Source: Synoicihabitans lomoniglobus (GTDB lineage Bacteria > Verrucomicrobiota > Verrucomicrobiia > Opitutales > Opitutaceae). From it: a stretch of 64,000 bases of DNA. Numbering within the stretch: position 1 is the first letter of the stretch; each line of letters starts with the position of its first letter. Below, one piece after another: positions 1-64,000 of this stretch. The translations under genes were made by a program, and so were the position numbers. The notes under the pieces are model-generated. The model was not told the origin of the DNA and made no database searches. It saw only the letters and a list, made by a program, of their open reading frames with translations. The stretch is taken from positions 3,281,501-3,345,500 of the forward strand of contig NZ_CP119075.1 in the NCBI RefSeq assembly GCF_029023725.1, given 5' to 3'.

Positions 1-287
1 TGGCGCAACCACTGATCGTGCTCCTCCGCCGATCGGGCCGACGGCTCAAAGAGATTGGGGGCCGAGTGATTGATGCCGGTGGGCAACGGGCAAAAATTGT
101 GCGTCGAACTGATCTTGATCAGCCCCTCCTCCACCGCCTTGAGAATACCCGGCACGAGCACGATTCGCGTGCCATGGCTCAACTCCGCATACTCGAACCC
201 CATCGATTTTATCTCCGCCAGCATCTCGTAACCGTCGGAGTGGCGGAAGGAATTCCAGCAGGAAGATAAAGCTAACGTGGGTTTCAC
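1..287 (-). CDS. Sugar phosphate isomerase/epimerase-like protein, N-terminal part (runs off window)
   Basis: Only the first 95 codons are present, read from 287 down to the left edge. I chose the GTG at 285-287 because the frame stays open from there and gives a conserved-looking start (VKPTLALSSCWNSFRHSDGY), followed by MLAEIKSMGFEYAELSHGT. The alternation of a short strand, a helix and 'GFEYAELSHGT' fits the first beta-alpha unit of the xylose-isomerase-like TIM barrel (AP endonuclease 2 family). That family includes sugar-phosphate isomerases and epimerases. The substrate cannot be told from this fragment. A later ATG at about codon 18 is possible, but it would remove the first strand of the barrel. 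It is on the same strand as rpsU, which lies upstream and is separated from it by a terminator. Confidence 0.6.
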   Translation of the reverse strand, partial: MKPTLALSSCWNSFRHSDGYEMLAEIKSMGFEYAELSHGTRIVLVPGILKAVEEGLIKISSTHNFCPLPTGINHSAPNLFEPSARSAEEHDQWLR

Positions 288-360
288 AAATGATCGGCAG
301 GCGATGGAAAGGCGGAGAAGTTACCGACAACGGCTTGCACTAAAAACGCAAGCGCGCACA

Positions 361-395
361 AAAAACCGCGCCCGGGACGATACGTCCGGCGCGGT
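361..395 (-). terminator. Rho-independent terminator of rpsU
   Basis: Read on the minus strand this is a GC-rich hairpin. The arm ACCGCGCC-GGAC pairs with GTCC-(CG)-GGCGCGGT around a short GTATC loop, and a run of six T follows at once. It lies about 40 bases after the rpsU stop codon, so it most likely ends the rpsU transcript and insulates the next gene. Confidence 0.75.
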
Positions 396-433
396 GAAAC
401 TAGCAGAGCGGACCGCCATGGCGGCTCGCGGAA

Positions 434-631
434 TCAGCTCGCGTGACGGTTGCGCAGCATCTGCGTGAAAGCCATCACCTTGTTCCGGCGACGCTTCTTG
501 GCGCAGGGTTTTTCGAAGTAACGCTTGGCACGAACACCTTTGATGACGTTCTCGCGTTCGAGCTTCTTCTTCAGACGGCGCAGGGCACGGTCAACGGGCT
601 CGCTTTTACGGATTTTGATTTCGATGGACAT
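434..631 (-). CDS. rpsU: 30S ribosomal protein S21
   Basis: A 65-residue, very basic protein starting MSIEIKIRKSEPVDRALRRL and ending in an Arg/Lys-rich tail, as expected for bS21. This small-subunit protein sits near the anti-Shine-Dalgarno end of 16S rRNA and supports initiation. The family core (basic N-terminal strand, 'ALRRLKKKLERENV' helix, 'KRYFEKP' segment, Arg-rich C-terminus) is all visible and the length is normal. The ATG at 629-631 gives the canonical start; an upstream in-frame extension would add an unrelated 38 residues. No clear Shine-Dalgarno sequence precedes it. It is divergent from dnaE across about 160 bases and is followed by a strong terminator. Confidence 0.95.
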   Translation of the reverse strand: MSIEIKIRKSEPVDRALRRLKKKLERENVIKGVRAKRYFEKPCAKKRRRNKVMAFTQMLRNRHAS

Positions 632-788
632 ATCGTCGGACTGATTTGGAAAGGGAAAAAGGATGAGCACGCCAAACCCCGCGCCCGGCGTCAACGGCAT
701 TTTTAACCGGACTTGAGCGACCCAAAAAGCGCCGCTCCGAGCCACTTCTTCCTTCTTACTTAGCCCTTCTTACTTTCACATCAATCCC

Positions 789-3700
789 GTGCCTGCCGAT
801 CCGAGTTTTGCCCACCTTCACGTTCATACCGACTACAGCCTGCTCGACGGCGCCTGCCGGATAGACCGGCTCATGGGTCGGGCCACCGAACTGGGCATGA
901 CGGCTCTCGCCCTCACCGACCACGGTAACCTCTTCGGTGCCATTCAGTTCTACAACGCGGCCAAGAACGCCGGCATCAAGCCCCTCATCGGCTGCGAACT
1001 CTACATGACCACCGGCTCGCGGTTGGAGAAGAAGGGCCGCGCCGAGGACGGAAAAAGCTATTACCACCTCGGTCTCCTCGCCAAAAACCTCACCGGCTAC
1101 CAGAATCTGCTCAAGCTGGTCTCCGACTCCCATCTGCGTGGTTTCTACTACAAACCGCGCACCGATATGGAAACATTGGCCCAATATTCCGAAGGGCTCA
1201 TCGGTTTCACCGGCTGTCTGGCGTCCCTCGTGCCCCAGCATCTTATGCACGATCGCGAACAGGATGCCCGGGAGGCGTGCGCCCGTTTCGTCGACATCTT
1301 CGGCCGCGAAAATTACTTCGTCGAGATCCAGGACCATGGCATTCCGGAGCAAAAGAAGATCATCCCCGGCCTGCTCAAGCTCGGCGAAGAGTTCAATCTC
1401 AAGGTCATCGCCACCAACGACGTTCACTACGTCAACCAGTCCGATTCCGTGCCGCACGATGCCATGCTGTGCATCCAGACAGGATCCAAGATCGCCGACG
1501 AGAACCGCATGCGGTTCACCGGCTCCGAGTTCTATCTCAAATCCCGCGCCGAGATGGAAAAGGTCTTTGGCGAGGTGCCGGAATCCATCATCAACACGCA
1601 AGCGGTCGCCGAGATGTGCGAACTGGCGATTCCCTTCCCCAAGGGTTCGGAACGTTACCCGAAGTATCCGCTGCCTCCGGAAATCGAATCCAAGCAATCC
1701 CCCGGTGAGTTCCTGCACCAACTCTGCGTCGAGGGCCTGAAGGACCGCTACGACGTTGATTTCGACGCGATCGCGGCCGAACCCGAGGTCGCCGCCAAAC
1801 TCGATCTGCTCAACAACCGGCCCGAGGGCGAAAAACCCCAACCGCCCGACTACACCGGGTTGGACTTGCCGCGCGAGCTCATCGTCCGCCTCGGCTACGA
1901 ACTCTCGATTATCAACGTCACCGGGTTCATCGACTACTTCCTCGTCGTCTGGGACTTCATTCACTGGGCCAAGAAAAAGGACATTCCCGTCGGCCCCGGC
2001 CGTGGTTCCGGTGCGGGTTGCCTCGTGGCCTACCTGCTCGAAATCACCAACGTCGACCCGATGCGGTTCGGCCTGCTGTTCGAACGTTTTCTCAATCCCG
2101 AGCGCGTGTCCCCGCCCGACTTCGATATCGACTTCTGCATGCGACGTCGCGTCGAGGTCATCGACTACGTGCGCGAGAAATACGGCAAGGACTGCGTCGC
2201 CAACATCATCACCTACGGCACCCTTGGCGCCAAAATGGTGCTGCGCGACGTGTCCCGCGTAAACGACCTGCCCTTCGCCGAGGCCGATCGCCTGGCCAAG
2301 ATGATCCCCGACGAGCTCAACATCTCCCTGGAGGACGCCATCGAAAAATCGGCCGAGTTGCGCAACGAGATCGACCGCAATCCCGTCGCCAAAAAAATCG
2401 TCGGCGCCGCCCGCGTGCTCGAGGGCATGGTGCGCAACACCGGCAAACACGCCGCCGGTATCATCATCACCGATCAGCCGCTGGAAAACTTCGTGCCGCT
2501 CACGCTTCAGGAAGGCGATGTCACCGTGCAGTTCTCCATGAAGGCCGTCGACAAGCTCGGCCTGCTCAAAATGGATTTCCTCGGGCTCAAAACGCTCACC
2601 GTCATCTCGGATGCGGTCGCCAATGTCCGCCGCACCCACGATCCCAAGTTCTCCATCGAAGAGATCTCGCTCGAAGATCCCACGACCTACGAATTGCTCA
2701 ATGCCGGTAAAACTGTGGGCGTGTTCCAGCTCGAATCGCCGGGCATGCAAAACGCTTCGCGTCAGGTCGGCATCTCCACCGTCGATGACATCAACGCGAT
2801 TTCCGCGCTCTACCGTCCGGGTCCGATGCAGTATATCCCCGCCTACGCCCGGGGTAAAAACGACCCGAGCTCCATCAGTTACCCGCACGCGCTCCTCGAG
2901 CCCGTGTTGAAGGAAACGTTCGGCATCATCGTCTACCAGGAACAGGTGATGGAGTGCGCCCGCGTCATCGCCGGTTACAGTCTCGGTGGTGCCGACATGC
3001 TCCGCCGGGCCATGGGTAAGAAGGACGCCGAGGCCATGGCTCGGGAACGCGAAAAATTCATCGCGGGAGCCAAAACCAAACACGACATCTCGGCCAACAA
3101 GGCCAACGAGATCTTCGACATCCTCAACAAGTTCGCCGAATACGGCTTCAACAAGTCGCACTCGGCGGCCTACGCCATCGTCGCCTACCAAACCGCGTAT
3201 TTGAAAGCCAACTACCCGGTGGAATTCATGGCCGCCGTGCTCACGGCCGATCTGGGCAATGCCGAAAAGGTTTCCCACTTCATCGACGAAACCCTTGCCA
3301 TGGGCATCGAGGTGCAGGGCCCCGACGTGAACGAATCACGCGAGAACTTCGCCCCCGTCGCGGGCGGCGGCAAAATCCGCTTCGGCCTCGCCGGGATCAA
3401 GGGCGTCGGCGAAGCCGCCTCGCTCAAGATCATCGAAGAACGTGAAACCAACGGTCCCTTCGAAGACTTCGATGACTTCATCACCCGCGTCGACAGCAAG
3501 GCCGCCAACAAGCGCGTGCTCGAACACCTCGTCAAAACGGGCGCGTTCGACTTCGCCGGCGAACCCCGCAAGAGCATTTACGAACGCATCGATGGCGCCA
3601 TGGCCAACGCCGTCGCTCAAGCCCGCGACCGCGCCGCCGGCCAAAACAACTTCCTCGACATGCTGGCCGAACCCGAGCCCGCCCCGCGCGCCGCGGCCGT

Positions 3701-4430
3701 CAAATCGAAGCGCTATTCGCCGGATGAAGTGGGAGATTTCTCGTCGGCGGAAAAATTGGCCTTCGAAAAAGAGCTGCTTGGATTCTACGTGTCCGGTCAC
3801 CCGATGAACACCTATGTCGGTCTCGCCGACGCCCTCGACACCTTCGACATCGACGAACTGCTCGACCAGGACGACCGCACCAACTTCCGCATCTGTGGCA
3901 TCGCCGGTGGCCTCCAAAAGAAATTGGCCAAAAAGGACAACCGCCCGTGGGTCGCGTTCACCCTCGCGACCAAAAAGGCCTCCGTCGCCCTCAACATGTT
4001 TGCCGACGCCTACGAGGAATACGGCGAAGTTCTCGGCGAAAATGTGCCCGTGGTCATCCTGGGCTCGATCATGGTCCGCGACGACGGAGCCCGCGTGAAC
4101 GTCAAGGAAGCCTACCCCCTCGCCAACTACGTCGCCGCCAACGTGAAACGCGTGACCTGGCTCCTGCACCCTGACCACCGGGACAACGCCGATTTCATGG
4201 AACAGCTGCGCCCCATTTTGGATGCCCAGTCCGGTTCGACCAATACCAGCTTTGGCTTCCTCGGCGAAGACCGCGCGATTGCCGTGGCTGACGTTTCCAC
4301 CGCCCTCAGCTGGAAACTCAGCGGCGAGATATTCCAAATCCTACGCCAACACCCCGCCGTCGCCGGCGTGCAGATCGAAACCTCCCCCCTCGAAGTCAAA
4401 GAGACCCGACGCTGGGGTAAACGCCGCTAA
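789..4430 (+). CDS. dnaE: DNA polymerase III alpha subunit
   Basis: Catalytic subunit of the replicative polymerase, 1213 residues (E. coli DnaE has 1160). The N-terminal PHP domain opens with FAHLHVHTDYSLLDGA and has the LTDHGNLFGA motif. The polymerase active site is visible as GPGRGSGAGC (near residue 405) and PDFDIDF (near residue 443), which carries two of the three catalytic aspartates. Later come FQLES, the RPGPM motif and the KSHSAAYA segment of the fingers, then a C-terminal OB-fold region (around residues 1010-1090). I start it at the GTG at 789; no ATG gives the PHP motif so directly. No intein or frameshift is seen. The C-terminal tail ends in a basic RRWGKRR. Confidence 0.97.
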   Translation: MPADPSFAHLHVHTDYSLLDGACRIDRLMGRATELGMTALALTDHGNLFGAIQFYNAAKNAGIKPLIGCELYMTTGSRLEKKGRAEDGKSYYHLGLLAKNLTGYQNLLKLVSDSHLRGFYYKPRTDMETLAQYSEGLIGFTGCLASLVPQHLMHDREQDAREACARFVDIFGRENYFVEIQDHGIPEQKKIIPGLLKLGEEFNLKVIATNDVHYVNQSDSVPHDAMLCIQTGSKIADENRMRFTGSEFYLKSRAEMEKVFGEVPESIINTQAVAEMCELAIPFPKGSERYPKYPLPPEIESKQSPGEFLHQLCVEGLKDRYDVDFDAIAAEPEVAAKLDLLNNRPEGEKPQPPDYTGLDLPRELIVRLGYELSIINVTGFIDYFLVVWDFIHWAKKKDIPVGPGRGSGAGCLVAYLLEITNVDPMRFGLLFERFLNPERVSPPDFDIDFCMRRRVEVIDYVREKYGKDCVANIITYGTLGAKMVLRDVSRVNDLPFAEADRLAKMIPDELNISLEDAIEKSAELRNEIDRNPVAKKIVGAARVLEGMVRNTGKHAAGIIITDQPLENFVPLTLQEGDVTVQFSMKAVDKLGLLKMDFLGLKTLTVISDAVANVRRTHDPKFSIEEISLEDPTTYELLNAGKTVGVFQLESPGMQNASRQVGISTVDDINAISALYRPGPMQYIPAYARGKNDPSSISYPHALLEPVLKETFGIIVYQEQVMECARVIAGYSLGGADMLRRAMGKKDAEAMAREREKFIAGAKTKHDISANKANEIFDILNKFAEYGFNKSHSAAYAIVAYQTAYLKANYPVEFMAAVLTADLGNAEKVSHFIDETLAMGIEVQGPDVNESRENFAPVAGGGKIRFGLAGIKGVGEAASLKIIEERETNGPFEDFDDFITRVDSKAANKRVLEHLVKTGAFDFAGEPRKSIYERIDGAMANAVAQARDRAAGQNNFLDMLAEPEPAPRAAAVKSKRYSPDEVGDFSSAEKLAFEKELLGFYVSGHPMNTYVGLADALDTFDIDELLDQDDRTNFRICGIAGGLQKKLAKKDNRPWVAFTLATKKASVALNMFADAYEEYGEVLGENVPVVILGSIMVRDDGARVNVKEAYPLANYVAANVKRVTWLLHPDHRDNADFMEQLRPILDAQSGSTNTSFGFLGEDRAIAVADVSTALSWKLSGEIFQILRQHPAVAGVQIETSPLEVKETRRWGKRR

Positions 4431-4546
4431 GGAGTGTCTTAGTCCGCCGCCCTCTTTTCCAGAATCAGGGGCCGTTCTTACTCAGTATAAACGCACTGAA
4501 ATATCATAGAGGTTGACGACTAGGGTATTTACCCCATTTTAGAGGG

Positions 4547-4849
4547 ATGTCATTACCTGCTTTCGCCCCTCAAGCCCCTTCCAAGCACGTCACTCGCCCC
4601 CGCTCGAACGATCTTCAGTCCATTAAATGCGATGAAAGCATCGAGCACTATGATGGCCGCGACGCTGGCTCACGCTCATCTGGAGCCCACCCCCGTGCGG
4701 CCCTGCGCAACTTCATCGCCCAAGTTCGCCACGAAGAGTCGCAGAATCGAGCCTTGGCAAAGTCACGCCAAGCCAAGCCGGACCTGAAAAAACGCTTCAA
4801 AAACCGTCTCCGTAAGATCGCCGCATTTTACGTCACCCGAGCGAGTTAA
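4547..4849 (+). CDS. Small basic hypothetical protein
   Basis: A 100-residue open frame starting at an ATG directly preceded by AGAGGG, which is rather close for a ribosome binding site. The first half is low-complexity and polar. The second half (RAALRNFIAQVRHEESQNRA, then a Lys/Arg-rich stretch and RLRKIAAFYV) looks like one or two amphipathic basic helices. No family is recognised. It lies between dnaE and the first signalling cassette, in the same orientation. A TTGACG box at 4513-4518 could be a -35 element, but no good -10 accompanies it. It could be a small nucleic-acid-binding protein or a chance frame. Confidence 0.4.
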   Translation: MSLPAFAPQAPSKHVTRPRSNDLQSIKCDESIEHYDGRDAGSRSSGAHPRAALRNFIAQVRHEESQNRALAKSRQAKPDLKKRFKNRLRKIAAFYVTRAS

Positions 4850-5177
4850 TCACTCGCCGGCCTCGGGCAGCTGATATGGGAATGCCGCGCGGGACTCCCA
4901 CCGGGCGTCCGCGTCTCCGACCATGGGCAACTCGTCCCGACGACAGCTCCAATAGGTGCCTTCGTCTCCCCCCCCCGCAAAGGTTCCCTAAAGCACGATG
5001 AAGAAGTGCCGACAAGTAGGGTGAATGCACGGCCATCCTCACCACTCATGGTCCACCCGGCACCAAAGCCGTCCGCATCCGACCGCCGACACGACCGCAC
5101 CACTTTTCTTCCCTCGCCGACCCGCCAAACCAGCTCCCTCCCATGACCGACTTCGCCTCATCAACCCCGATCGTCGG
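4850..5177. other. GC-rich intergenic leader upstream of the first cassette
   Basis: A 328-base stretch with no convincing gene. It holds several GC-rich inverted segments, for example CGCGGGAC with GTCCGCG around 4889-4915, and a run of nine C near 4968-4976. A GGGAAT followed by a GC-rich stem lies at 4878-4883. This loosely recalls the core of cobalamin riboswitches, but the diagnostic GCAACTGT/GCCACTG boxes are absent and I do not call it one. It probably carries the promoter and 5' leader of the TonB-receptor-like gene at 5178. Confidence 0.35.
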
Positions 5178-7328
5178 ATGACATCCGTCGAATTGAATTC
5201 TTCGGTCCGGTCTCTGCAGCCTTCGCGCAACGCGCGGCGTTCAGCTCGAGTAAAGCCACCAACCTCCAACCTCTGCGATAGCACGGCTCGCTGCCATCGA
5301 TTCCGTTTCGGACGGCTTTGGGCTCGTTGTTCATTGGCACTGGCGACGGCCATCGGCACCGCGCAATTGACGGCGCAGGATCCCGCGGCGGATGCATTCG
5401 ATTTCGCCAAGCTCAGCTTGGAAGAGCTGCTGGGGTTGCACATCAACAGCGTCTCGCGTCGCCCCGAAAGAGTATTTGATGCCGCCGCCGCCGTCCACGT
5501 GGTGACGTCCGAAGACATCGAACGCATTGTCGCGTTCGACCTGCCCGAAGCCCTCCGCCTGGCCCCCGGTATTCAAGTCGCCCAAATCGATGCGAGCAAT
5601 TACGCGGTGACCGCCCGCGGTTTCAATGACGTCTATGCCAACAAGCTGCTGATGATGACGGACGGCCGCACCCTGTATACCAAACTGTTTTCCGGCACGC
5701 TCTGGAATCATGCTCCCGTTTTCATGCCCGACATCGACCGCATTGAGGTGGTCCGGGGCCCGGGCGCGACCCTGTGGGGCGCAAACGCCGTCAACGGCGT
5801 GATCAACGCGGTAACGAAAGACGCCCACGACACGTTGGGCGGACTCTTCTCCGTCGCCATCGGCGACAACCTGAAGGCGGCGGCCAACGTCCGCTACGGT
5901 TGGATCACGTCCGAACACAGTGCGACTCGCGTCTACGCCAGCTACCTTGAGGCGGGAAATCTCGGCGCCGTGGACGACGACGACATCGGGGGATGGGACC
6001 GTAAGTTCGTGGGGGCGCGCCACGACTGGCACGGTGAAAACGGCCGGTCGCTCATGATCACGGCCGAGGCTCGCGAACTCAACTCTTCCAATATCATCTC
6101 CCGCCTTTCCGTGCTGCCTCCCTACGAGGTTCCGATTCGCAATGATGTTTCAACCGAAGCCGCCCTGCTCCTCGGTCGCTGGACCCAGTCGCTGGGCTCC
6201 ACCGGGGAATGGAGCACCCAAGCCTACATCGAGCGCGTCATACACGAGCAGGGACTGGTTGCCACCGCGTTCACCGTCATGGACATCGACTCGCAATACC
6301 AATTCGAGACCAACTCCGACGATGAGTGGGTATTCGGATTCAACGCCCATCGCGAATCCGACAACGTGAAATCGACGAACGAGTATGTCTTTTCACCCGC
6401 CATCGAATCCACGGATTTGGTCAGCGCATTTGCCCAATTTTCCCATCATTTCGGCGACGAATTCAAACTCACCCTCGGGTCCAAGTTCGAGCACCACAGC
6501 TACACCGACTGGGAGATTCAGCCGGGAGTGCGCTGGGCCTGGACCCCCACCACCGAGCAAACCATCTGGGGATCGGTCGCCCGCGCCGCCCGCACGCCCT
6601 CCCGGGCCGAGCGCGGCAGCAGTCTCTCGGCGGCCATCATCCCGCCGAACCCTCGGTCCCCCCTGCCCACCAAGGCGTTGCTCAGCGGAAACGCAGACTT
6701 TGAATCCGAATACCTCACCGCCTACGAGCTGGGTTACCGGATGCAGGTCACGCCGGAATTTTCGGTGGATCTGGCCCTCTTCGTAAACGACTACACCGGA
6801 CTGCGTAACACCAAGGCTCCGATCGTTTATCCGGTTTTCACCCCGATCCCGCACATTGTCGCCGACGCGCAGGTCGCCAACGGCGTGAGCGGCACGACCC
6901 ACGGCGGCGAAATCAACATCCGCTGGACTCCCTCCGACCAGCTCACCTTCGACGCTTCCTATTCCGCCATCGAATTTGATCTCGAGGACGCCATGGCGCC
7001 CGGAGTGCACACCGCTTCGATCGCGATTCATCAGGACTATACACCGTCCTACGAAACGAAGCTGCGGGGGGCGTGGCGGGTGACACCGTCCCTCACCTTC
7101 GACGCGTTCCTGAGCAATCGCGGAGGCATGCCCATCGCTTCGATTCCCGCCTATACCAACCTCGAACTGAGGTTGGCCTGGTCTCCGCGCATCGGACAGC
7201 GTTGGGAAATCGTGGGGCAAAACCTCCTCGATCCGCACCACGCGGAGTTCCCCTTCAGCAGCACCTTCGGCGGCGAGGTTCGGGAAATTGATCGTGCCGT
7301 TTTCCTGAAATTCACCAGTCGGTTCTGA
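5178..7328 (+). CDS. TonB-dependent receptor-like outer-membrane protein, cassette 1
   Basis: A 716-residue outer-membrane beta-barrel with plug domain. An Arg-rich N-terminus and a hydrophobic stretch (CSLALATAIGTAQLTA) form the export signal. The mature protein then has the short motif 'FAKLSLEELLGLHINSVSRR' and a plug that contains VHVVTSEDIERI, ALRLAPGIQVAQI, RGFND, VVRGPGATLWGANAVNGVIN. The barrel ends in an aromatic residue (FLKFTSRF), as usual for barrel assembly. There is no obvious TonB box and no N-terminal STN signalling domain. The ATG at 5178 leaves a signal-like N-terminus; an upstream in-frame frame adds 51 unlikely residues. It heads a cassette with a YfiR-like protein and two kinases, so I infer a sensory role rather than pure import. 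Its paralogue is at 12211. Confidence 0.85.
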   Translation: MTSVELNSSVRSLQPSRNARRSARVKPPTSNLCDSTARCHRFRFGRLWARCSLALATAIGTAQLTAQDPAADAFDFAKLSLEELLGLHINSVSRRPERVFDAAAAVHVVTSEDIERIVAFDLPEALRLAPGIQVAQIDASNYAVTARGFNDVYANKLLMMTDGRTLYTKLFSGTLWNHAPVFMPDIDRIEVVRGPGATLWGANAVNGVINAVTKDAHDTLGGLFSVAIGDNLKAAANVRYGWITSEHSATRVYASYLEAGNLGAVDDDDIGGWDRKFVGARHDWHGENGRSLMITAEARELNSSNIISRLSVLPPYEVPIRNDVSTEAALLLGRWTQSLGSTGEWSTQAYIERVIHEQGLVATAFTVMDIDSQYQFETNSDDEWVFGFNAHRESDNVKSTNEYVFSPAIESTDLVSAFAQFSHHFGDEFKLTLGSKFEHHSYTDWEIQPGVRWAWTPTTEQTIWGSVARAARTPSRAERGSSLSAAIIPPNPRSPLPTKALLSGNADFESEYLTAYELGYRMQVTPEFSVDLALFVNDYTGLRNTKAPIVYPVFTPIPHIVADAQVANGVSGTTHGGEINIRWTPSDQLTFDASYSAIEFDLEDAMAPGVHTASIAIHQDYTPSYETKLRGAWRVTPSLTFDAFLSNRGGMPIASIPAYTNLELRLAWSPRIGQRWEIVGQNLLDPHHAEFPFSSTFGGEVREIDRAVFLKFTSRF

Positions 7329-7510
7329 CGGATAATACGGATGCCACACGGGGTTCCCAACACGAACGCGATCAGATCCGGACACGTGGTCGCAAGTAGC
7401 CGCCGCCACCGGTTGAAATCGGTCCGGGACGGTTTGGCGGCAGCGACATGCGCGGCAACCCCCGCGACGTATTCCCGCGTGAACCGGTCAGGCCCGGCGT
7501 GAGAAAGCCC

Positions 7511-8092
7511 ATGCCGAATTTTCCGAGATTCCGGCCCCGACTCGCGTATCCGTTTCGACGTTACGGCCGGGCGCTGGCGATCTTCACCCTCCTGAGCGCG
7601 GGCATCTCATCGAGCAACCCCGGTTTCGCGCAGTCGGTGGAATACCGCGTCAAAGCCGCGTTTATCTTCAATTTCGCCCGCTTTGTCGAATGGCCGCCTT
7701 CGGCCTCGAATCAGCACACCCCCATTGACCTCGCCATCTGGGCCCCCGACGAACCCTACGAGGTGATCGCCGCCGCCCTCGCCGACAAGGTGGTGGGAAA
7801 ACGAAAAGTGCGGGTCGGGCGTTTCAATCCGGACGGCCCGATGCCCCACATCCTGTTCGTCCACGACGCCCAGGAGCCCATCCCGCAAGGTTTGCAACGG
7901 CGATTGGTCGCCGCCCATGTGCTGGTGGTCGGTCAATCGACGGATTTCGCCGCGAAATACGGGATCATCGGTCTCGTTCCCCGGGGTGATTCGCTTCGCT
8001 TTCAAATCAATCTCCATGCGGCCGAACGCTCCGGTCTGCGTCTCAGCGGGCAACTCGCCCGGCTGGCGGAAATCGTGAAGGACCAACCATGA
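7511..8092 (+). CDS. YfiR family (DUF4154) periplasmic protein, cassette 1
   Basis: About 193 residues. A basic N-terminus and hydrophobic segment (ALAIFTLLSAGISSSNPGFAQ) form a signal peptide. The mature protein starts with the family hallmark VEYRVKAAFIFNFARFVEWP. Later come HILFVHDAQ, VLVVGQSTDFA, and the closing GDSLRFQINLHAAERSGLRLS, all in the YfiR/DUF4154 order. In Pseudomonas, YfiR is a periplasmic inhibitor of the diguanylate cyclase YfiN. Here its last codons overlap the start of a YfiN-input-like kinase (ATGA, 8089-8092), so that kinase is its likely target. I chose the ATG at 7511, preceded by GAGAAAG; an upstream in-frame ATG at 7448 is possible. Confidence 0.85.
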   Translation: MPNFPRFRPRLAYPFRRYGRALAIFTLLSAGISSSNPGFAQSVEYRVKAAFIFNFARFVEWPPSASNQHTPIDLAIWAPDEPYEVIAAALADKVVGKRKVRVGRFNPDGPMPHILFVHDAQEPIPQGLQRRLVAAHVLVVGQSTDFAAKYGIIGLVPRGDSLRFQINLHAAERSGLRLSGQLARLAEIVKDQP

Positions 8093-9771
8093 CCTCCTCG
8101 CCCGCCACCCTGGAAAACCGCATGCGCGCCGTGTCGATGCGCTCGAAGATACTGTGGGTTGTCGTCGCGACCTGCAGCGCGGGCATCATCCTCGCGGGCC
8201 TGGCGCTGTTCGCCCACCAAGCCCTCACCCTGCGCACCCAGTTCCGCAGCCAGATGACCGCCCTCACCCGGGTGGTGGCGGATTTCGCCGTCGCCCCCAC
8301 CACGTTCGGCGACGAGCGCGGCATCCGGGAAGCCATGACGGTGCTGGAAAGCCGTCCTGACGTATTGGCTGCCCAACTACGGTCGGTCGACAACGCCCTG
8401 TTGATGGAATTCGGTGACCCGAACATCATCGCGGCCTTCCCCGCCGCCCCCCTGGAGAATTCCGCCTTCGTCGGCTGGAACCTCCGCGTGAACGAACCTC
8501 TCCTCGCCCAAACCGACCAAGTCGGCCACCTGGTCATGGTCGCCACGTTTCGACCCACGTTTTGGGAGGCGGTGCAAAATTTTGCCCCGGCGCTGGTGCT
8601 CACCATCCTCGGCGTGCTCAGTCTCGTCGGTCCATTCGTGTGGATGTTGGCGGGCTGGTTGATTTCGGGCCTCAAACGCCTCGCCGCCAGCGCGGACCGC
8701 ATCGCCTCGACCGCCGACTATTCGGTGCGCGCGGAGGTGGGGGGCAAGGATGAGGTCGGCCACCTTACCGCCACCTTCAACGCCATGCTCAACCGCCTCC
8801 AAGAGTCGGACCAATCCCTGCGCACGTCCAACCAAGCCCTCAGCCACGAGATCAAGGAACGCAGTCGCCTGGAGAAAGCCCTGCTGGAATCCTCGCGTCT
8901 CGCCGGCATGGCCGAGGTCGCCACCGGCGTGCTGCACAATGTGGGCAACGTGCTGACCAGTATCAACGTCGCCGCCCAGTTGGCCCGGGAACACCTCGAT
9001 CAATCCCGGCTATCTGCCCTGGGCCGGGTGGCGCACCTGCTCGAACCCTACGAAAACGATCCGCAACGGTTTTACCGCGAACACCCCAAGGCCAATCTCC
9101 TGCCGAGGCTGCTGCGTCAACTCCACGGTCAACTCGAAACCGAACGACACGAGGTGCGACGCGAGATCACCACGCTCAACCAAAACATCGAGCACGTGAA
9201 GGAGATCGTGACTTCCCAGCAGAACTTCGCGTCCAACGCCGGGTTTTCCGAAAAACTCGTCGCCGCCGAACTCGTCGAGGAGGCCCTGCAAATCCAGTTC
9301 TCTTCCCTCGCCCGCCATCACATCGTGGTGGAGCGAAAACTGACCACCGAGGTCACATTCATCTCCGACCGGCACGCCGTTTTGCAGATTTTGGTCAACC
9401 TGGTCAGCAACGCCGTGCATGCCTTGAAATCCATGCCTCCCGCCGATCGCCGCATGATTGTCGGAATCGAGACCACGGCACAAGCGCTGCACTTCTACGT
9501 GCGCGACTTCGGCAAAGGCATCGAGCCCGCCAATCTTACCCGCGTCTTTCAACATGGTTTCACCACCCGCAAGGACGGCCATGGCTTCGGGCTGCACAGC
9601 GGGGCAAATTCCGCCCGCCAAATGGGCGGCCAACTGCTCGCGGAAAGCGACGGTCCCGGCCGCGGGGCGACCTTCACCCTGCTTCTGCCCATTTCCGGTG
9701 CGGCGCCCTTGCTACCGTCCCGGATTACCACCAAAACACAGACCGTGAGCCCCGCCCCGCGTCTCGCATGA
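8089..9771 (+). CDS. Membrane histidine kinase with YfiN-like input half, cassette 1
   Basis: A 560-residue inner-membrane kinase. TM helix 1 is about residues 20-43. A roughly 120-residue periplasmic region (LTRVVADFAVAPTTFGDERG...) resembles CHASE8, the YfiN/TpbB sensor. TM 2 (about 166-192), a HAMP domain (193-245) and a coiled coil follow. The phospho-acceptor box is SRLAGMAEVATGVLHNVGN with His283. The ATPase has an N-box ILVNLVSNAVHAL (434-446), DFGKG (473-477) and GHGFGL (497-502). The periplasmic half would be the docking site for the YfiR-like product of the gene it overlaps by four bases. No receiver or output domain is present, so it must pass its phosphoryl group on, most simply to the hybrid encoded 13 bases downstream. 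Paralogue at 14846. Confidence 0.88.
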   Translation: MTSSPATLENRMRAVSMRSKILWVVVATCSAGIILAGLALFAHQALTLRTQFRSQMTALTRVVADFAVAPTTFGDERGIREAMTVLESRPDVLAAQLRSVDNALLMEFGDPNIIAAFPAAPLENSAFVGWNLRVNEPLLAQTDQVGHLVMVATFRPTFWEAVQNFAPALVLTILGVLSLVGPFVWMLAGWLISGLKRLAASADRIASTADYSVRAEVGGKDEVGHLTATFNAMLNRLQESDQSLRTSNQALSHEIKERSRLEKALLESSRLAGMAEVATGVLHNVGNVLTSINVAAQLAREHLDQSRLSALGRVAHLLEPYENDPQRFYREHPKANLLPRLLRQLHGQLETERHEVRREITTLNQNIEHVKEIVTSQQNFASNAGFSEKLVAAELVEEALQIQFSSLARHHIVVERKLTTEVTFISDRHAVLQILVNLVSNAVHALKSMPPADRRMIVGIETTAQALHFYVRDFGKGIEPANLTRVFQHGFTTRKDGHGFGLHSGANSARQMGGQLLAESDGPGRGATFTLLLPISGAAPLLPSRITTKTQTVSPAPRLA

Positions 9772-9784
9772 CCTCCCCGTCACC

Positions 9785-11941
9785 ATGACCAGTCAACCCT
9801 CTCGAATTCTCGTCGTCGACGACACTCCGAATATTCATGGTGATTTTCGCAAGATCCTGACTCCCAAGCGCCCGTCCCCCGCGGACGAAACCGACCTCGA
9901 AGCCGAGTTTTTCGACGAAGTAGCGGATGAACTGCCTTCGCATCGCCAGTTTGCCATCACCAGTGCGTATCAGGGGCAGGAGGCTTTGTTGGCCGTCAAG
10001 GAGAGCATCGAGGCATCCGACCCGTTTCAAGTCGCGTTCGTCGACATGCGCATGCCTCCCGGTTGGGACGGTCTCGAAACCATTCGGCATATCTGGGCGG
10101 TCGACCCCAACATCCAGGTGGTGATCTGCACCGCCTATTCCGACTACACGTGGAAGAACCTGCACGATGAGCTGGGGCCGTCCGACAGCTTGATCATTCT
10201 CAAGAAGCCGTTCGACAACATCGAGGTCGTCCAACTCGCCCACGCCCTCACCCGCAAGTGGGAGCTCGATCGGGAGCATCGGAACAAAGTCGAGGTGCTG
10301 GGCAAGACGGTGAAGTTCCGCACCGGCCAACTGCAGGCCGCCCGGGACCGGTTTGCCGAAGCATTCAACGCCAGCCCCCTGGCCCAGTGTATCCAATCTT
10401 TAACTACTGGCGAGGTGCTCGAAGTCAACGCCGCCTACGTCAGCTGCCTCGGGCTGCACGGGGAGGAAGTCGTCGGACGGACGCCCGAGTCATTCAGCGA
10501 ACACGTCAGCCCGCGCGCCTGGCGACGATTGATGCGAAAACTGGCGCGGGGAGAAACCATCGCCGACCAGTTGGGCCGGTTCACCCGGCCGGACGGAGAG
10601 CACCGGGAGTTTCGCATCTTCGCCCGTCGCATTGTCATTCAAAAAGAGCCGCACTGCCTCTGGGTCATGCAGGACACGACCGACCGCACCATGCTGGAAC
10701 GCCAGCTTCAGCAGGCCCAGAAAATGGAGGCCATTGGTCAGCTGGCCGCCGGCGTCGCCCATGATTTCAACAACATCATGACGGTGATGCAGGGCTTCAC
10801 GCAGGTGAACCTCGCCCATCCCGATCTGCCGCCCGACCTCCGTCAAAACCTCGAACACGTCAACGACGCCGGCACCCAGGCCGCCGCCCTCACCCGGCAG
10901 CTGCTCCTCTTCAGCCGCAAGCAGGTCACCCAAGAACGTCTGCTCGCTCCCGCCGATGTGGTGCGCGACCTCGAGCCCCTGCTGCGTCGGCTGCTGGGCA
11001 GCGGTTTCGAACTTCAACTTCAACTCGAAAACGTTGATGCCCAGGTGCGGGCCGACCGCGCCAATCTCGAACAAATCCTCATGAACCTGGTGGGCAACGC
11101 CCGCGACGCTCTCGGGCAGCACGGCCACATCGAGGTTAAAGTCTGCACCGTTTCCGTTTCGGCCGATGACACCGCCCGGGTGACCGACGCCAGCGAGGGC
11201 CAGTTTGTGCGCATCGATGTGAGCGATGACGGACCGGGCATCCCCCCCAATGTTCTGCCCCGCATCTTTGATCCGTTTTTCACCACCAAACCCGTCGGCG
11301 AGGGCACCGGGTTGGGGCTCGCCACATGCTACGGCATCGCCCGCCAACACGGTGGCTGGATTGAAGTCAAAACGACTCCCGGACGCGGCACCATCTTCCA
11401 GGTGTTTCTCCCGGTCGAGCAAACCGGCGGTTCCAAGGTAAGCGCGACACTCGAAGAGCAAAACGGCCTGACCAACACCACGCACCTGCGGGGCACGGAA
11501 CGCATTCTCATTGCGGAGGACGACGCCGTGGTGACCGAACTCATCGGCAGTGTCCTGCGACGGCACGGTTACGCCACCACCTGCGTCGACAACGGCCCCG
11601 CGGCACTGCGCGCCTGGGATGAGATGGGTGGGTTTGACATGGTCTTCTCCGACATGGTCATGCCCAAGGGCATGAACGGCGCCGAGCTCGCGACCGAGAT
11701 CCTGAAAACCGCCCCCGATGTCCCCATCGTGCTGGCCACCGGATACAGTGAAGCGCTGTTGCAGGAGGTCGCTTCTCCCGAGTTGCTGGAGCACTGTGTT
11801 TTACTGCTCAAACCCTACGACATGGGCAAACTCCTGCGCATCGTCCGACAGGTGTTTGACGCCAAAAAATCGGGCATCCCCTGGGTGGTTCGCAAAACCT
11901 CTTCCACCGCGCACCCATTCCCCTTTAGCGAGAAATCTTAA
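9785..11941 (+). CDS. Hybrid signalling protein: receiver - PAS - histidine kinase - receiver, cassette 1
   Basis: 718 residues, soluble. An N-terminal receiver (1-160) starts ILVVDDTPNIHGDFRKIL, has phospho-acceptor Asp87 in VAFVDMRMPPGWDGLET and Lys140/141 in ILKKPFD. It carries an unusual acidic insertion of about 28 residues between its first helix and second strand. A PAS-like domain (about 185-300) follows. The kinase core has H-box MEAIGQLAAGVAHDFNN (His326), N-box (ILMNLVGNARDAL), DDGPG (481-485) and GEGTGLGL. A C-terminal receiver (572-700) has Asp623 in VFSDMVMPKGMNG. No DNA-binding, GGDEF or other effector domain is present. It probably takes phosphate from the upstream kinase, but the final target is not encoded in the cassette. 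Paralogue at 16513. Confidence 0.88.
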   Translation: MTSQPSRILVVDDTPNIHGDFRKILTPKRPSPADETDLEAEFFDEVADELPSHRQFAITSAYQGQEALLAVKESIEASDPFQVAFVDMRMPPGWDGLETIRHIWAVDPNIQVVICTAYSDYTWKNLHDELGPSDSLIILKKPFDNIEVVQLAHALTRKWELDREHRNKVEVLGKTVKFRTGQLQAARDRFAEAFNASPLAQCIQSLTTGEVLEVNAAYVSCLGLHGEEVVGRTPESFSEHVSPRAWRRLMRKLARGETIADQLGRFTRPDGEHREFRIFARRIVIQKEPHCLWVMQDTTDRTMLERQLQQAQKMEAIGQLAAGVAHDFNNIMTVMQGFTQVNLAHPDLPPDLRQNLEHVNDAGTQAAALTRQLLLFSRKQVTQERLLAPADVVRDLEPLLRRLLGSGFELQLQLENVDAQVRADRANLEQILMNLVGNARDALGQHGHIEVKVCTVSVSADDTARVTDASEGQFVRIDVSDDGPGIPPNVLPRIFDPFFTTKPVGEGTGLGLATCYGIARQHGGWIEVKTTPGRGTIFQVFLPVEQTGGSKVSATLEEQNGLTNTTHLRGTERILIAEDDAVVTELIGSVLRRHGYATTCVDNGPAALRAWDEMGGFDMVFSDMVMPKGMNGAELATEILKTAPDVPIVLATGYSEALLQEVASPELLEHCVLLLKPYDMGKLLRIVRQVFDAKKSGIPWVVRKTSSTAHPFPFSEKS

Positions 11942-12022
11942 GCGGATAAAAGGAGAGCATTGACGTGACTGGCGAGATCGGCCGATTCGTCTTTCTTACG
12001 CGTTACTACGGACACGAATGCC

Positions 12023-12107
12023 GCAGTATTACATGCATGGGGAGAACCCCCTGCAATTGACATGATCCCCAGGTGCAATTTCGCTGCACTTGGATGTAAT
12101 GCTCTGC
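12023..12107. other. Predicted structured intergenic element (three-way-junction-like)
   Basis: An outer imperfect stem pairs GCAGTATTACAT (12023-12034) with ATGTAATGCTCTGC (12094-12107). Inside are two further hairpins. One is TGCATGGGG-AGAA-CCCCCTGCA (12034-12055); the other is AGGTGCA-ATTTCGC-TGCACTT (12071-12091). Together they would fold as a closed three-way junction, readable on either strand. It sits in the 269-base gap between the two cassettes, about 100 bases before the second TonB-receptor-like gene, where a leader or regulatory RNA would be expected. I recognise no known riboswitch class. Confidence 0.5.
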
Positions 12108-12210
12108 CGCCCACGTCATCCGCTCAGCGGCCCTATGCTTTCCTCCCTCCCCTGCAGAAATCAAATCTCGGTGTATTCGCCAACGCATCGTGTTCTCTGA
12201 AGATCAATCC

Positions 12211-14247
12211 ATGAACGTTTCTCCCGCCAATCGGCCCCACCGCATTCGGCACCGCCTGTCCCGTCTGGCGGTTTGCTTCGTGCTGGCCCCGTTGGTGGCG
12301 CTCGCCCAACTCACCGATTTCACTGCGTTCAGCTTGGAGGAGTTGTCCCTGGTGCGCATTTCCACCCTCGGTCGTAAACAGACTGCCCTGCACGATACCC
12401 CCGCCGCTGTCTACATCGTGACCGGCGACGATATTCACCGCACCGCCGCGCTCGATTTCGCCGATGCCCTCCGCATGGTTCCCGGGCTGCAGGTTGCCCG
12501 GATCAATTCGTTCGACTACGCCATCACGATGCGGGGGTTCAACGACTCCACGTCGAACAAACTCCTCGTGCAGATGGATGGCCGTTCGCTCTACAGCACA
12601 ACGGCCAGCGGCACCTATTGGAACTACCATGAACTCATCATGGAGGATATCGAACGCATCGAGGTCCTGCGGGGACCCGGAGCCTCACTGTGGGGCGCCA
12701 ACGCCATGAACGGCGTGATCAACATCGTGTCCAAGGACTCCCAACACACCCTCGGCTCCATGGTCGCCGTGGCGATGGGGGATGAACTGGACACTTCAGT
12801 GGCGGTCCGCCATGGCTGGCAAGCCGCCGAGGACGTGACGGCACGGCTCTACGCCAAGTATCAGCAGCATGACTCCTATGGCGTGAACACCGGTCCGGCC
12901 GCCGACGGTTGGAACAACCAGCTGGTCGGCACCCGGGTTGACTGGAACAAAGCCGGCGCCGGCGAGCTCACCGTCATCGGCGAGTGGCGCCAAACGGAAT
13001 TGTCCAACCGCACCCTCCTGCCTGCTTTCGTGCCCCCCTACGCCACCCTCGTGCCCGACGAGAAACGGGTCACCGGCGGCAATTTTTCCGCTCATTACGA
13101 ACAGCCCGTCTGGGACGAAGGCGTGCTTTCGCTGCTCGGAACCTACGAAAGCTATCGATCGTCCGAGGTGACCTCCGAGGAGCGCCGCGACACCTTCAGC
13201 TTCGACCTGCAACTTACCCTGCCACTCGGCGAAAAACACGAGATCATCGCCGGCGCGACCTATCGTGAGGACCGCGACGACCTTATGGGCAGCGAATGGA
13301 TCACCTTCTCGCCCGAGTCAGCCACCACCCGTTTCACCGGGGTGTTCCTGCAGGACGAAATCGAGTTGGTGCCACACCGGCTGCGACTCACGGCGGGCGC
13401 AAAAATGGAACGCAATTCCTTTTCCGGATGGGAGTTTCAACCCTCGCTGCGCGCCATCTGGACGCCGTCGGAAATCCATCGGTTCTGGGCGGGCATTTCC
13501 CACGCGGCCCGCACCCCCACCCGCACCGAACGCGGCGTGGACTGGCTCGCCGCGGTGGTGCCGCCATCGGCTATCGTCCCGTATCCGGTTGCTCTATACG
13601 CAGCCGGCGGGCGCACCTTCGACTCCGAACACGTGGATGCATTCGAACTCGGCTACCGGTTTCAACCCAGCGTGAGACTCGCCTTCGAGGTCTCCCTGTT
13701 TCACAACGAATATCAAAAACTTCGGGGGTTGGAGGAGCGGCCGGTTCAATTCCTGCCGACGCCCGCGCCCCACCTCGGCTACGAATTCGCCGCCAACAAC
13801 CTCATCGAGGGTGCCACCAAGGGCGGGGAGCTTTCCGTCCGCTGGGAACCCAACTCCCAATGGATCCTGGATGGCTCCGTCGCGCTGCTCGACTACGATC
13901 TCGTATCGCTGTCCCCGGTGCCGGGCTACATCGATCCGACCATTTCAGGCCTGGAGGGTTCGAGCCCCCGTCATGAGACCAAACTTCGCATCGGCTGGAT
14001 GCCCCATGACCAATGGTCGTTTGATCTCATGGCTCGTTATGTCGACGGCCTCGAGGAGCACTCCACCCCGGCCTATGGCACGGTGGATGTGCGGATAGCC
14101 TGGCATCCGCATCCCGATTGGGAATTCGAACTCGTGGGTCGGGATATCAACGATGATCAACACGCCGAGTCGGGGGGCTTTTTCATCCAAACCGCTGCGC
14201 AGCAGATCTCTCGCAGCGCATTTTTGCGGGTCACTTTTCGTCGCTAA
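12211..14247 (+). CDS. TonB-dependent receptor-like outer-membrane protein, cassette 2
   Basis: 678 residues, paralogous to the protein at 5178. The signal peptide is basic plus hydrophobic (RLAVCFVLAPLVALAQ). The mature start carries the same short motif, FTAFSLEELSLVRISTLGRK. The plug has AVYIVTGDDIHR, ALRMVPGLQVARI, MRGFND and VLRGPGASLWGANAMNGVIN. The barrel ends AFLRVTFRR. No STN domain or obvious TonB box is seen. The ATG at 12211 follows GAAGA at a normal distance, so I prefer it to an in-frame GTG at 12190. It opens the second cassette; the conserved SLEEL motif in both copies suggests a shared periplasmic contact. Confidence 0.85.
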   Translation: MNVSPANRPHRIRHRLSRLAVCFVLAPLVALAQLTDFTAFSLEELSLVRISTLGRKQTALHDTPAAVYIVTGDDIHRTAALDFADALRMVPGLQVARINSFDYAITMRGFNDSTSNKLLVQMDGRSLYSTTASGTYWNYHELIMEDIERIEVLRGPGASLWGANAMNGVINIVSKDSQHTLGSMVAVAMGDELDTSVAVRHGWQAAEDVTARLYAKYQQHDSYGVNTGPAADGWNNQLVGTRVDWNKAGAGELTVIGEWRQTELSNRTLLPAFVPPYATLVPDEKRVTGGNFSAHYEQPVWDEGVLSLLGTYESYRSSEVTSEERRDTFSFDLQLTLPLGEKHEIIAGATYREDRDDLMGSEWITFSPESATTRFTGVFLQDEIELVPHRLRLTAGAKMERNSFSGWEFQPSLRAIWTPSEIHRFWAGISHAARTPTRTERGVDWLAAVVPPSAIVPYPVALYAAGGRTFDSEHVDAFELGYRFQPSVRLAFEVSLFHNEYQKLRGLEERPVQFLPTPAPHLGYEFAANNLIEGATKGGELSVRWEPNSQWILDGSVALLDYDLVSLSPVPGYIDPTISGLEGSSPRHETKLRIGWMPHDQWSFDLMARYVDGLEEHSTPAYGTVDVRIAWHPHPDWEFELVGRDINDDQHAESGGFFIQTAAQQISRSAFLRVTFRR

Positions 14248-14267
14248 CTCCCGGGAATCACCACGAC

Positions 14268-14846
14268 ATGACCGACGAATCCGCAGTCCCCTTCCTCACC
14301 ACGTATCCGTCCCGCCTGCGACGACTGGCGCACCGGGCGCTGTTGGTGCTTTCGCTGGGCTTGGCCAGCCCCTTGTCCGCCGCCGAGCTGCCGTTTGAGT
14401 ATCAACTCAAGGCCGGTTTTCTATTCAACTTCGCCCGCTTCGTCGAGTGGCCCGCGGGGACTTTGCCCGAGGACACGCCCTTGCGGCTGGGTGTAATCGC
14501 ATCCGCGGAAATCGTGGAGGGCATCACCGAGGCATTCCACGGCAAACTGGTCGGAGGGCACGCCATTCAAGTCGAGCTCATGACCATGGAAGAGGCGAAA
14601 AAATCACCCCCTCACATGCTGTTCGTGCAACGCGGCGAGGTATTTGATTTTGGATCCGAGCTGTCGCAGTCACCGGTCTTGATCATCGGGGAGACGCCCG
14701 GGTTTGCCGCTTCCGGCGGCACCATCGGGTTTGTCTTTCGCGGCGACCGTTTGCGTTTCCAGGTTAATATCGCCGCCGCTTCTCAAGCCAGTTTGCAACT
14801 CAGCAGTCAGTTGGCCAACTACGCGGAGATTGTTCGTTCGCGCTGA
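14268..14846 (+). CDS. YfiR family (DUF4154) periplasmic protein, cassette 2
   Basis: 192 residues with a cleavable-looking signal (ALLVLSLGLASPLSAAE) and the DUF4154 hallmark LPFEYQLKAGFLFNFARFVEWP right after it. Further family segments are HMLFVQRGE, VLIIGETPGFA and GDRLRFQVNIAAASQASLQLS. It is the counterpart of the gene at 7511, but the two have diverged clearly. Its stop codon overlaps the kinase start by one base (TGATG at 14844-14848), which implies translational coupling. By analogy with YfiR of the YfiBNR system, I infer that it contacts the periplasmic domain of that kinase and relays the state of the outer-membrane barrel. Confidence 0.85.
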   Translation: MTDESAVPFLTTYPSRLRRLAHRALLVLSLGLASPLSAAELPFEYQLKAGFLFNFARFVEWPAGTLPEDTPLRLGVIASAEIVEGITEAFHGKLVGGHAIQVELMTMEEAKKSPPHMLFVQRGEVFDFGSELSQSPVLIIGETPGFAASGGTIGFVFRGDRLRFQVNIAAASQASLQLSSQLANYAEIVRSR

Positions 14847-16516
14847 TGTCCGGCTTTATCTACAACCGACTGAAGTCCCGCCTGCGCAACGCCCCGCTAC
14901 GCAGCAAGCTCACCTTCACGGTGCAGCTCACCGGCATCGGCACGATCCTCTTCGCGGGCATCTCGTTGTTCGCGTATCAGGCTTATCAACTGCGCGAACA
15001 GTTCTCATTCGAACTCAGCACGCTCACCCGGATGCTGGCCAACTACTCCGTGGCCCCGGTGTCGTTCGAGGATACCCGCGGTATGACCGACGTTTTGTCC
15101 GGCTTGGCTTCGAGGGAGGATGTGCGCTTTGCCGCGTTGCGCGATACCTCGGGCAAAGTGCTGGCGCAGATCGGGGAAACCACCCTTGACCTCGCCGATT
15201 CGTCCGCCACCTCCGGCGCAATTTTTGACGGGTGGTGGGTGATCTGCCGGGAACCGCTCGTGCCCCACGACGAAACCGAACCCATTGGCGAACTCGTCAT
15301 TGGCGCCAGTTTCCAACCCCTGTTTTTCGACGCGCTGCTCAAATTCATTCCCGCCTTGCTGGTCCTCGCCGGCCTGTGCGCGATCGGCATGGTGGTATTG
15401 ACCCGGGTTTCCGTGCGCATCGTATTGGGCGGTCTCGACCAACTTTCCGCGAGTGTCAGTCGGATCGCATCGACATCAGACTACAACGTCCGCGCCGCCG
15501 TCTTCAGCGAGGACGAGGTGGGCCAGCTCACCACCACCTTCAACGGGATGTTGGACAAGCTGCAGACCAGCGACCAGGAGATCCGTGCGTCCAATCACTC
15601 GCTCGCCACCGAGATCACCGAACGCAAACGTCTCGAACGCGCCTTGGTTGAGTCCTCCCGCCTCGCCGGCATGGCCGAAGTCGCCACCAGCGTTCTGCAC
15701 AATGTCGGAAATGTGCTCAACAGCGTGAACGTTTCGACCCTGCTGCTGCGCGATCGATTGGAATCCTCCAAACTCAAGAGCCTGCAACGCACCACGGAAT
15801 TGATGGCCCCCCACCTCGATGAGCCGGGACCGTTCTTCAGTTCCGATCCCCGGGGGCGGCTGGTCCCCAAGTTCATCACCGAAATCACCCGGGAACTCGC
15901 CAAGGAACGCTCCGACCTTTTGACCGAAATCCAGTCGCTCGTGGGCAACGTCGAGCACATCAAGGAAATCGTCACGACCCAGCAAAGCTACTCCCGCACG
16001 GCCGGCGTGAGTGAGAAAATCAATCCCCAGGAGCTGATCGAGGACGCGATACGCATCAATCAACCTTCGATGGATCGGCACTCCGTCACCGTCTCGCGGG
16101 AAGAAGTCTCGGACGTTACCCTGCTGGCTGATCGCCACAAAGTCCTGCAAATCCTCGTCAATCTCGTGAGCAACGCGGTGCACGCGGTCAAACAGGGCGA
16201 ACTTGAATTCCGCCGCTTTGAAATCCGCATGACCGTCGAGGATGACACGCTCTCGATCGTCGTCCGGGATCACGGCGTCGGCATCAAACCCGAGGACCTC
16301 ACCCGCATATTCCGCCACGGGTTCACCACCCGCCCCGATGGCCACGGCTTCGGACTGCACAGCGGCGCGATCGCCGCCCGCGAACTCGGAGGTTCCCTTG
16401 ACGTGGCCAGCGACGGTCTGGGCCAAGGCGCCAGCTTTACCCTGACCATCCCGCTGGTCACCCCTCCCCCGACTCCCGTTCGTCTGACCAATTCCCCTTT
16501 CTCCGCCCGGCCATGA
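14846..16516 (+). CDS. Membrane histidine kinase with YfiN-like input half, cassette 2
   Basis: 556 residues with the same layout as the kinase at 8089. TM 1 is about residues 24-46, then a CHASE8-like periplasmic region (LTRMLANYSVAPVSFEDTRG...), TM 2 (about 166-188), HAMP (about 190-245) and a short coiled coil. The phospho-acceptor is His285 in MAEVATSVLHNVGN. The ATPase has an N-box ILVNLVSNAVHAV, the DHGVG loop and GHGFGLHSGA. The H-box differs from the classical HisKA 'SHELR' form; both cassettes share the 'VLHNVGN' variant. It overlaps the YfiR-like gene by one base and the hybrid gene by four (ATGA at 16513-16516), so the three are probably made in fixed ratio. Confidence 0.88.
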   Translation: MSGFIYNRLKSRLRNAPLRSKLTFTVQLTGIGTILFAGISLFAYQAYQLREQFSFELSTLTRMLANYSVAPVSFEDTRGMTDVLSGLASREDVRFAALRDTSGKVLAQIGETTLDLADSSATSGAIFDGWWVICREPLVPHDETEPIGELVIGASFQPLFFDALLKFIPALLVLAGLCAIGMVVLTRVSVRIVLGGLDQLSASVSRIASTSDYNVRAAVFSEDEVGQLTTTFNGMLDKLQTSDQEIRASNHSLATEITERKRLERALVESSRLAGMAEVATSVLHNVGNVLNSVNVSTLLLRDRLESSKLKSLQRTTELMAPHLDEPGPFFSSDPRGRLVPKFITEITRELAKERSDLLTEIQSLVGNVEHIKEIVTTQQSYSRTAGVSEKINPQELIEDAIRINQPSMDRHSVTVSREEVSDVTLLADRHKVLQILVNLVSNAVHAVKQGELEFRRFEIRMTVEDDTLSIVVRDHGVGIKPEDLTRIFRHGFTTRPDGHGFGLHSGAIAARELGGSLDVASDGLGQGASFTLTIPLVTPPPTPVRLTNSPFSARP

Positions 16517-18615
16517 TACCGTCCTCCTCCACCGCATCCCCCTGGGCTCAACAAAACCACCGGGTCCTATTGGTCGACGATACCCCCAGCATTCATGAGG
16601 ATTTTCGCAAGATTCTGATGACCGCCACCGAGTCGACTGATTTCTCCGACCTGGAGAATGCCGTGCTCGGGGCCGCCGACGAGCCCGCCGCCCCGCCGCC
16701 GGATACGTTCGAACTGGCGCACGCTTACCAGGGCGAAGAGGCCCTGCAGATGGTTCAAAACAGCTTGGACACCGACCATCCGTTTGCGGTGGCGTTCGTC
16801 GACATGCGCATGCCGCCGGGATGGGATGGCCTCGAAACGTCGAAACGGCTGCGGGAATGTGATCCCCGTATTCAGATCATAATTTGCACCGCCTACTCGG
16901 ATCACACCTGGACCCGCATCACAGAGGTGCTGCGGCCGGCGGACAACGTGCTGATTCTCAAAAAGCCGTTCGACAATATCGAGGCCCTGCAGCTTGCCCA
17001 CACTTTGTCGACCAAGTGGTCGCTTCAACGCCAGGTCGAAACTCGTCTCGACAACCTGAATACGCTGGCCCGCTCCCGGGGTGATGCCCTCGCCGCCGCG
17101 GAACAACGCTTCTCGGCCGCATTTTTCGGCGGTGCCCGGGCCTACGTCATCGTCAGCCTGCCTGACGGAAAAGTCATCCAGACCAATCCGGCGTTCAACC
17201 GTTTGATGGGGCTCACCTCGCCTCCCGCCGATCAGAAGATCGAGGAAGTCCTCGGTTGGCACAGCGGTGACAAGATCCAGGCCGCCTTGACTCAACTCAG
17301 TGCCGGACACACGCCCGACGACTTTGACATCGCCCTGCCCTCCGGAGCCGGGGAAAGACGCTATCTCCGACTTTCCGGGTCGCCTTTCATCGAAGCCGGC
17401 CTCGCCCGCTGCCTGTTCAGCATCGCCGATATCAGCGAGTCGCGTAAGCTCGAACAACAACTCCATCGCTCCCAGAAAATGGAGGCCATGGGCTCTTTGG
17501 CCGCCGGTATCGCCCACGACTTCAACAACGTGCTCACCGTGATTTCCGGCTTCACCTCCGTCGTGCAACTCGACGAGCAGCTCAGCCCGACCATTCGCGG
17601 TCAGCTGGACCATGTGGTCAACGCCGCCGAACGCGCCGCCAATCTCACCCGTCAACTCTTGGTCTTCAGCCGCCGCAAGACCGGCGATGTGACGGAGTTC
17701 GACCCCGCCGCCACCGCCCTCGGCATGAAGTCCATGCTCAACCGACTCATCAACGAGTCCATCCAGCTCAATTGGCACTGCCCGGTCGGCACCTGCACGA
17801 TCATCGCCGACGAATCCGGGTTCGAACAGGTCGTGATGAACCTCATCGTAAACGCCCGCGACGCCGTGATCGAAAACGGCTCGATTAAAATCGAAATCGA
17901 ACCCGTCGAGGTGCAATCCGCACCGCGGAACAAAATGGCCGAGCCCCATCAATCCGGAACCTACGTGCGCTTGAAAGTAGCCGACACCGGTTGCGGCATG
18001 TCGCCCGAAGTCATCAGTCGGATATTCGAACCCTTTTACACCAACAAAGCTCCCGACCAAGGCACGGGACTCGGTCTGGCCACGGTCTACGGCATCGTCA
18101 AACGCAGCCACGGCTGGGTCAACGTCACCAGCGAACCCGACCAGGGCGCGACCTTCGAAGTCTACTTCCCCATGGCTGGCACCAACGTGGTCGACTCCTC
18201 CGCCCCCTTGGTCCCATTGACCGAAGTCCATGACCGCAATCTACGTTTTCTCGTGGTCGAGGACGATCCCGTCGTGCTCGACCTTCTCAAATTCATGCTC
18301 GGGCATCACCGCTTCGAACTCTGTCTGGCCACCGACAGCCCCTCTGCGCTTCGGCAATGGCAGGAACAACAAGGCCGGTTCGACGTGCTCCTCACCGACC
18401 TCGTGCTCCCCGGCGGCATGAACGGTCGGGATCTCGCGGAAACCCTGCGAAAAGATGATCCGAACATCGCGGTGGTGATTGCGAGCGGCTACGACGACAA
18501 CACCGTGCCCTCACTCGCTTTACCCGTGGGTCCGGACCCCATCTTCATCGCCAAGCCCTACAATTCCGCCAGCTTGTTGGTCGCCATCGAAAGCGCCGTC
18601 GCCGCCAACGCGTAA
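16513..18615 (+). CDS. Hybrid signalling protein: receiver - PAS - histidine kinase - receiver, cassette 2
   Basis: 700 residues. The N-terminal receiver (VLLVDDTPSIHEDFRKIL) has Asp97 in VAFVDMRMPPGWDG and Lys in ILKKPFD. It shows the same kind of acidic insertion as its paralogue (about residues 37-66). A PAS-like domain follows (about 200-310). The kinase core has His335 in MGSLAAGIAHDFNN, N-box (VMNLIVNARDAV), DTGCGM and GTGLGL. The C-terminal receiver has LVVEDDPVVLDLL and an acceptor Asp in VLLTDLVLPGGMNG. No effector domain is present. It is the last gene of the cassette and is followed by about 150 non-coding bases. Confidence 0.88.
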   Translation: MIPSSSTASPWAQQNHRVLLVDDTPSIHEDFRKILMTATESTDFSDLENAVLGAADEPAAPPPDTFELAHAYQGEEALQMVQNSLDTDHPFAVAFVDMRMPPGWDGLETSKRLRECDPRIQIIICTAYSDHTWTRITEVLRPADNVLILKKPFDNIEALQLAHTLSTKWSLQRQVETRLDNLNTLARSRGDALAAAEQRFSAAFFGGARAYVIVSLPDGKVIQTNPAFNRLMGLTSPPADQKIEEVLGWHSGDKIQAALTQLSAGHTPDDFDIALPSGAGERRYLRLSGSPFIEAGLARCLFSIADISESRKLEQQLHRSQKMEAMGSLAAGIAHDFNNVLTVISGFTSVVQLDEQLSPTIRGQLDHVVNAAERAANLTRQLLVFSRRKTGDVTEFDPAATALGMKSMLNRLINESIQLNWHCPVGTCTIIADESGFEQVVMNLIVNARDAVIENGSIKIEIEPVEVQSAPRNKMAEPHQSGTYVRLKVADTGCGMSPEVISRIFEPFYTNKAPDQGTGLGLATVYGIVKRSHGWVNVTSEPDQGATFEVYFPMAGTNVVDSSAPLVPLTEVHDRNLRFLVVEDDPVVLDLLKFMLGHHRFELCLATDSPSALRQWQEQQGRFDVLLTDLVLPGGMNGRDLAETLRKDDPNIAVVIASGYDDNTVPSLALPVGPDPIFIAKPYNSASLLVAIESAVAANA

Positions 18616-18768
18616 CGGGGCGTGCAGCCAGAAAAATCCGCCGGAATTTGCCCGCAGGATACGTTTCTCGGGCATCCTTGAAACAGGGTCGACTCCGGCC
18701 CGCAGCCAGCCGTAGCCGCATGGATTGCATTGTGTTCCTCGGAGGGTCACTGCTCAGTCGATCCGACC

Positions 18769-19890
18769 ATGCCCGCCGACAAGACCCACCAACGCGCCGC
18801 CCAGATCCTTGAACGCACCGGCCCCGACCTTCCGGCCGATGCCGTCATGCGCGAGATGTTCTCGACGTGGAAACGAGGCACTCCGGCCGAAAAACGCGCC
18901 GTCGCCCGCGCCGTCTTCGCCCACTCCCGCTGGCAGGGGTGGCTCGATGCCGACGACCCGATGATCAAACAAATCGCCGCCGCCCTCACTCACCAGCGGC
19001 AGTTCGATCAGGACCCCGAAAGCTACCGCACCGACGATCTCGCCGCCCACGCCGTGCCCGCCTGGGTCCATGACCAGATCGACTTCACTCCGGCCGAACT
19101 TCGCGCGCTGCAAACCGAACCCGTCCTGTGGATCCGCGCCCGCTCCAACCACACGCTCGACACCGCCAAGACGCTCAAACCCAGCGAACCCGCCCCCGCG
19201 CCGGCCGATACCACTGGCTTCCGCTACCTCGGCACCGACGACCTCTACCGCACCCCGGGCTTCAAAAAAGGTCACTTCGAAATCCAGGACCTCGGTTCCC
19301 AACTCATCGGCCACGCCTGCGCCCCGCAACCCGGCGAGACCTGGTGGGACACCTGCTGCGGCGAAGGCGGCAAGACGCTGCACCTCGCCGATCTCATGCA
19401 GGGCAAGGGACTCATCTGGGCCAGCGACCGCTCCAACCGTCGCCTCGCCCGCCTCAAACAACGCACCGCCCGCGCGGAGGTGTTCAACTACCGCGCGATC
19501 AACTGGAACGGCGGAGAGTATCCGCCCACCAAGACCAAGTTCGACGGCATCCTCATCGACGCCCCCTGCAGCGGGGTCGGCACCTGGCGCCGCAACCCCC
19601 ACGCTCGTTGGACCACGTCGCTCACCGACGTGCATGAACTCGCCGTCATCCAACGCCAGCTGCTCACCAACGTCGCCAACTCGCTCAAGCCCGGTGGCCG
19701 TCTCATTTACGCCGTCTGCACCACCACCCGCAGCGAAACCACCGCCGTCGCCGACGCCTTCACCACCGCCCACCCCGAGTTGGAACCCCTCTCCCTCCTC
19801 GACCGCGGCCCCCAAGTCTTCCTGAAACCCGCCGAATGGAACGCCAACGGCATGTTCCTCGCCGGCTGGAAACGAGCCTCCAACCAATGA
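18769..19890 (+). CDS. RsmB/NOP-family SAM-dependent rRNA cytosine-C5 methyltransferase-like protein
   Basis: 373 residues. It starts at the ATG at 18769 (MPADKTHQRAAQILERT); an in-frame TTG 39 bases upstream is a weaker choice. The N-terminal half is a helical NusB/RsmB-like domain. The catalytic half opens with EIQDLGSQLIG, has the SAM loop DTCCGEGGKTLHLA, motif IV DAPCSGVGTWRRNP and motif VI YAVCTTTRSET. Both cysteines used by NOP2/Sun enzymes (the PC and TC positions) are present. It should methylate cytosine in rRNA or tRNA; the exact site cannot be read from the sequence. It stands alone in the cytosolic gene block after the signalling island. Confidence 0.85.
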   Translation: MPADKTHQRAAQILERTGPDLPADAVMREMFSTWKRGTPAEKRAVARAVFAHSRWQGWLDADDPMIKQIAAALTHQRQFDQDPESYRTDDLAAHAVPAWVHDQIDFTPAELRALQTEPVLWIRARSNHTLDTAKTLKPSEPAPAPADTTGFRYLGTDDLYRTPGFKKGHFEIQDLGSQLIGHACAPQPGETWWDTCCGEGGKTLHLADLMQGKGLIWASDRSNRRLARLKQRTARAEVFNYRAINWNGGEYPPTKTKFDGILIDAPCSGVGTWRRNPHARWTTSLTDVHELAVIQRQLLTNVANSLKPGGRLIYAVCTTTRSETTAVADAFTTAHPELEPLSLLDRGPQVFLKPAEWNANGMFLAGWKRASNQ

Positions 19891-20008
19891 TGGATCACAG
19901 GAAGAAATCGCGAAAAACTGAGACCCCGACCGCAATCATTTCCGCCCAAGGATACCGGAAAATCGAAATGAACAGCGCCGGATAGGATGCCTCGCTTTCG
20001 TCCTTTTC

Positions 20009-20063
20009 GGTTAAAAATCGCAGGCTGACGGCTCTGTTGACCTCTGTTCCCTCCTGTAAAAAA
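20009..20063 (+). repeat. Solo intergenic repeat (CAGGCTGACGGC box plus CTCCTGTAAAAA arm)
   Basis: This has two parts. Bases 20009-20032 (GGTTAAAAATCGCAGGCTGA...) recur at 20986-21009 with two mismatches in 24. Bases 20032-20063 carry CTCTGTT...CTCCTGTAAAAAA, a single copy of the arm found as inverted pairs at 20901/21010 and 61672/62113. The arm ends about ten bases before the methyltransferase start, in the same orientation as the arms before 21153 and 62158. Confidence 0.7.
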
Positions 20064-20073
20064 TCCCGCCGCT

Positions 20074-20856
20074 TTGCCTTCTTCTCGTCCTGCCAAGATT
20101 TCTCCGCGCCATGTGCGGGCCGATTTCAACGACCTGCGCGCAGTCGTCCACTACACCCGCGCCGCGCACAAGCTGGGACTGTGGCATTCCGAGCAGGCCG
20201 TATTCGCCGAACACCTACCGCAACGAAAGACCGCGCGCGTCCTCGAAGCGGGCTGCGGCGCCGGCCGTGTTTCGCTCGGCCTGTGGGAGCTCGGCTACCA
20301 GCGTATCCATGCCTTCGATTTCGCCGAGGAACTCTGTGCCATGGCCCAATCCCTCTTCATCGAACGCGAAGTCGGCGAGGCCATCACGCTCTTTCACGCC
20401 GATGCTCGCAAAGTCGCCTCACATCCGGCGATTGGCGATACCCGCTTCGATGCGGCGCTCTTCATGTTCAACGGGCTCATGCAAATCCCCCGCCGCCGCA
20501 ACCGCCGCGCCGCCCTGCGTTCGCTCCGGGCGGTCTGCCGCGACGGCGCTCCGTTGATCTTCACCACCCATGATCGGGAGCACTCGCCCAACGAACGCAA
20601 AGGCTGGTGGCGCGAGGCCAAACTCTGGGCCGCCAACCTACAGGATCCGATGCTGATCGAGTTCGGCGATCGCTACTTCGAAGACGACGTGGGCCGCACC
20701 TTCATGCACCTGCCCGATCGCGAGGAAATTTTGGATGATCTCAAGGCGACCGGCTGGACGCACCATTGGGATGAGATGCGCCGCAAGATCGCCAAGGAAC
20801 CCCGTGCCGTGAAGGACTTCTCCGATGAATGCCGCTTCTGGGTGGCGAAAGCGTAG
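20074..20856 (+). CDS. Class I SAM-dependent methyltransferase
   Basis: 260 residues. The SAM-binding motif I is VLEAGCGAGRVSLGLWELG, followed by an acidic strand end (HAFDFAEELC), FHADARKV and FDAALFMFNG, the usual class I order. The C-terminal half (DDVGRTFMHLPDREEILDDL, GWTHHWDEMR) matches the lid region of small-molecule methyltransferases. The substrate is unknown. The start is uncertain: a TTG at 20074 gives the longest product, while a GTG at 20113 also keeps the domain intact. A repeat element lies directly upstream. Confidence 0.75.
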   Translation: MPSSRPAKISPRHVRADFNDLRAVVHYTRAAHKLGLWHSEQAVFAEHLPQRKTARVLEAGCGAGRVSLGLWELGYQRIHAFDFAEELCAMAQSLFIEREVGEAITLFHADARKVASHPAIGDTRFDAALFMFNGLMQIPRRRNRRAALRSLRAVCRDGAPLIFTTHDREHSPNERKGWWREAKLWAANLQDPMLIEFGDRYFEDDVGRTFMHLPDREEILDDLKATGWTHHWDEMRRKIAKEPRAVKDFSDECRFWVAKA

Positions 20857-20900
20857 GTTTCTTAGAAGCAAACAGAGAACCGAGCCACGCGGATGAAGTT

Positions 20901-21039
20901 TTTTTACAGAAGGCAACGAAGAGAACGAAGCCAGAAAACAAGAGAGTCCGTCCTACAAGATCGGTGTTTATCTGTGTCCATCTGTGGTTAAAAACAGCAG
21001 GCTGACGGCCTTCGTTCTCTTCGTTACCTTATGTAAAAA
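20901..21039. repeat. Empty inverted-repeat element of the GxxExxY-flank family
   Basis: Left arm 20901-20930 starts TTTTTACAGAAGGCAACG. Right arm 21010-21039 is its reverse complement with two mismatches in 30. The 79-base centre has no gene; it contains a 'TCTGTGTCCATCTGTGG' phrase and a second copy of the CAGGCTGACGGC box. The arms resemble the 30-base arms around the GxxExxY gene at 61709. Confidence 0.75.
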
Positions 21040-21152
21040 TGCCATGGAATCCGGCTTCGCCCCGACGCTGTCCCGCCGCTGGCGACGCTTTGCCCGCAGC
21101 GATCCACGGTTCGGTTTTCCTTTTTTCGGTTTTTCGTGTCTCTTGGCGGCTC

Positions 21153-21635
21153 ATGATCCACCGCCTCCTTCTCCTAAATACCGTGCTAGCCATCGGGCTG
21201 ACGGCGGCCGAATACCCTAAAATGGGGCCGGATATCTACGACACCACCGCCGACGCTCAGGTCGACATAGCCGCCGCCCTCACCACGGCCCGCGCCGAGG
21301 GCAAACACGTCATGCTCGATTTTGGGGCCAACTGGTGCGTGTGGTGTCACCGGTTGCACCAACTCTTTACGAAGGACGACACCGTCGCCACTGCCCTCGA
21401 TCAGAACTTCGTCGTCGTCATGGTCGATGTGAACAAACGCAACGGCCCCGCCCGCAACGCGGCCACCGTCGCCCGCTACAACGATCCCACGCAACACGGA
21501 TTGCCGGTGCTCGTGGTCCTCGATGCTGATGGGAAAATACTCACCACCCAGGAAACCGGCGCCCTGGAAGCAGGCCCGGCCCACGATCCCACCAAGGTCA
21601 TGGCGTTTCTCCGTCAATGGGGTCCGGGGCGTTAA
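21153..21635 (+). CDS. Exported thioredoxin-like protein
   Basis: 160 residues with a short signal peptide (MIHRLLLLNTVLAIGLTAAE). The fold follows: HVMLDFGANWCVWCHRLHQLF with a WCVWC redox motif, then VATALDQNFVVVMVDVN, and the cis-Pro region GLPVLVVLDADGKIL. This is the thioredoxin_7/DsbD-gamma-like type, which reduces or isomerises disulfides in the periplasm. The ATG at 21153 is preferred because it places the signal peptide at the N-terminus. It lies upstream of the HemX/CcsA-like gene, where a thiol protein for cytochrome maturation would fit, but that link is an inference. Confidence 0.8.
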   Translation: MIHRLLLLNTVLAIGLTAAEYPKMGPDIYDTTADAQVDIAAALTTARAEGKHVMLDFGANWCVWCHRLHQLFTKDDTVATALDQNFVVVMVDVNKRNGPARNAATVARYNDPTQHGLPVLVVLDADGKILTTQETGALEAGPAHDPTKVMAFLRQWGPGR

Positions 21636-21704
21636 GATAACCGGATTTTAGGATTTAGAAGTTACGCTCCCCGGACTTCGCTCTTCGGCTCTTTCCCGCA
21701 AACC

Positions 21705-22550
21705 ATGCAATTTGACGACCGCACCTGGCTTTGGATCGCCGCCGCCTGCTACCTGATCGGGTTCGCGGCCGGCACCCTTGCGCTCCTCCAAGAGCGCAAG
21801 CATTCGCGCGCGTTCATGTATGTGATCGTGTCCGCCGGTTTCACGTTGCAGACGTTCGGGCTGTATCTGCGGGGTTTGGAGGTTAAGGGCTGCCCGCTCG
21901 GCAATACGTTCGAGTTGTTTCAATTCACCGCGTGGTCCGCCACGGCGCTCTACCTGATCGTCGGGGCCACCTTTCGTTTGAGTCTGCTGGGATACTTCAC
22001 CGCGCTCATGTCGGCCGCGCTGACCACCCTCTCTCTTGCCATCGGTCCCTGGGACGCCACCCGCCGCGTCAACGTTTTCGGCGATAACCCCTGGATCGAG
22101 TTTCACGCCGCCATCGCATTGTTCAGCTACGGCGTGTTCGCCCTGCTCGCCCTCACTTCGGGCATGTATCTCCTGCGTCATTACAGTCTGAAGCACAAAC
22201 ACCTCAACGGGTTCTTCGCGTTCCTGCCGGCCATTCGCGAACTCGATACCATCAGCCGACGACTACTCGCGGTCGGCGTCAGCCTGCTCGCCGCTTCCCT
22301 GGCCGTCGGCGCGATGTATTGGCTGCCGCACACCGAAACCGTCAACGCCGCCAAGCTCATCACCACCCTCGGCGTGTGGATCGCTTATCTCGTCGCATGG
22401 CTGTTGCGGCGCTCCGACAAATTGTTCGGCAAACGATTGGCGTGGACCTGCATCGTGCTGTTCATCGCGGCCCTCATCTCGATCGCTCCCGTCAATTCCA
22501 GTCGCCACACCCCGGAGGCTCCGGCCCCCCTCCGCACTGTCCAGCCGTGA
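21705..22550 (+). CDS. HemX/CcsA-like integral membrane protein (cytochrome c assembly family)
   Basis: 281 residues with about eight hydrophobic helices, starting WLWIAAACYLIGFAAGTLAL. Conserved features of the cytochrome c assembly family include CPLGNTFELFQFTAWSA and WIEFHAAIALFSYGVFALLAL with the histidine used for haem contact. The Trp-rich WWD loop of true CcsA/CcmC haem handlers is not apparent. Together with its position directly before hemA, this makes a HemX-type role (affecting glutamyl-tRNA reductase level) the better guess. Its stop overlaps the hemA GTG start (GTGA, 22547-22550), so the two are translationally coupled. Confidence 0.75.
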   Translation: MQFDDRTWLWIAAACYLIGFAAGTLALLQERKHSRAFMYVIVSAGFTLQTFGLYLRGLEVKGCPLGNTFELFQFTAWSATALYLIVGATFRLSLLGYFTALMSAALTTLSLAIGPWDATRRVNVFGDNPWIEFHAAIALFSYGVFALLALTSGMYLLRHYSLKHKHLNGFFAFLPAIRELDTISRRLLAVGVSLLAASLAVGAMYWLPHTETVNAAKLITTLGVWIAYLVAWLLRRSDKLFGKRLAWTCIVLFIAALISIAPVNSSRHTPEAPAPLRTVQP

Positions 22551-23593
22551 ACACGCCGGGACCGATGCTATTCGTCGTGGGGGCCAATCACCACACGACG
22601 CCCCTGGAATGGCGCGAAAAACTCGCGCTCGGACCAGACATTCTGCCGACCTTCCGTCAGACCATCAGCCGACTGGAAGGGCTGCGCGAGTGCGCGATTC
22701 TCAACACGTGCAACCGGGTTGAAATTTACGGCGTGGCCGAGTCCGCGACCACGATCGACGCGCTGGTGAGCGCCTTTTGCCATCAACAAGGCATCGCCCG
22801 GGCGGACTTCGACCGGGTGCGCGCCACCGCCCGGGCCGATGCGGCCATCCGGCACTTGGTCAAGGTATCATCGGGGCTTGATTCGCAAATGCTCGGGGAG
22901 AACGAAATCTTCGGGCAAGTCAAAGACGCCTACCGCGCCGCGCAGACCGCCCACACCACCGGGCCCGTCCTGAACCGCGTTTTCCAAAAAGCGTTTCAAG
23001 CCGCCAAATACGTGCGCACGCACACCGCCATCAGCGAAGGGCAGATCAGCACGGCCAATGTTTCGGTGGAGTTGGCCCAAACCATTTTTGGCGACCTCGG
23101 GGATGCGCGCGTATTGTTCGTCGGCGCGGGAGAGATCGGTGAAAAAACCGCCCGGGCCTTCCAAAATCGCGGCGCCCGTCATCTCACCGTCGCCAGTCGC
23201 ACGATGGAACGCGCCATGACTCTCGCCACGAGCATGGGCGCCAGCGCCCTCCCGTTTGATCAAGTGGAGGCCCAGTTGGCGGATTTCGACATCGTGGCCT
23301 GCGCCACCGCCGCCCCCGGCGCGATTCTCAGCCATGCCGTCATCAAACGGGCCATGCGCGCCCGCCAAGCCGCCCCGCTGTTTCTCATCGATCTGGCTCT
23401 CCCCCGGGACATCGCCCCCGAGGCGGCCGAAATCGAGAACGTCTATCTCTACAACCTGGATGACCTCGCCAAGATCACCGAAGAGAATCGACTGGCTCGC
23501 GTGGCCGAAGTGGACAAAGCGGAAACCATCGTGCGGGAGCGGACCGAGTCGCTTTGGGAAACCATCGCATTACACGTCCCCGGACGCGAATAG
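22547..23593 (+). CDS. hemA: Glutamyl-tRNA reductase (short form)
   Basis: Reduces glutamyl-tRNA to glutamate-1-semialdehyde, the first step of C5 haem/tetrapyrrole synthesis. 348 residues from a GTG that overlaps the previous stop; an ATG at 22565 is an alternative. The catalytic cysteine lies in CAILNTCNRVEIYG. The tRNA-contact segment SSGLDSQMLGENEIFGQVK and the NADPH-binding VLFVGAGEIGEKTARAF follow, then LFLIDLALPRDIAPE and VYLYNLDDL. The protein stops just after the spinal helix, about 70 residues short of the E. coli enzyme, so the C-terminal dimerisation domain is missing or very reduced. No hemC or hemD follows in the window. Confidence 0.92.
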   Translation: MNTPGPMLFVVGANHHTTPLEWREKLALGPDILPTFRQTISRLEGLRECAILNTCNRVEIYGVAESATTIDALVSAFCHQQGIARADFDRVRATARADAAIRHLVKVSSGLDSQMLGENEIFGQVKDAYRAAQTAHTTGPVLNRVFQKAFQAAKYVRTHTAISEGQISTANVSVELAQTIFGDLGDARVLFVGAGEIGEKTARAFQNRGARHLTVASRTMERAMTLATSMGASALPFDQVEAQLADFDIVACATAAPGAILSHAVIKRAMRARQAAPLFLIDLALPRDIAPEAAEIENVYLYNLDDLAKITEENRLARVAEVDKAETIVRERTESLWETIALHVPGRE

Positions 23594-23737
23594 CGGCCAC
23601 GAGGCCGGCCGACCGCGCTCCAAAATACGTAATTTGATGGTCCGGCCAAGTTTCCGCCTAAAGTTATTCGCCGGACCGTCGTAATAGACAGAACCGGCAT
23701 CGTGGTGGAAGACACGATCGCCTGATCTCTCAAACTC

Positions 23738-23944
23738 ATGAAATACCACCGGCCAAATACGGAGCCCTCCCGTCGCCGTCCCACTCCGGTCTCGTCGCAC
23801 CGATCGACGACGGCACATCCATCCGAGGTGCGCACGGACGTCGTAGCCCGGGCGCGGGCACTTTTGCACGATCCCGGTTACCCCGATATCGCGATCATCG
23901 ACGCGATCGTCGACCACTTGATTCATGGCCCAACGCACTCCTAG
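23738..23944 (+). CDS. Small hypothetical protein
   Basis: 68 residues, ATG start (MKYHRPNTEPSRRR). The N-terminal half is polar and Arg/Pro/Ser/Thr-rich. The second half (VARARALLHDPGYPDIAIID AIVDHL, split here for length) looks like two amphipathic helices joined by a DPGYP turn, which argues for a real small protein. No family is recognised. It ends a few bases before the 44-bp palindrome at 23952. A role as a small regulator is possible but unsupported. Confidence 0.45.
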   Translation: MKYHRPNTEPSRRRPTPVSSHRSTTAHPSEVRTDVVARARALLHDPGYPDIAIIDAIVDHLIHGPTHS

Positions 23945-23951
23945 GGTGCGC

Positions 23952-23995
23952 TTGAGACTGGCGAGAGCTCAGCGCTGAGCTCTCGCCAGTCTCAA
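23952..23995. repeat. Perfect 44-bp palindrome
   Basis: Each 22-base half begins or ends with TTGAGACTGGCGAG and meets at ...CAGC|GCTG... with no loop base. The outer bases continue GCG/CGC after one mismatch. It lies between the small gene ending at 23944 and the sigma-54 regulator at 24072. As RNA it could act as a bidirectional terminator, but no T-run follows on either side. Confidence 0.85.
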
Positions 23996-24032
23996 ACGCC
24001 CCCGGAGGCAGCACGTGGTGGGATTTTTCGCT

Positions 24033-24049
24033 ATCCCCGCAACGGGGAT
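24033..24049. repeat. Short inverted repeat upstream of the sigma-54 regulator
   Basis: ATCCCCG-CAA-CGGGGAT, seven-base arms with a three-base loop, 23 bases before the ATG of the response regulator. It could be an operator or a hairpin in the leader that affects translation. The role is not shown. Confidence 0.4.
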
Positions 24050-24071
24050 GGGGTTATGGTGCATTTCCCGT

Positions 24072-25544
24072 ATGCCTTTGGAACGAATACTCGTCGTCGA
24101 TGATGAACCTCTCATCCAGCGCTCGCTCGGCCAATTGCTGCGTCGTCGTAAGTTGCATGTCTCCGTCGCCGGCTCGATCCAGGAGGGCGAGGCCGAGTTA
24201 AAAAAGGAAGCCTTCGACCTGGTCTTCCTCGATGTGAACCTGCCCGACGGCGACGGAAAAAATTTCCTCGAACGCATCGTTGACCTGCCGGAACGGCCGC
24301 TGGTCGTCATGATCACCGGTCAGGGCTCCATCGAGCACGCCGTCACGTGCATGCAAATCGGCGCCTTCGACTATTTACTCAAACCCTTCGCGGCGTCGCA
24401 CATCGATGTCGTGCTGGGCAAGACCGAGGCGTTTCGGAAATTGGTGCGGGTCAATCGCTACCTCACGGAACGCGAGCATGCAGCCGGCGACGGATTGATT
24501 TTCGGTCGCAGTCCGGCGATGAACCGCCTGCAACAGCTCATCGCCCGGGTCGCCCCCTCGGACGTGACCGTGTTCGTCACCGGTGAAAACGGCACCGGCA
24601 AGGAGATGATCTCACGCGAACTGTTTCGTCAGTCCCATCGACGCGACGAACCCTACATACGCGTCAATTGTGCGGTGCTTTCCGAATCGTTGATCGAGAG
24701 CGAATTGTTTGGCCACGAACGCGGGGCCTTCACCGGCGCGACCACACGACGCGAGGGACGTTTCGAACTCGCGCACAAGGGCACTTTGTTGCTCGACGAG
24801 GTGAGCGAAATCCCCCCCTCCTCGCAGGCGAAACTGCTGCGGGTGCTCCAGGAGCGGGAGTTCGAACGCGTGGGCGGCACCAAAACCATCAAGGTCGACG
24901 TCCGCATCATCGCCACCTCAAACCGCGATCTGGCCGAATCCGTCGCCAAAGGGGAATTCCGCTCCGATCTTTACTACCGGCTCAACGTCTTTCCCGTGCA
25001 TGTGCCCCCTTTGCGCGATCGTCCCGACGACATCGAGGTGCTGGCCAACGAGTTTCTCCAACGCTTTTCGCGCCGCCACCGCCTCGCGCTCCCCGGCTTC
25101 ACGCCTGAAGCCCTCCGGACCCTCGAGACCTACCGTTGGCCGGGCAACGTGCGGGAGCTCGAAAACACCATTGAGCGAGCGGTCATCCTCGGCGAGGCGG
25201 GCCGACCCGTCTCCGCCGCCCAGTTGAATCTTCCGGACCTGCCCGCCAGTTTTCGTCCCGAATCCGCCCCACCCGCCGTGGCTCCGACGCCGCCGGCCCC
25301 TCTCCCCGTGGCCCCGATCGCGGAGGAAACACTCCCACCGCCGGTCGATCCGCCGTCGGTGCCCAAAACCGACGCCCCCGTGTCACTCTCGGCCCTGGAG
25401 CAAAACGCCATTCTCGAAATGTTGCACGCCAACGGGGGCAACCGCACTCAAACCGCGGAGAAATTGCAGATCTCGATCCGCACACTGCGCAATAAACTCA
25501 CGGAATATCGCGCGCAGGGAATTGAAATCCCCGGCGACCGCTGA
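24072..25544 (+). CDS. Sigma-54-dependent response regulator (NtrC family)
   Basis: 490 residues. The N-terminal receiver has ILVVDDEPLIQRSL and acceptor Asp54 in VFLDVNLPDGDG. The AAA+ domain has Walker A GENGTGKE, the sigma-54 contact loop GAFTGA, Walker B TLLLDEVSEIP and the sensor RWPGNVRELENT. A Pro/Ala-rich linker of about 45 residues (around 397-442) precedes a Fis-type helix-turn-helix (NAILEMLHANGGNRTQTAEK, SIRTLRNKL). It activates genes with -24/-12 promoters. No partner kinase is adjacent; the kinases at 8089-18615, which lack an output domain, are possible but unproven donors. I start at ATG 24072 (MPLERILVVDD). Confidence 0.92.
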   Translation: MPLERILVVDDEPLIQRSLGQLLRRRKLHVSVAGSIQEGEAELKKEAFDLVFLDVNLPDGDGKNFLERIVDLPERPLVVMITGQGSIEHAVTCMQIGAFDYLLKPFAASHIDVVLGKTEAFRKLVRVNRYLTEREHAAGDGLIFGRSPAMNRLQQLIARVAPSDVTVFVTGENGTGKEMISRELFRQSHRRDEPYIRVNCAVLSESLIESELFGHERGAFTGATTRREGRFELAHKGTLLLDEVSEIPPSSQAKLLRVLQEREFERVGGTKTIKVDVRIIATSNRDLAESVAKGEFRSDLYYRLNVFPVHVPPLRDRPDDIEVLANEFLQRFSRRHRLALPGFTPEALRTLETYRWPGNVRELENTIERAVILGEAGRPVSAAQLNLPDLPASFRPESAPPAVAPTPPAPLPVAPIAEETLPPPVDPPSVPKTDAPVSLSALEQNAILEMLHANGGNRTQTAEKLQISIRTLRNKLTEYRAQGIEIPGDR

Positions 25545-25642
25545 ATCCGCCGTCACCCCGGGCGCCTTCCCGCCGGGTATTGCACCAATCCCTTAAAAAA
25601 CGGTTCGACAAGCCGACGCCAGCGCTGCTCTTTTTGAAGATT

Positions 25643-25885
25643 ATGGCACAGTCCGAAGTCCAGTTGATCCGCAAGTCCGACTTCATCGTCGATATCTTCG
25701 CCGTGGGCGCGTTCTTCGCGTTTATGTTCTCCATCCTCCGGTCGCACGTGCCGTCAAACGACCCGACCATGATCATGCTCTGGTCCGTCGGCACGGCCGC
25801 CTGCATGAGCGGTGTGTTCTGGCTCGCGTTGTGGATGTTCCGGGTGGTTTTCCGCTACCAAAAGGAACTCAACGCCCGTAAGTGA
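25643..25885 (+). CDS. Small membrane protein
   Basis: 80 residues, starting MAQSEVQLIRKSDFIVDIFA after a GAAGA ribosome-binding-like site. Two hydrophobic helices (about residues 14-32 and 43-68) are joined by a short polar loop with PSNDPT. The C-terminus is basic (RYQKELNARK), so both ends probably face the cytoplasm. No family name is recognised. It lies between the sigma-54 regulator and the DtxR-type gene, all on the same strand. Confidence 0.65.
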   Translation: MAQSEVQLIRKSDFIVDIFAVGAFFAFMFSILRSHVPSNDPTMIMLWSVGTAACMSGVFWLALWMFRVVFRYQKELNARK

Positions 25886-25933
25886 CCTGCCGTTTCGGGG
25901 GCGAATTCGCTTTAACCGCCCCCCGCAGCCAGA

Positions 25934-26374
25934 TTGAGTCACGCCGTGGCCGCTGACTCGATCTCCACCCTCCCCCGCACAACGTCCGCCGTTGAGGATT
26001 ACCTTGAGCGGATCAGCGACCTGATCAAAACCAAGGGCTACGCGCGCGTAGTGGATATCGCCGCGGAGCTGAAGATCTCCCAAGCCAGTGTCACCACGAT
26101 GGTGCAGCGCCTGGATGCCGAAGGACTGGTCAAATACGAAAAGTATCGGGGCATGGTGCTGACCGAAACTGGTGAAGCCGTCGCCGCCCGTATTGCCCAC
26201 CGCCACGAGCTGTTGACCCAGTTCCTACGCGTCTTGGGTCTCGACGAAAACGTGATCTCACGCGACGTCGAGGGCATGGAGCACCACGTGAGCGCGGAAA
26301 CATTCGCCGTCCTGGAGCGCCTCACGCGTCACCTCGAATCCGACCCCAAACTGGTCGAAAAGCTTCGAGAGTAA
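25934..26374 (+). CDS. DtxR/MntR-type metal-responsive repressor
   Basis: 146 residues. The winged helix is EDYLERISDLIKTKGYARVV, DIAAELKISQASVTTMVQRL and GLVKYEKYRGMVLTETGEAV. A dimerisation region with metal-ligand-like positions follows (RHELLTQFLRVLG, EGMEHHVSAET). It has the short MntR/two-domain length with no SH3 domain, so manganese is the more likely effector. It would repress metal uptake genes; none are adjacent. The start is a TTG at 25934, or a GTG at 25946, just upstream of the DNA-binding domain. Confidence 0.85.
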   Translation: MSHAVAADSISTLPRTTSAVEDYLERISDLIKTKGYARVVDIAAELKISQASVTTMVQRLDAEGLVKYEKYRGMVLTETGEAVAARIAHRHELLTQFLRVLGLDENVISRDVEGMEHHVSAETFAVLERLTRHLESDPKLVEKLRE

Positions 26375-26410
26375 GCCGCGTAGACCACCGCGCCTGCTCA
26401 CGCGACCGGA

Positions 26411-26479
26411 GTCGGGCATAAAGCCCGACCCACTAAACAGATACATCCCGTCTCCGTGGGTCGGGCTTTACCGCCCGAC
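26411..26479. repeat. Compound REP-like inverted repeat
   Basis: Left arm 26411-26433 (GTCGGGCATAAAGCCCGACC...) and right arm 26456-26479 are reverse complements apart from a two-for-three base difference. Each arm is itself an inverted repeat (GTCGGGC...GCCCGAC). It sits between the convergent DtxR-type gene and tatC and may serve as a shared terminator. Confidence 0.75.
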
Positions 26480-26517
26480 ACCACCGACCAGGAGCGGCTC
26501 GTCGCGAACAGAGCCGC

Positions 26518-27345
26518 TTACAGCTCCTCATCCATCGCCGCTTTCATCGCCCGCTTTTCCACCCGCACCGCCGCCACAATGGCGACCCAGTAGAGAATGT
26601 AGAGCGAGAGCGCCAAAACCGACTGATTGATCGGGTCCGGCGTCGGCGTGACAAAGGCCGCCACGACGAAGCACAGCACCAGTGAATGCCGCCACCAGCC
26701 GCGAAGTTTTGCACTGGTGAGCAGGCCGAGATGCACCAGCAATACGATGAGCAGAGGAAACTCGAACGCGGCGCCGACGCCCAGCGTCAGCCAAATCAAA
26801 GTCCCATAATACGATCCCGGGGTCCACCGGGTGATGAACCCAAACAGTTGGTTGAGCTCGATCGAAACTCGAATCGTGCCGGGAACGAGTAGGAAGAAGC
26901 TGAAACACACGCCCATCAGGAACAGCATCATGGCCGCGATACAGCCAGGGAGCACCAATTTGAACTCCTTCTCGTGCAACGCCGGGGCGATAAACTGGCC
27001 CAGAAAATACAGCATCAAGGGCGCCGCCATGATCAACCCGCCCACAAAGCACATCTGAATCACCACGGTGAAACCCTCCATCACCGAGGTCGTGCCCAGA
27101 TCGACCACAAAGTTCGGGTAGTCCGCCTGCACCGAATGCAGCGGCCAAAGCATCAGCTCATTGAACTGTTTCAGCGAAATGCCGATCACTGCTGCGCACA
27201 CCGCAAAAGCGATTGCACTCTTCACCAACGTCCATCGCAGCTCTTCCAAATGGTCGAAAAACGCCATCGGCTTCTCCCGGAGCGAGGCTCCGGAAGCTTC
27301 GTCTGCATTCATGAGTTCGGTTTGTTCGTCGTCGTCGTTCGCCAT
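26518..27345 (-). CDS. tatC: Sec-independent translocase subunit TatC
   Basis: 275 residues. After an acidic, polar N-terminus come the family signature MAFFDHLEELRWTLVKSAIAF and six hydrophobic helices. Other conserved parts are FVGGLIMAAPLMLYFLGQF, the periplasmic FGF-type region (LNQLFGF), LTLGVGAAFEFPLLIVLL and FVTPTPDPINQ. TatC recognises twin-arginine signals and forms the Tat translocase with TatA/B, which are not in this window. It converges with the DtxR-type gene across a REP-like element, and the XylR-type gene lies upstream on the same strand. Confidence 0.95.
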   Translation of the reverse strand: MANDDDEQTELMNADEASGASLREKPMAFFDHLEELRWTLVKSAIAFAVCAAVIGISLKQFNELMLWPLHSVQADYPNFVVDLGTTSVMEGFTVVIQMCFVGGLIMAAPLMLYFLGQFIAPALHEKEFKLVLPGCIAAMMLFLMGVCFSFFLLVPGTIRVSIELNQLFGFITRWTPGSYYGTLIWLTLGVGAAFEFPLLIVLLVHLGLLTSAKLRGWWRHSLVLCFVVAAFVTPTPDPINQSVLALSLYILYWVAIVAAVRVEKRAMKAAMDEEL

Positions 27346-27417
27346 GGCTGGGGCCAGATCGGAAAAGCGGAATCGTGCCGGAATCAGGCGCGAGAGGAAG
27401 CGTAGAGTTTCCGCATC

Positions 27418-28584
27418 TCAACCCCGCTTCACATTCTGTTGATGTCGACGGCGATATTCCCCGGGAGTGATCCGGGACAACCGCTTGAACACCACACTCA
27501 TGTATTCGGTGTGCTCAAAGCCGGCAAACTCGGCGATACGCTTCAGGGGATAATCGGTGTCCACCAGCAGTTGTTTGATCCGATCCACCTGCACGCGACG
27601 AATCTCGGCCTGCGGAGATCGACCAAAAAACTTGCGGAATTTCTTTTCCAACTGACTGCGCGACGCCGACGCGTGCTTGAGCACCTCATCCACCGTCAGC
27701 CCGGAACACGCATGCTCGCGGATGTAGCTCAGCGCCGCCGCCACATTGCGATCGTCCACCGCCAACACGTCGCTCGACTGCCGCGAAACCACGCCCCGCG
27801 GATCGATGCGCACATAACTGCTCTCCAGTGGCTCCCCCGTCATCAGCTTGTGCAACGTTTCCGCGGCGCGATATCCCGATTGAAACGGATCAGTCGCCAC
27901 GCTCGACAGGGGCGGAAACGATAATTCGCAGCGAATCGCATCGTCGTTCGCCCCCAACACCGCCACTTCCTCGGGGACCAATATCCCGGCTTCCTGACAG
28001 GCCGCCATGATTTGAAAGGCACGCATGTCGTTACAGGCCTGCACGCCGATCGGCTTCGGCAAACCGCTGATCCATTTTGCCAGAATCGCGGTTTGTTCCT
28101 GATCCCAGGCCGGACTCAAGTCTCCCGGGTAATCGACCTCAAATACCTCGCATCCCACCCCTCCCAGCTTGGTGGCTTCGAGGAAGCCGTCCCTTCGCTC
28201 GTGCGCCCACGCACAATTGGAAAACCCCGCAAACCCCACCTTCCGGAAGCCGCGCTCCATGAAATGCTCAGCACCCAGATGTCCCAGCGCATGATTGTCG
28301 GGACGAATCTTCGGCACACCTTCGTAGGGCTCGGTATCACTCAAATCGACCAACGGAATGCCCAACAACTTGCACTCTTTCACCATGGCGGGCGTGGTGT
28401 GCCGACTGATCACCCCCGACCACGGCTTGCTGCGTATCCACCCGGGATCGGTCTCCGCCTTGGCCTCGTCGTCAATATAGGCCTGCCAGGGTCGATGCGA
28501 CCGTTCGAAGTGAGCGATGCCCCGCAACATCGCGTTACACTCCTCATAAAACATCATGAATACCAACAGCACTTGGGGACGCAT
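27418..28584 (-). CDS. XylR-type transcriptional regulator (sugar-binding domain plus AraC HTH)
   Basis: 388 residues starting MRPQVLLVFMMFYEECNAML. The N-terminal two-thirds is a LacI/periplasmic-binding-like fold (GVISRHT, IRPDNHALGHLGAEHFMERG, VLGANDDAIRCELSFPPLSS). The C-terminal 100 residues form an AraC double helix-turn-helix (VDEVLKHASASRSQLEKKFR, IKQLLVDTDYPLKRIAEFAG). This is the XylR layout and length, known for xylose control in E. coli. The sugar sensed here cannot be inferred, as no catabolic operon is adjacent. I chose the ATG at 28584; a 12-residue upstream extension is possible. Confidence 0.85.
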   Translation of the reverse strand: MRPQVLLVFMMFYEECNAMLRGIAHFERSHRPWQAYIDDEAKAETDPGWIRSKPWSGVISRHTTPAMVKECKLLGIPLVDLSDTEPYEGVPKIRPDNHALGHLGAEHFMERGFRKVGFAGFSNCAWAHERRDGFLEATKLGGVGCEVFEVDYPGDLSPAWDQEQTAILAKWISGLPKPIGVQACNDMRAFQIMAACQEAGILVPEEVAVLGANDDAIRCELSFPPLSSVATDPFQSGYRAAETLHKLMTGEPLESSYVRIDPRGVVSRQSSDVLAVDDRNVAAALSYIREHACSGLTVDEVLKHASASRSQLEKKFRKFFGRSPQAEIRRVQVDRIKQLLVDTDYPLKRIAEFAGFEHTEYMSVVFKRLSRITPGEYRRRHQQNVKRG

Positions 28585-28775
28585 TCCCTTCACTAGGAAC
28601 AATGCCCCCCCAGGACGCAATAATCCTTAATGCTATCGCAACCCTACGACGCGGTCATCGCGCCTCGCCATCCCAGAACCAGCGTGATCATCGGGACAGC
28701 GACACACCGCCCCATCCGCACAATCACACGCGTCGGCGGCCCGTCCGCCCCCCGCTCCGTTCGTCCCTCTCCCCG

Positions 28776-30227
28776 CTACAAAGACGGTTCGCGACCAAAC
28801 TTTGACCGATAGGTCTGGCGCAGACGCTCCCGCATCTCCGCCGGGGTTTTGATCTGGTCGACCACCCGTTTCCACCACTGATCCGCTTCGACCACATCCC
28901 CGGTGGAAATGGCAAAATAACACAACGTCGCCTGGGCCATCGGGTGCCCGGGCTCCTTCAACAACGCTTCATGCAGCGCTTGCAAGGCTTCGTCATTGCG
29001 ACCGAGCGTGAACCACACGCCCGCGATCTCGATCAACGGATCCGGCTCGCTGGGTTTGAGGCGGTAAGCTTCTTGAAAATGCGCCAACGCCCGCCGTTTC
29101 TGGTTGGATTCGTTCAGTCGACGCCCCTCCGCCAAGTGCAGTCCCCGCGACTCCGGACACCGCGCCAATCCTTTGGTAATCGCCTGATTCGCGGCCACCG
29201 TGTCGCCCATCGTCTTGTAAGCTTCGATCAACTGCAGCCACGATTCCGAATCCTCCGAATCCACCTCCACCGCCTTTTCGAGCGAAAAGCGCGCGCCGGA
29301 AAAATCGCGCTGACTCAATTCCAGTCTACCCAGCTGCCGCAGGTAGGCACTTGAGACCGGATCGAGTAAAATCGCTCGCTGCAAATACGCTTTGGCCTGC
29401 GACGGCTTGCCCGCCGCTCGGGCGACGGCGGCAGCGACGCTCAACCGATACGCGTCCACGCATTCGTTCATGGTCTCATCGAGCCACGGGTCGCTGAAAT
29501 CGACAAACTCCCGACCATCCATACGCAGTTGCACCGCGTCGGCCGCGCGCTCGTGACCCAGTTTGCGCTCCACGCTGACCAGCAGCGACAACGCGCCAAT
29601 GAAGTTCGGATCCTCGGCGGTGGCTTGTTGCAAACGCTGTCGCGCCTGCGTCCAGTTTTCCTCGCGCATCGCCAATCGCGCCAGACCAAGCAGAGCGTAA
29701 ACGTTGCCCGGTTCGAGGGTCAGCACCGCTTCGTAGACGGCGCCCGCTTCGTCGTCGCGGTTGAGCTTGGTCAAGATATCACCCCGGCGCAATCGGGCCG
29801 GCAGGTAATCCGGCGCCAACTCGATCGCCGCCGTCGCCATGATGGCCGCGTCATCGAGCCGACCGAACCCGGCCAGAATACTGACCGGCAGGTGATACCA
29901 CCGCGCCACCCCCGGTTGCAGTTCCTGCAACGCGCCGTAGCACGCCATTGCCTCGGGATAAAATCCGTTGGCATGGTAGATCCGACTCAAACGGACCAAT
30001 CCCTCCGGGGCGCCAAACAGTTCCTTGGTGGCACCTTCCGCCGTCGTTAGATTCCCCGCCAAAAGCGACGTCCACCCCGTCAGATCCGGACGCACCGGCA
30101 CACTCGCCTGCACAAAGTCGCGAGCCCGCGAAGCCTGCAACAATCGCCAGCCGCCCGCCACCGTCGCCACGATGATGACCGCGAGGGACGCTCGACCAAA
30201 CCAACGTGTGTTTCGGGAGGCACTCAT
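28776..30227 (-). CDS. Membrane-anchored TPR protein
   Basis: 483 residues. An N-terminal helix (ASLAVIIVATVAGGWRLLQA) anchors it, with the rest outside the cytoplasm. Repeated TPR-like helix pairs follow, for example YHANGFYPEAMACYGALQEL, NRDDEAGAVYEAVLTLEPGN, YALLGLARLAMREENWTQA, RDFSGARFSLEKAVEVD, and GRNDEALQALHEALLKEPGH. It probably scaffolds a protein complex. Its start overlaps the stop of the VCBS lipoprotein gene by four bases (ATGA at 30224-30227), so the two are co-translated. The cluster also contains two STT3-like proteins. Confidence 0.8.
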   Translation of the reverse strand: MSASRNTRWFGRASLAVIIVATVAGGWRLLQASRARDFVQASVPVRPDLTGWTSLLAGNLTTAEGATKELFGAPEGLVRLSRIYHANGFYPEAMACYGALQELQPGVARWYHLPVSILAGFGRLDDAAIMATAAIELAPDYLPARLRRGDILTKLNRDDEAGAVYEAVLTLEPGNVYALLGLARLAMREENWTQARQRLQQATAEDPNFIGALSLLVSVERKLGHERAADAVQLRMDGREFVDFSDPWLDETMNECVDAYRLSVAAAVARAAGKPSQAKAYLQRAILLDPVSSAYLRQLGRLELSQRDFSGARFSLEKAVEVDSEDSESWLQLIEAYKTMGDTVAANQAITKGLARCPESRGLHLAEGRRLNESNQKRRALAHFQEAYRLKPSEPDPLIEIAGVWFTLGRNDEALQALHEALLKEPGHPMAQATLCYFAISTGDVVEADQWWKRVVDQIKTPAEMRERLRQTYRSKFGREPSL

Positions 30228-31543
30228 GGTGATTTCCGTGCCGTCCACAGCGTGAGGCGGCCCATCTTTTCGTAGGGCGGATAAGAATGAAACGCCCCGG
30301 CCACGATGTCGGGGATGCCGTCACCGGTCAGGTCGCCCACGTCACACGAGATGAGTTGCACCGGCTGCTTCGCCAGCACCTGCATGGTGAAGTTGTTCGT
30401 GCCGTCGTTGCGGAAAACCACCAACGAAATCGCGTCGGGATTCTGCCAGTCGTTGAAGCCACTGACACTCACAATGTCCATCACGCCACGACCTTCCAGA
30501 TCCGCGCCGACTGGACTGTAAGCCCCCGGCATGTCGCCGACGCGATGAAACTTAAACGCGCCCTGGCCGAGGTTTTCGAGCCATTGCAGTCCGTGCCAGG
30601 GACGCTTGCCCGGGTCGGCGTAGGCAAACCCGTCGCCGTTGGTGTAAAGCACGTCCATGCGCCCGTCGCGGTTGATGTCGCTCAGACTGATGCCACTGCT
30701 GCCGTAGTCTTCGTTGGTCGAACCGAACAGAATGCGATCGGTGAAATAACCGCTGCCGCTGTTTTCAAAGTAGTGCACTTCCTCCCACTGCTGCGAAACC
30801 ACCGCGACGATATCCAACGCCCGATCGCCGTTCATGTCGGCCACGCATACATTGATCGCCCCTGAGAGACTGAGCAGAACTTTGCTTTCAAACGTGCCGT
30901 CACCCCGGTTTCGCATCCAGCGGATCTCGCCTTGATCGTAGCCAAACTGCGCCACCGCGAGATCGAGGAGTCCATCGCCATCGAAATCCGCCGCCCGGGC
31001 ATCCGTGACTCGCATCACGTTCTCAGCCACGACGCGCGGGGTGAAATTTTGCGCCCCATCGTTTTCCAATATAAGCAGCGAGCCAATGTGGTCGTTGTTG
31101 GGGAACACCTGCCCCATGCACGACACCAACAGGTCGAGGTCGCCGTCGGCATCCATGTCGACCGCTTCGACATGCACCGGCGCGGGCAGTTGCTCGGCCA
31201 ACACCGTCTCTTCAAATTGCCCCGGGGCCACTTGCCGCAGCCACAGCACGGTCAGCGCCTTGTCGTCGCAGGCCAGCACGTCGTTGCGACCATCCTGGTC
31301 AAGATCGGCGATTCGCACGTGCGAAATCCACGGCGGACCTTCCCCGGCTTTCCCGATGGGAGTCGCGACATAACGATCAGTCGCCCACTCCACCGTGGTT
31401 TTCTCCAACGTAGGCCGAGGCACGGTGACGGACGGTTTTTTGCCACAGCCACTCAGGAGCAATCCCAACGCCCCGATGCCGAGCGCGGCAGCCAGATAAC
31501 AATGACGAGATGTATTCAAATTTCCGATTCCTTCGTAGTTCAC
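30224..31543 (-). CDS. VCBS/FG-GAP repeat lipoprotein
   Basis: 439 residues with a lipoprotein signal (LGIGALGLLLSGCGKK, lipobox LSGC). The mature part is a beta-propeller of FG-GAP/VCBS repeats with calcium-loop motifs such as DLDQDGRNDVL, DMDADGDLDLLV, DFDGDGLLDLAV, DMNGDRALDIV, DINRDGRMDVLY and DLTGDGIPDIV. Such proteins usually act at the cell surface in adhesion or as complex partners. It is co-translated with the TPR protein downstream and follows the STT3-like gene at 31553-34000 by only nine bases, so the four minus-strand genes may form one operon. Confidence 0.85.
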   Translation of the reverse strand: MNYEGIGNLNTSRHCYLAAALGIGALGLLLSGCGKKPSVTVPRPTLEKTTVEWATDRYVATPIGKAGEGPPWISHVRIADLDQDGRNDVLACDDKALTVLWLRQVAPGQFEETVLAEQLPAPVHVEAVDMDADGDLDLLVSCMGQVFPNNDHIGSLLILENDGAQNFTPRVVAENVMRVTDARAADFDGDGLLDLAVAQFGYDQGEIRWMRNRGDGTFESKVLLSLSGAINVCVADMNGDRALDIVAVVSQQWEEVHYFENSGSGYFTDRILFGSTNEDYGSSGISLSDINRDGRMDVLYTNGDGFAYADPGKRPWHGLQWLENLGQGAFKFHRVGDMPGAYSPVGADLEGRGVMDIVSVSGFNDWQNPDAISLVVFRNDGTNNFTMQVLAKQPVQLISCDVGDLTGDGIPDIVAGAFHSYPPYEKMGRLTLWTARKSP

Positions 31544-31552
31544 TTGATCCGG

Positions 31553-34000
31553 TCACACGCGACTGCGCCACTCCGGCGGCAGTAGCTCGCGGGCCAGCGC
31601 CGCCAACCGGGCATCGGTTATGGTTAAATTATGGATACGACCCAGCGCGAGCAACCGATACAGGGCGCGGGTCGACATGCTGCGCAGTCGCGTTTCGTTG
31701 ATCTGGGCAAAACACCGCTCGGCCTGAATCCGCGCTTCCGCCGCTTTGGCCTGCGTCAACACCAGTGCGAGGCTGAGCCGGCGATCCCACGGCAAGCCAC
31801 GGTCGCCCCCGGCGGCGAGTCGCGACTGCAACGTGCCCAGACACGTTCCAAATTCATTTTGGTTGCCCGTCGAGGCCGCCACTTCCGCCCGGGTTACCCA
31901 GGCTCCCAAATCGAACGTGGATTGCGTGAGGGTCTGCGCGATCGCAGCCGCGTAGTTCACCCGGTCCATTTCGATGAAATAACTCGCCATGCGGCTCAAC
32001 GCCAAGATGTCAGTCTGTTCGTCGACCACTTCAAAGAGCACGATCGACTGCCCTTCAAATCCGGCCACGGTCGGCATCTCATAAGCGACGGGCCGGAGCC
32101 ACGTGGGTTGGGACCAATTGCGCATGGCCCCGTAAAACGATCCCTCCAGTTGCGGCGTCCCCAGCAGCGTGTAGTGCTCCATGGATTGGTCCCACGAGGG
32201 CAGCGCAATGCGCGTGATGCGGCGGTTCTCCATCAGTAACCTTGCCTCCTGCGGACTCGACGCACTGAGGATGCGGACCATCGCCTCCGAACCGGCTTCG
32301 TTGTCGCGGGACAGTGTCGCGACCCCGCGTAAACTCCCATAGTAATGGAAGGGAATCGTCTCACTGGTGGGTGCCAGCATGACCGCATCCTCGACGCCCG
32401 CGCGCTTGGCGAGCCAGTGACTAAAATCACGCTGAATCAGCCCCGCCAGCTCGGGCGTCTCCAGCACAAACTTTCCCCGTTTCGGCAGGCCCGCCAGTAA
32501 CCCCGGCAACAGCACCATCACCAGCGCCGCGCCTGCCCCCCATTGCACGCCCCGGCTCAGCCGCACGGCGGAAAGCCCGGCCGCCCCGGCAACAACGAGC
32601 ACCAACAGAACCACATCAAAGTAGCTCCACCAACTCAGTTGCCCGCAGCCAAAACCGAGCGCCACCAACACCGGTCCCAGCGCCACCGTCAGGCCGAGAC
32701 GCTGCTCTCGTCGGCCGATGCGACGCGCCAACATCCACCCCACCGGCCCAATCAAAACCACCGGCAACAGCGTGGCCCAAGCGAGTGCACCGGCCGTCCC
32801 GCTTCCGAGCCATGCAAACAAACTGACCGCTTCCGGAGCTTCGGCTATTTTGCCCAACCGGGAGGACGCAAAATCCGTGGTTAAAAATCCTGCGTTACCC
32901 GTGACTTTCATTCCCAGCGGCAAGGCAAACCCGGCCACGCCCCCGACCGCCGCGAGCGCAACGGTGCGGCGATCCCATTTCACCGCCATGTTTTCCAACC
33001 GCGGCAGTAGCACCGCCAAAACCAACCCCATTCCCAACCAACTCACCGCGTAAAGCGGATGCATCCGCCGCAATTCCCATTCACCGAAATGCGCCGGAAA
33101 ACTCTCCGCCGCAAAACCCAACATCGCCGTAGCCGTTCCCACCATCGCCCACCACATCCAGGGTGCCGACGACAACGTCGCGCTTCCCCGACTTCCCGGC
33201 TCCACCGGGGTTTCGCGTCGCATCAGGTAGGTGCCCGCGACAGCGCCGAGCCCGATCCCCACCAACAGCGGCCATTGCTTCGTCACATCGAGCCAAAGCC
33301 CCGCGCCCCCGCAGATTCCGCTCACGCCGAACCACCTCCGAAGCTTCGAATTAGGCCTATTCGTCCGCGACGCGTCGGCCAAACCCGCCACGATTGCCAG
33401 CACACTTCCCAACGCACAGCCCAACCCCAACGTGGCATCATCCGGCAGGCCGGCCGCGAAGCGGGTCGACAACGGAAACAGCGCCGCGAGGCCCCACGCC
33501 GCGATCACCGCGGGCATCGGTCCAAAAACCCGCCTGACCAGCGCGGCCACCACCAGCAAAAGCAAAACCTGCAGCAAGGGATCCGCATACAGAGCGGCGT
33601 GTTCCACCGCGACGCCCACGGGTTGGCCCGTCACCCCATGGTCCACCATGGCCACCGTGCCCAGCCACCAGCGATAAGGTGACGCGGCAATGATCTCATG
33701 TCCCTGCGGCGCATTCGCGTAATCGATGCGCCGCATCTGTATCTGACCATCATGCAACATTTTCTGTGTTTGCATGATCCACTCCGCCGATCCGTAGAAC
33801 GGTGCCGGGATCACCAGACGGCGCATTTCCTGCGCATAACCCGTGGCTGACTCCGTCGAAGTTTTAAGTTCCACCGGCACCGCATCCGCGACCATCTGGG
33901 CTCGTTTGACGCGCGCCGTCTGTGTCCAAACGACGAATACCACCGCGCCCAAAACGGCCACGATCCACAACAAACCGGCGAACGAACGGGGGCGACTCAT
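31553..34000 (-). CDS. STT3-like (GT-C) polytopic membrane protein, copy 1
   Basis: 815 residues. A first TM helix, then a large extracytoplasmic loop with RRIDYANAPQGHE and SPYRWWLGTVA. About ten further helices follow and then a soluble C-terminal domain of roughly 300 residues. The layout (first loop with an acidic residue, 'NAPxG', later GLPDDATLG) resembles oligosaccharyltransferase STT3/PglB proteins. The DHH-like motif is degenerate, and I cannot show a WWDYG-type acceptor motif, so activity is uncertain. Its neighbour at 34088 is a clear paralogue. Start chosen at the ATG at 34000 (MSRPRSFAGLLW). Confidence 0.6.
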   Translation of the reverse strand: MSRPRSFAGLLWIVAVLGAVVFVVWTQTARVKRAQMVADAVPVELKTSTESATGYAQEMRRLVIPAPFYGSAEWIMQTQKMLHDGQIQMRRIDYANAPQGHEIIAASPYRWWLGTVAMVDHGVTGQPVGVAVEHAALYADPLLQVLLLLVVAALVRRVFGPMPAVIAAWGLAALFPLSTRFAAGLPDDATLGLGCALGSVLAIVAGLADASRTNRPNSKLRRWFGVSGICGGAGLWLDVTKQWPLLVGIGLGAVAGTYLMRRETPVEPGSRGSATLSSAPWMWWAMVGTATAMLGFAAESFPAHFGEWELRRMHPLYAVSWLGMGLVLAVLLPRLENMAVKWDRRTVALAAVGGVAGFALPLGMKVTGNAGFLTTDFASSRLGKIAEAPEAVSLFAWLGSGTAGALAWATLLPVVLIGPVGWMLARRIGRREQRLGLTVALGPVLVALGFGCGQLSWWSYFDVVLLVLVVAGAAGLSAVRLSRGVQWGAGAALVMVLLPGLLAGLPKRGKFVLETPELAGLIQRDFSHWLAKRAGVEDAVMLAPTSETIPFHYYGSLRGVATLSRDNEAGSEAMVRILSASSPQEARLLMENRRITRIALPSWDQSMEHYTLLGTPQLEGSFYGAMRNWSQPTWLRPVAYEMPTVAGFEGQSIVLFEVVDEQTDILALSRMASYFIEMDRVNYAAAIAQTLTQSTFDLGAWVTRAEVAASTGNQNEFGTCLGTLQSRLAAGGDRGLPWDRRLSLALVLTQAKAAEARIQAERCFAQINETRLRSMSTRALYRLLALGRIHNLTITDARLAALARELLPPEWRSRV

Positions 34001-34087
34001 GAGGGGTTCAACAGCGGACAAAACAGGTGGGCGCGACTGCTCGACGAACTAAGCAATTCGCGTTTAAAGAGACCACGGGAAAAGTGC

Positions 34088-36514
34088 TCATTCGGCATCA
34101 CGCAAAGCCACCGGTAGCAGTTCAACCGCCAAGCCTCGCAAGGCGTCGTCTTCCATGGTCAACCCCAGCGCGTCGTTGAGGGCCAGATAGTAAAAAAGTC
34201 CATGGTTCGATAGCGCGCGCAGCCGCTTCTCATTCACCCGATCCAAGCACCAACGCGCTTGTTTCTCGGCCAGATCCATCCGGTTTCCCCGCGCGAGCAA
34301 TACCGCCAGGCTCACGCGCCGATCCCACGACAGACTGCGATCCGCCCCGCCTTGCAAACGGTCCACCACGCGCTGAAAAATCTCCGCAAACGCCTCCGCT
34401 TTACCGAGCGCCGCCTCCAGCTCAGCCAACGCCACCAAGGCACTGAAATCCGCCGGATACTTCAGGAGCAACTGGCGCGAAAGGTCAGCGTTCTCCAACT
34501 GTCCCATCTCGATAAAATATGCAGTCAAGCGACTGGCTGCCGCCGGTTCCGTCTGCTCATCGACCAGTTCCAACACCCGCACGTGATAACCCTCCAATCC
34601 CGGGATTTTGGGTGCAACATAAGCCACCGGCTTCAGCCAGGTGGGCAGGATCCATCGATCCAACGTGGGATAAAACATGTCTCCCACCTGCACCGACGCG
34701 TCGGCCAAATATTGGCTGAAAAACGGATCCCACGATGGCAACACCAAGTGAGTCACGCCGCGACTTTCCAACAAGGCCAAACTCTCGTGACGGGAAGTCG
34801 AGATCACGATTCGGATCGCCGCGAGCAAGCCTTCCGTATTCTCCCATGAATTCGAAGCCACGCCCTGCAATCCGCCATAGTAGGAGAGCGCTGTCGTGAG
34901 CACCGGTGGAGCCAGCACGATCGCTTTGCCATCCGTTTGGGTGGCCATCCAGTGCGCGAGATCTCGCTCCAACACGCTCTCCGCTTCGGTCAAATTGAGC
35001 GTCACTTCGTCCGCCGCCGGGACCGTCGTTGCCGTCTGCACCGCGCCAACCAACAACACAATGCCTCCGGCCGTCGCCGCGATTCCCCGCCGGGCCCGCG
35101 GTAGTCGCTTTTCACTCACCATGGCCCAGAGCACAGCCATGCCGAACAACGAAACTCCATCGACCAACATCCACCACCGCAGCTGCGGCCACGCCAAGCC
35201 GACCAACGGCACCAGCACCCCCGCGAGCAACGCCAGCTGCGAAACGTGTTCGATCGAGCCCCGCCGTCGCCCCACGATCCAGCCGACCGGAATCCACACC
35301 ACCAGCGGCACCAGGGTCGCCATGGTCGCGAACGTCATTCCCTCGGCCTGTAACCACGCGCCCAAACTCGGGGCAAACACCCCCGTGGGCTCTTTGGTCA
35401 GCCGAAAGGCCAGTGACTCGGTCGCCAAAAATCCGGGATTTTCCGCCAGCCACATGGTCACCGGAACCGCCAAACTGGCACTCAGTCCCAACGCACTCAG
35501 TCCGACGCCGCCAAACCCCTGCGGTCGTTCACCGCGCTGAATCCACCTCGTCAATCGTGCCAGCACTTCGCCGGCCCCGATCCAGCTCAAGCCATAGAGC
35601 GGATGCACCGCGCGCAGCTCCCACGTGTCGAGCTGATCCGGGAAATACTCCACCATACTCCCGAGCAAAACCATCGCCCCCCCACCCAGCGCCCACCCGC
35701 GCCACGGCAGCAGAACCGGTCGCGCCGCGTATGCTCCACGCCGACTCCATGCCACCAGTAACGCTCCCAGCCCGATACCAAGACACACCGGCACTTGGTC
35801 CGCCGGCCGTATCCACAGCGCGATCCCTCCCCCTACTCCCGCCACCGCGAACCAGCGCATCGCCGCTGTCGGGCTTCGCGAATCCGCCCGCGCCACCCCG
35901 GCCCCGAGAGCGCAGACACTCAGCAGCGCAAAAATGGCAAACAACCCATGATCGTCCGGCACGCCGGGAGGATACGCCGCCGCCAGCGGAAACATCGTCG
36001 CTCCGCCCAGCGCCATCCATACCGCCGCACCCCCGCCCCATACCCGCGCCACCAACCCCACCGCCATCACCAGAAAAATGCCCCCCAACCAGGGATCGGC
36101 GATCAACGCCGCCCGCTCCACCGCCAGACCCTCCGGCATTCCCGAGAGGCTGTGCTCACCGTGAGCCACGATTTCCAACCACCATCGATACGGGGCGGCG
36201 ACATGCGTCTCCCGACCAAACGGGGCATTCTCATCGGGCACGGCGCGCAGCCGCCAGCGTCCGTCGGCCATCGCTCGCTGCGTTTGCGCGATCCACTCGA
36301 AACTTCGGCCCGAAACATCCGACACCACCCGGTCCCGCACCGCCCCCCGATAACCGGTCGGCGAAGTGCCATCAATCACCGCTTCACCTCGCGTCTGCGC
36401 CGCCACCGCATCGAGCCGGTCCACCCGTCGATCGGCGGCCCAGAACCCAAAAATCAACGCTGCGACCAAGGCAGGAATCCAGACAAAATCAGATGGGGAA
36501 CGCGGGGTAATCAT
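34088..36514 (-). CDS. STT3-like (GT-C) polytopic membrane protein, copy 2
   Basis: 808 residues, paralogous to the protein at 31553 over its whole length. It has an N-terminal helix, the loop with RAVPDENAPFGRETHVAAPYRWWLEIV, then GVPDDHGLFAIFALL (closer to the STT3 DHH motif than copy 1), many helices, and a C-terminal soluble part (PSWDPFFSQYL, LVDEQTEPAAASRLTAYFIE). A glycosyltransferase of the lipid-linked-sugar-dependent GT-C type is the best guess; the acceptor could be the surface proteins encoded next to it. It is divergent from the VCBS/ASPIC gene at 36653 across about 140 bases. Confidence 0.6.
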   Translation of the reverse strand: MITPRSPSDFVWIPALVAALIFGFWAADRRVDRLDAVAAQTRGEAVIDGTSPTGYRGAVRDRVVSDVSGRSFEWIAQTQRAMADGRWRLRAVPDENAPFGRETHVAAPYRWWLEIVAHGEHSLSGMPEGLAVERAALIADPWLGGIFLVMAVGLVARVWGGGAAVWMALGGATMFPLAAAYPPGVPDDHGLFAIFALLSVCALGAGVARADSRSPTAAMRWFAVAGVGGGIALWIRPADQVPVCLGIGLGALLVAWSRRGAYAARPVLLPWRGWALGGGAMVLLGSMVEYFPDQLDTWELRAVHPLYGLSWIGAGEVLARLTRWIQRGERPQGFGGVGLSALGLSASLAVPVTMWLAENPGFLATESLAFRLTKEPTGVFAPSLGAWLQAEGMTFATMATLVPLVVWIPVGWIVGRRRGSIEHVSQLALLAGVLVPLVGLAWPQLRWWMLVDGVSLFGMAVLWAMVSEKRLPRARRGIAATAGGIVLLVGAVQTATTVPAADEVTLNLTEAESVLERDLAHWMATQTDGKAIVLAPPVLTTALSYYGGLQGVASNSWENTEGLLAAIRIVISTSRHESLALLESRGVTHLVLPSWDPFFSQYLADASVQVGDMFYPTLDRWILPTWLKPVAYVAPKIPGLEGYHVRVLELVDEQTEPAAASRLTAYFIEMGQLENADLSRQLLLKYPADFSALVALAELEAALGKAEAFAEIFQRVVDRLQGGADRSLSWDRRVSLAVLLARGNRMDLAEKQARWCLDRVNEKRLRALSNHGLFYYLALNDALGLTMEDDALRGLAVELLPVALRDAE

Positions 36515-36652
36515 GCGGGGCCGGAGTGGCTGTCGTCAGACGCCAACACCGCTGAAATCACACCCGCAAAATGCCTCCATGCAAAGCCTCGAAATCACGA
36601 ACATCGGGTTCCCTTGACTCAGCCCGAATCGACCTTCGACTGAAGCGCATCC

Positions 36653-39600
36653 ATGCTGGTGCCCGCCCGTTCCCCCAACCTCGTCCACACCGTGCCCCCC
36701 ACCCCGCGTTTCCCTGCTTTTGTGCGGCTGATCTGGCTCTCAATTGCCGTGGCCAATCTCGCCGTGCACGCGGCGGATAACGTGACGTATCACCCTCTGT
36801 CACCACGTTCTCAACCGGGGGGCGAAACGTTGTTCACGACGTTGTCGCCCGACGCCACCGGCGTTCACACGACCAACGACTACACCGACCCGCGCATGTG
36901 GGGCGATCGCTACCACGAATTCGAAATTGGAGCCATTGGCACGGGGGTGACCATTGGCGACTACGATGGCGATGGTCGGCCCGATATTTTTGTCGTAAGT
37001 AAAACCGAAAGCAGTCGCCTGTTTCGCAATTTGGGTAACTTCAAATTTGAGGATGTAACCAATGCCGCGGGCGTGGCCGGCACCGGCGCCGACGCGATCG
37101 TCTGGAAGCAGGGTGCCAGCTTCGCCGACATCAACAACGACGGCTGGCTCGACTTGTATGTCTGCCGGTTGGGCGCGCCCAATCTTCTCTACGTCAACCA
37201 AGGCAACGGCACCTTTCGCGAGGCCGCCGCCGCCCACGGTTTGGCCATCGTCGACGGCTCCTCCATGGCGGCGTTTGCCGACTACGATCGCGACGGCTGG
37301 TTGGACCTGTATCTGCATACCAATCTGCTCGACAATCAGACGCATCCCGCCGGTCAACCCGACTACCTGCTGCATAACAACGGCGACGGGTCCTTCACGG
37401 ATGTATCCGTCGCCGCCGGTATCAGCCGAGCCGATACTCAAGCCAACTCCGCCACGTGGTGGGATTTCGACGAGGACGGCTGGCCCGACCTCTACGTCGC
37501 CAACGACTTTGCGGTGCCCGATTTCTTCTATCGCAACAACGGCGACGGCACCTTCACCAACATCATCGATACCGCCGTGCCGCACCTGCCCTACTCTTCC
37601 ATGGGCGGTGACATCGGCGACATCGACGGCGACGGTCGGCTCGATTTCATCGTCGCCGACATGGCCGCGTCGACCCACTCCAAGGATCAACGCACCATGG
37701 CGGAGACCCGCAGCCGCACCGATGATCCTCCCGCCGGTGATCGCGCGCCGCCCAACTACCTGCACAATGCCGTCTACCTCAACACCGGCACGCCTCGCTT
37801 TTTCGAAGCTGCCTTTCTCACCGGCCTCGCCGCAACGGACTGGACGTGGGCCGTGCGTTTCGAGGACTTGGACAACGACGGCCGCGTCGACGTGTTCGTC
37901 ACCAACGGCATGCACCGCGAGATTCACAACACGGATCTGCTCCAGCGCATGATGACTTCCGAACGCGCCAACGAACGTGTGCGCATCGCCAAGTCCAGCC
38001 CCGTGCTCGAAGAGGCCAACCTTGCCTATCGCAATCGCGGTGACCTGCGATTTGAGCGGACCGAACAACCCTGGGGTCTCGATCAGCGGGGCGTGAGTTT
38101 CGGCGCCGCCTTCGGTGATCTCGACGGCGATGGCGATCTGGATCTGGTTTACACCAATTACCTCGCCGGCGCTTCCGTGCTGCGCAACGACAGCACGACC
38201 GGGCATCGCTTGCTGCTCAATCTGCGCGGACGGGACTCCAACCATTTCGGCGTCGGGGCGCGCGTGCGACTCACGACGGCTTCCGGCGTGCAGGTGCGTG
38301 AACTCGTGCTGGCCCGCGGCTCGATGTCCGCCAGCGAACCGGTCGTGCACTTCGGCCTCGGGACCGATGAACGCATCGAGAAACTGGAAGTGTTCTGGCC
38401 CAGCGGACGCCACCAGATTTTGCACGATGTCGCCGTGGACCAACGCCTCACCATTACCGAGCCCACCGGCTCCGCCACCGTCGATCCCACCGCTCCGCCC
38501 TCACCGCAATTCGTCGAAGTCGGCGCCGCGCATAATCTGCGGTGGACCGCGCGCGAACCCATCGTCGACGAGATTGCCCAACAACGTTTGTTGCCCACGC
38601 GGTTCAATCGACTCGGTCCCGGTCTCGCCGTGGCCGACCTCACCGGCGACGGGCGCGACGACGTTTTCATCGGCGGCACCTCGCTCGATCCCGCACGCAT
38701 TTTGATCGGCGCGGCCGACCAGCCTTTCATCGCCTTGGAGGGACTCGATACCGGCAAGGGCTTCGGTGTGAACGACGGTCCACTGCTCGTCTTCGATGCC
38801 AACGGCGACGGGCGCAACGATTTGCTCGTCACCAAAGGTGGCAGCAGCCAGCCCGCCGGCGCGCCGGAGTATCAGCCCGTGTTGTTGCACAACGTGGGTA
38901 GTGGCTTGAAACCGGCTCCGGCGGATACGTTGCCAAGTCTGCCCATCAGTGTGGGCGCCGTGGCGGCGGCCGACTTCGATCGCAATGGCCTGCTCGATCT
39001 CTTCGTCGGCGCCCGAGTGCTGCCCGGTTACTATCCGGCCACGCCGCGGAGTGCGTTACTGCAAAATCACCACGGTCGATTCATTGATGTGACCGATCAA
39101 GTTGCGCCGGCGCTGCGCGAAGTGGGACTCGTCACGTCTGCCTTGTGGAGCGACGTCGACGCCGACGGCTGGAGCGACTTGCTCGTCACCGTGGAATGGG
39201 GGCACGTGAAGTATTTCCACAACGATGCCGGGCAAGGCTTCACCGACCGGACTGCTCCATCCGGTTTCGCGGCGGCCGGCACGGGCTGGTGGAATTCCAT
39301 CTCCACCGCCGACTTCAATGGCGACGGCCGCCTCGACTATCTGGTGGGTAATGCCGGACTGAATACGCGCTACCACGCCAGTCCCGACGAGCCGGCCGTG
39401 CTCTATTTCGGCGCGTTCGGCGGCGACGGCCCGGAGCTGGTGATCGAGGGTTACTACGAGAACGGAAAGCTATACCCCCGCCGGAGTCGGCGGGAACTCG
39501 GTGCCGCCATCCCGGAGATACGCCGCAAGTATCGCCGCAATGACTACTACGCCAACGCGACGCTCGATGTCATTGTGGGGGCCGAGGCGTTGCAGGACGC

Positions 39601-40282
39601 CGAAAAATTCGTCGCCACCGAGCTCCGCAGCGGCGTGTTGCTCAGCAATGCGGCGGGCACCTACACCTTTCACCCGTTGCCACGATTGGCCCAGATCGCC
39701 CCGGTGTTTGGTCAGGCCGTGGCGGACTTTAACGGCGACGGCCACACCGATGTTGCGGTCGTCACCAACAGCTTTGCGCCCGACCCGATCATGAGTCGCT
39801 TTGACGGCGGACTCGGCTGGATTTTGTCCGGCGATGGTGCGGGTAATTTCAGTCCGGCCGATCCGGCGACGAGCGGGTTCGTGGTGCCGCGCGACGCCAA
39901 GGCCCTGGCCCCGATCGATTTTAACGCCGACGGTTGGCCCGACCTGATTGCCACGCGCAACAACGATGCCTCGCTGGCATTCCGGAATCAGGGCGTGGAA
40001 GGTGGGAATGTCTTGCGCGTTCGGCTCGCCGGGGGTCCGGGCAATCCCGATGGCGTCGGGGCGGTGATACAACTCACTCTCGCCGACGGTTCGATTCAAA
40101 TGGCGGAGGTTTCCGCCGGGTCGGGCTACCGCAGTCAATCGACCGGCGGCGTTTACTTTGGGTATCCGTCCGACAATCCTGCGCGATCAATCGAGGTGCG
40201 CTGGCCGGACGGAACATCGAGCACGCATCAACCCACCGCAGGGCAAGCGAGCATGACTCTGCCGTTTCCGAGTCGGCCGTGA
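36653..40282 (+). CDS. VCBS repeat protein with two ASPIC/UnbV domains (CRTAC1-like)
   Basis: 1209 residues with a signal peptide (FVRLIWLSIAVANLAVHA). Calcium-loop VCBS repeats occur throughout: DYDGDGRPDIFVV, DINNDGWLDLY, DYDRDGWLDLYLH, DFDEDGWPDLYV, DIDGDGRLDFI, DLDGDGDLDLVY, DVDADGWSDLLV, DFNGDGHTDVAVV. A first ASPIC/UnbV domain lies at about residues 522-602 (HFGVGARVRLTTASGVQVRE) and a second at about 1121-1205 (GVGAVIQLTLADGSIQMAEV). So it looks like two propeller-plus-ASPIC units joined in one chain. It is exported, and a surface or extracellular role is likely. It is divergent from the STT3-like operon. Confidence 0.88.
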   Translation: MLVPARSPNLVHTVPPTPRFPAFVRLIWLSIAVANLAVHAADNVTYHPLSPRSQPGGETLFTTLSPDATGVHTTNDYTDPRMWGDRYHEFEIGAIGTGVTIGDYDGDGRPDIFVVSKTESSRLFRNLGNFKFEDVTNAAGVAGTGADAIVWKQGASFADINNDGWLDLYVCRLGAPNLLYVNQGNGTFREAAAAHGLAIVDGSSMAAFADYDRDGWLDLYLHTNLLDNQTHPAGQPDYLLHNNGDGSFTDVSVAAGISRADTQANSATWWDFDEDGWPDLYVANDFAVPDFFYRNNGDGTFTNIIDTAVPHLPYSSMGGDIGDIDGDGRLDFIVADMAASTHSKDQRTMAETRSRTDDPPAGDRAPPNYLHNAVYLNTGTPRFFEAAFLTGLAATDWTWAVRFEDLDNDGRVDVFVTNGMHREIHNTDLLQRMMTSERANERVRIAKSSPVLEEANLAYRNRGDLRFERTEQPWGLDQRGVSFGAAFGDLDGDGDLDLVYTNYLAGASVLRNDSTTGHRLLLNLRGRDSNHFGVGARVRLTTASGVQVRELVLARGSMSASEPVVHFGLGTDERIEKLEVFWPSGRHQILHDVAVDQRLTITEPTGSATVDPTAPPSPQFVEVGAAHNLRWTAREPIVDEIAQQRLLPTRFNRLGPGLAVADLTGDGRDDVFIGGTSLDPARILIGAADQPFIALEGLDTGKGFGVNDGPLLVFDANGDGRNDLLVTKGGSSQPAGAPEYQPVLLHNVGSGLKPAPADTLPSLPISVGAVAAADFDRNGLLDLFVGARVLPGYYPATPRSALLQNHHGRFIDVTDQVAPALREVGLVTSALWSDVDADGWSDLLVTVEWGHVKYFHNDAGQGFTDRTAPSGFAAAGTGWWNSISTADFNGDGRLDYLVGNAGLNTRYHASPDEPAVLYFGAFGGDGPELVIEGYYENGKLYPRRSRRELGAAIPEIRRKYRRNDYYANATLDVIVGAEALQDAEKFVATELRSGVLLSNAAGTYTFHPLPRLAQIAPVFGQAVADFNGDGHTDVAVVTNSFAPDPIMSRFDGGLGWILSGDGAGNFSPADPATSGFVVPRDAKALAPIDFNADGWPDLIATRNNDASLAFRNQGVEGGNVLRVRLAGGPGNPDGVGAVIQLTLADGSIQMAEVSAGSGYRSQSTGGVYFGYPSDNPARSIEVRWPDGTSSTHQPTAGQASMTLPFPSRP

Positions 40283-40336
40283 ACCGCAGCAATCGTCAGC
40301 GAACGCCCGACCCGAGAATACCCTGACTGGTAGGGG

Positions 40337-40350
40337 CGTCGCATGCGACG
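40337..40350. repeat. 14-bp perfect palindrome in a REP-like phrase
   Basis: CGTCGCATGCGACG, preceded by GTAGGGG at 40330-40336, directly downstream of the VCBS/ASPIC gene. It resembles the single-hairpin REP elements that recur between genes. Confidence 0.5.
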
Positions 40351-40420
40351 ACCGCGCTTCATCCTGAACCTCCCGATCTCATGCCGTGAATCGCGTCATT
40401 GGTAAGCGCACTTTTACCTC

Positions 40421-40455
40421 GAAAAAAAAAGCCCGGCGGAGTGATCCGCCGGGCT
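40421..40455 (-). terminator. Rho-independent terminator of the large TonB-dependent receptor
   Basis: On the minus strand, AGCCCGGCGGA and TCCGCCGGGCT form an 11-base perfect stem around a four-base loop, and a run of nine T follows. It starts about 30 bases after the receptor stop codon. Confidence 0.9.
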
Positions 40456-40486
40456 GAGGAAGTTGATCTAAAACCTTGGGGCGGGA

Positions 40487-43400
40487 TTAGAACTCAAACG
40501 TGTTGCTGAGATTCCAACTCATGCCCTCCGTTATTCGAGAGAAGCCCGTCGTGCCGTCGGGGTTTATGCTGACCGGCTCCAGTCCCTTACTTTCACCGAC
40601 GTTGCGCATGTTGAGTTGAATGCGCCAATCGACCTTCTCGGACAGCGGTCTCGAGTAGCCGACCCAAACATCCAAGTGACCGGTGGATCCCCCTTTGAAA
40701 GGGGCATCGATGTTCAGCGTGCCGGAAGCGGCGTCGTATTGGTAACCCAGGATACGACCTTGCTCCCAACGGTAGCTGCCCCCGATCCAGGCTCCCTTCA
40801 AAAAGCCCTCATCGAATTTGTAATTCGTGACGGTGTTGAAGCGCCAAGGGGCGATTTCCGGCGAGTTCTGCCCTTCCTGCGACTTGAAGGTCGAGTAAGG
40901 ATTCAGGATGTTGTTCTGCCATTGCACACGGAATGCGTTGGCTTCACCACCACCCCAGAGGCGGATGTCACCGGCCGGGCCGGCGAGGAACTGGGTGAAG
41001 TCGTCGATGAATCCGGCAATGGTCGGCGACAACGTGTTGATCGTCGCGAACGTCTTGGACGCATTGACCGCGACATTCCAGTTGCGCGTGGGTTGAGCAA
41101 GGAGCTCGAACTCATAGCCCTTGGAGAGGGTGTCGACCGAGAACACCGGAGCGGTGCCGAAGGTGGCGAGCACGCCGCCGGAGACGGGTTGGTTGTCGAA
41201 CTTCTGGTCCCAGATGGGATCGGCCACGCCCCAGTTTCCGGATTGGATACCGGCGACATTGATCAGCGCGACTTCGTTGCCGTAGGCGTTGAAGAAGTTC
41301 TGATCGAGGGGAATGCCGCGCCAGGCTTCAATGCCGTTGATGAGCAATTGCGCGCTGGGGTGCTGCGACCACGCGGGATTGATGTCTCCGTTGGGCAGAC
41401 GGAATTCCGGTCCGTCAGCATCATCCGCCGCGACGTAGTCCCACGCCCAGGCGTTGTTGTCGTTCTGACCAGCCACGCCGAAGGCGGCGTTGGCGGTGAA
41501 CGCGGTGCCCCAGGCCGGCACGGCCCAGAGGAAGTAGGAGTTTTGGCCGAGCGGGTTGCTGCCCGACAGCGTGGCGTTGGCCACTTCGGTCTCATACTTG
41601 GTCACCTTCAGCGAGAGCTTGTCGTTGGCGCTCGACACCGAGAATCCGTATTCCTTGGTCTTGCCCAGGGGGTTCGGGATCGCGTTGCCGAAGATGTCAC
41701 CGCGAGGAGCACCGGCCCGGAAGTTCTCCCCCTTGAAGTAGTGGAACGCGAACTTCGCGCCGATGCCTTCGGTCCACTTGGCCGGAACTTTGAGCACGGC
41801 ACCGTAGCTGCTGGTCTCACCGTCCGTGTGGAGGGTCTCCGGATTGAGATCGAAGTCGGTGTTCACGATGCCGAGGGCATCGGGGACCGCCGCACCCGCC
41901 GTGTTGGCGATGCGATCCTTGCGCCAGCCAAAGGTCGGCACGAGGATGTCGTCGAACATGTGACCCTGCCAGGTGAAGGCCTGGGAGTGCAGGATGTATT
42001 CGGCGCGCTGAGCATTGTAAGTCAGCGCGTCCTTGTCGCCGCGATCGGCGCTGAGGAACGGCACGTTCATGGTCGTCCAACCACCGTAGTTGGCGGGGTT
42101 TTCGGACTGCGTGGATTCAACCAGCGTATTGTCGCCACCGATGAGATTGCGATTTTGCTGCTGGTAGAAGTAAGGCGCGGCCGGGTCGACGTAGTTCGGA
42201 TCGCCGGGGGTCGTGGAACGCGCCCAGTTGTTGTCAAACACGGTCACCAAACCGCTGGTGGGAGCCTTCACCTCGTAGTTGACGGGGGAAAGGTTCGCGC
42301 CCGAAGCGGAGGAGCGGCCCTGGAGGCTCGGTCCCAGATAGGCTATGTAGTTGTAGGAACGGAAGTGCGACGTGAGGCTGTTGTTCTCACCCGTGAACTG
42401 TGTGTAGGACGGATCGGCGGCGGACGTCGCCCAATCGGTGCGGCGGGTCGTTTGCTGGTCGCGACCGGCCAGACCGGTGATGGTGTGGTTACCCAGGATC
42501 TTCGCGAGACGGGACTCGTCGTCGAAGAAGTCCGACGCGCGCAACTCGCCGTAAGCCGTGAGGCGGCTGGAGTCGCGATTGCTCTCGAAGTAGTGGTTGG
42601 CCTGTTCGTCGGAGTTGGCGACGTAGGGGCGGCCCACGTTCGGGTTCTGGGTGCCGTCGTAGAACACCGCGATCATGTCGATCGCGATCTTGTAGGTGTC
42701 GGAGTTGCCGATGAACACGCGCTGCTCATCGGAATAGCGTTGATAGTCCTGCGAATACTCAAAGCCCACGCGATCATTGAAGAAGGTCTGCGAGAACGAG
42801 AAGTTGGCTGCAGTCCAATCGGAGTGCTCATACTTGTTATCGCCGTCGATCAGGTCGTCGTAGAAGTTGAAGATCGTCGGATCGGTGAGCGAACGGTCGG
42901 CGTAGTAGGACCCGCCGGGCATGCCCGAAACGAGCGCGTAGCTGGAGTAGGACGCGATGCCGACGGCACGGGCATTGGGGAGACCGGCAATGCTGCCATC
43001 GATCGCTCCGTCGGTGCCGATACCGTTGCGCACACTGCCACCCGGTTGGCGCAGGGCCGTGGGGCTGGAATCGCCGGTGTTGCCGTAGTAACCGACCACA
43101 TCGAGCCAGAACTGACGACCGATGGCACCGTTGTTGGTCCAAGCCGCCGGGTAGTCACCCTGGGCATCGCTGAAAGGTGCGGCCCCGGGATTCACCTGAC
43201 GTTGATCGTAGATGAACTGGTTCAGTCCCGGGTTTCCATAGGCATCCGTGCCGGTGAGGAACCAAGGTGTGATCGCGTCAACCGGGGGAAGCGTGCGAGG
43301 ACGATTCGCACGAATCCGTCCGGTCTCGTAGTTGGCCCGGATCAGGGTGCGCGCGTCGTCACCGAACAGCTCGGGCTCCCAACGCACGGCCCCGAACAGG

Positions 43401-44152
43401 CGTTCGTCTTTGTTGAACGCTTGTTCCTGCATGTATTTGGTCTCATCGCTGAGCGCGGACACGCGGACGGCCAACTGATCGGGGATCAACACGTAGTTGA
43501 AGTCGCCCGAGAAACGCAGCGATCCGTAGGAATCGATCTCGTTCCCGATGGACGCTTTGTTGATGTAGGTCGCGGTGTTGACCGACGTGTTGATGATACC
43601 GGCGGGGCTGCCGACACCGAAGAGAATCGAATTGGGGCCGCGTTGCATGTCGACGCGGTCGACATTGTAGCTGTCCCACGGAATCTCGGTGAGGAAGTAA
43701 TCACGCGTGTTGTCGGCCGAATCCAAACCACGCACGCGTGTGTTCTGATGCGGACGAAGCAGGTTGCTGTCTTCGTTGTATTGCAGACCGCCGCCCGCAC
43801 CGGAGAAGTTACCACGTAAGCCACCCACTTCCGTGTTGGTGGTGTATTGCAGCAGGGATTGGGTGTCGGTGGCTCCGATATCTTGGAGGAACTCCTTCGT
43901 GATAACCGAGATGGAGGACGCCACGTCCTGCAAATCAGTGCGCACACGCGTCCCGGCCAAGGTGGAGTTCGCGCGGTAGCCATCGGACTCGTTGGCTGAT
44001 TCGATGATGAATGGGGAGAGCACGATCGTCTCCTCATCCAAGTCGGTGGTGGTGGAGTCCTCCACCGACTGAGCACCGGTATACGGTGTGATAGCTAAAC
44101 ATAGGACAGACGCGCCAATCACAGCGCGCCGCCTCACAGTAGGGCTTTTCAT
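40487..44152 (-). CDS. Large TonB-dependent receptor
   Basis: 1221 residues. The signal peptide is RRRAVIGASVLCLAITPYTGAQ. A short acidic linker with a TonB-box-like EETIVLSPFII precedes the plug: SISVITKEFLQDIGATDTQS, TRVRGLDSADNTRDYFL, VDMQRGPNSILFGVGSPAGI. The barrel is very long and ends WNLSNTFEF with the terminal Phe. Length and style match the large receptors that are abundant in Opitutaceae and take up glycans, siderophores or other large solutes; no substrate gene is next to it. The ATG at 44152 (MKSPTVRRRAVIG) is chosen over an in-frame upstream ATG because it starts the signal peptide. A strong terminator follows. Confidence 0.92.
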   Translation of the reverse strand: MKSPTVRRRAVIGASVLCLAITPYTGAQSVEDSTTTDLDEETIVLSPFIIESANESDGYRANSTLAGTRVRTDLQDVASSISVITKEFLQDIGATDTQSLLQYTTNTEVGGLRGNFSGAGGGLQYNEDSNLLRPHQNTRVRGLDSADNTRDYFLTEIPWDSYNVDRVDMQRGPNSILFGVGSPAGIINTSVNTATYINKASIGNEIDSYGSLRFSGDFNYVLIPDQLAVRVSALSDETKYMQEQAFNKDERLFGAVRWEPELFGDDARTLIRANYETGRIRANRPRTLPPVDAITPWFLTGTDAYGNPGLNQFIYDQRQVNPGAAPFSDAQGDYPAAWTNNGAIGRQFWLDVVGYYGNTGDSSPTALRQPGGSVRNGIGTDGAIDGSIAGLPNARAVGIASYSSYALVSGMPGGSYYADRSLTDPTIFNFYDDLIDGDNKYEHSDWTAANFSFSQTFFNDRVGFEYSQDYQRYSDEQRVFIGNSDTYKIAIDMIAVFYDGTQNPNVGRPYVANSDEQANHYFESNRDSSRLTAYGELRASDFFDDESRLAKILGNHTITGLAGRDQQTTRRTDWATSAADPSYTQFTGENNSLTSHFRSYNYIAYLGPSLQGRSSASGANLSPVNYEVKAPTSGLVTVFDNNWARSTTPGDPNYVDPAAPYFYQQQNRNLIGGDNTLVESTQSENPANYGGWTTMNVPFLSADRGDKDALTYNAQRAEYILHSQAFTWQGHMFDDILVPTFGWRKDRIANTAGAAVPDALGIVNTDFDLNPETLHTDGETSSYGAVLKVPAKWTEGIGAKFAFHYFKGENFRAGAPRGDIFGNAIPNPLGKTKEYGFSVSSANDKLSLKVTKYETEVANATLSGSNPLGQNSYFLWAVPAWGTAFTANAAFGVAGQNDNNAWAWDYVAADDADGPEFRLPNGDINPAWSQHPSAQLLINGIEAWRGIPLDQNFFNAYGNEVALINVAGIQSGNWGVADPIWDQKFDNQPVSGGVLATFGTAPVFSVDTLSKGYEFELLAQPTRNWNVAVNASKTFATINTLSPTIAGFIDDFTQFLAGPAGDIRLWGGGEANAFRVQWQNNILNPYSTFKSQEGQNSPEIAPWRFNTVTNYKFDEGFLKGAWIGGSYRWEQGRILGYQYDAASGTLNIDAPFKGGSTGHLDVWVGYSRPLSEKVDWRIQLNMRNVGESKGLEPVSINPDGTTGFSRITEGMSWNLSNTFEF

Positions 44153-44624
44153 TGCTAATTTAGGGGGTGTTAGGGGCAATGGGACCGGTTTGAGAGTCCC
44201 ACAGAGTCGGCTTTTCCAGCGAGGAAACGCCAACGCGCCGCCATATTAGGCTAAATAACCTTAGCTATAAATGAGATCATTTGCTCAGGTTATGCACCTC
44301 TTTCCATGCCTCCGGGTCAACGGTGACCGGCGGTGTTTCGCATGCTCGATGCAGTCTTACTGCATATGGTTTTTCTTAATCTATATCAGTGGCTTACGAT
44401 TTTTATCCCCCAATAAAAGCGACGGTAAACGGTCCTCTATTCCTTCGAATTCCGTCCGTTCACGACGCCAATATTTGGTAAAATGAGGTATTCACCTCCG
44501 CCCAACCATAGAACTGATTGAGAAATAAATACTCTCCACTCTACCACAGCCATCGCCCCACCCCCGCCGTTCGCGGCCTAGGTTGGGAGACCGTCAGTTC
44601 GTCCCCCTGAAATGAGCGACGTGG
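44153..44624. other. AT-richer intergenic region upstream of the large receptor
   Basis: 472 bases with no supported gene; a 71-codon frame at 44271-44486 has no protein-like pattern. Base composition is visibly richer in A/T than the rest of the window (for example 44243-44280 and 44375-44415). It probably holds the promoter and a long leader of the receptor, read on the minus strand, plus the 3' end of the ruvC transcript. I cannot place a -10/-35 pair with confidence. Confidence 0.5.
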
Positions 44625-45239
44625 TCAGGCCCGCCACGTGAAAGCGTGGCAGAGTGCCACGCCCGCCGCATCGGCTTCATCGGAGGCCAATTGCCGCCCG
44701 TGACCCAGCATCGCCATGACCGTGCGCGCCATCTGCTCTTTGCTCGCCCGCCCCGCCCCCACCACGGCCTGCTTCACCCGCAGGGGCGCGTATTCAAAAA
44801 CGGGCAATTTGTGCACCGCGACGGCGGCAATGGCCGCGCCTCGCGCCGCGCCCAGGATCTGCGCGGTCTGAAAATTTTGCACATAGATCGTCTGCTCGAA
44901 AGCGACATGGGTGATGTCGAAATCCCGCGTGTAAGCGGTGAGCGCGTGATGAATCGTGGCCAGGGCTTCTGCCAACGGTTTTTTGGCGTGCACCTTCACC
45001 GTTTCACAACGGAGCAGGACCGGTTGGCGTGACGGCTTGAACTCGATCAACGCCAATCCCGTCCCCCGCAGCGACGGATCCACGCCCAGGATCTGTCCGT
45101 CAAACGGCACGCGTTGCATGGTCGGGAGCGCCAGGTTCATCGCCGCGCTTGAGCGGCGCGACGCCATTGCCCCACTCGGTGGCACGGTTTCACCGGCCAA
45201 CTTTGCCTTCCACATATCTCGCACTGAAGCACGCGCCAT
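44625..45239 (-). CDS. ruvC: Holliday junction resolvase RuvC
   Basis: 204 residues. The RNase-H-like core starts QILGVDPSLRGTGLALIEF with the first catalytic Asp (residue 54). VAFEQTIYVQNFQTAQILGAARGA carries the Glu, and LASDEADAAGVALCHAF carries the last acidic residues. It cuts Holliday junctions with RuvAB, neither of which is in the window. The protein has an N-terminal extension of about 48 residues before the catalytic strand. I keep it because the ATG at 45239 has an AAAGG ribosome site at good spacing; the alternative ATGs at 45140 and 45119 would give the usual length. Confidence 0.9.
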   Translation of the reverse strand: MARASVRDMWKAKLAGETVPPSGAMASRRSSAAMNLALPTMQRVPFDGQILGVDPSLRGTGLALIEFKPSRQPVLLRCETVKVHAKKPLAEALATIHHALTAYTRDFDITHVAFEQTIYVQNFQTAQILGAARGAAIAAVAVHKLPVFEYAPLRVKQAVVGAGRASKEQMARTVMAMLGHGRQLASDEADAAGVALCHAFTWRA

Positions 45240-45262
45240 GATCGGAGCCTTTCGCGAAATTT

Positions 45263-45994
45263 CTAAAACAACAACTTCAACCCGGCGATCGCACTCATCC
45301 CCAACGCCAGGTTCTCGAACAACCGCTGATCGATCTTTGTCAGCAATTTGCGGCCAATCAACGCGCCGATAAACACCGCCGGAGCCAAGACCAGATTACC
45401 CGTGAAACTCCCGCCGTTGATCAGTCCCAGATTCATCATGAACGGCACTTTGAAGAGATTGATCAGAAAAAAGAACACCGCGCCCGTGCCCATGAACTCC
45501 ATCTTGGGCAGACGCATCGCCAACAGATAGATTGCCATCAAGGGCCCGGCCGCGTTCGCGATGAGCGTGGTAAACCCCGCCAACACGCCGATCGTCGCCG
45601 CAAAGGCGTAACCAAGTTTTTCTTCCTGACCGGATTTACGCCGCCGCCACAGGTGAATGCCGATCATCACTATCACGATAAGTCCGATCAACAAACTCGC
45701 CTGTCGGTCATCAATGCGACCCATCGCAATCCAGCCCAGCACCACGCCACCGGCAGCCCACGGAAACAGCCGCAAGAGGTGCCGCCACTGCGTGTGGGCC
45801 CGATAGGATTTCACCGCCACCAGATCGCCGCAGATCAGCAACGGCAGCACGAACCCACTGGCTTCCCGCGCCGGGATAATGTTGGCAAAAATCGTCACCG
45901 ATACCATGCCCAGACCACCGATCGCGGTCTTGGAAACGCCGATGAACATCGCCGCCGCCACAACCAGCACCCATTGCCAAAAATCAAGGTTCAT
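45263..45994 (-). CDS. TauE/SafE family permease
   Basis: 243 residues, nearly all hydrophobic, with about eight helices. The family start is WVLVVAAAMFIGVSKTAIGG, with the repeat motif again in FTTLIANAAGPLMAIYLLAM. The family moves organic or sulfur anions such as sulfite, sulfoacetate or taurine products. The substrate is not shown. It lies 23 bases upstream of ruvC on the same strand, so it may be co-transcribed. Confidence 0.88.
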   Translation of the reverse strand: MNLDFWQWVLVVAAAMFIGVSKTAIGGLGMVSVTIFANIIPAREASGFVLPLLICGDLVAVKSYRAHTQWRHLLRLFPWAAGGVVLGWIAMGRIDDRQASLLIGLIVIVMIGIHLWRRRKSGQEEKLGYAFAATIGVLAGFTTLIANAAGPLMAIYLLAMRLPKMEFMGTGAVFFFLINLFKVPFMMNLGLINGGSFTGNLVLAPAVFIGALIGRKLLTKIDQRLFENLALGMSAIAGLKLLF

Positions 45995-46050
45995 GAGTGG
46001 TAGGTGAACAAGGGACCACGGACTTGAGCTGGCTCCGGCTCCGTCGGCAG

Positions 46051-46121
46051 GTAGGAGCGGGCTTGCGCGCGATCACCCGTGCCTCTCCGCACCGACTCAT
46101 CGCGCGTAAACGCGCTCCTAC
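46051..46121. repeat. REP-like inverted repeat pair
   Basis: Left arm 46051-46073 (GTAGGAGCGGGCTTGCGCGC...) and right arm 46099-46121 (reading GTAGGAGCGCGTTTACGCGC on the opposite strand) form an inverted pair with about four mismatches in 23, spaced by 25 bases. It sits between the TauE-like gene and the amidohydrolase. The arm sequence closely recalls the GTAGGAGC-type REP family of Pseudomonas. Confidence 0.75.
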
Positions 46122-46179
46122 GCATGGGGTTTGAAACAAATGGCATGGTCGATCGGAGTTGGATTAATCAATTACCCCG

Positions 46180-47550
46180 CTACTTCACGCGACGACCATG
46201 CTTCACCACGATGTCGACGCGTTGCAGGAGATCGATGTAGCGCATCACATCGCCTTTGACCGCGATGATGTCGGCGTATTTCCCGGGCGACACCGTGCCA
46301 TAGTCCGCATCGACCTTCATCGATACCGCCGGCCAATACGTCGCCGCCCGGATCGCCGTCATGGGATCGATGCCGAGGCGGTTGACCCACGCGTCGAGTT
46401 CCCGCCAGGTCGATTGATTGTGAAACTTCATCGGGATGCCGGAATCCGTGCCAATCAACGGCATCACCCCTGCCTCCATCAGCTGCGCGATTTTCGTCGC
46501 CGACGTTTTCGAACGCACCGGCGTGATCTGATAATACGGCAACCACCCCGGCCGCGCCAGCGACGCCCGAATGTCCGCCGCAATATCGGCCGGAATCTCC
46601 ACCTCCCACGCCGGATCCTCAATGTGTAGTTGGTTGGTGATGTTGTCCTCGTAGTTGAGAAATCCCTCCACCGTCGGGCACCAGAAAAGCAGCCCTCGGG
46701 ACATGTCAGCCGTGCGCTCTTTCAAAGCGGTCAGCACGTCCTCCGGATACCCCGGCGCGGTCGAGAGCCCGGTGTGCTCGAAGCGATCGACGCCGTATTT
46801 CAACCCGCGTCGAATTTCCTCCGGCCGGTGGGCATGTGCAATCACGGGCAGGCCTCGCCTATGAGCCTCGTCGATGACGGCTTCGACTTCCGCCGCCGTC
46901 ATCTGATCCTGATCAATGAGCTTGATAACATTCACGCCCGCGTCCGCCAGTTGCCCCACCTTGGCCCGGGCATCGGCCGCACCCGACACCCCCCAGCGGT
47001 AGTGTTCCCGCCCCTTCGGAGCCGCATGTTGAATAAAAGGACCGGACACATACAGCGTCGGTCCCGGGATTTTGCCGGCCGCGATGTTGTCGCGCACCGC
47101 AATGCTGTCTGCCAAGGGCGCGCCCAAATCCATCGCACTCGTCACGCCCGCCTGCAGCAGTTGCCGAGCCGCCGCCGGCATGATTTCCGACGCGAAGCGC
47201 GGCTGATAAGTGCCGTGCCAATGCGCATAATCCGCGTGACCGAGCAAGGCCGTGTGCACATGGCAGTCCCAGAGGCCCGGCAACAGCGACATGCCCCGCG
47301 TATCGATGATTTCGGCTCCCGCCGGCACCACCAACGAGTCGACCGTGCCCACGGCACTGATACGCTCCCCTTCGATCAGAATGACACTGTGCGGCACGGG
47401 TGCCCCGCCCCAGCCATCAATCAATTGCCCCCCCACCAACGCGGTGACTTTGGCCGCGGCCGACCCCACCCCAGCCATAAACAACGCCCCGAGCACCAAG
47501 CGCCTCCACCGCGCCCCGAACGATCCCCAACGGAATGCTTGCATCAACAT
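46180..47550 (-). CDS. Exported metal-dependent amidohydrolase
   Basis: 456 residues. A signal peptide (RLVLGALFMAGVGSAAA) is followed by the composite beta domain (VTALVGGQLIDGWGG, VILIEGERISAVG) and the metal motif LLPGLWDCHVHTALLG (HxH). Further ligands lie in VIKLIDQDQ (the Lys position), GLPVIAHAH, VDRFEHTG and LIGTDSGIPM (Asp). The end, YGTVSPGKYADIIAVKGDVM, is typical. It belongs with imidazolonepropionase-like or prolidase-like amidohydrolases; the substrate is unknown. It acts outside the cytoplasm. The start may be the ATG at 47550 or the one two codons later. Confidence 0.88.
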   Translation of the reverse strand: MLMQAFRWGSFGARWRRLVLGALFMAGVGSAAAKVTALVGGQLIDGWGGAPVPHSVILIEGERISAVGTVDSLVVPAGAEIIDTRGMSLLPGLWDCHVHTALLGHADYAHWHGTYQPRFASEIMPAAARQLLQAGVTSAMDLGAPLADSIAVRDNIAAGKIPGPTLYVSGPFIQHAAPKGREHYRWGVSGAADARAKVGQLADAGVNVIKLIDQDQMTAAEVEAVIDEAHRRGLPVIAHAHRPEEIRRGLKYGVDRFEHTGLSTAPGYPEDVLTALKERTADMSRGLLFWCPTVEGFLNYEDNITNQLHIEDPAWEVEIPADIAADIRASLARPGWLPYYQITPVRSKTSATKIAQLMEAGVMPLIGTDSGIPMKFHNQSTWRELDAWVNRLGIDPMTAIRAATYWPAVSMKVDADYGTVSPGKYADIIAVKGDVMRYIDLLQRVDIVVKHGRRVK

Positions 47551-47614
47551 GACGCCACCGTGGTGAGTTCAACCGTGCCGGGAAACTCTAAAACCGGTGC
47601 GGCTTCGGTTTGGG

Positions 47615-48703
47615 TTAACCAGCCTTCGCTTCAACCGGAACGAACTCGCCGTGATCCACCGCAAAGACCTGCCAGTCGCCGAGCTCGGCATCCGGTGCCG
47701 TGGTGCCCGTCGCCAGCACCTGGGCGTCCCGCGGCAGGGCCGCCCAAAAACGCTGCCGCCGCGCCGGATCCAATTCACCCAACACGTCGTCCGCCAACAA
47801 CGTGGGCTGCACCCCTGACCGACGATGAAACCAGGTGGCTTGCGCGAGCCGTAGCGACAGCACCAACGCCCGTTGCTGCCCTTCCGACGCAAAGGTCTTC
47901 GCCTGACGAGCGTGCAGCATGAAATCAAAATCATCCCGGTGCGGTCCGCTGCTCGTCGAACGCATCGCCAGGTCACGATTTCGCATCGCCGCAAATCGCG
48001 CGGCCAGTGAAGCCGCGTCTTCGTGGTCTCCATCCGGCGCATACGCGAACCCGGCCGGTTCCGCATGATCAGCGATGTGCGCGTAGGCCGACGTCAACAG
48101 TTCCGCCAGCTCTGCCAATGCCGCACGGCGCGCACGAATCAACCCCACTCCGTGATCGGCCATCACTTGTTCAAACGCGGCCAATTGCGCCGCGCCCCCG
48201 CCGCGTTTAAGCAGGGCATTCCGCTCCGCCAAGGCCCGGTGGTAAGCCTGCAACGCCACGAAATACGCCTTGTCCGTCGCGGAGAGCGTGAGGTCCAGCC
48301 ACCGCCGACGTCCGCCCGGACTCCCCCGCACCAGCTGTTGATCCTGGGAAGAAAACACCACGGTCGGAAACCGCCCGATCACATCGGCCAAGCGCGTGAC
48401 TTTGGTCGACTCCAACCACGCCTCCTTCACCCCCGCCCGCAGTTTAATCGTGAGTTCGGTATCGCCCTCCTGCTCGTGCTCCATCGAAAACGCCAGCGCC
48501 GCTTCCGGCTGCCCATGACAGATGAGGTGCTTGGCATCGGCCGAGCGAAACGATCGCAACGCCGTCACGAACCCGGCCGCCTCGAGCAAATTGGTTTTCC
48601 CCTGCCCGTTCGGACCCACAAAAAACTGCAATCGACCGCTCAGCTCCAAACGCGTGGCGGGGATGTTGCGAAAATGCTGCAACGCGATGGCGCGGATCTG
48701 CAT
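47615..48703 (-). CDS. recF: DNA replication/repair ATPase RecF
   Basis: 362 residues. The N-terminal [14 protein letters not shown] and Walker [16 protein letters not shown] match RecF. Later come the [15 protein letters not shown] segment, the ABC signature region [18 protein letters not shown], and Walker [14 protein letters not shown]. It loads RecA at gaps with RecO/RecR. The ATG at 48701-48703 shares its base with the stop of the cysteine desulfurase gene, so the two are translationally coupled. It is not next to dnaA/dnaN, which is the common bacterial position. Confidence 0.93.
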
Positions 48704-49848
48704 CAGATCGAAATCACGGCCGAAGCCGGCTTGGTCGACGGAGCCACCACCACCAAGGCATCGGCCAACTCCTGCCATTCCTGCGGCGTGGTTTCCCAAC
48801 CCGCGCTGATGCGAATCACCCGCCGCGCTTCCTCTCCAGTCACGCGCATCGCCGCCAACACATGCGAAGGCGCATCCTTGCCACTCGCGCACGCCGAGCC
48901 GGTCGACACCTGCAACTGGCACTTGTCGAGGCGCGCCACCCAGCGGTGGTTTTCCCCGTGGGGCATCACCAGTGCGATGGTGTTCCATAACCGCTCGGCC
49001 GCTGCCCCCACCACCCGGGTGTCCGGCAGTCGGCGCTGGATCTCACGCTCAAAGGCCTCGCGGGTGCGCAGCCGGTCACTCTCGTGCAACACTTTTGACT
49101 GCTCCGCTTCGAGTAGCGCCGCCACCATCGCGGCAATGCCGGGAAAATCCTCCGTGCCGCCGCGCTGACCGGATTCCTGACCGCCACCGCGACGCAGGCT
49201 GAAGCCGTTGTCTCCCGCCGGTCGCAGCAGAAAACCCACTCCCTTGGGGCCGCCAAACTTATGCGCCGCGCCGAAAACCCAGTCCGCCGCCGCGAGACCA
49301 CCGGCGGGCAATTTGCCCAACCACTGCGAAGCGTCGCACACAAACGTCGCCCCGGCGTGCCGACACAGCTCGGCGATTTCCTCCCACGGTTGCAGCACGC
49401 CCGTTTCGTTGTTCGCCGCCATGACGACGACCGCTTTGACGCCTTCGCCCAAAGCCGCCTCGACCGCGCTCATTTCGATGCGGCCGCTCGTCTCCACCGG
49501 CAATCGCACGACCTGCTCCGACTCAAAATACGATCCCACCGCTCCCAACACGCACGGATGCTCCGTGCTGTTGACCGCGATTTTCGCGTCCGCCGGCAGC
49601 TGCTCGGACAGATGCTGCATGATTCCATGCGCCGCCTCGGTCGCGCCCCCGGTAAAAACAACGCGGTCGGCTCTGCAATCCATCACCAAACCGATCTTCT
49701 CCCGCGCCGCCTGCAGACGAAGGCCCACGCGGGCCCCGGCGCGATGCGGTGATGAGGCATTTTGCCAGGCGTCCGTCTGCGCGCCCAGCCACGCCTCGCG
49801 GGCAGCGGCGGTCAGCGGAGTCGTGGCGTTGTAATCAAAATAAGGCAC
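48703..49848 (-). CDS. Cysteine desulfurase (IscS/NifS family)
   Basis: 381 residues starting [20 protein letters not shown] from a GTG (49846-49848). The PLP-lysine lies in [16 protein letters not shown] and the catalytic Cys in [41 protein letters not shown] and [18 protein letters not shown] complete the class V aminotransferase pattern. It moves sulfur from cysteine to Fe-S or thio-modification systems. No iscU or tRNA-thiolation gene is adjacent; the downstream gene is recF, coupled by a one-base overlap. An ATG further upstream (49902) would add 18 hydrophobic residues and is less likely. Confidence 0.9.
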
Positions 49849-49930
49849 AGGCCTCAAACGTGCGAAGCGGAAGAGCGCGAGCAAGCCCGCAGCCCATATC
49901 ACCTCGCATCACCGCACCGCCCCCGGAGGC

Positions 49931-49946
49931 CGCGAGCTCGCTCGCG
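49931..49946. repeat. Short REP-like inverted repeat
   Basis: CGCGAG-CTCG-CTCGCG, followed by CTACCT, in the 125-base gap between the cysteine desulfurase start and the nucleoside permease stop. Its reverse reads as a GGTAGCGCGAGCGAG-type phrase. Confidence 0.4.
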
Positions 49947-49973
49947 CTACCTCTCCCGCCACTCGCAGCACCA

Positions 49974-51023
49974 CTACGGCTGCGGCAACTCGTGCTGATA
50001 CGTGGCCCAACCTTCGATCAAGGCGTGCACCACGCGACTGCCCACCCGGTGAGCGGCGTCGAGTGACGGAATATACGCCGAGTAACCGGGACCGAGCTTT
50101 TCGCCACTCAAACTCTCCGCGGCGTCGCCCCCGGGCCATTGCATCGAAAAATTACTCGCCGTGCGCAGCACGAGCATGCGTTGCACATCGACTTTGCCCG
50201 CTCGATCCAGCCACAGCAGAGAACCGTAGGTGCCCGTGTCTTCCATCGCGCTGGTGACGAACTCACCTTCGCCGTCCGAGTAATACTTCACCCACTCGTT
50301 GGCCCACTGGTTCATCTTTTCCCCGTGCCAATAAGTCATCGCCGCGAGTTGGTCGCCTTTGAGCACGAACGGCGGACGCTGCGCCACCGGATACCCCACA
50401 TACAGCGCGCGGCGCTTTTGCATGGCCGCGGAATCCGCCAGTTCCGTGTCCTTGGTGAGTTGATACGCCCACTCCACCAGCGACGGCACGAGGCGAAACG
50501 CTTCGCCCTCGCTGCGATCGACCGGCTGCTGATACGGATGCGCCTTGCGCAACGGAATGTAGCCCGTCGTCCAGCCTTCCGGCGCTTCGCGGATGTCGAT
50601 CTCATGCGCGAGATCGCCGTCAACGAGCCACTCGGCCCACGCCGCCGACCCCAACGACATGTCATTCGGGTCGACTCCGGAGATGCCCGCCACCACCCAA
50701 TAGGCTTCGGTCAGGTCAAAGCGCGGGTCCAACCCCACCGCCATGATCGTGGCGGCACTCTTGGCCGTGCCAACTCCCGTCACCACGCCGAGGATTTCGC
50801 CATTCGGCGTGCCGCGCAGGTCACGGTAACCTTGGGGAAAGGCATACGTTTCGGTCAGCCCCTCGCGCTCGACCCAGTATTGAAACTCGCCCGGGCGATC
50901 CCCGGTGTCGGCCCCCGCCTCGAACATCGCCACCACCACCACTTTGACCTTGATCGGCTCCGCCGCCGTCACGCCCGTTACTCCCAACCCCAGTATCAAT
51001 CCGATTAATTTGAACAAACGCAT
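49974..51023 (-). CDS. Purine nucleoside permease-like (NUP family) exported protein
   Basis: 349 residues. A signal peptide (LIGLILGLGVTGVTAAE) is followed by VKVVVVAMFEAGADTGDRPG. The nucleoside-phosphorylase-like core has GVVTGVGTAKSAATIMAVGL, YWVVAGISGVDPNDMSLGSA and VTSAMEDTGTYGSLLWLD. PF06516 proteins were described as yeast NUP nucleoside permeases, but the fold is that of a soluble phosphorylase-like protein. Here the single signal peptide and lack of TM helices argue for a periplasmic nucleoside-binding or -processing protein. The start is the ATG at 51023; an 8-codon-longer form is possible. Confidence 0.82.
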   Translation of the reverse strand: MRLFKLIGLILGLGVTGVTAAEPIKVKVVVVAMFEAGADTGDRPGEFQYWVEREGLTETYAFPQGYRDLRGTPNGEILGVVTGVGTAKSAATIMAVGLDPRFDLTEAYWVVAGISGVDPNDMSLGSAAWAEWLVDGDLAHEIDIREAPEGWTTGYIPLRKAHPYQQPVDRSEGEAFRLVPSLVEWAYQLTKDTELADSAAMQKRRALYVGYPVAQRPPFVLKGDQLAAMTYWHGEKMNQWANEWVKYYSDGEGEFVTSAMEDTGTYGSLLWLDRAGKVDVQRMLVLRTASNFSMQWPGGDAAESLSGEKLGPGYSAYIPSLDAAHRVGSRVVHALIEGWATYQHELPQP

Positions 51024-51105
51024 GGTCCGACCGAAGCAGGGCACATGCCCGCGTCAAAGGAGTTCTTGACCGCGCCTTCCCCGCTTCGTGATCCTGCTCC
51101 CCTTT

Positions 51106-51624
51106 ATGAGCACTGAAAACTCCGCCAACGAAGTCGCCGTTATCTCCACCAGCTACGGCGACATGACCCTCTCCTTCTGGTCCGACGTGGCCCCGAAGAC
51201 CGTCGAAAACTTCAAAAAACTCGCCAACGACGGTTTCTATGACGGCACCGCCTTCCACCGTATCATCAAGGGCTTCATGGTCCAGGGTGGCTGCCCCAAC
51301 ACCAAGGCCGGCGCTTCCGGCATGCCCGGCACCGGCGACCCCGGCTACAAGGTGAAGGCCGAGTTCAACAAGAAACCCCACGTGCGTGGCGTCATCTCCA
51401 TGGCCCGCGCCGCCCACCCGGACAGCGCTGGTTGCCAGTTCTTCATCTGCCACGGTGACGCCGCGTTCCTCAACGGCCAATACACCGCCTTCGGTGAGCT
51501 GACCGCCGGTGACAGCGTGCTCGAACAGATCGCCACCGTGCCGACCAAGAGCGGCGGCGGCGGCGAAAAGAGCACCCCGATCGATCGCGTCGAGGTGAAG
51601 AGCATCAAGATCGTCGCCGCCTGA
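51106..51624 (+). CDS. Peptidyl-prolyl cis-trans isomerase (cyclophilin)
   Basis: 172 residues, no signal peptide, so cytoplasmic. The core is ISTSYGDMTLSFWSDVAPKT, TVENFKKLANDGFYDGTAFHRIIKGFM and VQGGCPN, then the active-site block GVISMARAAHPDSAGCQFFI and YTAFGELTAGDSVLEQI. The catalytic Arg (FHRII) and Gln (CQFFI) are present. It catalyses proline isomerisation during folding. The ATG at 51106 (MSTENSANEV) is preferred. A rho-independent terminator lies about 40 bases after the stop. Confidence 0.93.
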   Translation: MSTENSANEVAVISTSYGDMTLSFWSDVAPKTVENFKKLANDGFYDGTAFHRIIKGFMVQGGCPNTKAGASGMPGTGDPGYKVKAEFNKKPHVRGVISMARAAHPDSAGCQFFICHGDAAFLNGQYTAFGELTAGDSVLEQIATVPTKSGGGGEKSTPIDRVEVKSIKIVAA

Positions 51625-51661
51625 GCGGAGACTTGATCGCCGGTTCTGCCGACATCAATTC

Positions 51662-51687
51662 GCCCCGGCCTCGCGCCGGGGCTTTTT
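51662..51687 (+). terminator. Rho-independent terminator of the cyclophilin gene
   Basis: GCCCCGG...CCGGGGC stem (51662-51682) with a short loop, then TTTTTT on the plus strand. Confidence 0.88.
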
Positions 51688-51694
51688 TGTGCCC

Positions 51695-53281
51695 CTACGG
51701 GTCCGCCCCCACGACCTCGCGCAACTGGACCAATCGTTCCGCCCCCACCCAATCCGCGTCCCGGGGCAATTTCGTCAGCAAACTGCGCGCGATCGCCGTA
51801 TCGCCAATGCGCCAGCGAATGACCGCCACCGCCAGCAAGGTCTCCTCGGGCCGCCGCATCGCCCCGAGCGCGTCCTGCACGCGGTTGACATTCGCATTTT
51901 CGATGTCGATCGCCAGCGCCTCCGTCCACGCCAGACCCGCCCACGCTCGTTCATCCCCCGGATCAAGCGCGATCGCCCGCTCAAACAACCCGCGGGTGGC
52001 CTCCGCTTTGACGGCTTCCATCCGGCCCGCCCTGTCCAACGCGGAACCATACGGCTGCAACGCCAATTCCCCCAGGGCGGTGAAAAAGTAACTGCGCATG
52101 GTTTGGCCGGCGATGGCTCGCGCGGCATAGTCACGCAGCGCCGATTCGTCTCCGCGCTGCCCTGCATCGACCGCGAGGATTTCACTGGCGCGCCGCTCTT
52201 GGGCGGACGTCTCGGCTGCCGTCCGAAGCTCGGCGCGAGCAACCGGATCCCCGCGACTCGCCAAGGCCAGTCCGGCCAGTTCCACCGCCATGGCGGCGAC
52301 ATTGGCGGGTTCAAACCGAGGATCAAACTCGGCCCAGATCGCGGGCACCGGACCGCCCAGATCGGTCCAACTGCCCGACTCGTAATACCGTTCCAGCGTG
52401 CGCCGGAGTTTTTTATCCGACATCCCCAACGTGCGTTCCAAGCGGTCGTGCTGTTGCGCATCGTCGCCCGCTGCAGACATCGCATAGCGCAACAGCGGTG
52501 CGCCATACTGCCCGCGTTCCGCCCCGAAAAGACAGTAGTGCGCGAGCAACCAGGATTGCAGGTAAAAGTAGTTGCCGTCGCTCGCCGCATGCAGATCCGC
52601 CGCCGCGCGATTGCCATCCCGGATCACACGGTCAAATTTCGCCAAACGTCGCAAACGCGTGAAGCTGCCGTGCATCGTGCGATATTCCTCCACAAAGGTG
52701 CGGTGGATGTAACCCTCCGGCACTTGCACCCCTTGCACCGGCAGCGAGTCGGCATGGAAACGCTTAAACGCATACCGGCCATTCTGGACCTGGAACCCGC
52801 CCAACGCCGTCGCCATGCCTTCGGCCAACCATGGCGGCGGAGCGAACCCCGCTTCATCAATCAGCGCATGCGCGTAATGATGAAAAAGCAGCGCCTGAAA
52901 AAGGTCATCATCAACATTGGCGTGCAGCGCCAGCACCACCCGGTCCGGATTGACCACCCCGTGTCCCGGACGCGGCACCGTGGCTTCGTCCGCGAGACGT
53001 TTGTAGGGGCCGTAATCCTCGTCCCGCGCAAACAAGAACACCGTGGTCGGTCGCAGGCGATGCGCCGGCAGATGCAAACGCGCAATCACCGCGTGTCGAA
53101 AGGTTTCGAGCATCTGCAGCGTCTCGCGACTTTTCGCGTCACTGACTTGAGAATAGAGCTCGAAGTTATGCGAACGCGCCGTGCGCCAGTCCGCTTGCGC
53201 CACCGGAAGGAATAGCGAGGAGACGACGAGCGCGATCAGCGGCAATCCGAATCCGCGGCCCGGGGTTGGGGGGTGGCTCAT
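51695..53281 (-). CDS. Gluzincin-like (peptidase MA/DUF1570-type) protein with degenerate zinc motif and TPR tail
   Basis: 528 residues with a signal peptide (IALVVSSLFLPVAQADW). The N-terminal half has FELYSQVSDAKSRETLQMLE, then LLFHHYAHALIDEAG and PPPWLAEGMATALGG. This is the HExxH...WLxEG arrangement, but the catalytic Glu (residue 135) is His: the codons read CAT CAT TAC GCG CAT. The three zinc ligands (His134, His138, Glu154) remain. The C-terminal half is helical with TPR-like pairs. It may therefore bind metal but not cleave peptides. It converges with the cyclophilin gene. The first residue is taken as ATG 53281 (MSHPPTPGRG). Confidence 0.78.
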   Translation of the reverse strand: MSHPPTPGRGFGLPLIALVVSSLFLPVAQADWRTARSHNFELYSQVSDAKSRETLQMLETFRHAVIARLHLPAHRLRPTTVFLFARDEDYGPYKRLADEATVPRPGHGVVNPDRVVLALHANVDDDLFQALLFHHYAHALIDEAGFAPPPWLAEGMATALGGFQVQNGRYAFKRFHADSLPVQGVQVPEGYIHRTFVEEYRTMHGSFTRLRRLAKFDRVIRDGNRAAADLHAASDGNYFYLQSWLLAHYCLFGAERGQYGAPLLRYAMSAAGDDAQQHDRLERTLGMSDKKLRRTLERYYESGSWTDLGGPVPAIWAEFDPRFEPANVAAMAVELAGLALASRGDPVARAELRTAAETSAQERRASEILAVDAGQRGDESALRDYAARAIAGQTMRSYFFTALGELALQPYGSALDRAGRMEAVKAEATRGLFERAIALDPGDERAWAGLAWTEALAIDIENANVNRVQDALGAMRRPEETLLAVAVIRWRIGDTAIARSLLTKLPRDADWVGAERLVQLREVVGADP

Positions 53282-53389
53282 GGGGCAAATCACAACCTTT
53301 CCCGGATCTACTCACAACCGACGAGCCCCCCTCTCGGCACTCTCACGTTAGGGTATGCGGCGGACCCGCGGCCGACGCGCCACCGCGAT

Positions 53390-54517
53390 TTACTTCATGG
53401 CTAACAGCTGCGGCACCAGTGCCTCCAACTTTCCGCGCGCGTCATTGTGCACCAACCGTCCCGTGCGATCGAAAATCCAAACCGTGGGAATCGAGGAAAT
53501 GCCAAACTTCACGCTCAATTCCGTTCGCCAGCCGTTCCCGTCGAAATAGTGCGGCCAGGTCATACCCGACTTGGTGGCAAACGCCTCCATTTTCTGTCGG
53601 CTCTGATCGAGCGAAACGCCCACGACTTCGAGCCCTTGCTCCCGATACTGGCGATATAACGCCGCCAACTCCGGCGCCTCAACCCGACAGGGCGGGCACC
53701 ACGACGCCCAAAAATCCACGATGACCACCTTGCCGCGCAATTTGGCCAGATCCACCTCCCGGCCATCGGCCGCCGTAAACGCCAACTCCGCCGGCCGATG
53801 CCGGAAACTCAACACCGCCAACGCTTCCTCGGCTTGGCCGGCGGTTTTCCGATCCAGACGAGATCCGATTTTTTTGGCGTCTCGGTAAAACTGCTCGGCC
53901 TCCGACTCCTCGAACGAACACAGCAGATTTCCCGCCGTGAGCGCGACCGCGGCCGAACGCGCATCGCGTTTGTGACGTTCCACAAATTCACGCATGACCC
54001 CGGTCAGCTCCCGGACCTTGCCCCGGGTAAAACCGTCGCGGGCACCTTCGCGGTAGCGGTGCCGAATCCAAGTCAGCTCGATCTGGGCATGAGCGTCGTC
54101 GGACAACTTCGGCAGCGCCCGCACCGCCTCGACCTCCTCCAGCCACGCCACCTCGTCAAAGCTGTGCCCCAAGCCTTCGGCCACCAACGGCACCGCGGTT
54201 GCCCTCATGGCGCGGGCCTCCGGCACGTTTTTATCGTCGGGATAGTCGCGAATGAACGCTTCCAACTTCATCTTCAGCAACGCGAGCTGACCGATCTGCG
54301 GGTCGACCTCGTTCGTGCGCGGGCGTCCCACACTCATCAACCCCAGCGGCGAATCATCGGCTGTGCTCGGGCGCTTTTGATCGGTCGACTCGGCAAATTT
54401 TTTCAACGCGTGCCACTCGCTGCCCGCACTGGCTCCCAAGGGCCCGGCCGCCAAAGTGGTCAGCAGCACGATCAGTCCGAATCCGACGAATCGATGGGGT
54501 AGTATCGAAGCACTCAT
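53390..54517 (-). CDS. Exported TlpA-like thioredoxin-fold protein
   Basis: 375 residues. A signal peptide (GFGLIVLLTTLAAGPLGASA) is followed by a helical region of about 210 residues with TPR-like character, then an AhpC/TlpA domain. That domain has VVIVDFWASWCPPCRVEAPE (WCPPC motif), QGLEVVGVSLDQSRQKM and the cis-Pro region FGISSIPTVWIFDRTGRLVH. It is a periplasmic thiol reductant of the ResA/TlpA type. The helical extension is not present in small ResA proteins. It is on the minus strand between the gluzincin-like gene and a PAS protein. Confidence 0.85.
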   Translation of the reverse strand: MSASILPHRFVGFGLIVLLTTLAAGPLGASAGSEWHALKKFAESTDQKRPSTADDSPLGLMSVGRPRTNEVDPQIGQLALLKMKLEAFIRDYPDDKNVPEARAMRATAVPLVAEGLGHSFDEVAWLEEVEAVRALPKLSDDAHAQIELTWIRHRYREGARDGFTRGKVRELTGVMREFVERHKRDARSAAVALTAGNLLCSFEESEAEQFYRDAKKIGSRLDRKTAGQAEEALAVLSFRHRPAELAFTAADGREVDLAKLRGKVVIVDFWASWCPPCRVEAPELAALYRQYREQGLEVVGVSLDQSRQKMEAFATKSGMTWPHYFDGNGWRTELSVKFGISSIPTVWIFDRTGRLVHNDARGKLEALVPQLLAMK

Positions 54518-54587
54518 GGGCGCAACTCCTAGGGTGTCGTGCCCACCGTTGGCAATCGTTGGCTATCAGTCGCGCCCGAAAACGCGA

Positions 54588-55139
54588 CTACGCCGTCAAC
54601 TCGCGGGCCTGCCTCATCGCCGCGACGACGGATTGGTCCAACGCCTGCAACTGGGTGGGTTCGATCGATCCGGAAAAGGTGCGGGTCACGATGGCCGAGA
54701 CCTGGGCGCGCACCGCCGCATCTGTCGTGACCGCGCCGACCGGCACGCGTTTGACGATGCCGACCAAGCCGATGATTTCGCCGACGGTCGTCCGCGCCAC
54801 CGATTTGAACGCGACGTCGAGCACCGGTTGCCCGCCTTCGTTTCGGGCCGGGTGCACGCTCACCACGGGCCGTTCGGATTCCAGCAGCCGCGTATCGTGG
54901 GCAAAAAACAGCTCGGCTTCGGTGGCCGGAAACAAATCGAAATCAGTTTTGCCCCGGGCCGCGTCCCGCTCGATCCCGAGAAACGCGAGGTGCGCCGCAT
55001 TGTTATAAACGAACGCTCCATCGAGGTCTTTTACGAAGATCATGTCGTCCACCACGTCGAGCATTTGTCCGAATAACCCGGTAAGATTGCCGACAATCCC
55101 GGCCGCTAAATCATGCTCGAAGGCGACGAATTCTTGCAT
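54588..55139 (-). CDS. Stand-alone PAS domain protein
   Basis: 183 residues. The PAS core is LFGQMLDVVDDMIFVKDLDG, AFVYNNAAHLAFLGIERDAA, RGKTDFDLFPATEAELFFAH and PVVSVHPARNEGGQPVLDVA, followed by FKSVARTTVGEIIGLVGIVK. There is no kinase, GGDEF, HTH or membrane helix. The C-terminal 40 residues are helical. It could be a soluble sensor that works by binding partners. It lies 35 bases downstream of the alanine dehydrogenase stop, so it may be in the same transcript. Confidence 0.75.
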   Translation of the reverse strand: MQEFVAFEHDLAAGIVGNLTGLFGQMLDVVDDMIFVKDLDGAFVYNNAAHLAFLGIERDAARGKTDFDLFPATEAELFFAHDTRLLESERPVVSVHPARNEGGQPVLDVAFKSVARTTVGEIIGLVGIVKRVPVGAVTTDAAVRAQVSAIVTRTFSGSIEPTQLQALDQSVVAAMRQARELTA

Positions 55140-55174
55140 CGGTGGGGGCGGTGGCGGCGGTGAACGGATCGTTC

Positions 55175-56263
55175 TTATTTATAACCCAACGCCTTGGCCA
55201 CCTGCGCGTTGACGACTTTGCCGTCGCGGGTGTTTACGCCTTGAGTCAACCCGACATGCCCGGCCAATCCCGCCTCGATGCCGGACGTGACGAGGTGGAC
55301 CAAAAACGGCTCCGTGGCCTGCGTGAGCGCCAGGGTCGAGGTGCGGCCCACCAGCGCCGGCATGTTCGGCACGGCGTAGTGCACCACGCCGTGTTTCACG
55401 TAGGTCGGCTTCAGGTGCGAGGTCGGCACAATCGTTTCGATGCAACCGCCTTGATCGATGGCAATGTCGACGATCACGCTGCCCGGTCGCATGGTTTTGA
55501 CCATGTCCTTGTCGACCACCGTTGGCGCCTTGGCGTTGGGCACCAGCACCGCACCGATCAACAGGTCGGCATCGGCCACCGCCATTTCAATGTTACCCGG
55601 GTTGGCCATCAAGGTGACGATGTTGCCGCGGTATTCCTCATCGAGCATTTCCAGTTTCCGCGAATCGAGATCGAGCACCGTGGTGCGTGCCCCCATGCCC
55701 ATCGCCATGCGACAGGCATGCGCCCCGGAATTGCCCGCACCGATGATTGCCACCCGGCCCGGCATGGTGCCCGGCACCCCGCCCAGCAGCACGCCCGACC
55801 CGCCGTTCTGAGTTTGCAAAAAATAGGCGCCGGTCTGAATCGAAAGCCGTCCCGCGATATGCGACATCGGCTTGAGCAACGGCAGGATACCCGACGGCGC
55901 TTCGACCGACTCGTAAGCGATGCCCAACACCTTGTGCTTCACCAACGCCTTGGTGAGATCCCGGCAGGCCGCCAGGTGGAGATAGGTGAACAGGGTCAGT
56001 CCGAGCCGGAAATACCCAAACTCCGATTCCTGCGGCTCCTTCACTTTGACGACCAACTCCGCTTCGTTCCACGCCTCGGCAGCGGTGGCCACGAGTCTCG
56101 CGCCCGCATCGCGAAAAGCCGTGTCGCGAAATCCGGACCGCTCACCCGCTCCTTTCTCAACCAGCACCTCCGCGCCGAGCTTCACGCACCGGCGGCAAAG
56201 ATTGGGGGTCATCGCGACCCGCGTTTCACCATTTTTGATTTCCTTGGGGACACCGATTATCAT
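55175..56263 (-). CDS. ald: Alanine dehydrogenase
   Basis: 362 residues. The start MIIGVPKEIKNGETRVAMTP carries the catalytic Arg of the VAMTP motif. Further landmarks are LVVKVKEPQ (Lys), FTYLHLAA (His), the NAD-binding VAIIGAGNSGAHACRMAMGM, and VIVDIAIDQGGCIET. It interconverts L-alanine and pyruvate with NAD, releasing ammonium. The NAD loop reads GAGNSG, where many family members have GAGVVG. The start is the ATG at 56263, with GGAGGG just two bases before it; an ATG four codons upstream would give more usual spacing. Confidence 0.93.
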   Translation of the reverse strand: MIIGVPKEIKNGETRVAMTPNLCRRCVKLGAEVLVEKGAGERSGFRDTAFRDAGARLVATAAEAWNEAELVVKVKEPQESEFGYFRLGLTLFTYLHLAACRDLTKALVKHKVLGIAYESVEAPSGILPLLKPMSHIAGRLSIQTGAYFLQTQNGGSGVLLGGVPGTMPGRVAIIGAGNSGAHACRMAMGMGARTTVLDLDSRKLEMLDEEYRGNIVTLMANPGNIEMAVADADLLIGAVLVPNAKAPTVVDKDMVKTMRPGSVIVDIAIDQGGCIETIVPTSHLKPTYVKHGVVHYAVPNMPALVGRTSTLALTQATEPFLVHLVTSGIEAGLAGHVGLTQGVNTRDGKVVNAQVAKALGYK

Positions 56264-56312
56264 GCCCTCCACCATGCCGACTTTCGGTCCCGCCACAAGC
56301 GCAGCCGCAGGG

Positions 56313-57944
56313 CTATTCCACTTTGGGCGCCGGCACGTTTTGACCGTTTTGGTGGAGCACCAATCCCGTCACCACGCCATCATCATCGCGTTCGAACGAG
56401 AGCTGAGCATCGACCACTTCGTAATAGAACTCGTCCTTCGCCGAGGCATAGACCGGAAGCGCCGGTTGCCCGGTAAGCTGCACATAGACTTGCTGATCGT
56501 CCCGGAAAACCTGCACCACCACCGATGGAGCGAGCTGATACTTCCCCACCAACGGCTTCAGCGACTCCACCGGCAATTGCACGCCCTTGGCGGGCGCCTT
56601 CAGACTACCCGCGGCATGGCGCGGTGCCGGCAGGTCTCGACCGCCTTGATGTAACACCAGTCCGGTCACCGTTCCGTCTTCCCCTCGCTCGAAATCAATC
56701 ACGGCGGGCACACCATCCAGGGTGAAGCTATCGACGCCGGTCGCGCGCAGACCGATTTTCGGTTGTCCGGTGCCCTGCACCTGCAGCGTTCCGTCAGTGG
56801 CCGAAATCGCCAAAACAAACTGCGGCATGATGGGATAATCGCCGACGTAGTCCGCCACCGACACCTTCCCCGTGGCCACGGGATCCGAAGCCTCGAACAA
56901 CCCCTGTAACCAACCCAGACCGATGCCGTCGACCTCCTGATCTCGGGCCGCGAGAATGACGATTCCACGACCACGCGCCGGCTGCACACCCAAGAAACTG
57001 CGATAGCCCCCGGTGCCTCCGTCGTGCCAATAGACGGGTTCCCCGTCGACCTCCCGGACAAACCATCCATAGCCCATGTGATCCGGTCCGCCTGTTTCAG
57101 CGTGCACCGCCAAGGTATCCCGCAACGCCGGACCAAGGCCGGCCCCCGCCGGATCCAACACGGCTCGAATCAAGCGAGTCATTTCCGCCGTCGTGCTCAC
57201 CCAGGCACCCGCTGGGGCGTAGGCATCGAACCGCCAGCGCGAGGCGCGCCCCGCCGAATTATGTCCAGGCGCCAGATTCGACGTATCAACATCCTGGTTA
57301 CCCGATATCCACGTCTGCTCCATGCCAAGCGGTGCGAGCACCTGTTCGCGCATGGCATCGGCGTAAGACTGATTCCACGCCGCCGCAGTCGCCTGCCCCA
57401 ATATCGCCGCCCCGAAATTGGAATAGGCCCAATCCGTTGGCCCGGTCGACAACATCGCCACTTCCGTCGTAAACGAACGCTGCAAGTCGTCCAGCGTCAG
57501 AAAGAAATACGGATCGCGCAAACCCGTGTCCGGAAAGTCGGCTGGCAAACGAGGCAGACCCGACGTGTGCGTGGCCAGTTGCGCATAGGTCACGGACGAC
57601 GATGCAAAGCCACCCGCCACCGGGTCATCCCATTCGAAGCGCCCTTGCTCCACCGCCTGCGCCGCCAACAGCGCGGTGAACACTTTGCTGATGGAGCCGA
57701 TTTCGAAAAACGTGTTTGGGCCCGGCCGCCGAGCTTCGTCGTCCTCCGCCCACTTGCCTGCGGCCACGAACGCCACCCGATCGGCGTCGACGACGGCGGC
57801 AACGATCGCCCCCGGTTGTTCGCCCGCCCACGTTTCCAGTTGCGCTTGGAGGGGCATTGTTTCCGCGGCCCGAGTGGATGGCAACAGGGTCAAAGCAACG
57901 GCAAAACCGATCGCTCCCATAGGTAATGCTTTGGGTAGATTCAT
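56313..57944 (-). CDS. Class-C beta-lactamase-like serine hydrolase with two DUF3471-type repeats
   Basis: 543 residues. The signal peptide is GAIGFAVALTLLPSTRAAE. The penicillin-binding fold has SxxK in FFEIGSISKVFTALLAAQAV, YxN in WAYSNFGAAILG, and HDGGTGG replacing the KTG motif. The C-terminal 180 residues hold two copies of a beta repeat, ending GTVTGLVLHQGGRDLPAPR and GVVTGLVLHQNGQNVPAPK. Such proteins are esterases, peptidases or D-aminopeptidase-like rather than true beta-lactamases. It lies 19 bases downstream of the sigma-linked membrane gene, so it may be part of that unit. The ATG at 57944 is chosen as the start of the signal peptide. Confidence 0.87.
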   Translation of the reverse strand: MNLPKALPMGAIGFAVALTLLPSTRAAETMPLQAQLETWAGEQPGAIVAAVVDADRVAFVAAGKWAEDDEARRPGPNTFFEIGSISKVFTALLAAQAVEQGRFEWDDPVAGGFASSSVTYAQLATHTSGLPRLPADFPDTGLRDPYFFLTLDDLQRSFTTEVAMLSTGPTDWAYSNFGAAILGQATAAAWNQSYADAMREQVLAPLGMEQTWISGNQDVDTSNLAPGHNSAGRASRWRFDAYAPAGAWVSTTAEMTRLIRAVLDPAGAGLGPALRDTLAVHAETGGPDHMGYGWFVREVDGEPVYWHDGGTGGYRSFLGVQPARGRGIVILAARDQEVDGIGLGWLQGLFEASDPVATGKVSVADYVGDYPIMPQFVLAISATDGTLQVQGTGQPKIGLRATGVDSFTLDGVPAVIDFERGEDGTVTGLVLHQGGRDLPAPRHAAGSLKAPAKGVQLPVESLKPLVGKYQLAPSVVVQVFRDDQQVYVQLTGQPALPVYASAKDEFYYEVVDAQLSFERDDDGVVTGLVLHQNGQNVPAPKVE

Positions 57945-57963
57945 GATAATTGCAGAGGGACTA

Positions 57964-58593
57964 TTAGGCTTCGCCGGACAATTCCCGGCGGCGGTTTTCA
58001 AGTTCGGCGAGGCGCGGCTGCAAATCCTTGCGAACCGCTTTCTGATTCAGCTTCCACACCCAGAAATTGAACCCACCGGCAACGCCCACCACGAGTGCGC
58101 CCATGATGACCTTGACGATGAGCGGAGTGTAGGCCGGGCCATACAGGAAATACTGCAAGGTGATCATGACCGTGCTCGTCCCCAGCGGGAGCAAATACCA
58201 CCACAGCACATTGCGCAGCAGCCAGATTTGGTGACGCACCTCGTCGGCCGCGCGATCGATTTCCGTGAGCACCGTCTCGCCCCGCGGGGTCGCCCGACGG
58301 TGCATGATGAGCCGGTCGATCGCGAAATACGCGGCCACGCCCAGCGGAATGATTGCCGCCACCCAGAGCGGCCAGGCCGGGGCTCCTTCCGCCTCGGCGG
58401 CGAGCGCCATGCGTCCGAAAATGAAGGTCACCAGAAAACACGCCGCAACTTCGCGAACATCGCGCCAAAAGATCCGGTGGGAAAACTTGCGGCTGTCGGC
58501 GCGCACATGGCGGACCACAGCGTCGTCGATGAGGGGCAACGGTTCGCGGGCGGCGGATTGCTGCCAGGCGGATTGCATTTCTTCAAAGTTCAT
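57964..58593 (-). CDS. Four-helix membrane protein coupled to the ECF sigma factor (candidate anti-sigma)
   Basis: 209 residues. A polar N-terminus of about 50 residues (MNFEEMQSAWQQSAAREPLP) is followed by four hydrophobic helices and a cytoplasmic coiled-coil-like tail (LNQKAVRKDLQPRLAELENR). Its start lies inside the end of the sigma gene, an 11-base overlap. This is the usual place for an anti-sigma factor, though no zinc-binding HxxxCxxC motif is present. It may restrain the sigma factor at the membrane; that is an inference from position. Confidence 0.65.
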   Translation of the reverse strand: MNFEEMQSAWQQSAAREPLPLIDDAVVRHVRADSRKFSHRIFWRDVREVAACFLVTFIFGRMALAAEAEGAPAWPLWVAAIIPLGVAAYFAIDRLIMHRRATPRGETVLTEIDRAADEVRHQIWLLRNVLWWYLLPLGTSTVMITLQYFLYGPAYTPLIVKVIMGALVVGVAGGFNFWVWKLNQKAVRKDLQPRLAELENRRRELSGEA

Positions 58594-59113
58594 CTCTTAC
58601 CTCCTGGAGTCCTTGGGACAATTTCTGGCGGGCCCGCGTCAGCGTGACGCCCACATGGTTTTCCGTCAGGCCGGTGATCTCGGCGATTTCGCGGTAGCTC
58701 AGTCCATCCAACGCGAGCACCACGACGGAGCGCTCTCCCGGCGGGAGTCGGCGGATGGCGCGCATGAGGGTCGCCATGAGATCGTCGTGTTCCTGCGCCG
58801 CGGCGGGACTCGCCTCCTGACTCGACGCGGCTTCAACCGGTTCGGGGCGGGCGACCACCCGCGCTTCCCGACGTTGCTCGGTGCGACACCAGGTCAGGGC
58901 GGTATTGAGACACACGCGATAGATCCACGTGGAAGGCTTGGCTTGCTCGCGAAAGCGGCCGACCGAACGCCAGAGCTGCACCAGCATCTCCTGTTTCAAA
59001 TCGTCCTCGTCGGCCGACTCCGGCGCGTAGACGCGACTCAGCTTTTGCGGAATCGCGCCATGCTCCCGGAGCCAGGCGGCAAATCGTTTTTCGGGCGGAT
59101 CGGCGGAAATCAT
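58583..59113 (-). CDS. ECF-family RNA polymerase sigma factor
   Basis: 176 residues. Region 2 is DEDDLKQEMLVQLWRSVGRF and KPSTWIYRVCLNTALTWCRT. Region 4 is LPPGERSVVVLALDGLSYRE and IAEITGLTENHVGVTLTRAR. A linker of about 40 residues rich in Ala/Glu/Ser joins them. It directs polymerase to a small regulon, usually in envelope or stress response. It is coupled to a downstream membrane protein and, within 20 further bases, a serine hydrolase. The target promoter cannot be named from this window. Confidence 0.92.
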   Translation of the reverse strand: MISADPPEKRFAAWLREHGAIPQKLSRVYAPESADEDDLKQEMLVQLWRSVGRFREQAKPSTWIYRVCLNTALTWCRTEQRREARVVARPEPVEAASSQEASPAAAQEHDDLMATLMRAIRRLPPGERSVVVLALDGLSYREIAEITGLTENHVGVTLTRARQKLSQGLQEVRDEL

Positions 59114-59185
59114 CGGTTCAACCCATTGGTGGCCGCCCGCGCCGGTTTCCTTACAAGAATTTGGAAAACAATGCTAAAACCGCGC

Positions 59186-61003
59186 TCAACGCTGCGCGGC
59201 AATCCAGCGATCAATATTGGCTTCGAGCACCGACAAAGGCAGTGCGCCGTGCCGCAATGCTTCGTCGTGAAAATCGCGTATGTTGAAGCGTTGCCCCAGC
59301 GCGGCGGTCGCCCGGGCGCGCAGTTCCTTGAACTTCAACTCGCCCAGTTTGTAGGCCAGCGCCTGCCCCGGCCAAACGATATAGCGGTCGATCTCCACGA
59401 TAATGTCATTCTCGGTCTTCGGCGCGTTGGCCTTGAAGTAGTCGATCGCCTGCTGGCGCGACCACCCCTTGGCGTGCATGCCGGTATCGACCACGAGGCG
59501 CACCGCGCGCCACATCTCGTAAGTGAGCTGGCCAAACTTAGCATAAGGATCGGTGTAAAAACCCATCTCCTCCCCGAGGCTTTCAGAGTAGAGTCCCCAC
59601 CCTTCAACGAAACCGGTGTAACTCCAGCTGTAGCGCCGAAACGGCGGCAACTCCTCCAACTCCTGCTGCAAGGAAAGCTGGTGGTGGTGACCCGGCACGG
59701 CTTCATGCAGCGTGAGCGCTTCCATTTCCCAGCGTGGGCGCGTATGCAGGGCATACGTATTGGCAAAAAAGATACCGGCCCGACCCGCCTCCAGTCCACC
59801 GGAGTTGTAATAGGCGGTGGTCTGCGACTTTTCCGCGTAGGACGGCACCTCAACCACGCCATAAGGCAGCCGCGGCAGCAGCCCAAACAGCTTGGGCATC
59901 TCCAGATCGGCGCGCTTGGCAATGTCGCGATATTCGGCGAGCAGGGCCTGGCGATCCGTATGGAAAAACCGCGGATCCGTGCGCATAAAGTCGAAGAACG
60001 CTTCGAGTGTCCCATCGAACTCGACCGCATCCTTGATCGACTCCATTTCCGCCCGAATGCGGGCAACTTCACTTAACCCGATATCATGGATTTCCTCCGG
60101 GGTGAGCGCCAGCGTCGTGCGGGTTTTCACGGCGTAGGCATACCACGCTTTGCCATCGGGCAGAGCCTCCGCCGCGATGCCATCACGGGTCGCCGGCAGG
60201 TAACGCTCCCGCACAAACGTTTCCAGTTTCTCCCACGCCGGGCGAATTTCAGTGACGTAGACATCCTCCGCCTGCTGGCGCAACAACGCCCCCTCCTCCG
60301 GCGGAATGGATCCCGGCAAATTGTAAAATCCCTTGAGCAGGGGATTATCGGTCGGCGTATCGACGATCATGTTACGCACCTGTTGCGGCACTTCCCGCAT
60401 CGTGATCGCGGGGGGCGTCACGCCCGCCGCCATGCCGGCCTCGAGCAGGGCGATGGTTTGGTCGATCACGGCGGGCAGACCCTCAAGTCGCGCCACTTGA
60501 TCCTCCAACTGCATGACGCTGCGGTTGGGCATCATCCGCATGATCGAGGCCGCCTGCTGGTGCACGCCGCCGAGTTGATTGATGGCGAGCAACTCCTGCG
60601 GAAAGCGCTGCCCTTCGACTCCGTTGCGCGCTTGGTCGAGAAACAGATCATAGTTGAGCTGATCATCGGGCGACAACGCTGCCCGATCGATGGATTCGAT
60701 CACAGCCAGCCGCGTGCGTGCCCGCGCCCGGCCTTTTTCCAATGCCGCCGGGGATTGATCGCTCCACCGGTCACCGTAGCCCGGCAACCCGACGTAGGTT
60801 GCCATCTCCGGCGAGTCCTCGAGCGTGACCGCCCAGTCGACGGCAAACAAGGTGGCCAGCCGCTTGGTTTCGGAGTTCGGAGCATCATCCCCCAGCAGAG
60901 TCGCATATCGTGCGTCCTCGATTTCCTGAGCAATGACTCCATTCGGCGTCACGGCCATCCAAATTCCGGCGCACAGCACCGTTCGGCAAACATGTCTCAA
61001 CAT
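59186..61003 (-). CDS. DUF885 family exported peptidase-like protein
   Basis: 605 residues with a signal peptide (TVLCAGIWMAVTPNGVIAQ). It has the family's zinc motif MEALTLHEAVPGHHHQLSLQ (HExxxGHH) and the downstream Glu in FVEGWGLYSESLG. The early segments RDGIAAEALPDGKAWYAYAV and AYYNSGGLEAGRAGIFFANT are typical. The family is thought to be M3-like carboxy- or oligopeptidases. It lies upstream of the sigma factor on the same strand but is separated by 72 bases and probably has its own promoter. Confidence 0.85.
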   Translation of the reverse strand: MLRHVCRTVLCAGIWMAVTPNGVIAQEIEDARYATLLGDDAPNSETKRLATLFAVDWAVTLEDSPEMATYVGLPGYGDRWSDQSPAALEKGRARARTRLAVIESIDRAALSPDDQLNYDLFLDQARNGVEGQRFPQELLAINQLGGVHQQAASIMRMMPNRSVMQLEDQVARLEGLPAVIDQTIALLEAGMAAGVTPPAITMREVPQQVRNMIVDTPTDNPLLKGFYNLPGSIPPEEGALLRQQAEDVYVTEIRPAWEKLETFVRERYLPATRDGIAAEALPDGKAWYAYAVKTRTTLALTPEEIHDIGLSEVARIRAEMESIKDAVEFDGTLEAFFDFMRTDPRFFHTDRQALLAEYRDIAKRADLEMPKLFGLLPRLPYGVVEVPSYAEKSQTTAYYNSGGLEAGRAGIFFANTYALHTRPRWEMEALTLHEAVPGHHHQLSLQQELEELPPFRRYSWSYTGFVEGWGLYSESLGEEMGFYTDPYAKFGQLTYEMWRAVRLVVDTGMHAKGWSRQQAIDYFKANAPKTENDIIVEIDRYIVWPGQALAYKLGELKFKELRARATAALGQRFNIRDFHDEALRHGALPLSVLEANIDRWIAAQR

Positions 61004-61071
61004 GCCCTGTGCTTAACTCTGGCTTGGCTGATGGCAAACCGGTTCAAAGCGAATCGAGCCCCTGGCCCCAC

Positions 61072-61605
61072 TCAACCCTGCGTCGGCAATTTCGCGTGCG
61101 CGGCCGAGACGGCCAGATACTTTTCCGCCCATCCCTTCAGCCCCGCTTGCTCCGCCTCGCTCAGTTGCCGCACCACTTTGCCGGGCGTGCCGACCACCAG
61201 AGAGCCGGGAGGTATGATTGTGCGCGGAGTCACCACGGTGCCGGCCGCCACCAAACTGCGCGCTCCGATGCGGGCGCCGTCCAGGATGGTCGCGTTCATG
61301 CCGATGAGACATTCGTCTTCAATCGTGCAGGCGTGGACAATGGCGGCGTGGCCGATTGTGCACCAATCCCCGACGATCGCATCCAAATCATCCGCCAAAT
61401 GGACGACGCAGTTGTCCTGAATGTTGGAGCCCTCCCCCACCACGATCCGCGCAATATCGCCCCGCAGCACCGCCCCGTAAAACACACTGGAGCGCGGCCC
61501 CAGCGTCACGTCGCCCACCACCGTCGCCGTCCGCGCGACCCAATTCGCCGCCGCCGTATCCGGTATTTTCGACAAATGCTGCCGCAAGCGTTCTTCAACC
61601 GTCAT
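61072..61605 (-). CDS. Gamma-carbonic anhydrase family hexapeptide protein
   Basis: 177 residues. A left-handed beta-helix is shown by repeated hexapeptides (VVGDVTLGPRSSVFYGAVLR, IVVGEGSNIQDNCVVHLADD). The zinc ligands are in place: His in CVVHLADD, and two in IGHAAIVHACTI. Arg in GAVLRGD and the closing GSLVVGTPGKVVRQLS fit the YrdA/PaaY-like subgroup. The reaction would be hydration of CO2, or another zinc function, as many members are weakly active. The start ATG at 61605 directly faces the GxxExxY region. Confidence 0.9.
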   Translation of the reverse strand: MTVEERLRQHLSKIPDTAAANWVARTATVVGDVTLGPRSSVFYGAVLRGDIARIVVGEGSNIQDNCVVHLADDLDAIVGDWCTIGHAAIVHACTIEDECLIGMNATILDGARIGARSLVAAGTVVTPRTIIPPGSLVVGTPGKVVRQLSEAEQAGLKGWAEKYLAVSAAHAKLPTQG

Positions 61606-61671
61606 AGTGGAAATCGTTCTCGCGCCCTTCCTTTCGAACCGCAAGCTCAGCGCCAGTTCTCTGAAATTCTT

Positions 61672-61701
61672 TTACAGGAGGAAACAGAGAGAAACAGAGC
61701 T
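61672..61701. repeat. Left 30-bp inverted repeat of the GxxExxY element
   Basis: Starts TTACAGGAGGAAACAGAG and is the reverse complement of 62113-62142 with two mismatches in 30. It contains two tandem copies of an AAACAGAG unit. Confidence 0.85.
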
Positions 61702-61708
61702 TCCTGAT

Positions 61709-62110
61709 TTGCACCCTTCATTTGAAAAAGCCAGTTCGCTCACCGAAGAAGCGATTGCTTCGGCCATTGAGGTGCATCGGCACAAAGGTCCCGGACTAAA
61801 TGAATCGATCTACGAATGGTGCCTTTTGCGCGAGCTCGAGCTTCGCAAGTTGCCAACGATTAATCAAAAGACGGTGCAGATTGAATACAAAGGCTTCGTC
61901 AAAGCAGAATCCCTCCGGTTCGACGTGTTGTTGGCCGGGTGCCTGCTAATCGAAGCGAAATCAGTCGAACACCTCCTCCCCATCCACAAAGCCCAACTGC
62001 TCACCTATATGAAACTCTTGGATGTCCCACTCGGCCTGCTCATCAATTTCAATGTCACCAAGCTCACTGACGGAGTCAGTCGTCTGATACTACCCGGCGC
62101 CAACCGCTGA
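61709..62110 (+). CDS. GxxExxY family protein
   Basis: 133 residues from a TTG at 61709. The signature is SLTEEAIASAIEVHRHKGPG followed by LNESIYEWCLLRELE, where GPGLNESIY matches GxxExxY. The rest fits too: VQIEYKGFVKAESLRFDVLL, LIEAKSVEHLLPIHKAQLLT and PLGLLINFNV. The LIEAKS segment recalls the E-x-K of PD-(D/E)XK nucleases, and that relationship has been proposed for the family. The function is unknown. No ATG is available near the conserved start, and no good ribosome site precedes the TTG. The gene lies exactly between a pair of 30-bp inverted repeats, so gene and repeats look like one unit. Confidence 0.85.
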   Translation: MHPSFEKASSLTEEAIASAIEVHRHKGPGLNESIYEWCLLRELELRKLPTINQKTVQIEYKGFVKAESLRFDVLLAGCLLIEAKSVEHLLPIHKAQLLTYMKLLDVPLGLLINFNVTKLTDGVSRLILPGANR

Positions 62111-62112
62111 CC

Positions 62113-62142
62113 AGCTCCGTTTCCCTCTGTTTCCTCCTGTAA
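62113..62142. repeat. Right 30-bp inverted repeat of the GxxExxY element
   Basis: Reads AGCTCCGTTTCCCTCTGTTT on the plus strand; partner of 61672-61701. It begins two bases after the GxxExxY stop codon and ends 15 bases before the ATG of the nucleoside transporter. Confidence 0.85.
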
Positions 62143-62157
62143 TAAAACATCCACCAA

Positions 62158-63483
62158 ATGGATACACTCGTTCCTATTTTTCGCGGCGTCATTGGCATTC
62201 TCGGTTTCACCGCGATCGCCTACGCGTTCAGCTCCAACCGACGCGCCATTGACTGGAAGCTCGTCGGCACCGGCACCATCCTCCAGATCTTCGTCGCCCT
62301 CGTCGTGCTGAAGGTCGGTCCGGTGCGGACGCTGTTCGAGATCATCGGCCAAGGGTTTGTCAAAGTCATCGACTTTACCAACGCCGGCACCGGGCTGCTG
62401 TTCGGATGGTTTCTCAACATCGCGCCGGGCAATGTCGACGGCCTCCCCTTCACCAACGGCGGCCCCGTGTTCGTGGTCACCATCCTGCCCTCGATCATCT
62501 TTTTCGCCGCGCTCACGGCCATGCTCTACTATCTGGGCGTCCTGCAACGCGTCGTCTATGTATTCGCGTGGTTCATGTCCAAAACCATGAAACTCGGCGG
62601 CGCCGAAAGCATGTCAGCTTCCGCCAATGTATTCGTGGGCCAGACCGAAGCGCCGCTGTTGATCAAACCCTACCTCGACAAGATGACGCGGTCGGAGCTG
62701 CTTGCGATCATGGTCGGCGGCATGGCCACCATCGCCGGCGGCGTCATGGTGATCTACATCAGCCTGCTCGGGGGGGACGACCCGGCGGCGCAAGTGCAGT
62801 TCGCCACCCACCTCATCACCAAATCCGTCATGTCGGCACCGGCGGCTCTGGTCATCGCCAAGATGCTGCTGCCGCAGACCGAGGAAGTGAACCGCGACCT
62901 CCAGATCCCTCGCGAGAAGTTCGGCGCCAATATCCTCGACGCCATCTGCGTCGGCACCGGTGACGGCATCAAACTCGCCATCAACGTCGGCGCCATGCTC
63001 ATCGTGTTCACCGCATTGGTGGCCATGATCAACTTTGGACTCGGCGGACTCCTCGGTGACTACACCGGACTCAACGACGTCATCGCCTCGGCCACCGGCG
63101 ATCAATACACGGAGCTGTCCATGCAGTTCGTTTTCGGGCTTATCGGCGCGCCCATCGCCTGGCTCATGGGCATTGAAAGCGGGCAACTCATGATGGCGGG
63201 CCAACTCCTCGGCGAGAAGACGGTGCTCAACGAATTCGTCGCCTACTTCTCGATGAACAACCTCTACGCCGCCGGTGAACTTACCGATCCGCGCACGCGT
63301 ATCATCCTGGCCTACGCCTTGGCAGGATTTTCCAACCTCGTTTCCATCGGCATCCAGATTGGCGGCATTGGCGCCCTCGCCCCCGAACGTCGCGCCGATC
63401 TCGCCCAACTCGGCTGGCGTGCGCTGCTCGGTGGATCCCTCGCCTGCTTCATCCCCGCTTCCATCGCCGGCATGCTGATCTGA
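62158..63483 (+). CDS. Concentrative nucleoside transporter (CNT/NupC family)
   Basis: 441 residues with about ten helices. Family landmarks are GTGTILQIFVALVVLKVGPV, GPVFVVTILPSIIFFAALTA, the substrate-site signature ESMSASANVFVGQTEAPLLI, and the later EKTVLNEFVAYFSMNNLYAA. It imports nucleosides with protons or sodium. The purine nucleoside permease-like gene at 49974 suggests nucleoside use elsewhere in the window, but the two are 11 kb apart. The ATG at 62158 starts just after the right GxxExxY repeat, so the repeat forms most of its 5' leader. Confidence 0.93.
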   Translation: MDTLVPIFRGVIGILGFTAIAYAFSSNRRAIDWKLVGTGTILQIFVALVVLKVGPVRTLFEIIGQGFVKVIDFTNAGTGLLFGWFLNIAPGNVDGLPFTNGGPVFVVTILPSIIFFAALTAMLYYLGVLQRVVYVFAWFMSKTMKLGGAESMSASANVFVGQTEAPLLIKPYLDKMTRSELLAIMVGGMATIAGGVMVIYISLLGGDDPAAQVQFATHLITKSVMSAPAALVIAKMLLPQTEEVNRDLQIPREKFGANILDAICVGTGDGIKLAINVGAMLIVFTALVAMINFGLGGLLGDYTGLNDVIASATGDQYTELSMQFVFGLIGAPIAWLMGIESGQLMMAGQLLGEKTVLNEFVAYFSMNNLYAAGELTDPRTRIILAYALAGFSNLVSIGIQIGGIGALAPERRADLAQLGWRALLGGSLACFIPASIAGMLI

Positions 63484-63593
63484 GTAAGCAAGCAGTCCGC
63501 CGGTCGGCCCCGCCGCCAACGTCGGAGTTTATCGCCACCCACGTTGTTCGAACGACCTACTTCAAACTTCATTCTTCTTACTTTTCCTCGCCG

Positions 63594-64000
63594 ATGTCTT
63601 CCCGCCGTTCCTCACGGAAACCTTTCCGCTCGCGCCTCCCGTTCGCGCCGGACCCCGATCCCATGTTTCGGTGGCGAGGCGCCGGGGTGTCACGATTGGA
63701 GGGCTTCGCGGATGCCGTTTTTGCCTTCACGCTGACCCTGCTCGTCGTCGCGTTGGAGGTGCCACGCAATTACGATGACCTCATGAAGGTCTTCCAGGAC
63801 TTTCCGGCCTTCGTCGCAACCTTTGCCATGGTGATGTGGTTTTGGACCACGCACTACATTTTCTTCCGCCGCTACGGATTGGAGGACATTTGGACGCGAT
63901 TCTACAACGCCGCCATTTTGCTCTGCGTGGTCTTCCTCGCGTATCCGTTGAAGTTTATCTTCACGAGTGCATTCGCGGCGATGTTCGGCATCGGTGCCGA
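63594..64000 (+). CDS. TMEM175-like potassium channel family protein, N-terminal part (runs off window)
   Basis: The first 135 codons of a protein that continues past the right edge. A basic N-terminus (MSSRRSSRKPFRSR) leads into VSRLEGFADAVFAFTLTLLV, the first helix with the R..GF.DAVFAF motif of the DUF1211/TMEM175 family. A second (FVATFAMVMWFWTTHYIFF) and third helix (FYNAAILLCVVFLAYPLKFI) follow. Bacterial members form leaky potassium channels. The ATG at 63594 is chosen; one at codon 24 is also possible. The 110-base gap after the nucleoside transporter holds nothing else. Confidence 0.8.
   Translation, partial: MSSRRSSRKPFRSRLPFAPDPDPMFRWRGAGVSRLEGFADAVFAFTLTLLVVALEVPRNYDDLMKVFQDFPAFVATFAMVMWFWTTHYIFFRRYGLEDIWTRFYNAAILLCVVFLAYPLKFIFTSAFAAMFGIGA

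What the first reader, a model, noticed from the sequence alone, without database searches (positions are those of the whole stretch)
28776..40282. Surface-protein cluster: twin STT3-like proteins, VCBS lipoprotein, TPR protein, divergent ASPIC/UnbV giant
Four tightly packed minus-strand genes and one divergent gene put two GT-C-like membrane proteins next to exported calcium-loop proteins. A dedicated glycosylation or surface-display system, with the VCBS/ASPIC proteins as substrates, would explain the grouping. The domains are seen; the shared function is inference.
Basis: partly seen in the sequence, partly recalled or inferred. Interest (0 to 1): 0.52.

Follow-up and report, generated by a model that had tools for sequence, protein, structure and literature searches.

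The report
Dead glycosylation enzyme paired with giants
A bacterial relative of the enzyme that attaches sugars to proteins appears to have lost its active site and become a fixed genomic partner of very large exported calcium-loop proteins, which suggests a retired enzyme doing a new, non-enzymatic job.

Summary
The two membrane proteins (808 and 822 aa) belong to a divergent STT3/oligosaccharyltransferase-like family with an added C-terminal TPR domain. The neighbourhood is strongly conserved: 31 of 32 members of their clade lie beside a tandem FG-GAP/ASPIC giant, against 0 of 30 other family members within 3 kb. The dedicated-glycosylation reading is not supported: the residues matching the AglB metal/catalytic ligands (EL1 Asp, Asp and His of DHH, Glu of TIxE) are all kept in 28 of 30 members outside the clade and in 0 of 32 inside it. 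The clade has support 100 with the motif columns removed. Frames are kept under purifying selection, sequence distances track those of the giants (Mantel r 0.90) better than those of the TonB receptors (0.38), and conservation has shifted to the periplasmic domains. Best reading: a pseudo-oligosaccharyltransferase repurposed as membrane-anchored partner (chaperone, export or anchoring factor) of the ASPIC giants in TonB-receptor loci. Catalytic loss is well supported; the chaperone role is inference.

The parts
27418..28620 (-). LacI-type sensor plus AraC-type DNA-binding regulator (400 aa), next to the cluster; likely carbohydrate-responsive
   Evidence: Peripla_BP_3 E 1e-32, HTH_18 E 1e-18; membership of the cluster is inference
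28776..30248 (-). TPR protein, 490 aa, hydrophobic N-terminus
   Evidence: TPR_19 E 5e-32; recurs with lipoprotein and STT3-like gene in at least ten loci
30224..31543 (-). FG-GAP/VCBS lipoprotein, 439 aa, lipobox LSGC
   Evidence: FG-GAP_3 E 6e-44; lipobox
31553..34021 (-). STT3-like twin b, 822 aa: membrane half, OST-type C-terminal globular domain (residues 523-667), TPR domain (670-822)
   Evidence: Pfam STT3 E 0.024; domain alignment to 3vgp Z 11.4; degenerate clade
33791..33793 (-). Gly77 of twin b, column of the EL1 catalytic Asp
   Evidence: alignment column 163
33434..33442 (-). Asp-Asp-Ala (194-196) of twin b in place of Asp-His-His
   Evidence: alignment
34088..36514 (-). STT3-like twin a, 808 aa, 39% identical to twin b
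36305..36307 (-). Arg70 of twin a, column of the EL1 catalytic Asp
35948..35956 (-). Asp-Asp-His (187-189) of twin a in place of Asp-His-His: keeps the Asp and His ligands of this motif
35375..35377 (-). Phe380 of twin a, column of the TIxE Glu
36653..40282 (+). Exported giant, 1,209 aa: two FG-GAP plus ASPIC/UnbV modules in tandem
   Evidence: halves 24% identical, E 5e-18
40487..44233 (-). TonB-dependent receptor, 1,248 aa
   Evidence: Plug domain E 5e-9; a receptor lies within 7 kb of 24 of 32 clade members

Best explanation
The twin membrane proteins are pseudo-oligosaccharyltransferases: STT3/AglB-type proteins that gained a C-terminal TPR domain, lost the metal-binding and catalytic residues, and became genomic partners of exported tandem FG-GAP/ASPIC giants. 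Shown here: family, motif loss, single clade, one-sided co-occurrence with the giants, purifying selection, tracking of sequence distances. Inferred: the retained OST C-terminal domain plus TPR domain face the periplasm and bind the giant, folding, anchoring or handing it on through the envelope, where it works with the neighbouring TonB receptor, FG-GAP lipoprotein and TPR protein in capturing a (probably glycan) ligand.
For: Motif counts 0 of 32 against 28 of 30 with all four ligands; other active-site invariants lost while fold residues stay, and no new invariant acid in the membrane half; one clade, SH-aLRT 100, motif columns removed; giant beside 31 of 32 against 0 of 30; among 57 genomes 13 have both, 12 a family member without a giant, and the nine of these 12 whose motifs were read have them intact but for one DHH Asp; dN/dS about 0.25; conservation shifted to the periplasmic domains; Mantel r 0.90 with giants, 0.38 with receptors; OST C-terminal domain Z 11.4 and TPR domain.
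Against: No binding, localisation or phenotype data. The membrane half has no reliable model. Residue correspondence to AglB rests on motif identity and order, not on a direct alignment. Twin a keeps Asp and His of the DHH motif, and 8 of 32 clade members keep two of four ligands. One clade member (L077) has no giant nearby. Within genome G010 alone twin and giant distances do not correlate (r -0.05, five pairs). Giants exist without the twins, even in the window's genome.
Confidence: 0.55

Rival explanations
1. The twins are still glycosyltransferases, with a changed or metal-free mechanism and another donor, and glycosylate the adjacent giants.
For: STT3-like family and OST-type C-terminal domain; tight linkage to exported proteins; Glu133, Asn96, Arg101 kept in both groups; twin a keeps the DHH Asp and His.
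Against: The EL1 Asp and EL5 Glu are nearly always gone and no new invariant acid appears in the membrane half. WWDYG is not seen at the equivalent place in either group.
Confidence: 0.18
2. The twins bind a lipid-linked saccharide or polyprenyl phosphate without transferring it (sensor, transporter or lipid-handling role), and the giant is a downstream partner.
For: GT-C folds have a lipid-donor groove (established knowledge); a PAP2-type phosphatase gene lies between the STT3-like gene and a second giant in L062.
Against: The membrane half is the less conserved part in the clade; the PAP2 gene was seen in that one locus only and was not searched for elsewhere.
Confidence: 0.15
3. The twins are decaying genes that merely hitchhike beside the giants.
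For: Active-site loss; broken frames in two relatives, G006 and G007.
Against: Long open frames in all 32 clade rows analysed, dN/dS about 0.25, conserved periplasmic domains, retention in 15 genomes of two families of the order. G006 and G007 are drafts and the giant of G006 is broken as well, so assembly error is likely.
Confidence: 0.05

Closest known systems
Archaeal AglB / bacterial PglB / eukaryotic STT3 oligosaccharyltransferase (Pfam PF02516)
   Same: Multi-pass membrane half plus periplasmic C-terminal globular domain that aligns to AglB-S1/S2 (Z 11.4 and 10.4); relatives outside the clade carry DxD-type EL1, DHH and IxE motifs in the same order
   Different: Catalytic residues lost in the clade; no WWDYG at the equivalent place; extra C-terminal TPR domain; fixed neighbour is an FG-GAP/ASPIC giant
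FG-GAP/ASPIC (CRTAC1-type) proteins
   Same: Giant carries FG-GAP repeats and two UnbV_ASPIC domains
   Different: Two modules in tandem; paired with an STT3-like gene, which most described CRTAC1 proteins are not known to be (recalled)
SusC/SusD-type polysaccharide utilisation loci
   Same: TonB receptor, exported ligand-binding candidates and a LacI/AraC-type regulator together
   Different: No SusD match among the seven proteins scanned; FG-GAP proteins stand where SusD would be
Pseudoenzyme trafficking factors such as iRhoms (recalled, no call)
   Same: A catalytic membrane fold stripped of active residues and kept under selection
   Different: Different fold and organisms; client binding is only inferred here

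Membership tests
STT3/AglB/PglB oligosaccharyltransferase | Sequence match to the STT3 family model | tested here: inconclusive
   Twin b E 0.024, twin a no match; 2 of 30 relatives match at E <= 1, one above the cut-off
STT3/AglB/PglB oligosaccharyltransferase | Periplasmic C-terminal globular domain of OST type | tested here: met
   3vgp Z 11.4 over 129 residues, rmsd 3.0, and 3vu0 Z 10.4; Foldseek prob 0.99-1.00; profile search E 0.06. Model confidence in this stretch is mixed
STT3/AglB/PglB oligosaccharyltransferase | GT-C membrane fold of 13 helices | tested here: inconclusive
   Models of pLDDT 54 and 51; weak Foldseek matches to OST, DPY19 and ArnT at E 0.03-0.08; 8-9 hydrophobic stretches by a crude count
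STT3/AglB/PglB oligosaccharyltransferase | EL1 Asp, EL2 Asp and His/Asp, EL5 Glu (metal and catalytic residues; PMC8342417 passages) | tested here: not met
   All four kept in 0 of 32 clade members against 28 of 30 relatives
STT3/AglB/PglB oligosaccharyltransferase | WWDYG sequon-binding motif | tested here: not met
   Absent at the equivalent place in clade and relatives
STT3/AglB/PglB oligosaccharyltransferase | Transfers a lipid-linked glycan to protein | not testable with these tools
   Needs biochemistry
FG-GAP/ASPIC (CRTAC1-type) protein | FG-GAP repeats followed by an ASPIC/UnbV domain, exported | tested here: met
   N-terminal hydrophobic stretch
SusC/SusD utilisation locus | SusD-like lipoprotein beside the TonB receptor | tested here: not met
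   No SusD family among matches of the seven proteins scanned

The most novel reading that the evidence does not exclude
A pseudo-oligosaccharyltransferase family: the OST fold stripped of catalysis and turned into a dedicated inner-membrane chaperone or export receptor for giant FG-GAP/ASPIC proteins, which in turn act as the ligand-capturing partner of TonB receptors in this branch of Verrucomicrobia.
Probability: 0.35. Interest if true: 0.75.

Novelty: new variant of a known kind. Interest (0 to 1): 0.6.

Why it matters
Oligosaccharyltransferases are textbook enzymes. A clade-wide natural loss of the whole active site with the protein kept under selection would be, as far as the searches made here show, an undescribed pseudoenzyme branch of that fold. 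It would give a functional handle on bacterial ASPIC/UnbV giants, whose role is unknown to me (recalled), and it warns that an STT3-like annotation in such loci does not imply protein glycosylation. It is testable in one cultured strain by deletion and pull-down.

Tried and rejected
Single-sequence PDB search with twin b gave only chance nanobody matches. A profile of the intact relatives also ranked an OST C-terminal domain first (E 0.057), beside a chance match at 0.063, and did not reach a full-length OST, so the motif correspondence rests on motif identity and order, not on a direct alignment to AglB or PglB. A PF02516 search over 145 genomes found mostly short matches to what look like other GT-C-type proteins; none served as an OST reference. 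Plasmids held no relative. The named genome collection gave one locus with a single-sequence query; an alignment would have reached further, and the scan could not be repeated. Two AlphaFold models were poor because only four sequences qualified for that tool; the second model was not searched.

The idea that the TPR proteins are cytochromes, as beside some CRTAC1 genes (recalled), was dropped: no CXXCH in any of the six window proteins checked. Tracking of distances within one genome (G010, five pairs) showed nothing.

Rows left out of the motif table: members without a frame above 600 aa (G006, G007), one truncated row (L061:2-2632), and matches for which no wide flank was fetched or motifs were not read (G018, G030, G033, the second G031, third G035, second G039 and remaining G052 matches; G093, G141, G152, G222, G226, G287, G354). 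Some intact-motif loci lie on short contigs, so absence of a giant there is weaker. The giant search scored at most 12 candidates per genome, so giants are under-counted. Distribution outside the phylum was not tested beyond.

Full report
OBSERVATION. Pfam supports TPR, FG-GAP, and FG-GAP plus ASPIC/UnbV for three of them. The twins barely register: STT3 at E 0.024 for one and nothing for the other. The window lies in a single-contig genome of 5.93 Mb; the one relative found with a name is a Verrucomicrobia MAG.

FAMILY. The genome holds four members of the twins' family and 25 of 57 related genomes, the own one included, hold at least one; a profile of 30 members found matches in 33 of 387 genomes of the phylum. 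One relative passes the Pfam STT3 cut-off. The profile ranks two archaeal OST C-terminal domains first in PDB (E 0.06 and 0.09), and the model of twin b aligns over residues 523-667 to that same domain (3vgp, Z 11.4, rank 1; 3vu0, Z 10.4; Foldseek prob 0.99-1.00). Residues 670-822 align to TPR proteins. The membrane half is not resolved by structure.

NEIGHBOURHOOD. I annotated stretches of up to 20 kb around family members, with the window's own proteins as queries. Of 62 members with a frame above 600 aa, 32 fall in one clade and 30 outside it. In the clade, 29 have a giant of at least 900 aa within 3 kb and two abut a giant cut by a contig end (L051, L084); L077 is the exception. Outside, none has one within 3 kb; L050 has a single-ASPIC protein of another architecture 4 kb away. 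Orientation is opposite in 22 of 29 and the same in 7. A TonB receptor lies within 7 kb of 24 of 32; the window's genome holds 69 Plug matches, a few of them split, about one in 86 kb, so by my estimate this exceeds chance. At least ten loci also carry the FG-GAP lipoprotein and a TPR gene, and the full twin cluster recurs in another genus (L120).

CATALYTIC RESIDUES. Passages of PMC8342417 give the AglB ligands: Asp47 of Gly-Asn-Asp in EL1, Asp161 and His163 of Asp-His-His in EL2, and Glu360 of Thr-Ile-Ala-Glu in EL5; passages of the review PMC7226087 give the PglB counterparts. Family members outside the clade show an EL1 Asp (D-N-D, D-P-D or D-A-D in several), D-H-H, and mostly I-x-E, in the same order. 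Counts: EL1 Asp 30 of 30 outside against 2 of 32 inside; DHH Asp 29 of 30 against 16 of 32; DHH His 29 of 30 against 6 of 32; EL5 Glu 30 of 30 against 4 of 32; all four 28 of 30 against 0 of 32. Other residues invariant outside are lost too, while residues likely to hold the fold (W74, R88, N96, R101, W234, W274, H304) stay, and no new invariant acid appears in the membrane half. The tree built without these columns gives the clade SH-aLRT 100, so the losses may go back to one event and the 32 rows are not independent. WWDYG was not seen at the equivalent place in either group: even the intact relatives are not canonical N-glycosylation enzymes by sequence.

STILL UNDER SELECTION. In the two of seven pairs with the lowest synonymous divergence, dN/dS is about 0.25 and 0.24; the other five are more saturated. 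Compared with the seven long intact relatives, the clade's membrane part is less conserved (mean pairwise identity 0.30 against 0.35) and its TPR part more so (0.39 against 0.31). Distances of the STT3-like proteins track those of the giants (Mantel r 0.90, n 29; 0.81 without the divergent five) better than those of the TonB receptors (0.38, n 22). Two giants are shared by twins, relatedness of loci is not removed, and within genome G010 alone there is no correlation.

ASYMMETRY. In 57 genomes, 13 have a giant and a family member, 4 a giant alone, 12 a family member alone. In the nine of those 12 whose motifs were read, motifs were intact except one missing DHH Asp (L052). Giants occur without the pseudo-OST, even in the window's genome, but the degenerate clade was found almost only with giants.

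MECHANISM. Best supported: a pseudo-oligosaccharyltransferase kept as the membrane partner of the giant, with the OST C-terminal and TPR domains as binding surface. Shown: family, loss, clade, linkage, selection. Inferred: binding, a chaperone or export role, and the link to ligand uptake through the TonB receptor and the LacI/AraC-type regulator. The twins may form two subunits for one giant or may each serve one of its two modules; nothing here separates these.

KNOWN OR NEW. Library searches for ASPIC and UnbV with TonB, CRTAC1 with TonB-dependent, Verrucomicrobia with FG-GAP, TonB and glycosyltransferase, pseudoenzyme with STT3, Opitutus with CRTAC1, ASPIC and UnbV with FG-GAP, inactive GT-C, OST with Verrucomicrobia, and Opitutus with TonB and utilisation loci returned nothing in the listings that describes this. 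I read passages only of PMC8342417, PMC7226087, PMC12758564, PMC10154233 and PMC4973528. The library is open-access only. I file it as a new variant of a known kind: a pseudoenzyme branch of the OST fold.

Noticed in passing
L053:11191-17835 and L085:10772-12787: Long intact relatives sit beside large TPR proteins; two of the three scanned here carry a weak PMT_2-like N-terminus. These could be true glycosylation loci and a useful contrast.
   Followed up: no
L062:11004-12275: A PAP2-type phosphatase gene lies between the STT3-like gene and a second giant, hinting at a polyprenyl-phosphate link.
   Followed up: no
G000:C1:88895-92059 and 4125648-4129355: The window's genome has further ASPIC giants without an STT3-like neighbour; the second has an FG-GAP lipoprotein and a TPR gene nearby (L069).
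   Followed up: partly
L077: The one clade member with lipoprotein and TPR gene but no giant; it keeps an EL1 Asp but not the other ligands.
   Followed up: no
literature, PMC12758564: A CRTAC1-annotated FG-GAP gene is reported between genes for hydrazine-synthase-like subunits in some clades (passage): another unexplained CRTAC1 pairing.
   Followed up: no

Follow-up and report, generated by a model that had tools for sequence, protein, structure and literature searches.

What a small gene of the GxxExxY family is doing between two inverted repeats, and what kind of unit the three form together, is the question raised by one locus of Synoicihabitans lomoniglobus (Verrucomicrobiota; Opitutaceae). 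The analysis covers a 64,000-nucleotide stretch, here called the window, of its genome, which forms a single contig of 5.93 Mb. A preliminary description of the locus had read it as a possible mobile or captured unit. Its features are as follows.

61667..61701, plus strand: left arm, an outer T-run followed by three words
61674-61680, 61683-61689 and 61693-61699: left-arm words ACAGGAG, AACAGAG and AACAGAG, at steps of 9 and 10
61709..62110, plus strand: GxxExxY gene, 133 aa, probable TTG start, predicted PD-(D/E)XK nuclease fold
62113..62147, minus strand: right arm, the mirror of the left
62134-62140, 62125-62131 and 62115-62121: right-arm words ACAGGAG, AACAGAG and AACGGAG, at steps of 9 and 10

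The preliminary description had placed 30-nt arms with two mismatches around exactly one GxxExxY gene, and both points are borne out. The left arm at 61672-61701 (TTACAGGAGGAAACAGAGAGAAACAGAGCT) shares 28 of 30 bases with the reverse complement of 62113-62142 (TTACAGGAGGAAACAGAGGGAAACGGAGCT). Extended outwards to 61667-61701 and 62113-62147, the arms keep 89% complementarity over 35 nt and form the longest inverted pair within 700 nt in the whole window; the number of matches to the arm pattern expected in shuffled sequence is zero. The stop codon of the gene ends at 62110, and the right arm begins after 2 nt. The probable start of translation is a TTG at 61709, immediately inward of the left arm, since the decayed copy in the congener G020 carries an ATG at roughly the same point; with this start the gene lies wholly between the arms. 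The box, that is, the gene with its arms, sits between a gamma-carbonic-anhydrase-like gene and a nucleoside-transporter gene, not in 23S rRNA.

Profile searches place the enclosed open reading frame in the GxxExxY family (TIGR04256, E = 1.2e-35, 122 bits against a cut-off of 35), and its sole Pfam match is PF13366 (E = 5.9e-33, 114 bits against a cut-off of 22). Across 61 GxxExxY sequences, E32 and K84 never vary, and D72 and E82 hardly ever do. The best solved neighbour of the structure model (pLDDT 92.6) is the Cas4 protein SSO0001, a moderate Foldseek match (TM 0.53, E 1.8e-3); ACE1, LHK-Exo and lambda exonuclease are further neighbours, and all the best ones belong to the PD-(D/E)XK superfamily. 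A profile search of PDB sequences gave no significant match. In the model, the window protein has the alpha-beta core fold with D...(D/E)xK by which this superfamily is recognised. By sequence and predicted fold, GxxExxY is thus a Cas4/RecB-like PD-(D/E)XK-type nuclease, and the EAK motif, earlier taken as a hint of a nuclease, is the ExK of the predicted site. With the Cas4, RecB and lambda-exonuclease nucleases (SSO0001, ACE1, LHK-Exo, lambda exo), the family shares PD...ExK and conserved downstream Q and Y; it differs in being very small, in having no partner gene and in having repeat arms of its own, and the structural likeness stays at TM ~0.5 (E about 2e-3). Neither family profiles nor fold comparison of the window protein pointed to a known transposase or recombinase.

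Enclosure by inverted repeats is general in this family. All six GxxExxY genes of the source genome are boxed, by arms that differ in sequence and follow one grammar; the box types are CACGGAA, CACAGAT (three genes), ACAGGAG/AACAGAG (the window) and CGCAAAA. GxxExxY is present in 102 of 120 genomes of the Opitutaceae and in 165 of 289 genomes of a sample of the phylum. Over 56 loci, the best inverted-repeat score of the flanks has a median of 23.75, against 11 for mispaired flanks. In 142 boxes, an arm consists of three copies of a 7-nt word, mostly C-R-C-N-R-A-N, at steps of 9-11 nt, or about one helix turn, and an outer T-rich stretch usually precedes the triplet. Positions 2, 3 and 6 of this pattern are partly imposed, because the word caller favours R, C and A there, while positions 4, 5 and 7 are free of this bias; about a third of the boxes give no clean word call.

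In the well-called boxes, words agree between the two arms at 94% of positions versus 73% in mispaired boxes, the mispaired contrast being the fairer figure since words were chosen for agreement; the spacers agree at 56% versus 37%. The step pattern of one arm is repeated exactly in the other in 92% of these boxes, whereas shuffling gives a mean of 32% and a maximum of 49%. Conservation therefore lies mainly in the words and not just in a stem of perfect pairing. A few boxes (L199, L214, L238, L249 and L039) have words that run the opposite way (TTTCGTG, TTCCGTG), which would fit a gene placed between hairpins or arms that have flipped.

The word tracks the protein. When word changes are counted over the tree of 158 boxed proteins, position 7 has 7 (the shuffled mean being 59.6 and the minimum 52), position 5 has 20 (52.7, 44), position 4 has 18 (41, 38) and position 2 has 17 (30, 26). 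The base at position 7 was that of the nearest protein in all 14 new well-called boxes from five further genomes. A scan of a genome collection for one clade alone returned more than 500 GxxExxY loci. For the GFLEAV clade, a CRCGRAA word had been predicted beforehand from Opitutia members, and among 80 named loci nearly all readable boxes carry a word of this type (CACGAAA 32, CACGGAA 16, CGCGAAA 11, others fewer); the two Chloroflexota loci were not readable. The word is kept in nine named phyla (Verrucomicrobiota, Planctomycetota, Kiritimatiellota, Calditrichota, Acidobacteriota, Pseudomonadota, Bacteroidota, Hydrogenedentota and Armatimonadota), of which single assignments may be wrong because many of the loci come from metagenome assemblies. 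Coupling of residues to words gave few supported independent pairs on the 158-protein tree. Tight linkage alone would also produce agreement between word and protein, so the agreement shows one unit, not recognition. The idea of one fixed arm family has to be given up: the arm is a word that changes from box to box with the protein clade. On this comparison of sequences, the gene and its two arms are one evolutionary unit.

Arms also occur without a gene, as the preliminary description had noted, and two such features lie in the window itself.

20032..20064, minus strand: gene-less A-type arm TTTTTTACAGGAGGGAACAGAGGTCAACAGAG, with no matching partner arm close by
20901..21039, unstranded: gene-less hairpin of the sister B type, ACAGAAGG ... 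AACGAAG AACGAAG

Genome-wide, AACAGAGNNAAACAGAG with at most one mismatch has 23 matches, against 1 for a reversed-pattern control. A strict CRCNRAN-triple scan of 464 kb of the source genome finds few gene-less arms, because the A and B families are built of two words and a leading ACAG(G/A)AG; dedicated patterns give 12 A and 9 B matches, partly overlapping, in the same 464 kb and none in 324 kb of GxxExxY-negative genomes. B-type arms appear in the window only as a gene-less hairpin; at locus L383 of genome G053 they box a gene of the window's clade, 61% identical to the window protein.

Several details of these hairpins were seen in passing. The loop of the B-type hairpin at 20901-21039 holds a CACAGAT-type arm (minus strand, about 20960-20993). 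The A and B arms at L026/L313 are interleaved, which would fit insertion of one element into another. An inner motif, CCGTCAGCCTGC, stands beside the words of gene-less A/B hairpins (window 20022-20032; L010, L022, L024) and is absent from the gene-bearing box.

The number of gene-less copies is associated with the presence of the gene, and with its word. In the 120 family genomes we counted exact CACGAAA and CACAGAG doublets, of which a box itself contributes at most about four. Ignoring kinship, the 102 GxxExxY-positive genomes hold a mean of 23.0 doublets, while the 18 negative ones hold 13 in all (mean 0.72; P = 7e-8). Again with kinship ignored, CACGAAA doublets have a median of 31 in genomes with a fetched CACGAAA box versus 1 without (P = 2e-5), and CACAGAG doublets a median of 17 with a fetched CACAGAG box versus 2 without (P = 4e-4); a box of the other word has no significant effect on the counts in these 120 genomes (P = 0.12 and 0.67). 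Genome G029, whose single GxxExxY gene has the word CACAGAG, contains 134 CACAGAG doublets and no CACGAAA doublets, and G117, with genes of both words, contains many doublets of both. G005 is an exception, with 147 CACGAAA doublets and no CACGAAA gene among those read. The proposed association of arms with GxxExxY genes therefore survives, both in the six boxes of the source genome and in the near absence of the two arm words tested from gene-negative genomes; gene-bearing and gene-less forms of one element exist, as had been suggested, in a system wider than claimed.

Gene, arms and scattered hairpins look like one repeat system, in which the gene-bearing box behaves, from the sequences compared, like a gene in few copies that is often inherited vertically and accompanied by numerous gene-less satellites. 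The best explanation, to which we give somewhat better than even chances, is a word-coded inverted-repeat system: GxxExxY would read its own word in arms and hairpins and cut there, and the hairpins would spread. The protein, probably as an oligomer, would recognise its word in both arms and also in many gene-less hairpins elsewhere in the genome, and would nick or cut at the recognised words; host repair or replication might then occasionally copy hairpins into other intergenic gaps. The gene-bearing box would move rarely, being low-copy and often inherited in place, and may sometimes be transferred as a unit or lost with its arms left behind. From the word-specific genome counts and the nuclease site we infer that the protein reads the word and cuts and, one step further, that its cutting spreads the hairpins.

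The gaps that hold the boxes bear on how such spread might work. Of the 142 boxes, 87 lie in shared orthologous gaps (24 before gatB, 22 before an FtsX-like ABC permease, 7 before alaS, and others; genes named from their start sequences). In one gap the word may differ between species, yet the copies within a box agree. Replacement occurs as well, since unrelated lineages share the alaS gap. Gene-less CACGAAA hairpins occupy the gatB and alaS gaps of the source genome; in congeners the gatB gap holds AGTAGCGAG hairpins (G020, G064, G111) or a GxxExxY box (G090). Arms of AGTAGCGAG box PF05635 four-helix-bundle genes in G064, G090 and G111, and two unrelated gene families therefore place hairpins in the same gaps. 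At the window's own gap, G020 retains a decayed box whose arms are A/B hybrids and in which part of the gene start survives; the hairpins of G090 and G121 at this gap are gene-less and carry other words.

Empty orthologous sites, part of the earlier idea of a mobile unit, exist at two gaps, in species too diverged for base-exact junctions. The leuC-leuD gap (named from sequence) is empty, at about 11-21 nt, in G064, G090 and G111, and is filled in G000 (CACGAAA) and G020 (CACGGAA); the L298 gap is filled only in G000. The leuC-leuD right arms of G000 and G020 have the same spacers, but two of their words, the first and the second, diverge at position 5, a pattern suggesting in-place change of words. 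Among the gaps orthologous to those of the source genome's elements, roughly 14 of 20 in G020 are occupied by some hairpin (counted by eye). This is far above the few per cent expected from about 12 word-type hairpins per 464 kb, so the gaps are either hot spots or places where a hairpin persists as its word is replaced.

The strongest rival, suggested by gaps that remain occupied although their words change, is a homing-like drive. In it the nuclease would cut gene-less hairpins with its word and repair would copy the gene box or the arm word into the cut hairpin, so that existing hairpins would be converted instead of new ones being inserted. It would account for the different word or class found in the same gap of congeners, for the gatB and alaS gaps, where the occupant is a gene box or a gene-less hairpin depending on the species, and for the concerted difference at position 5 in the leuC-leuD arms. 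However, gene-less hairpins multiply within a genome and gene-bearing boxes do not (paralogues mostly <65% identical), and at some gaps a hairpin has been gained although the gap is short and empty in congeners. We regard this variant as unlikely.

Linkage alone is harder to sustain. The arms would then be operators or RNA stems (for autoregulation or mRNA processing), merely co-inherited with the gene, and another enzyme would spread the hairpins. Such linkage predicts the agreement of word and protein, and it is consistent with the many boxes that stay in the same gaps and with the partial pairing of the spacers. It does not fit the finding that genomes with a gene of a given word have an excess of unlinked gene-less hairpins in that word, nor the RAYT loci: of the 18 RAYT-type genes (PF01797) in the source genome, one of which has its end about 1.2 kb outside the window, ten were read, and none of the ten has paired word arms. 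We consider linkage alone improbable. RAYT as the driver of these hairpins was rejected on the same ten loci.

Still less probable is a conventional transposon, bounded by terminal inverted repeats, that encodes a new transposase and gives rise to MITEs, or else the capture of a cargo gene by a MITE. Insertion sequences that have MITE derivatives share with the boxes terminal inverted repeats, one gene, gene-less, non-autonomous derivatives and empty sites. The boxes differ from them in having no target-site duplication, no known transposase fold and no multicopy gene-bearing form; paralogues within a genome are mostly less than 65% identical. The lack of a target-site duplication at the window, already described, extends to 84 boxes, where none was found beyond the arm tail at symmetric or asymmetric offsets. 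Some insertion sequences lack such a duplication, so its absence is a weak criterion. A CACGAAA-clade protein query matched 8 of 72,556 plasmid records, and the window protein had no match in phages. With no target-site duplication, rarity on plasmids and no phage match, the gene-bearing box resembles an active transposon less than it does an inherited low-copy gene. Passive capture by a MITE was rejected because enclosure is general and the word is clade-specific. Of the mobile or captured unit first proposed, the single unit of gene and arms with gene-less versions stands, while active transposition and MITE capture fit poorly.

Hardly any credence can be given to an RNA element like the 23S rRNA intervening sequences, or to a simple terminator or attenuator of transcription: hairpins can form in RNA and genes of PF05635, the family of the intervening-sequence ORF, are boxed in a parallel way, but an Rfam search gave no match, the locus lies outside rRNA, word conservation exceeds pairing conservation, and the T-run stands outside the left arm while the coding strand 3' of the right arm reads A, not T.

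Among known systems, the REPIN-RAYT system is, by analogy, the closest working analogue, though not the same class. It has a low-copy, largely vertical protein gene flanked by repeats and many gene-less inverted doublets in intergenic gaps, commoner in genomes with the gene; repeats and protein co-evolve, occurrence on plasmids is scarce, and no target-site duplication is evident (PMC3116915, PMC8049555, PMC8266576). GxxExxY boxes share the low-copy, largely vertical gene, the flanking repeats, the many gene-less doublets and their greater number where the gene is present, the joint evolution of repeat and protein, the scarcity on plasmids and the lack of an evident target-site duplication. 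They are not members of that class, because the enzyme is unrelated (an HUH Y1 transposase, PF01797, versus a predicted PD-(D/E)XK nuclease fold) and the repeat tag is lacking: REPIN repeats are GTAG/CGTC-tagged palindromes, whereas GxxExxY arms are three phased 7-nt words, beginning with a T-run and ACAGGAG or AACCRC. Unlike REPIN-RAYT, several words and genes coexist in one genome. Other repeats were seen alongside: a GTAGGAGCGGGCTTGCGCGCGAT ... CGCTCCTAC palindrome at window 46051-46121 resembles a classical GTAG-tagged REP, and at L273:5311-5926 of the source genome several almost perfect palindromes, AGTGTAACCATTATGGTTACACT, recur in a cluster.

The 23S rRNA intervening sequences, which carry an S23 four-helix-bundle ORF, resemble the GxxExxY box in being short, selfish-looking units with one small ORF between inverted repeats (PMC4990558). 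Their family, PF05635, has parallel word-like arms in the genomes studied here; the protein is unrelated, the words are different, and the GxxExxY box is intergenic rather than in rRNA. PF05635 genes boxed by short-word inverted repeats were observed at L030-L032 in the source genome and at L402, L403, L405, L407, L413, L415 and L426 in congeners, with the words AGTAGCGAG, CTTTATCTTTATC, GGATTTTGGATT, AAGTCAGAAG and TCGTTCTC and a median repeat score of 16.75 versus 10 for mispaired flanks. A gene-less hairpin in the TCGTTCTC word lies at L266:2162-2252. In the open-access literature searched, GxxExxY is named by two papers, one of which mentions it in passing, and the related finds are work on REP/RAYT and intervening sequences only.

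For the family as a whole, a broader reading may be put forward tentatively, at somewhat less than even chances. GxxExxY proteins would be word-reading PD-(D/E)XK nucleases that drive their own class of hairpins, REPIN-like on an unrelated enzyme; the six copies of the word in the arms would evolve in step with one another and with the protein, and the unrelated small proteins of PF05635 would run parallel word systems that compete for the same gaps. The enclosure of GxxExxY genes by their own repeat word, and its genome-wide association with them, joins two questions, the function of GxxExxY and the source of a large class of intergenic hairpins in these bacteria, in one testable hypothesis. 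If it is true, 23S rRNA intervening sequences would gain a wider context, and these genomes would offer a naturally occurring set of small proteins whose DNA words can be read and change, in which the evolution of protein-DNA specificity could be followed.
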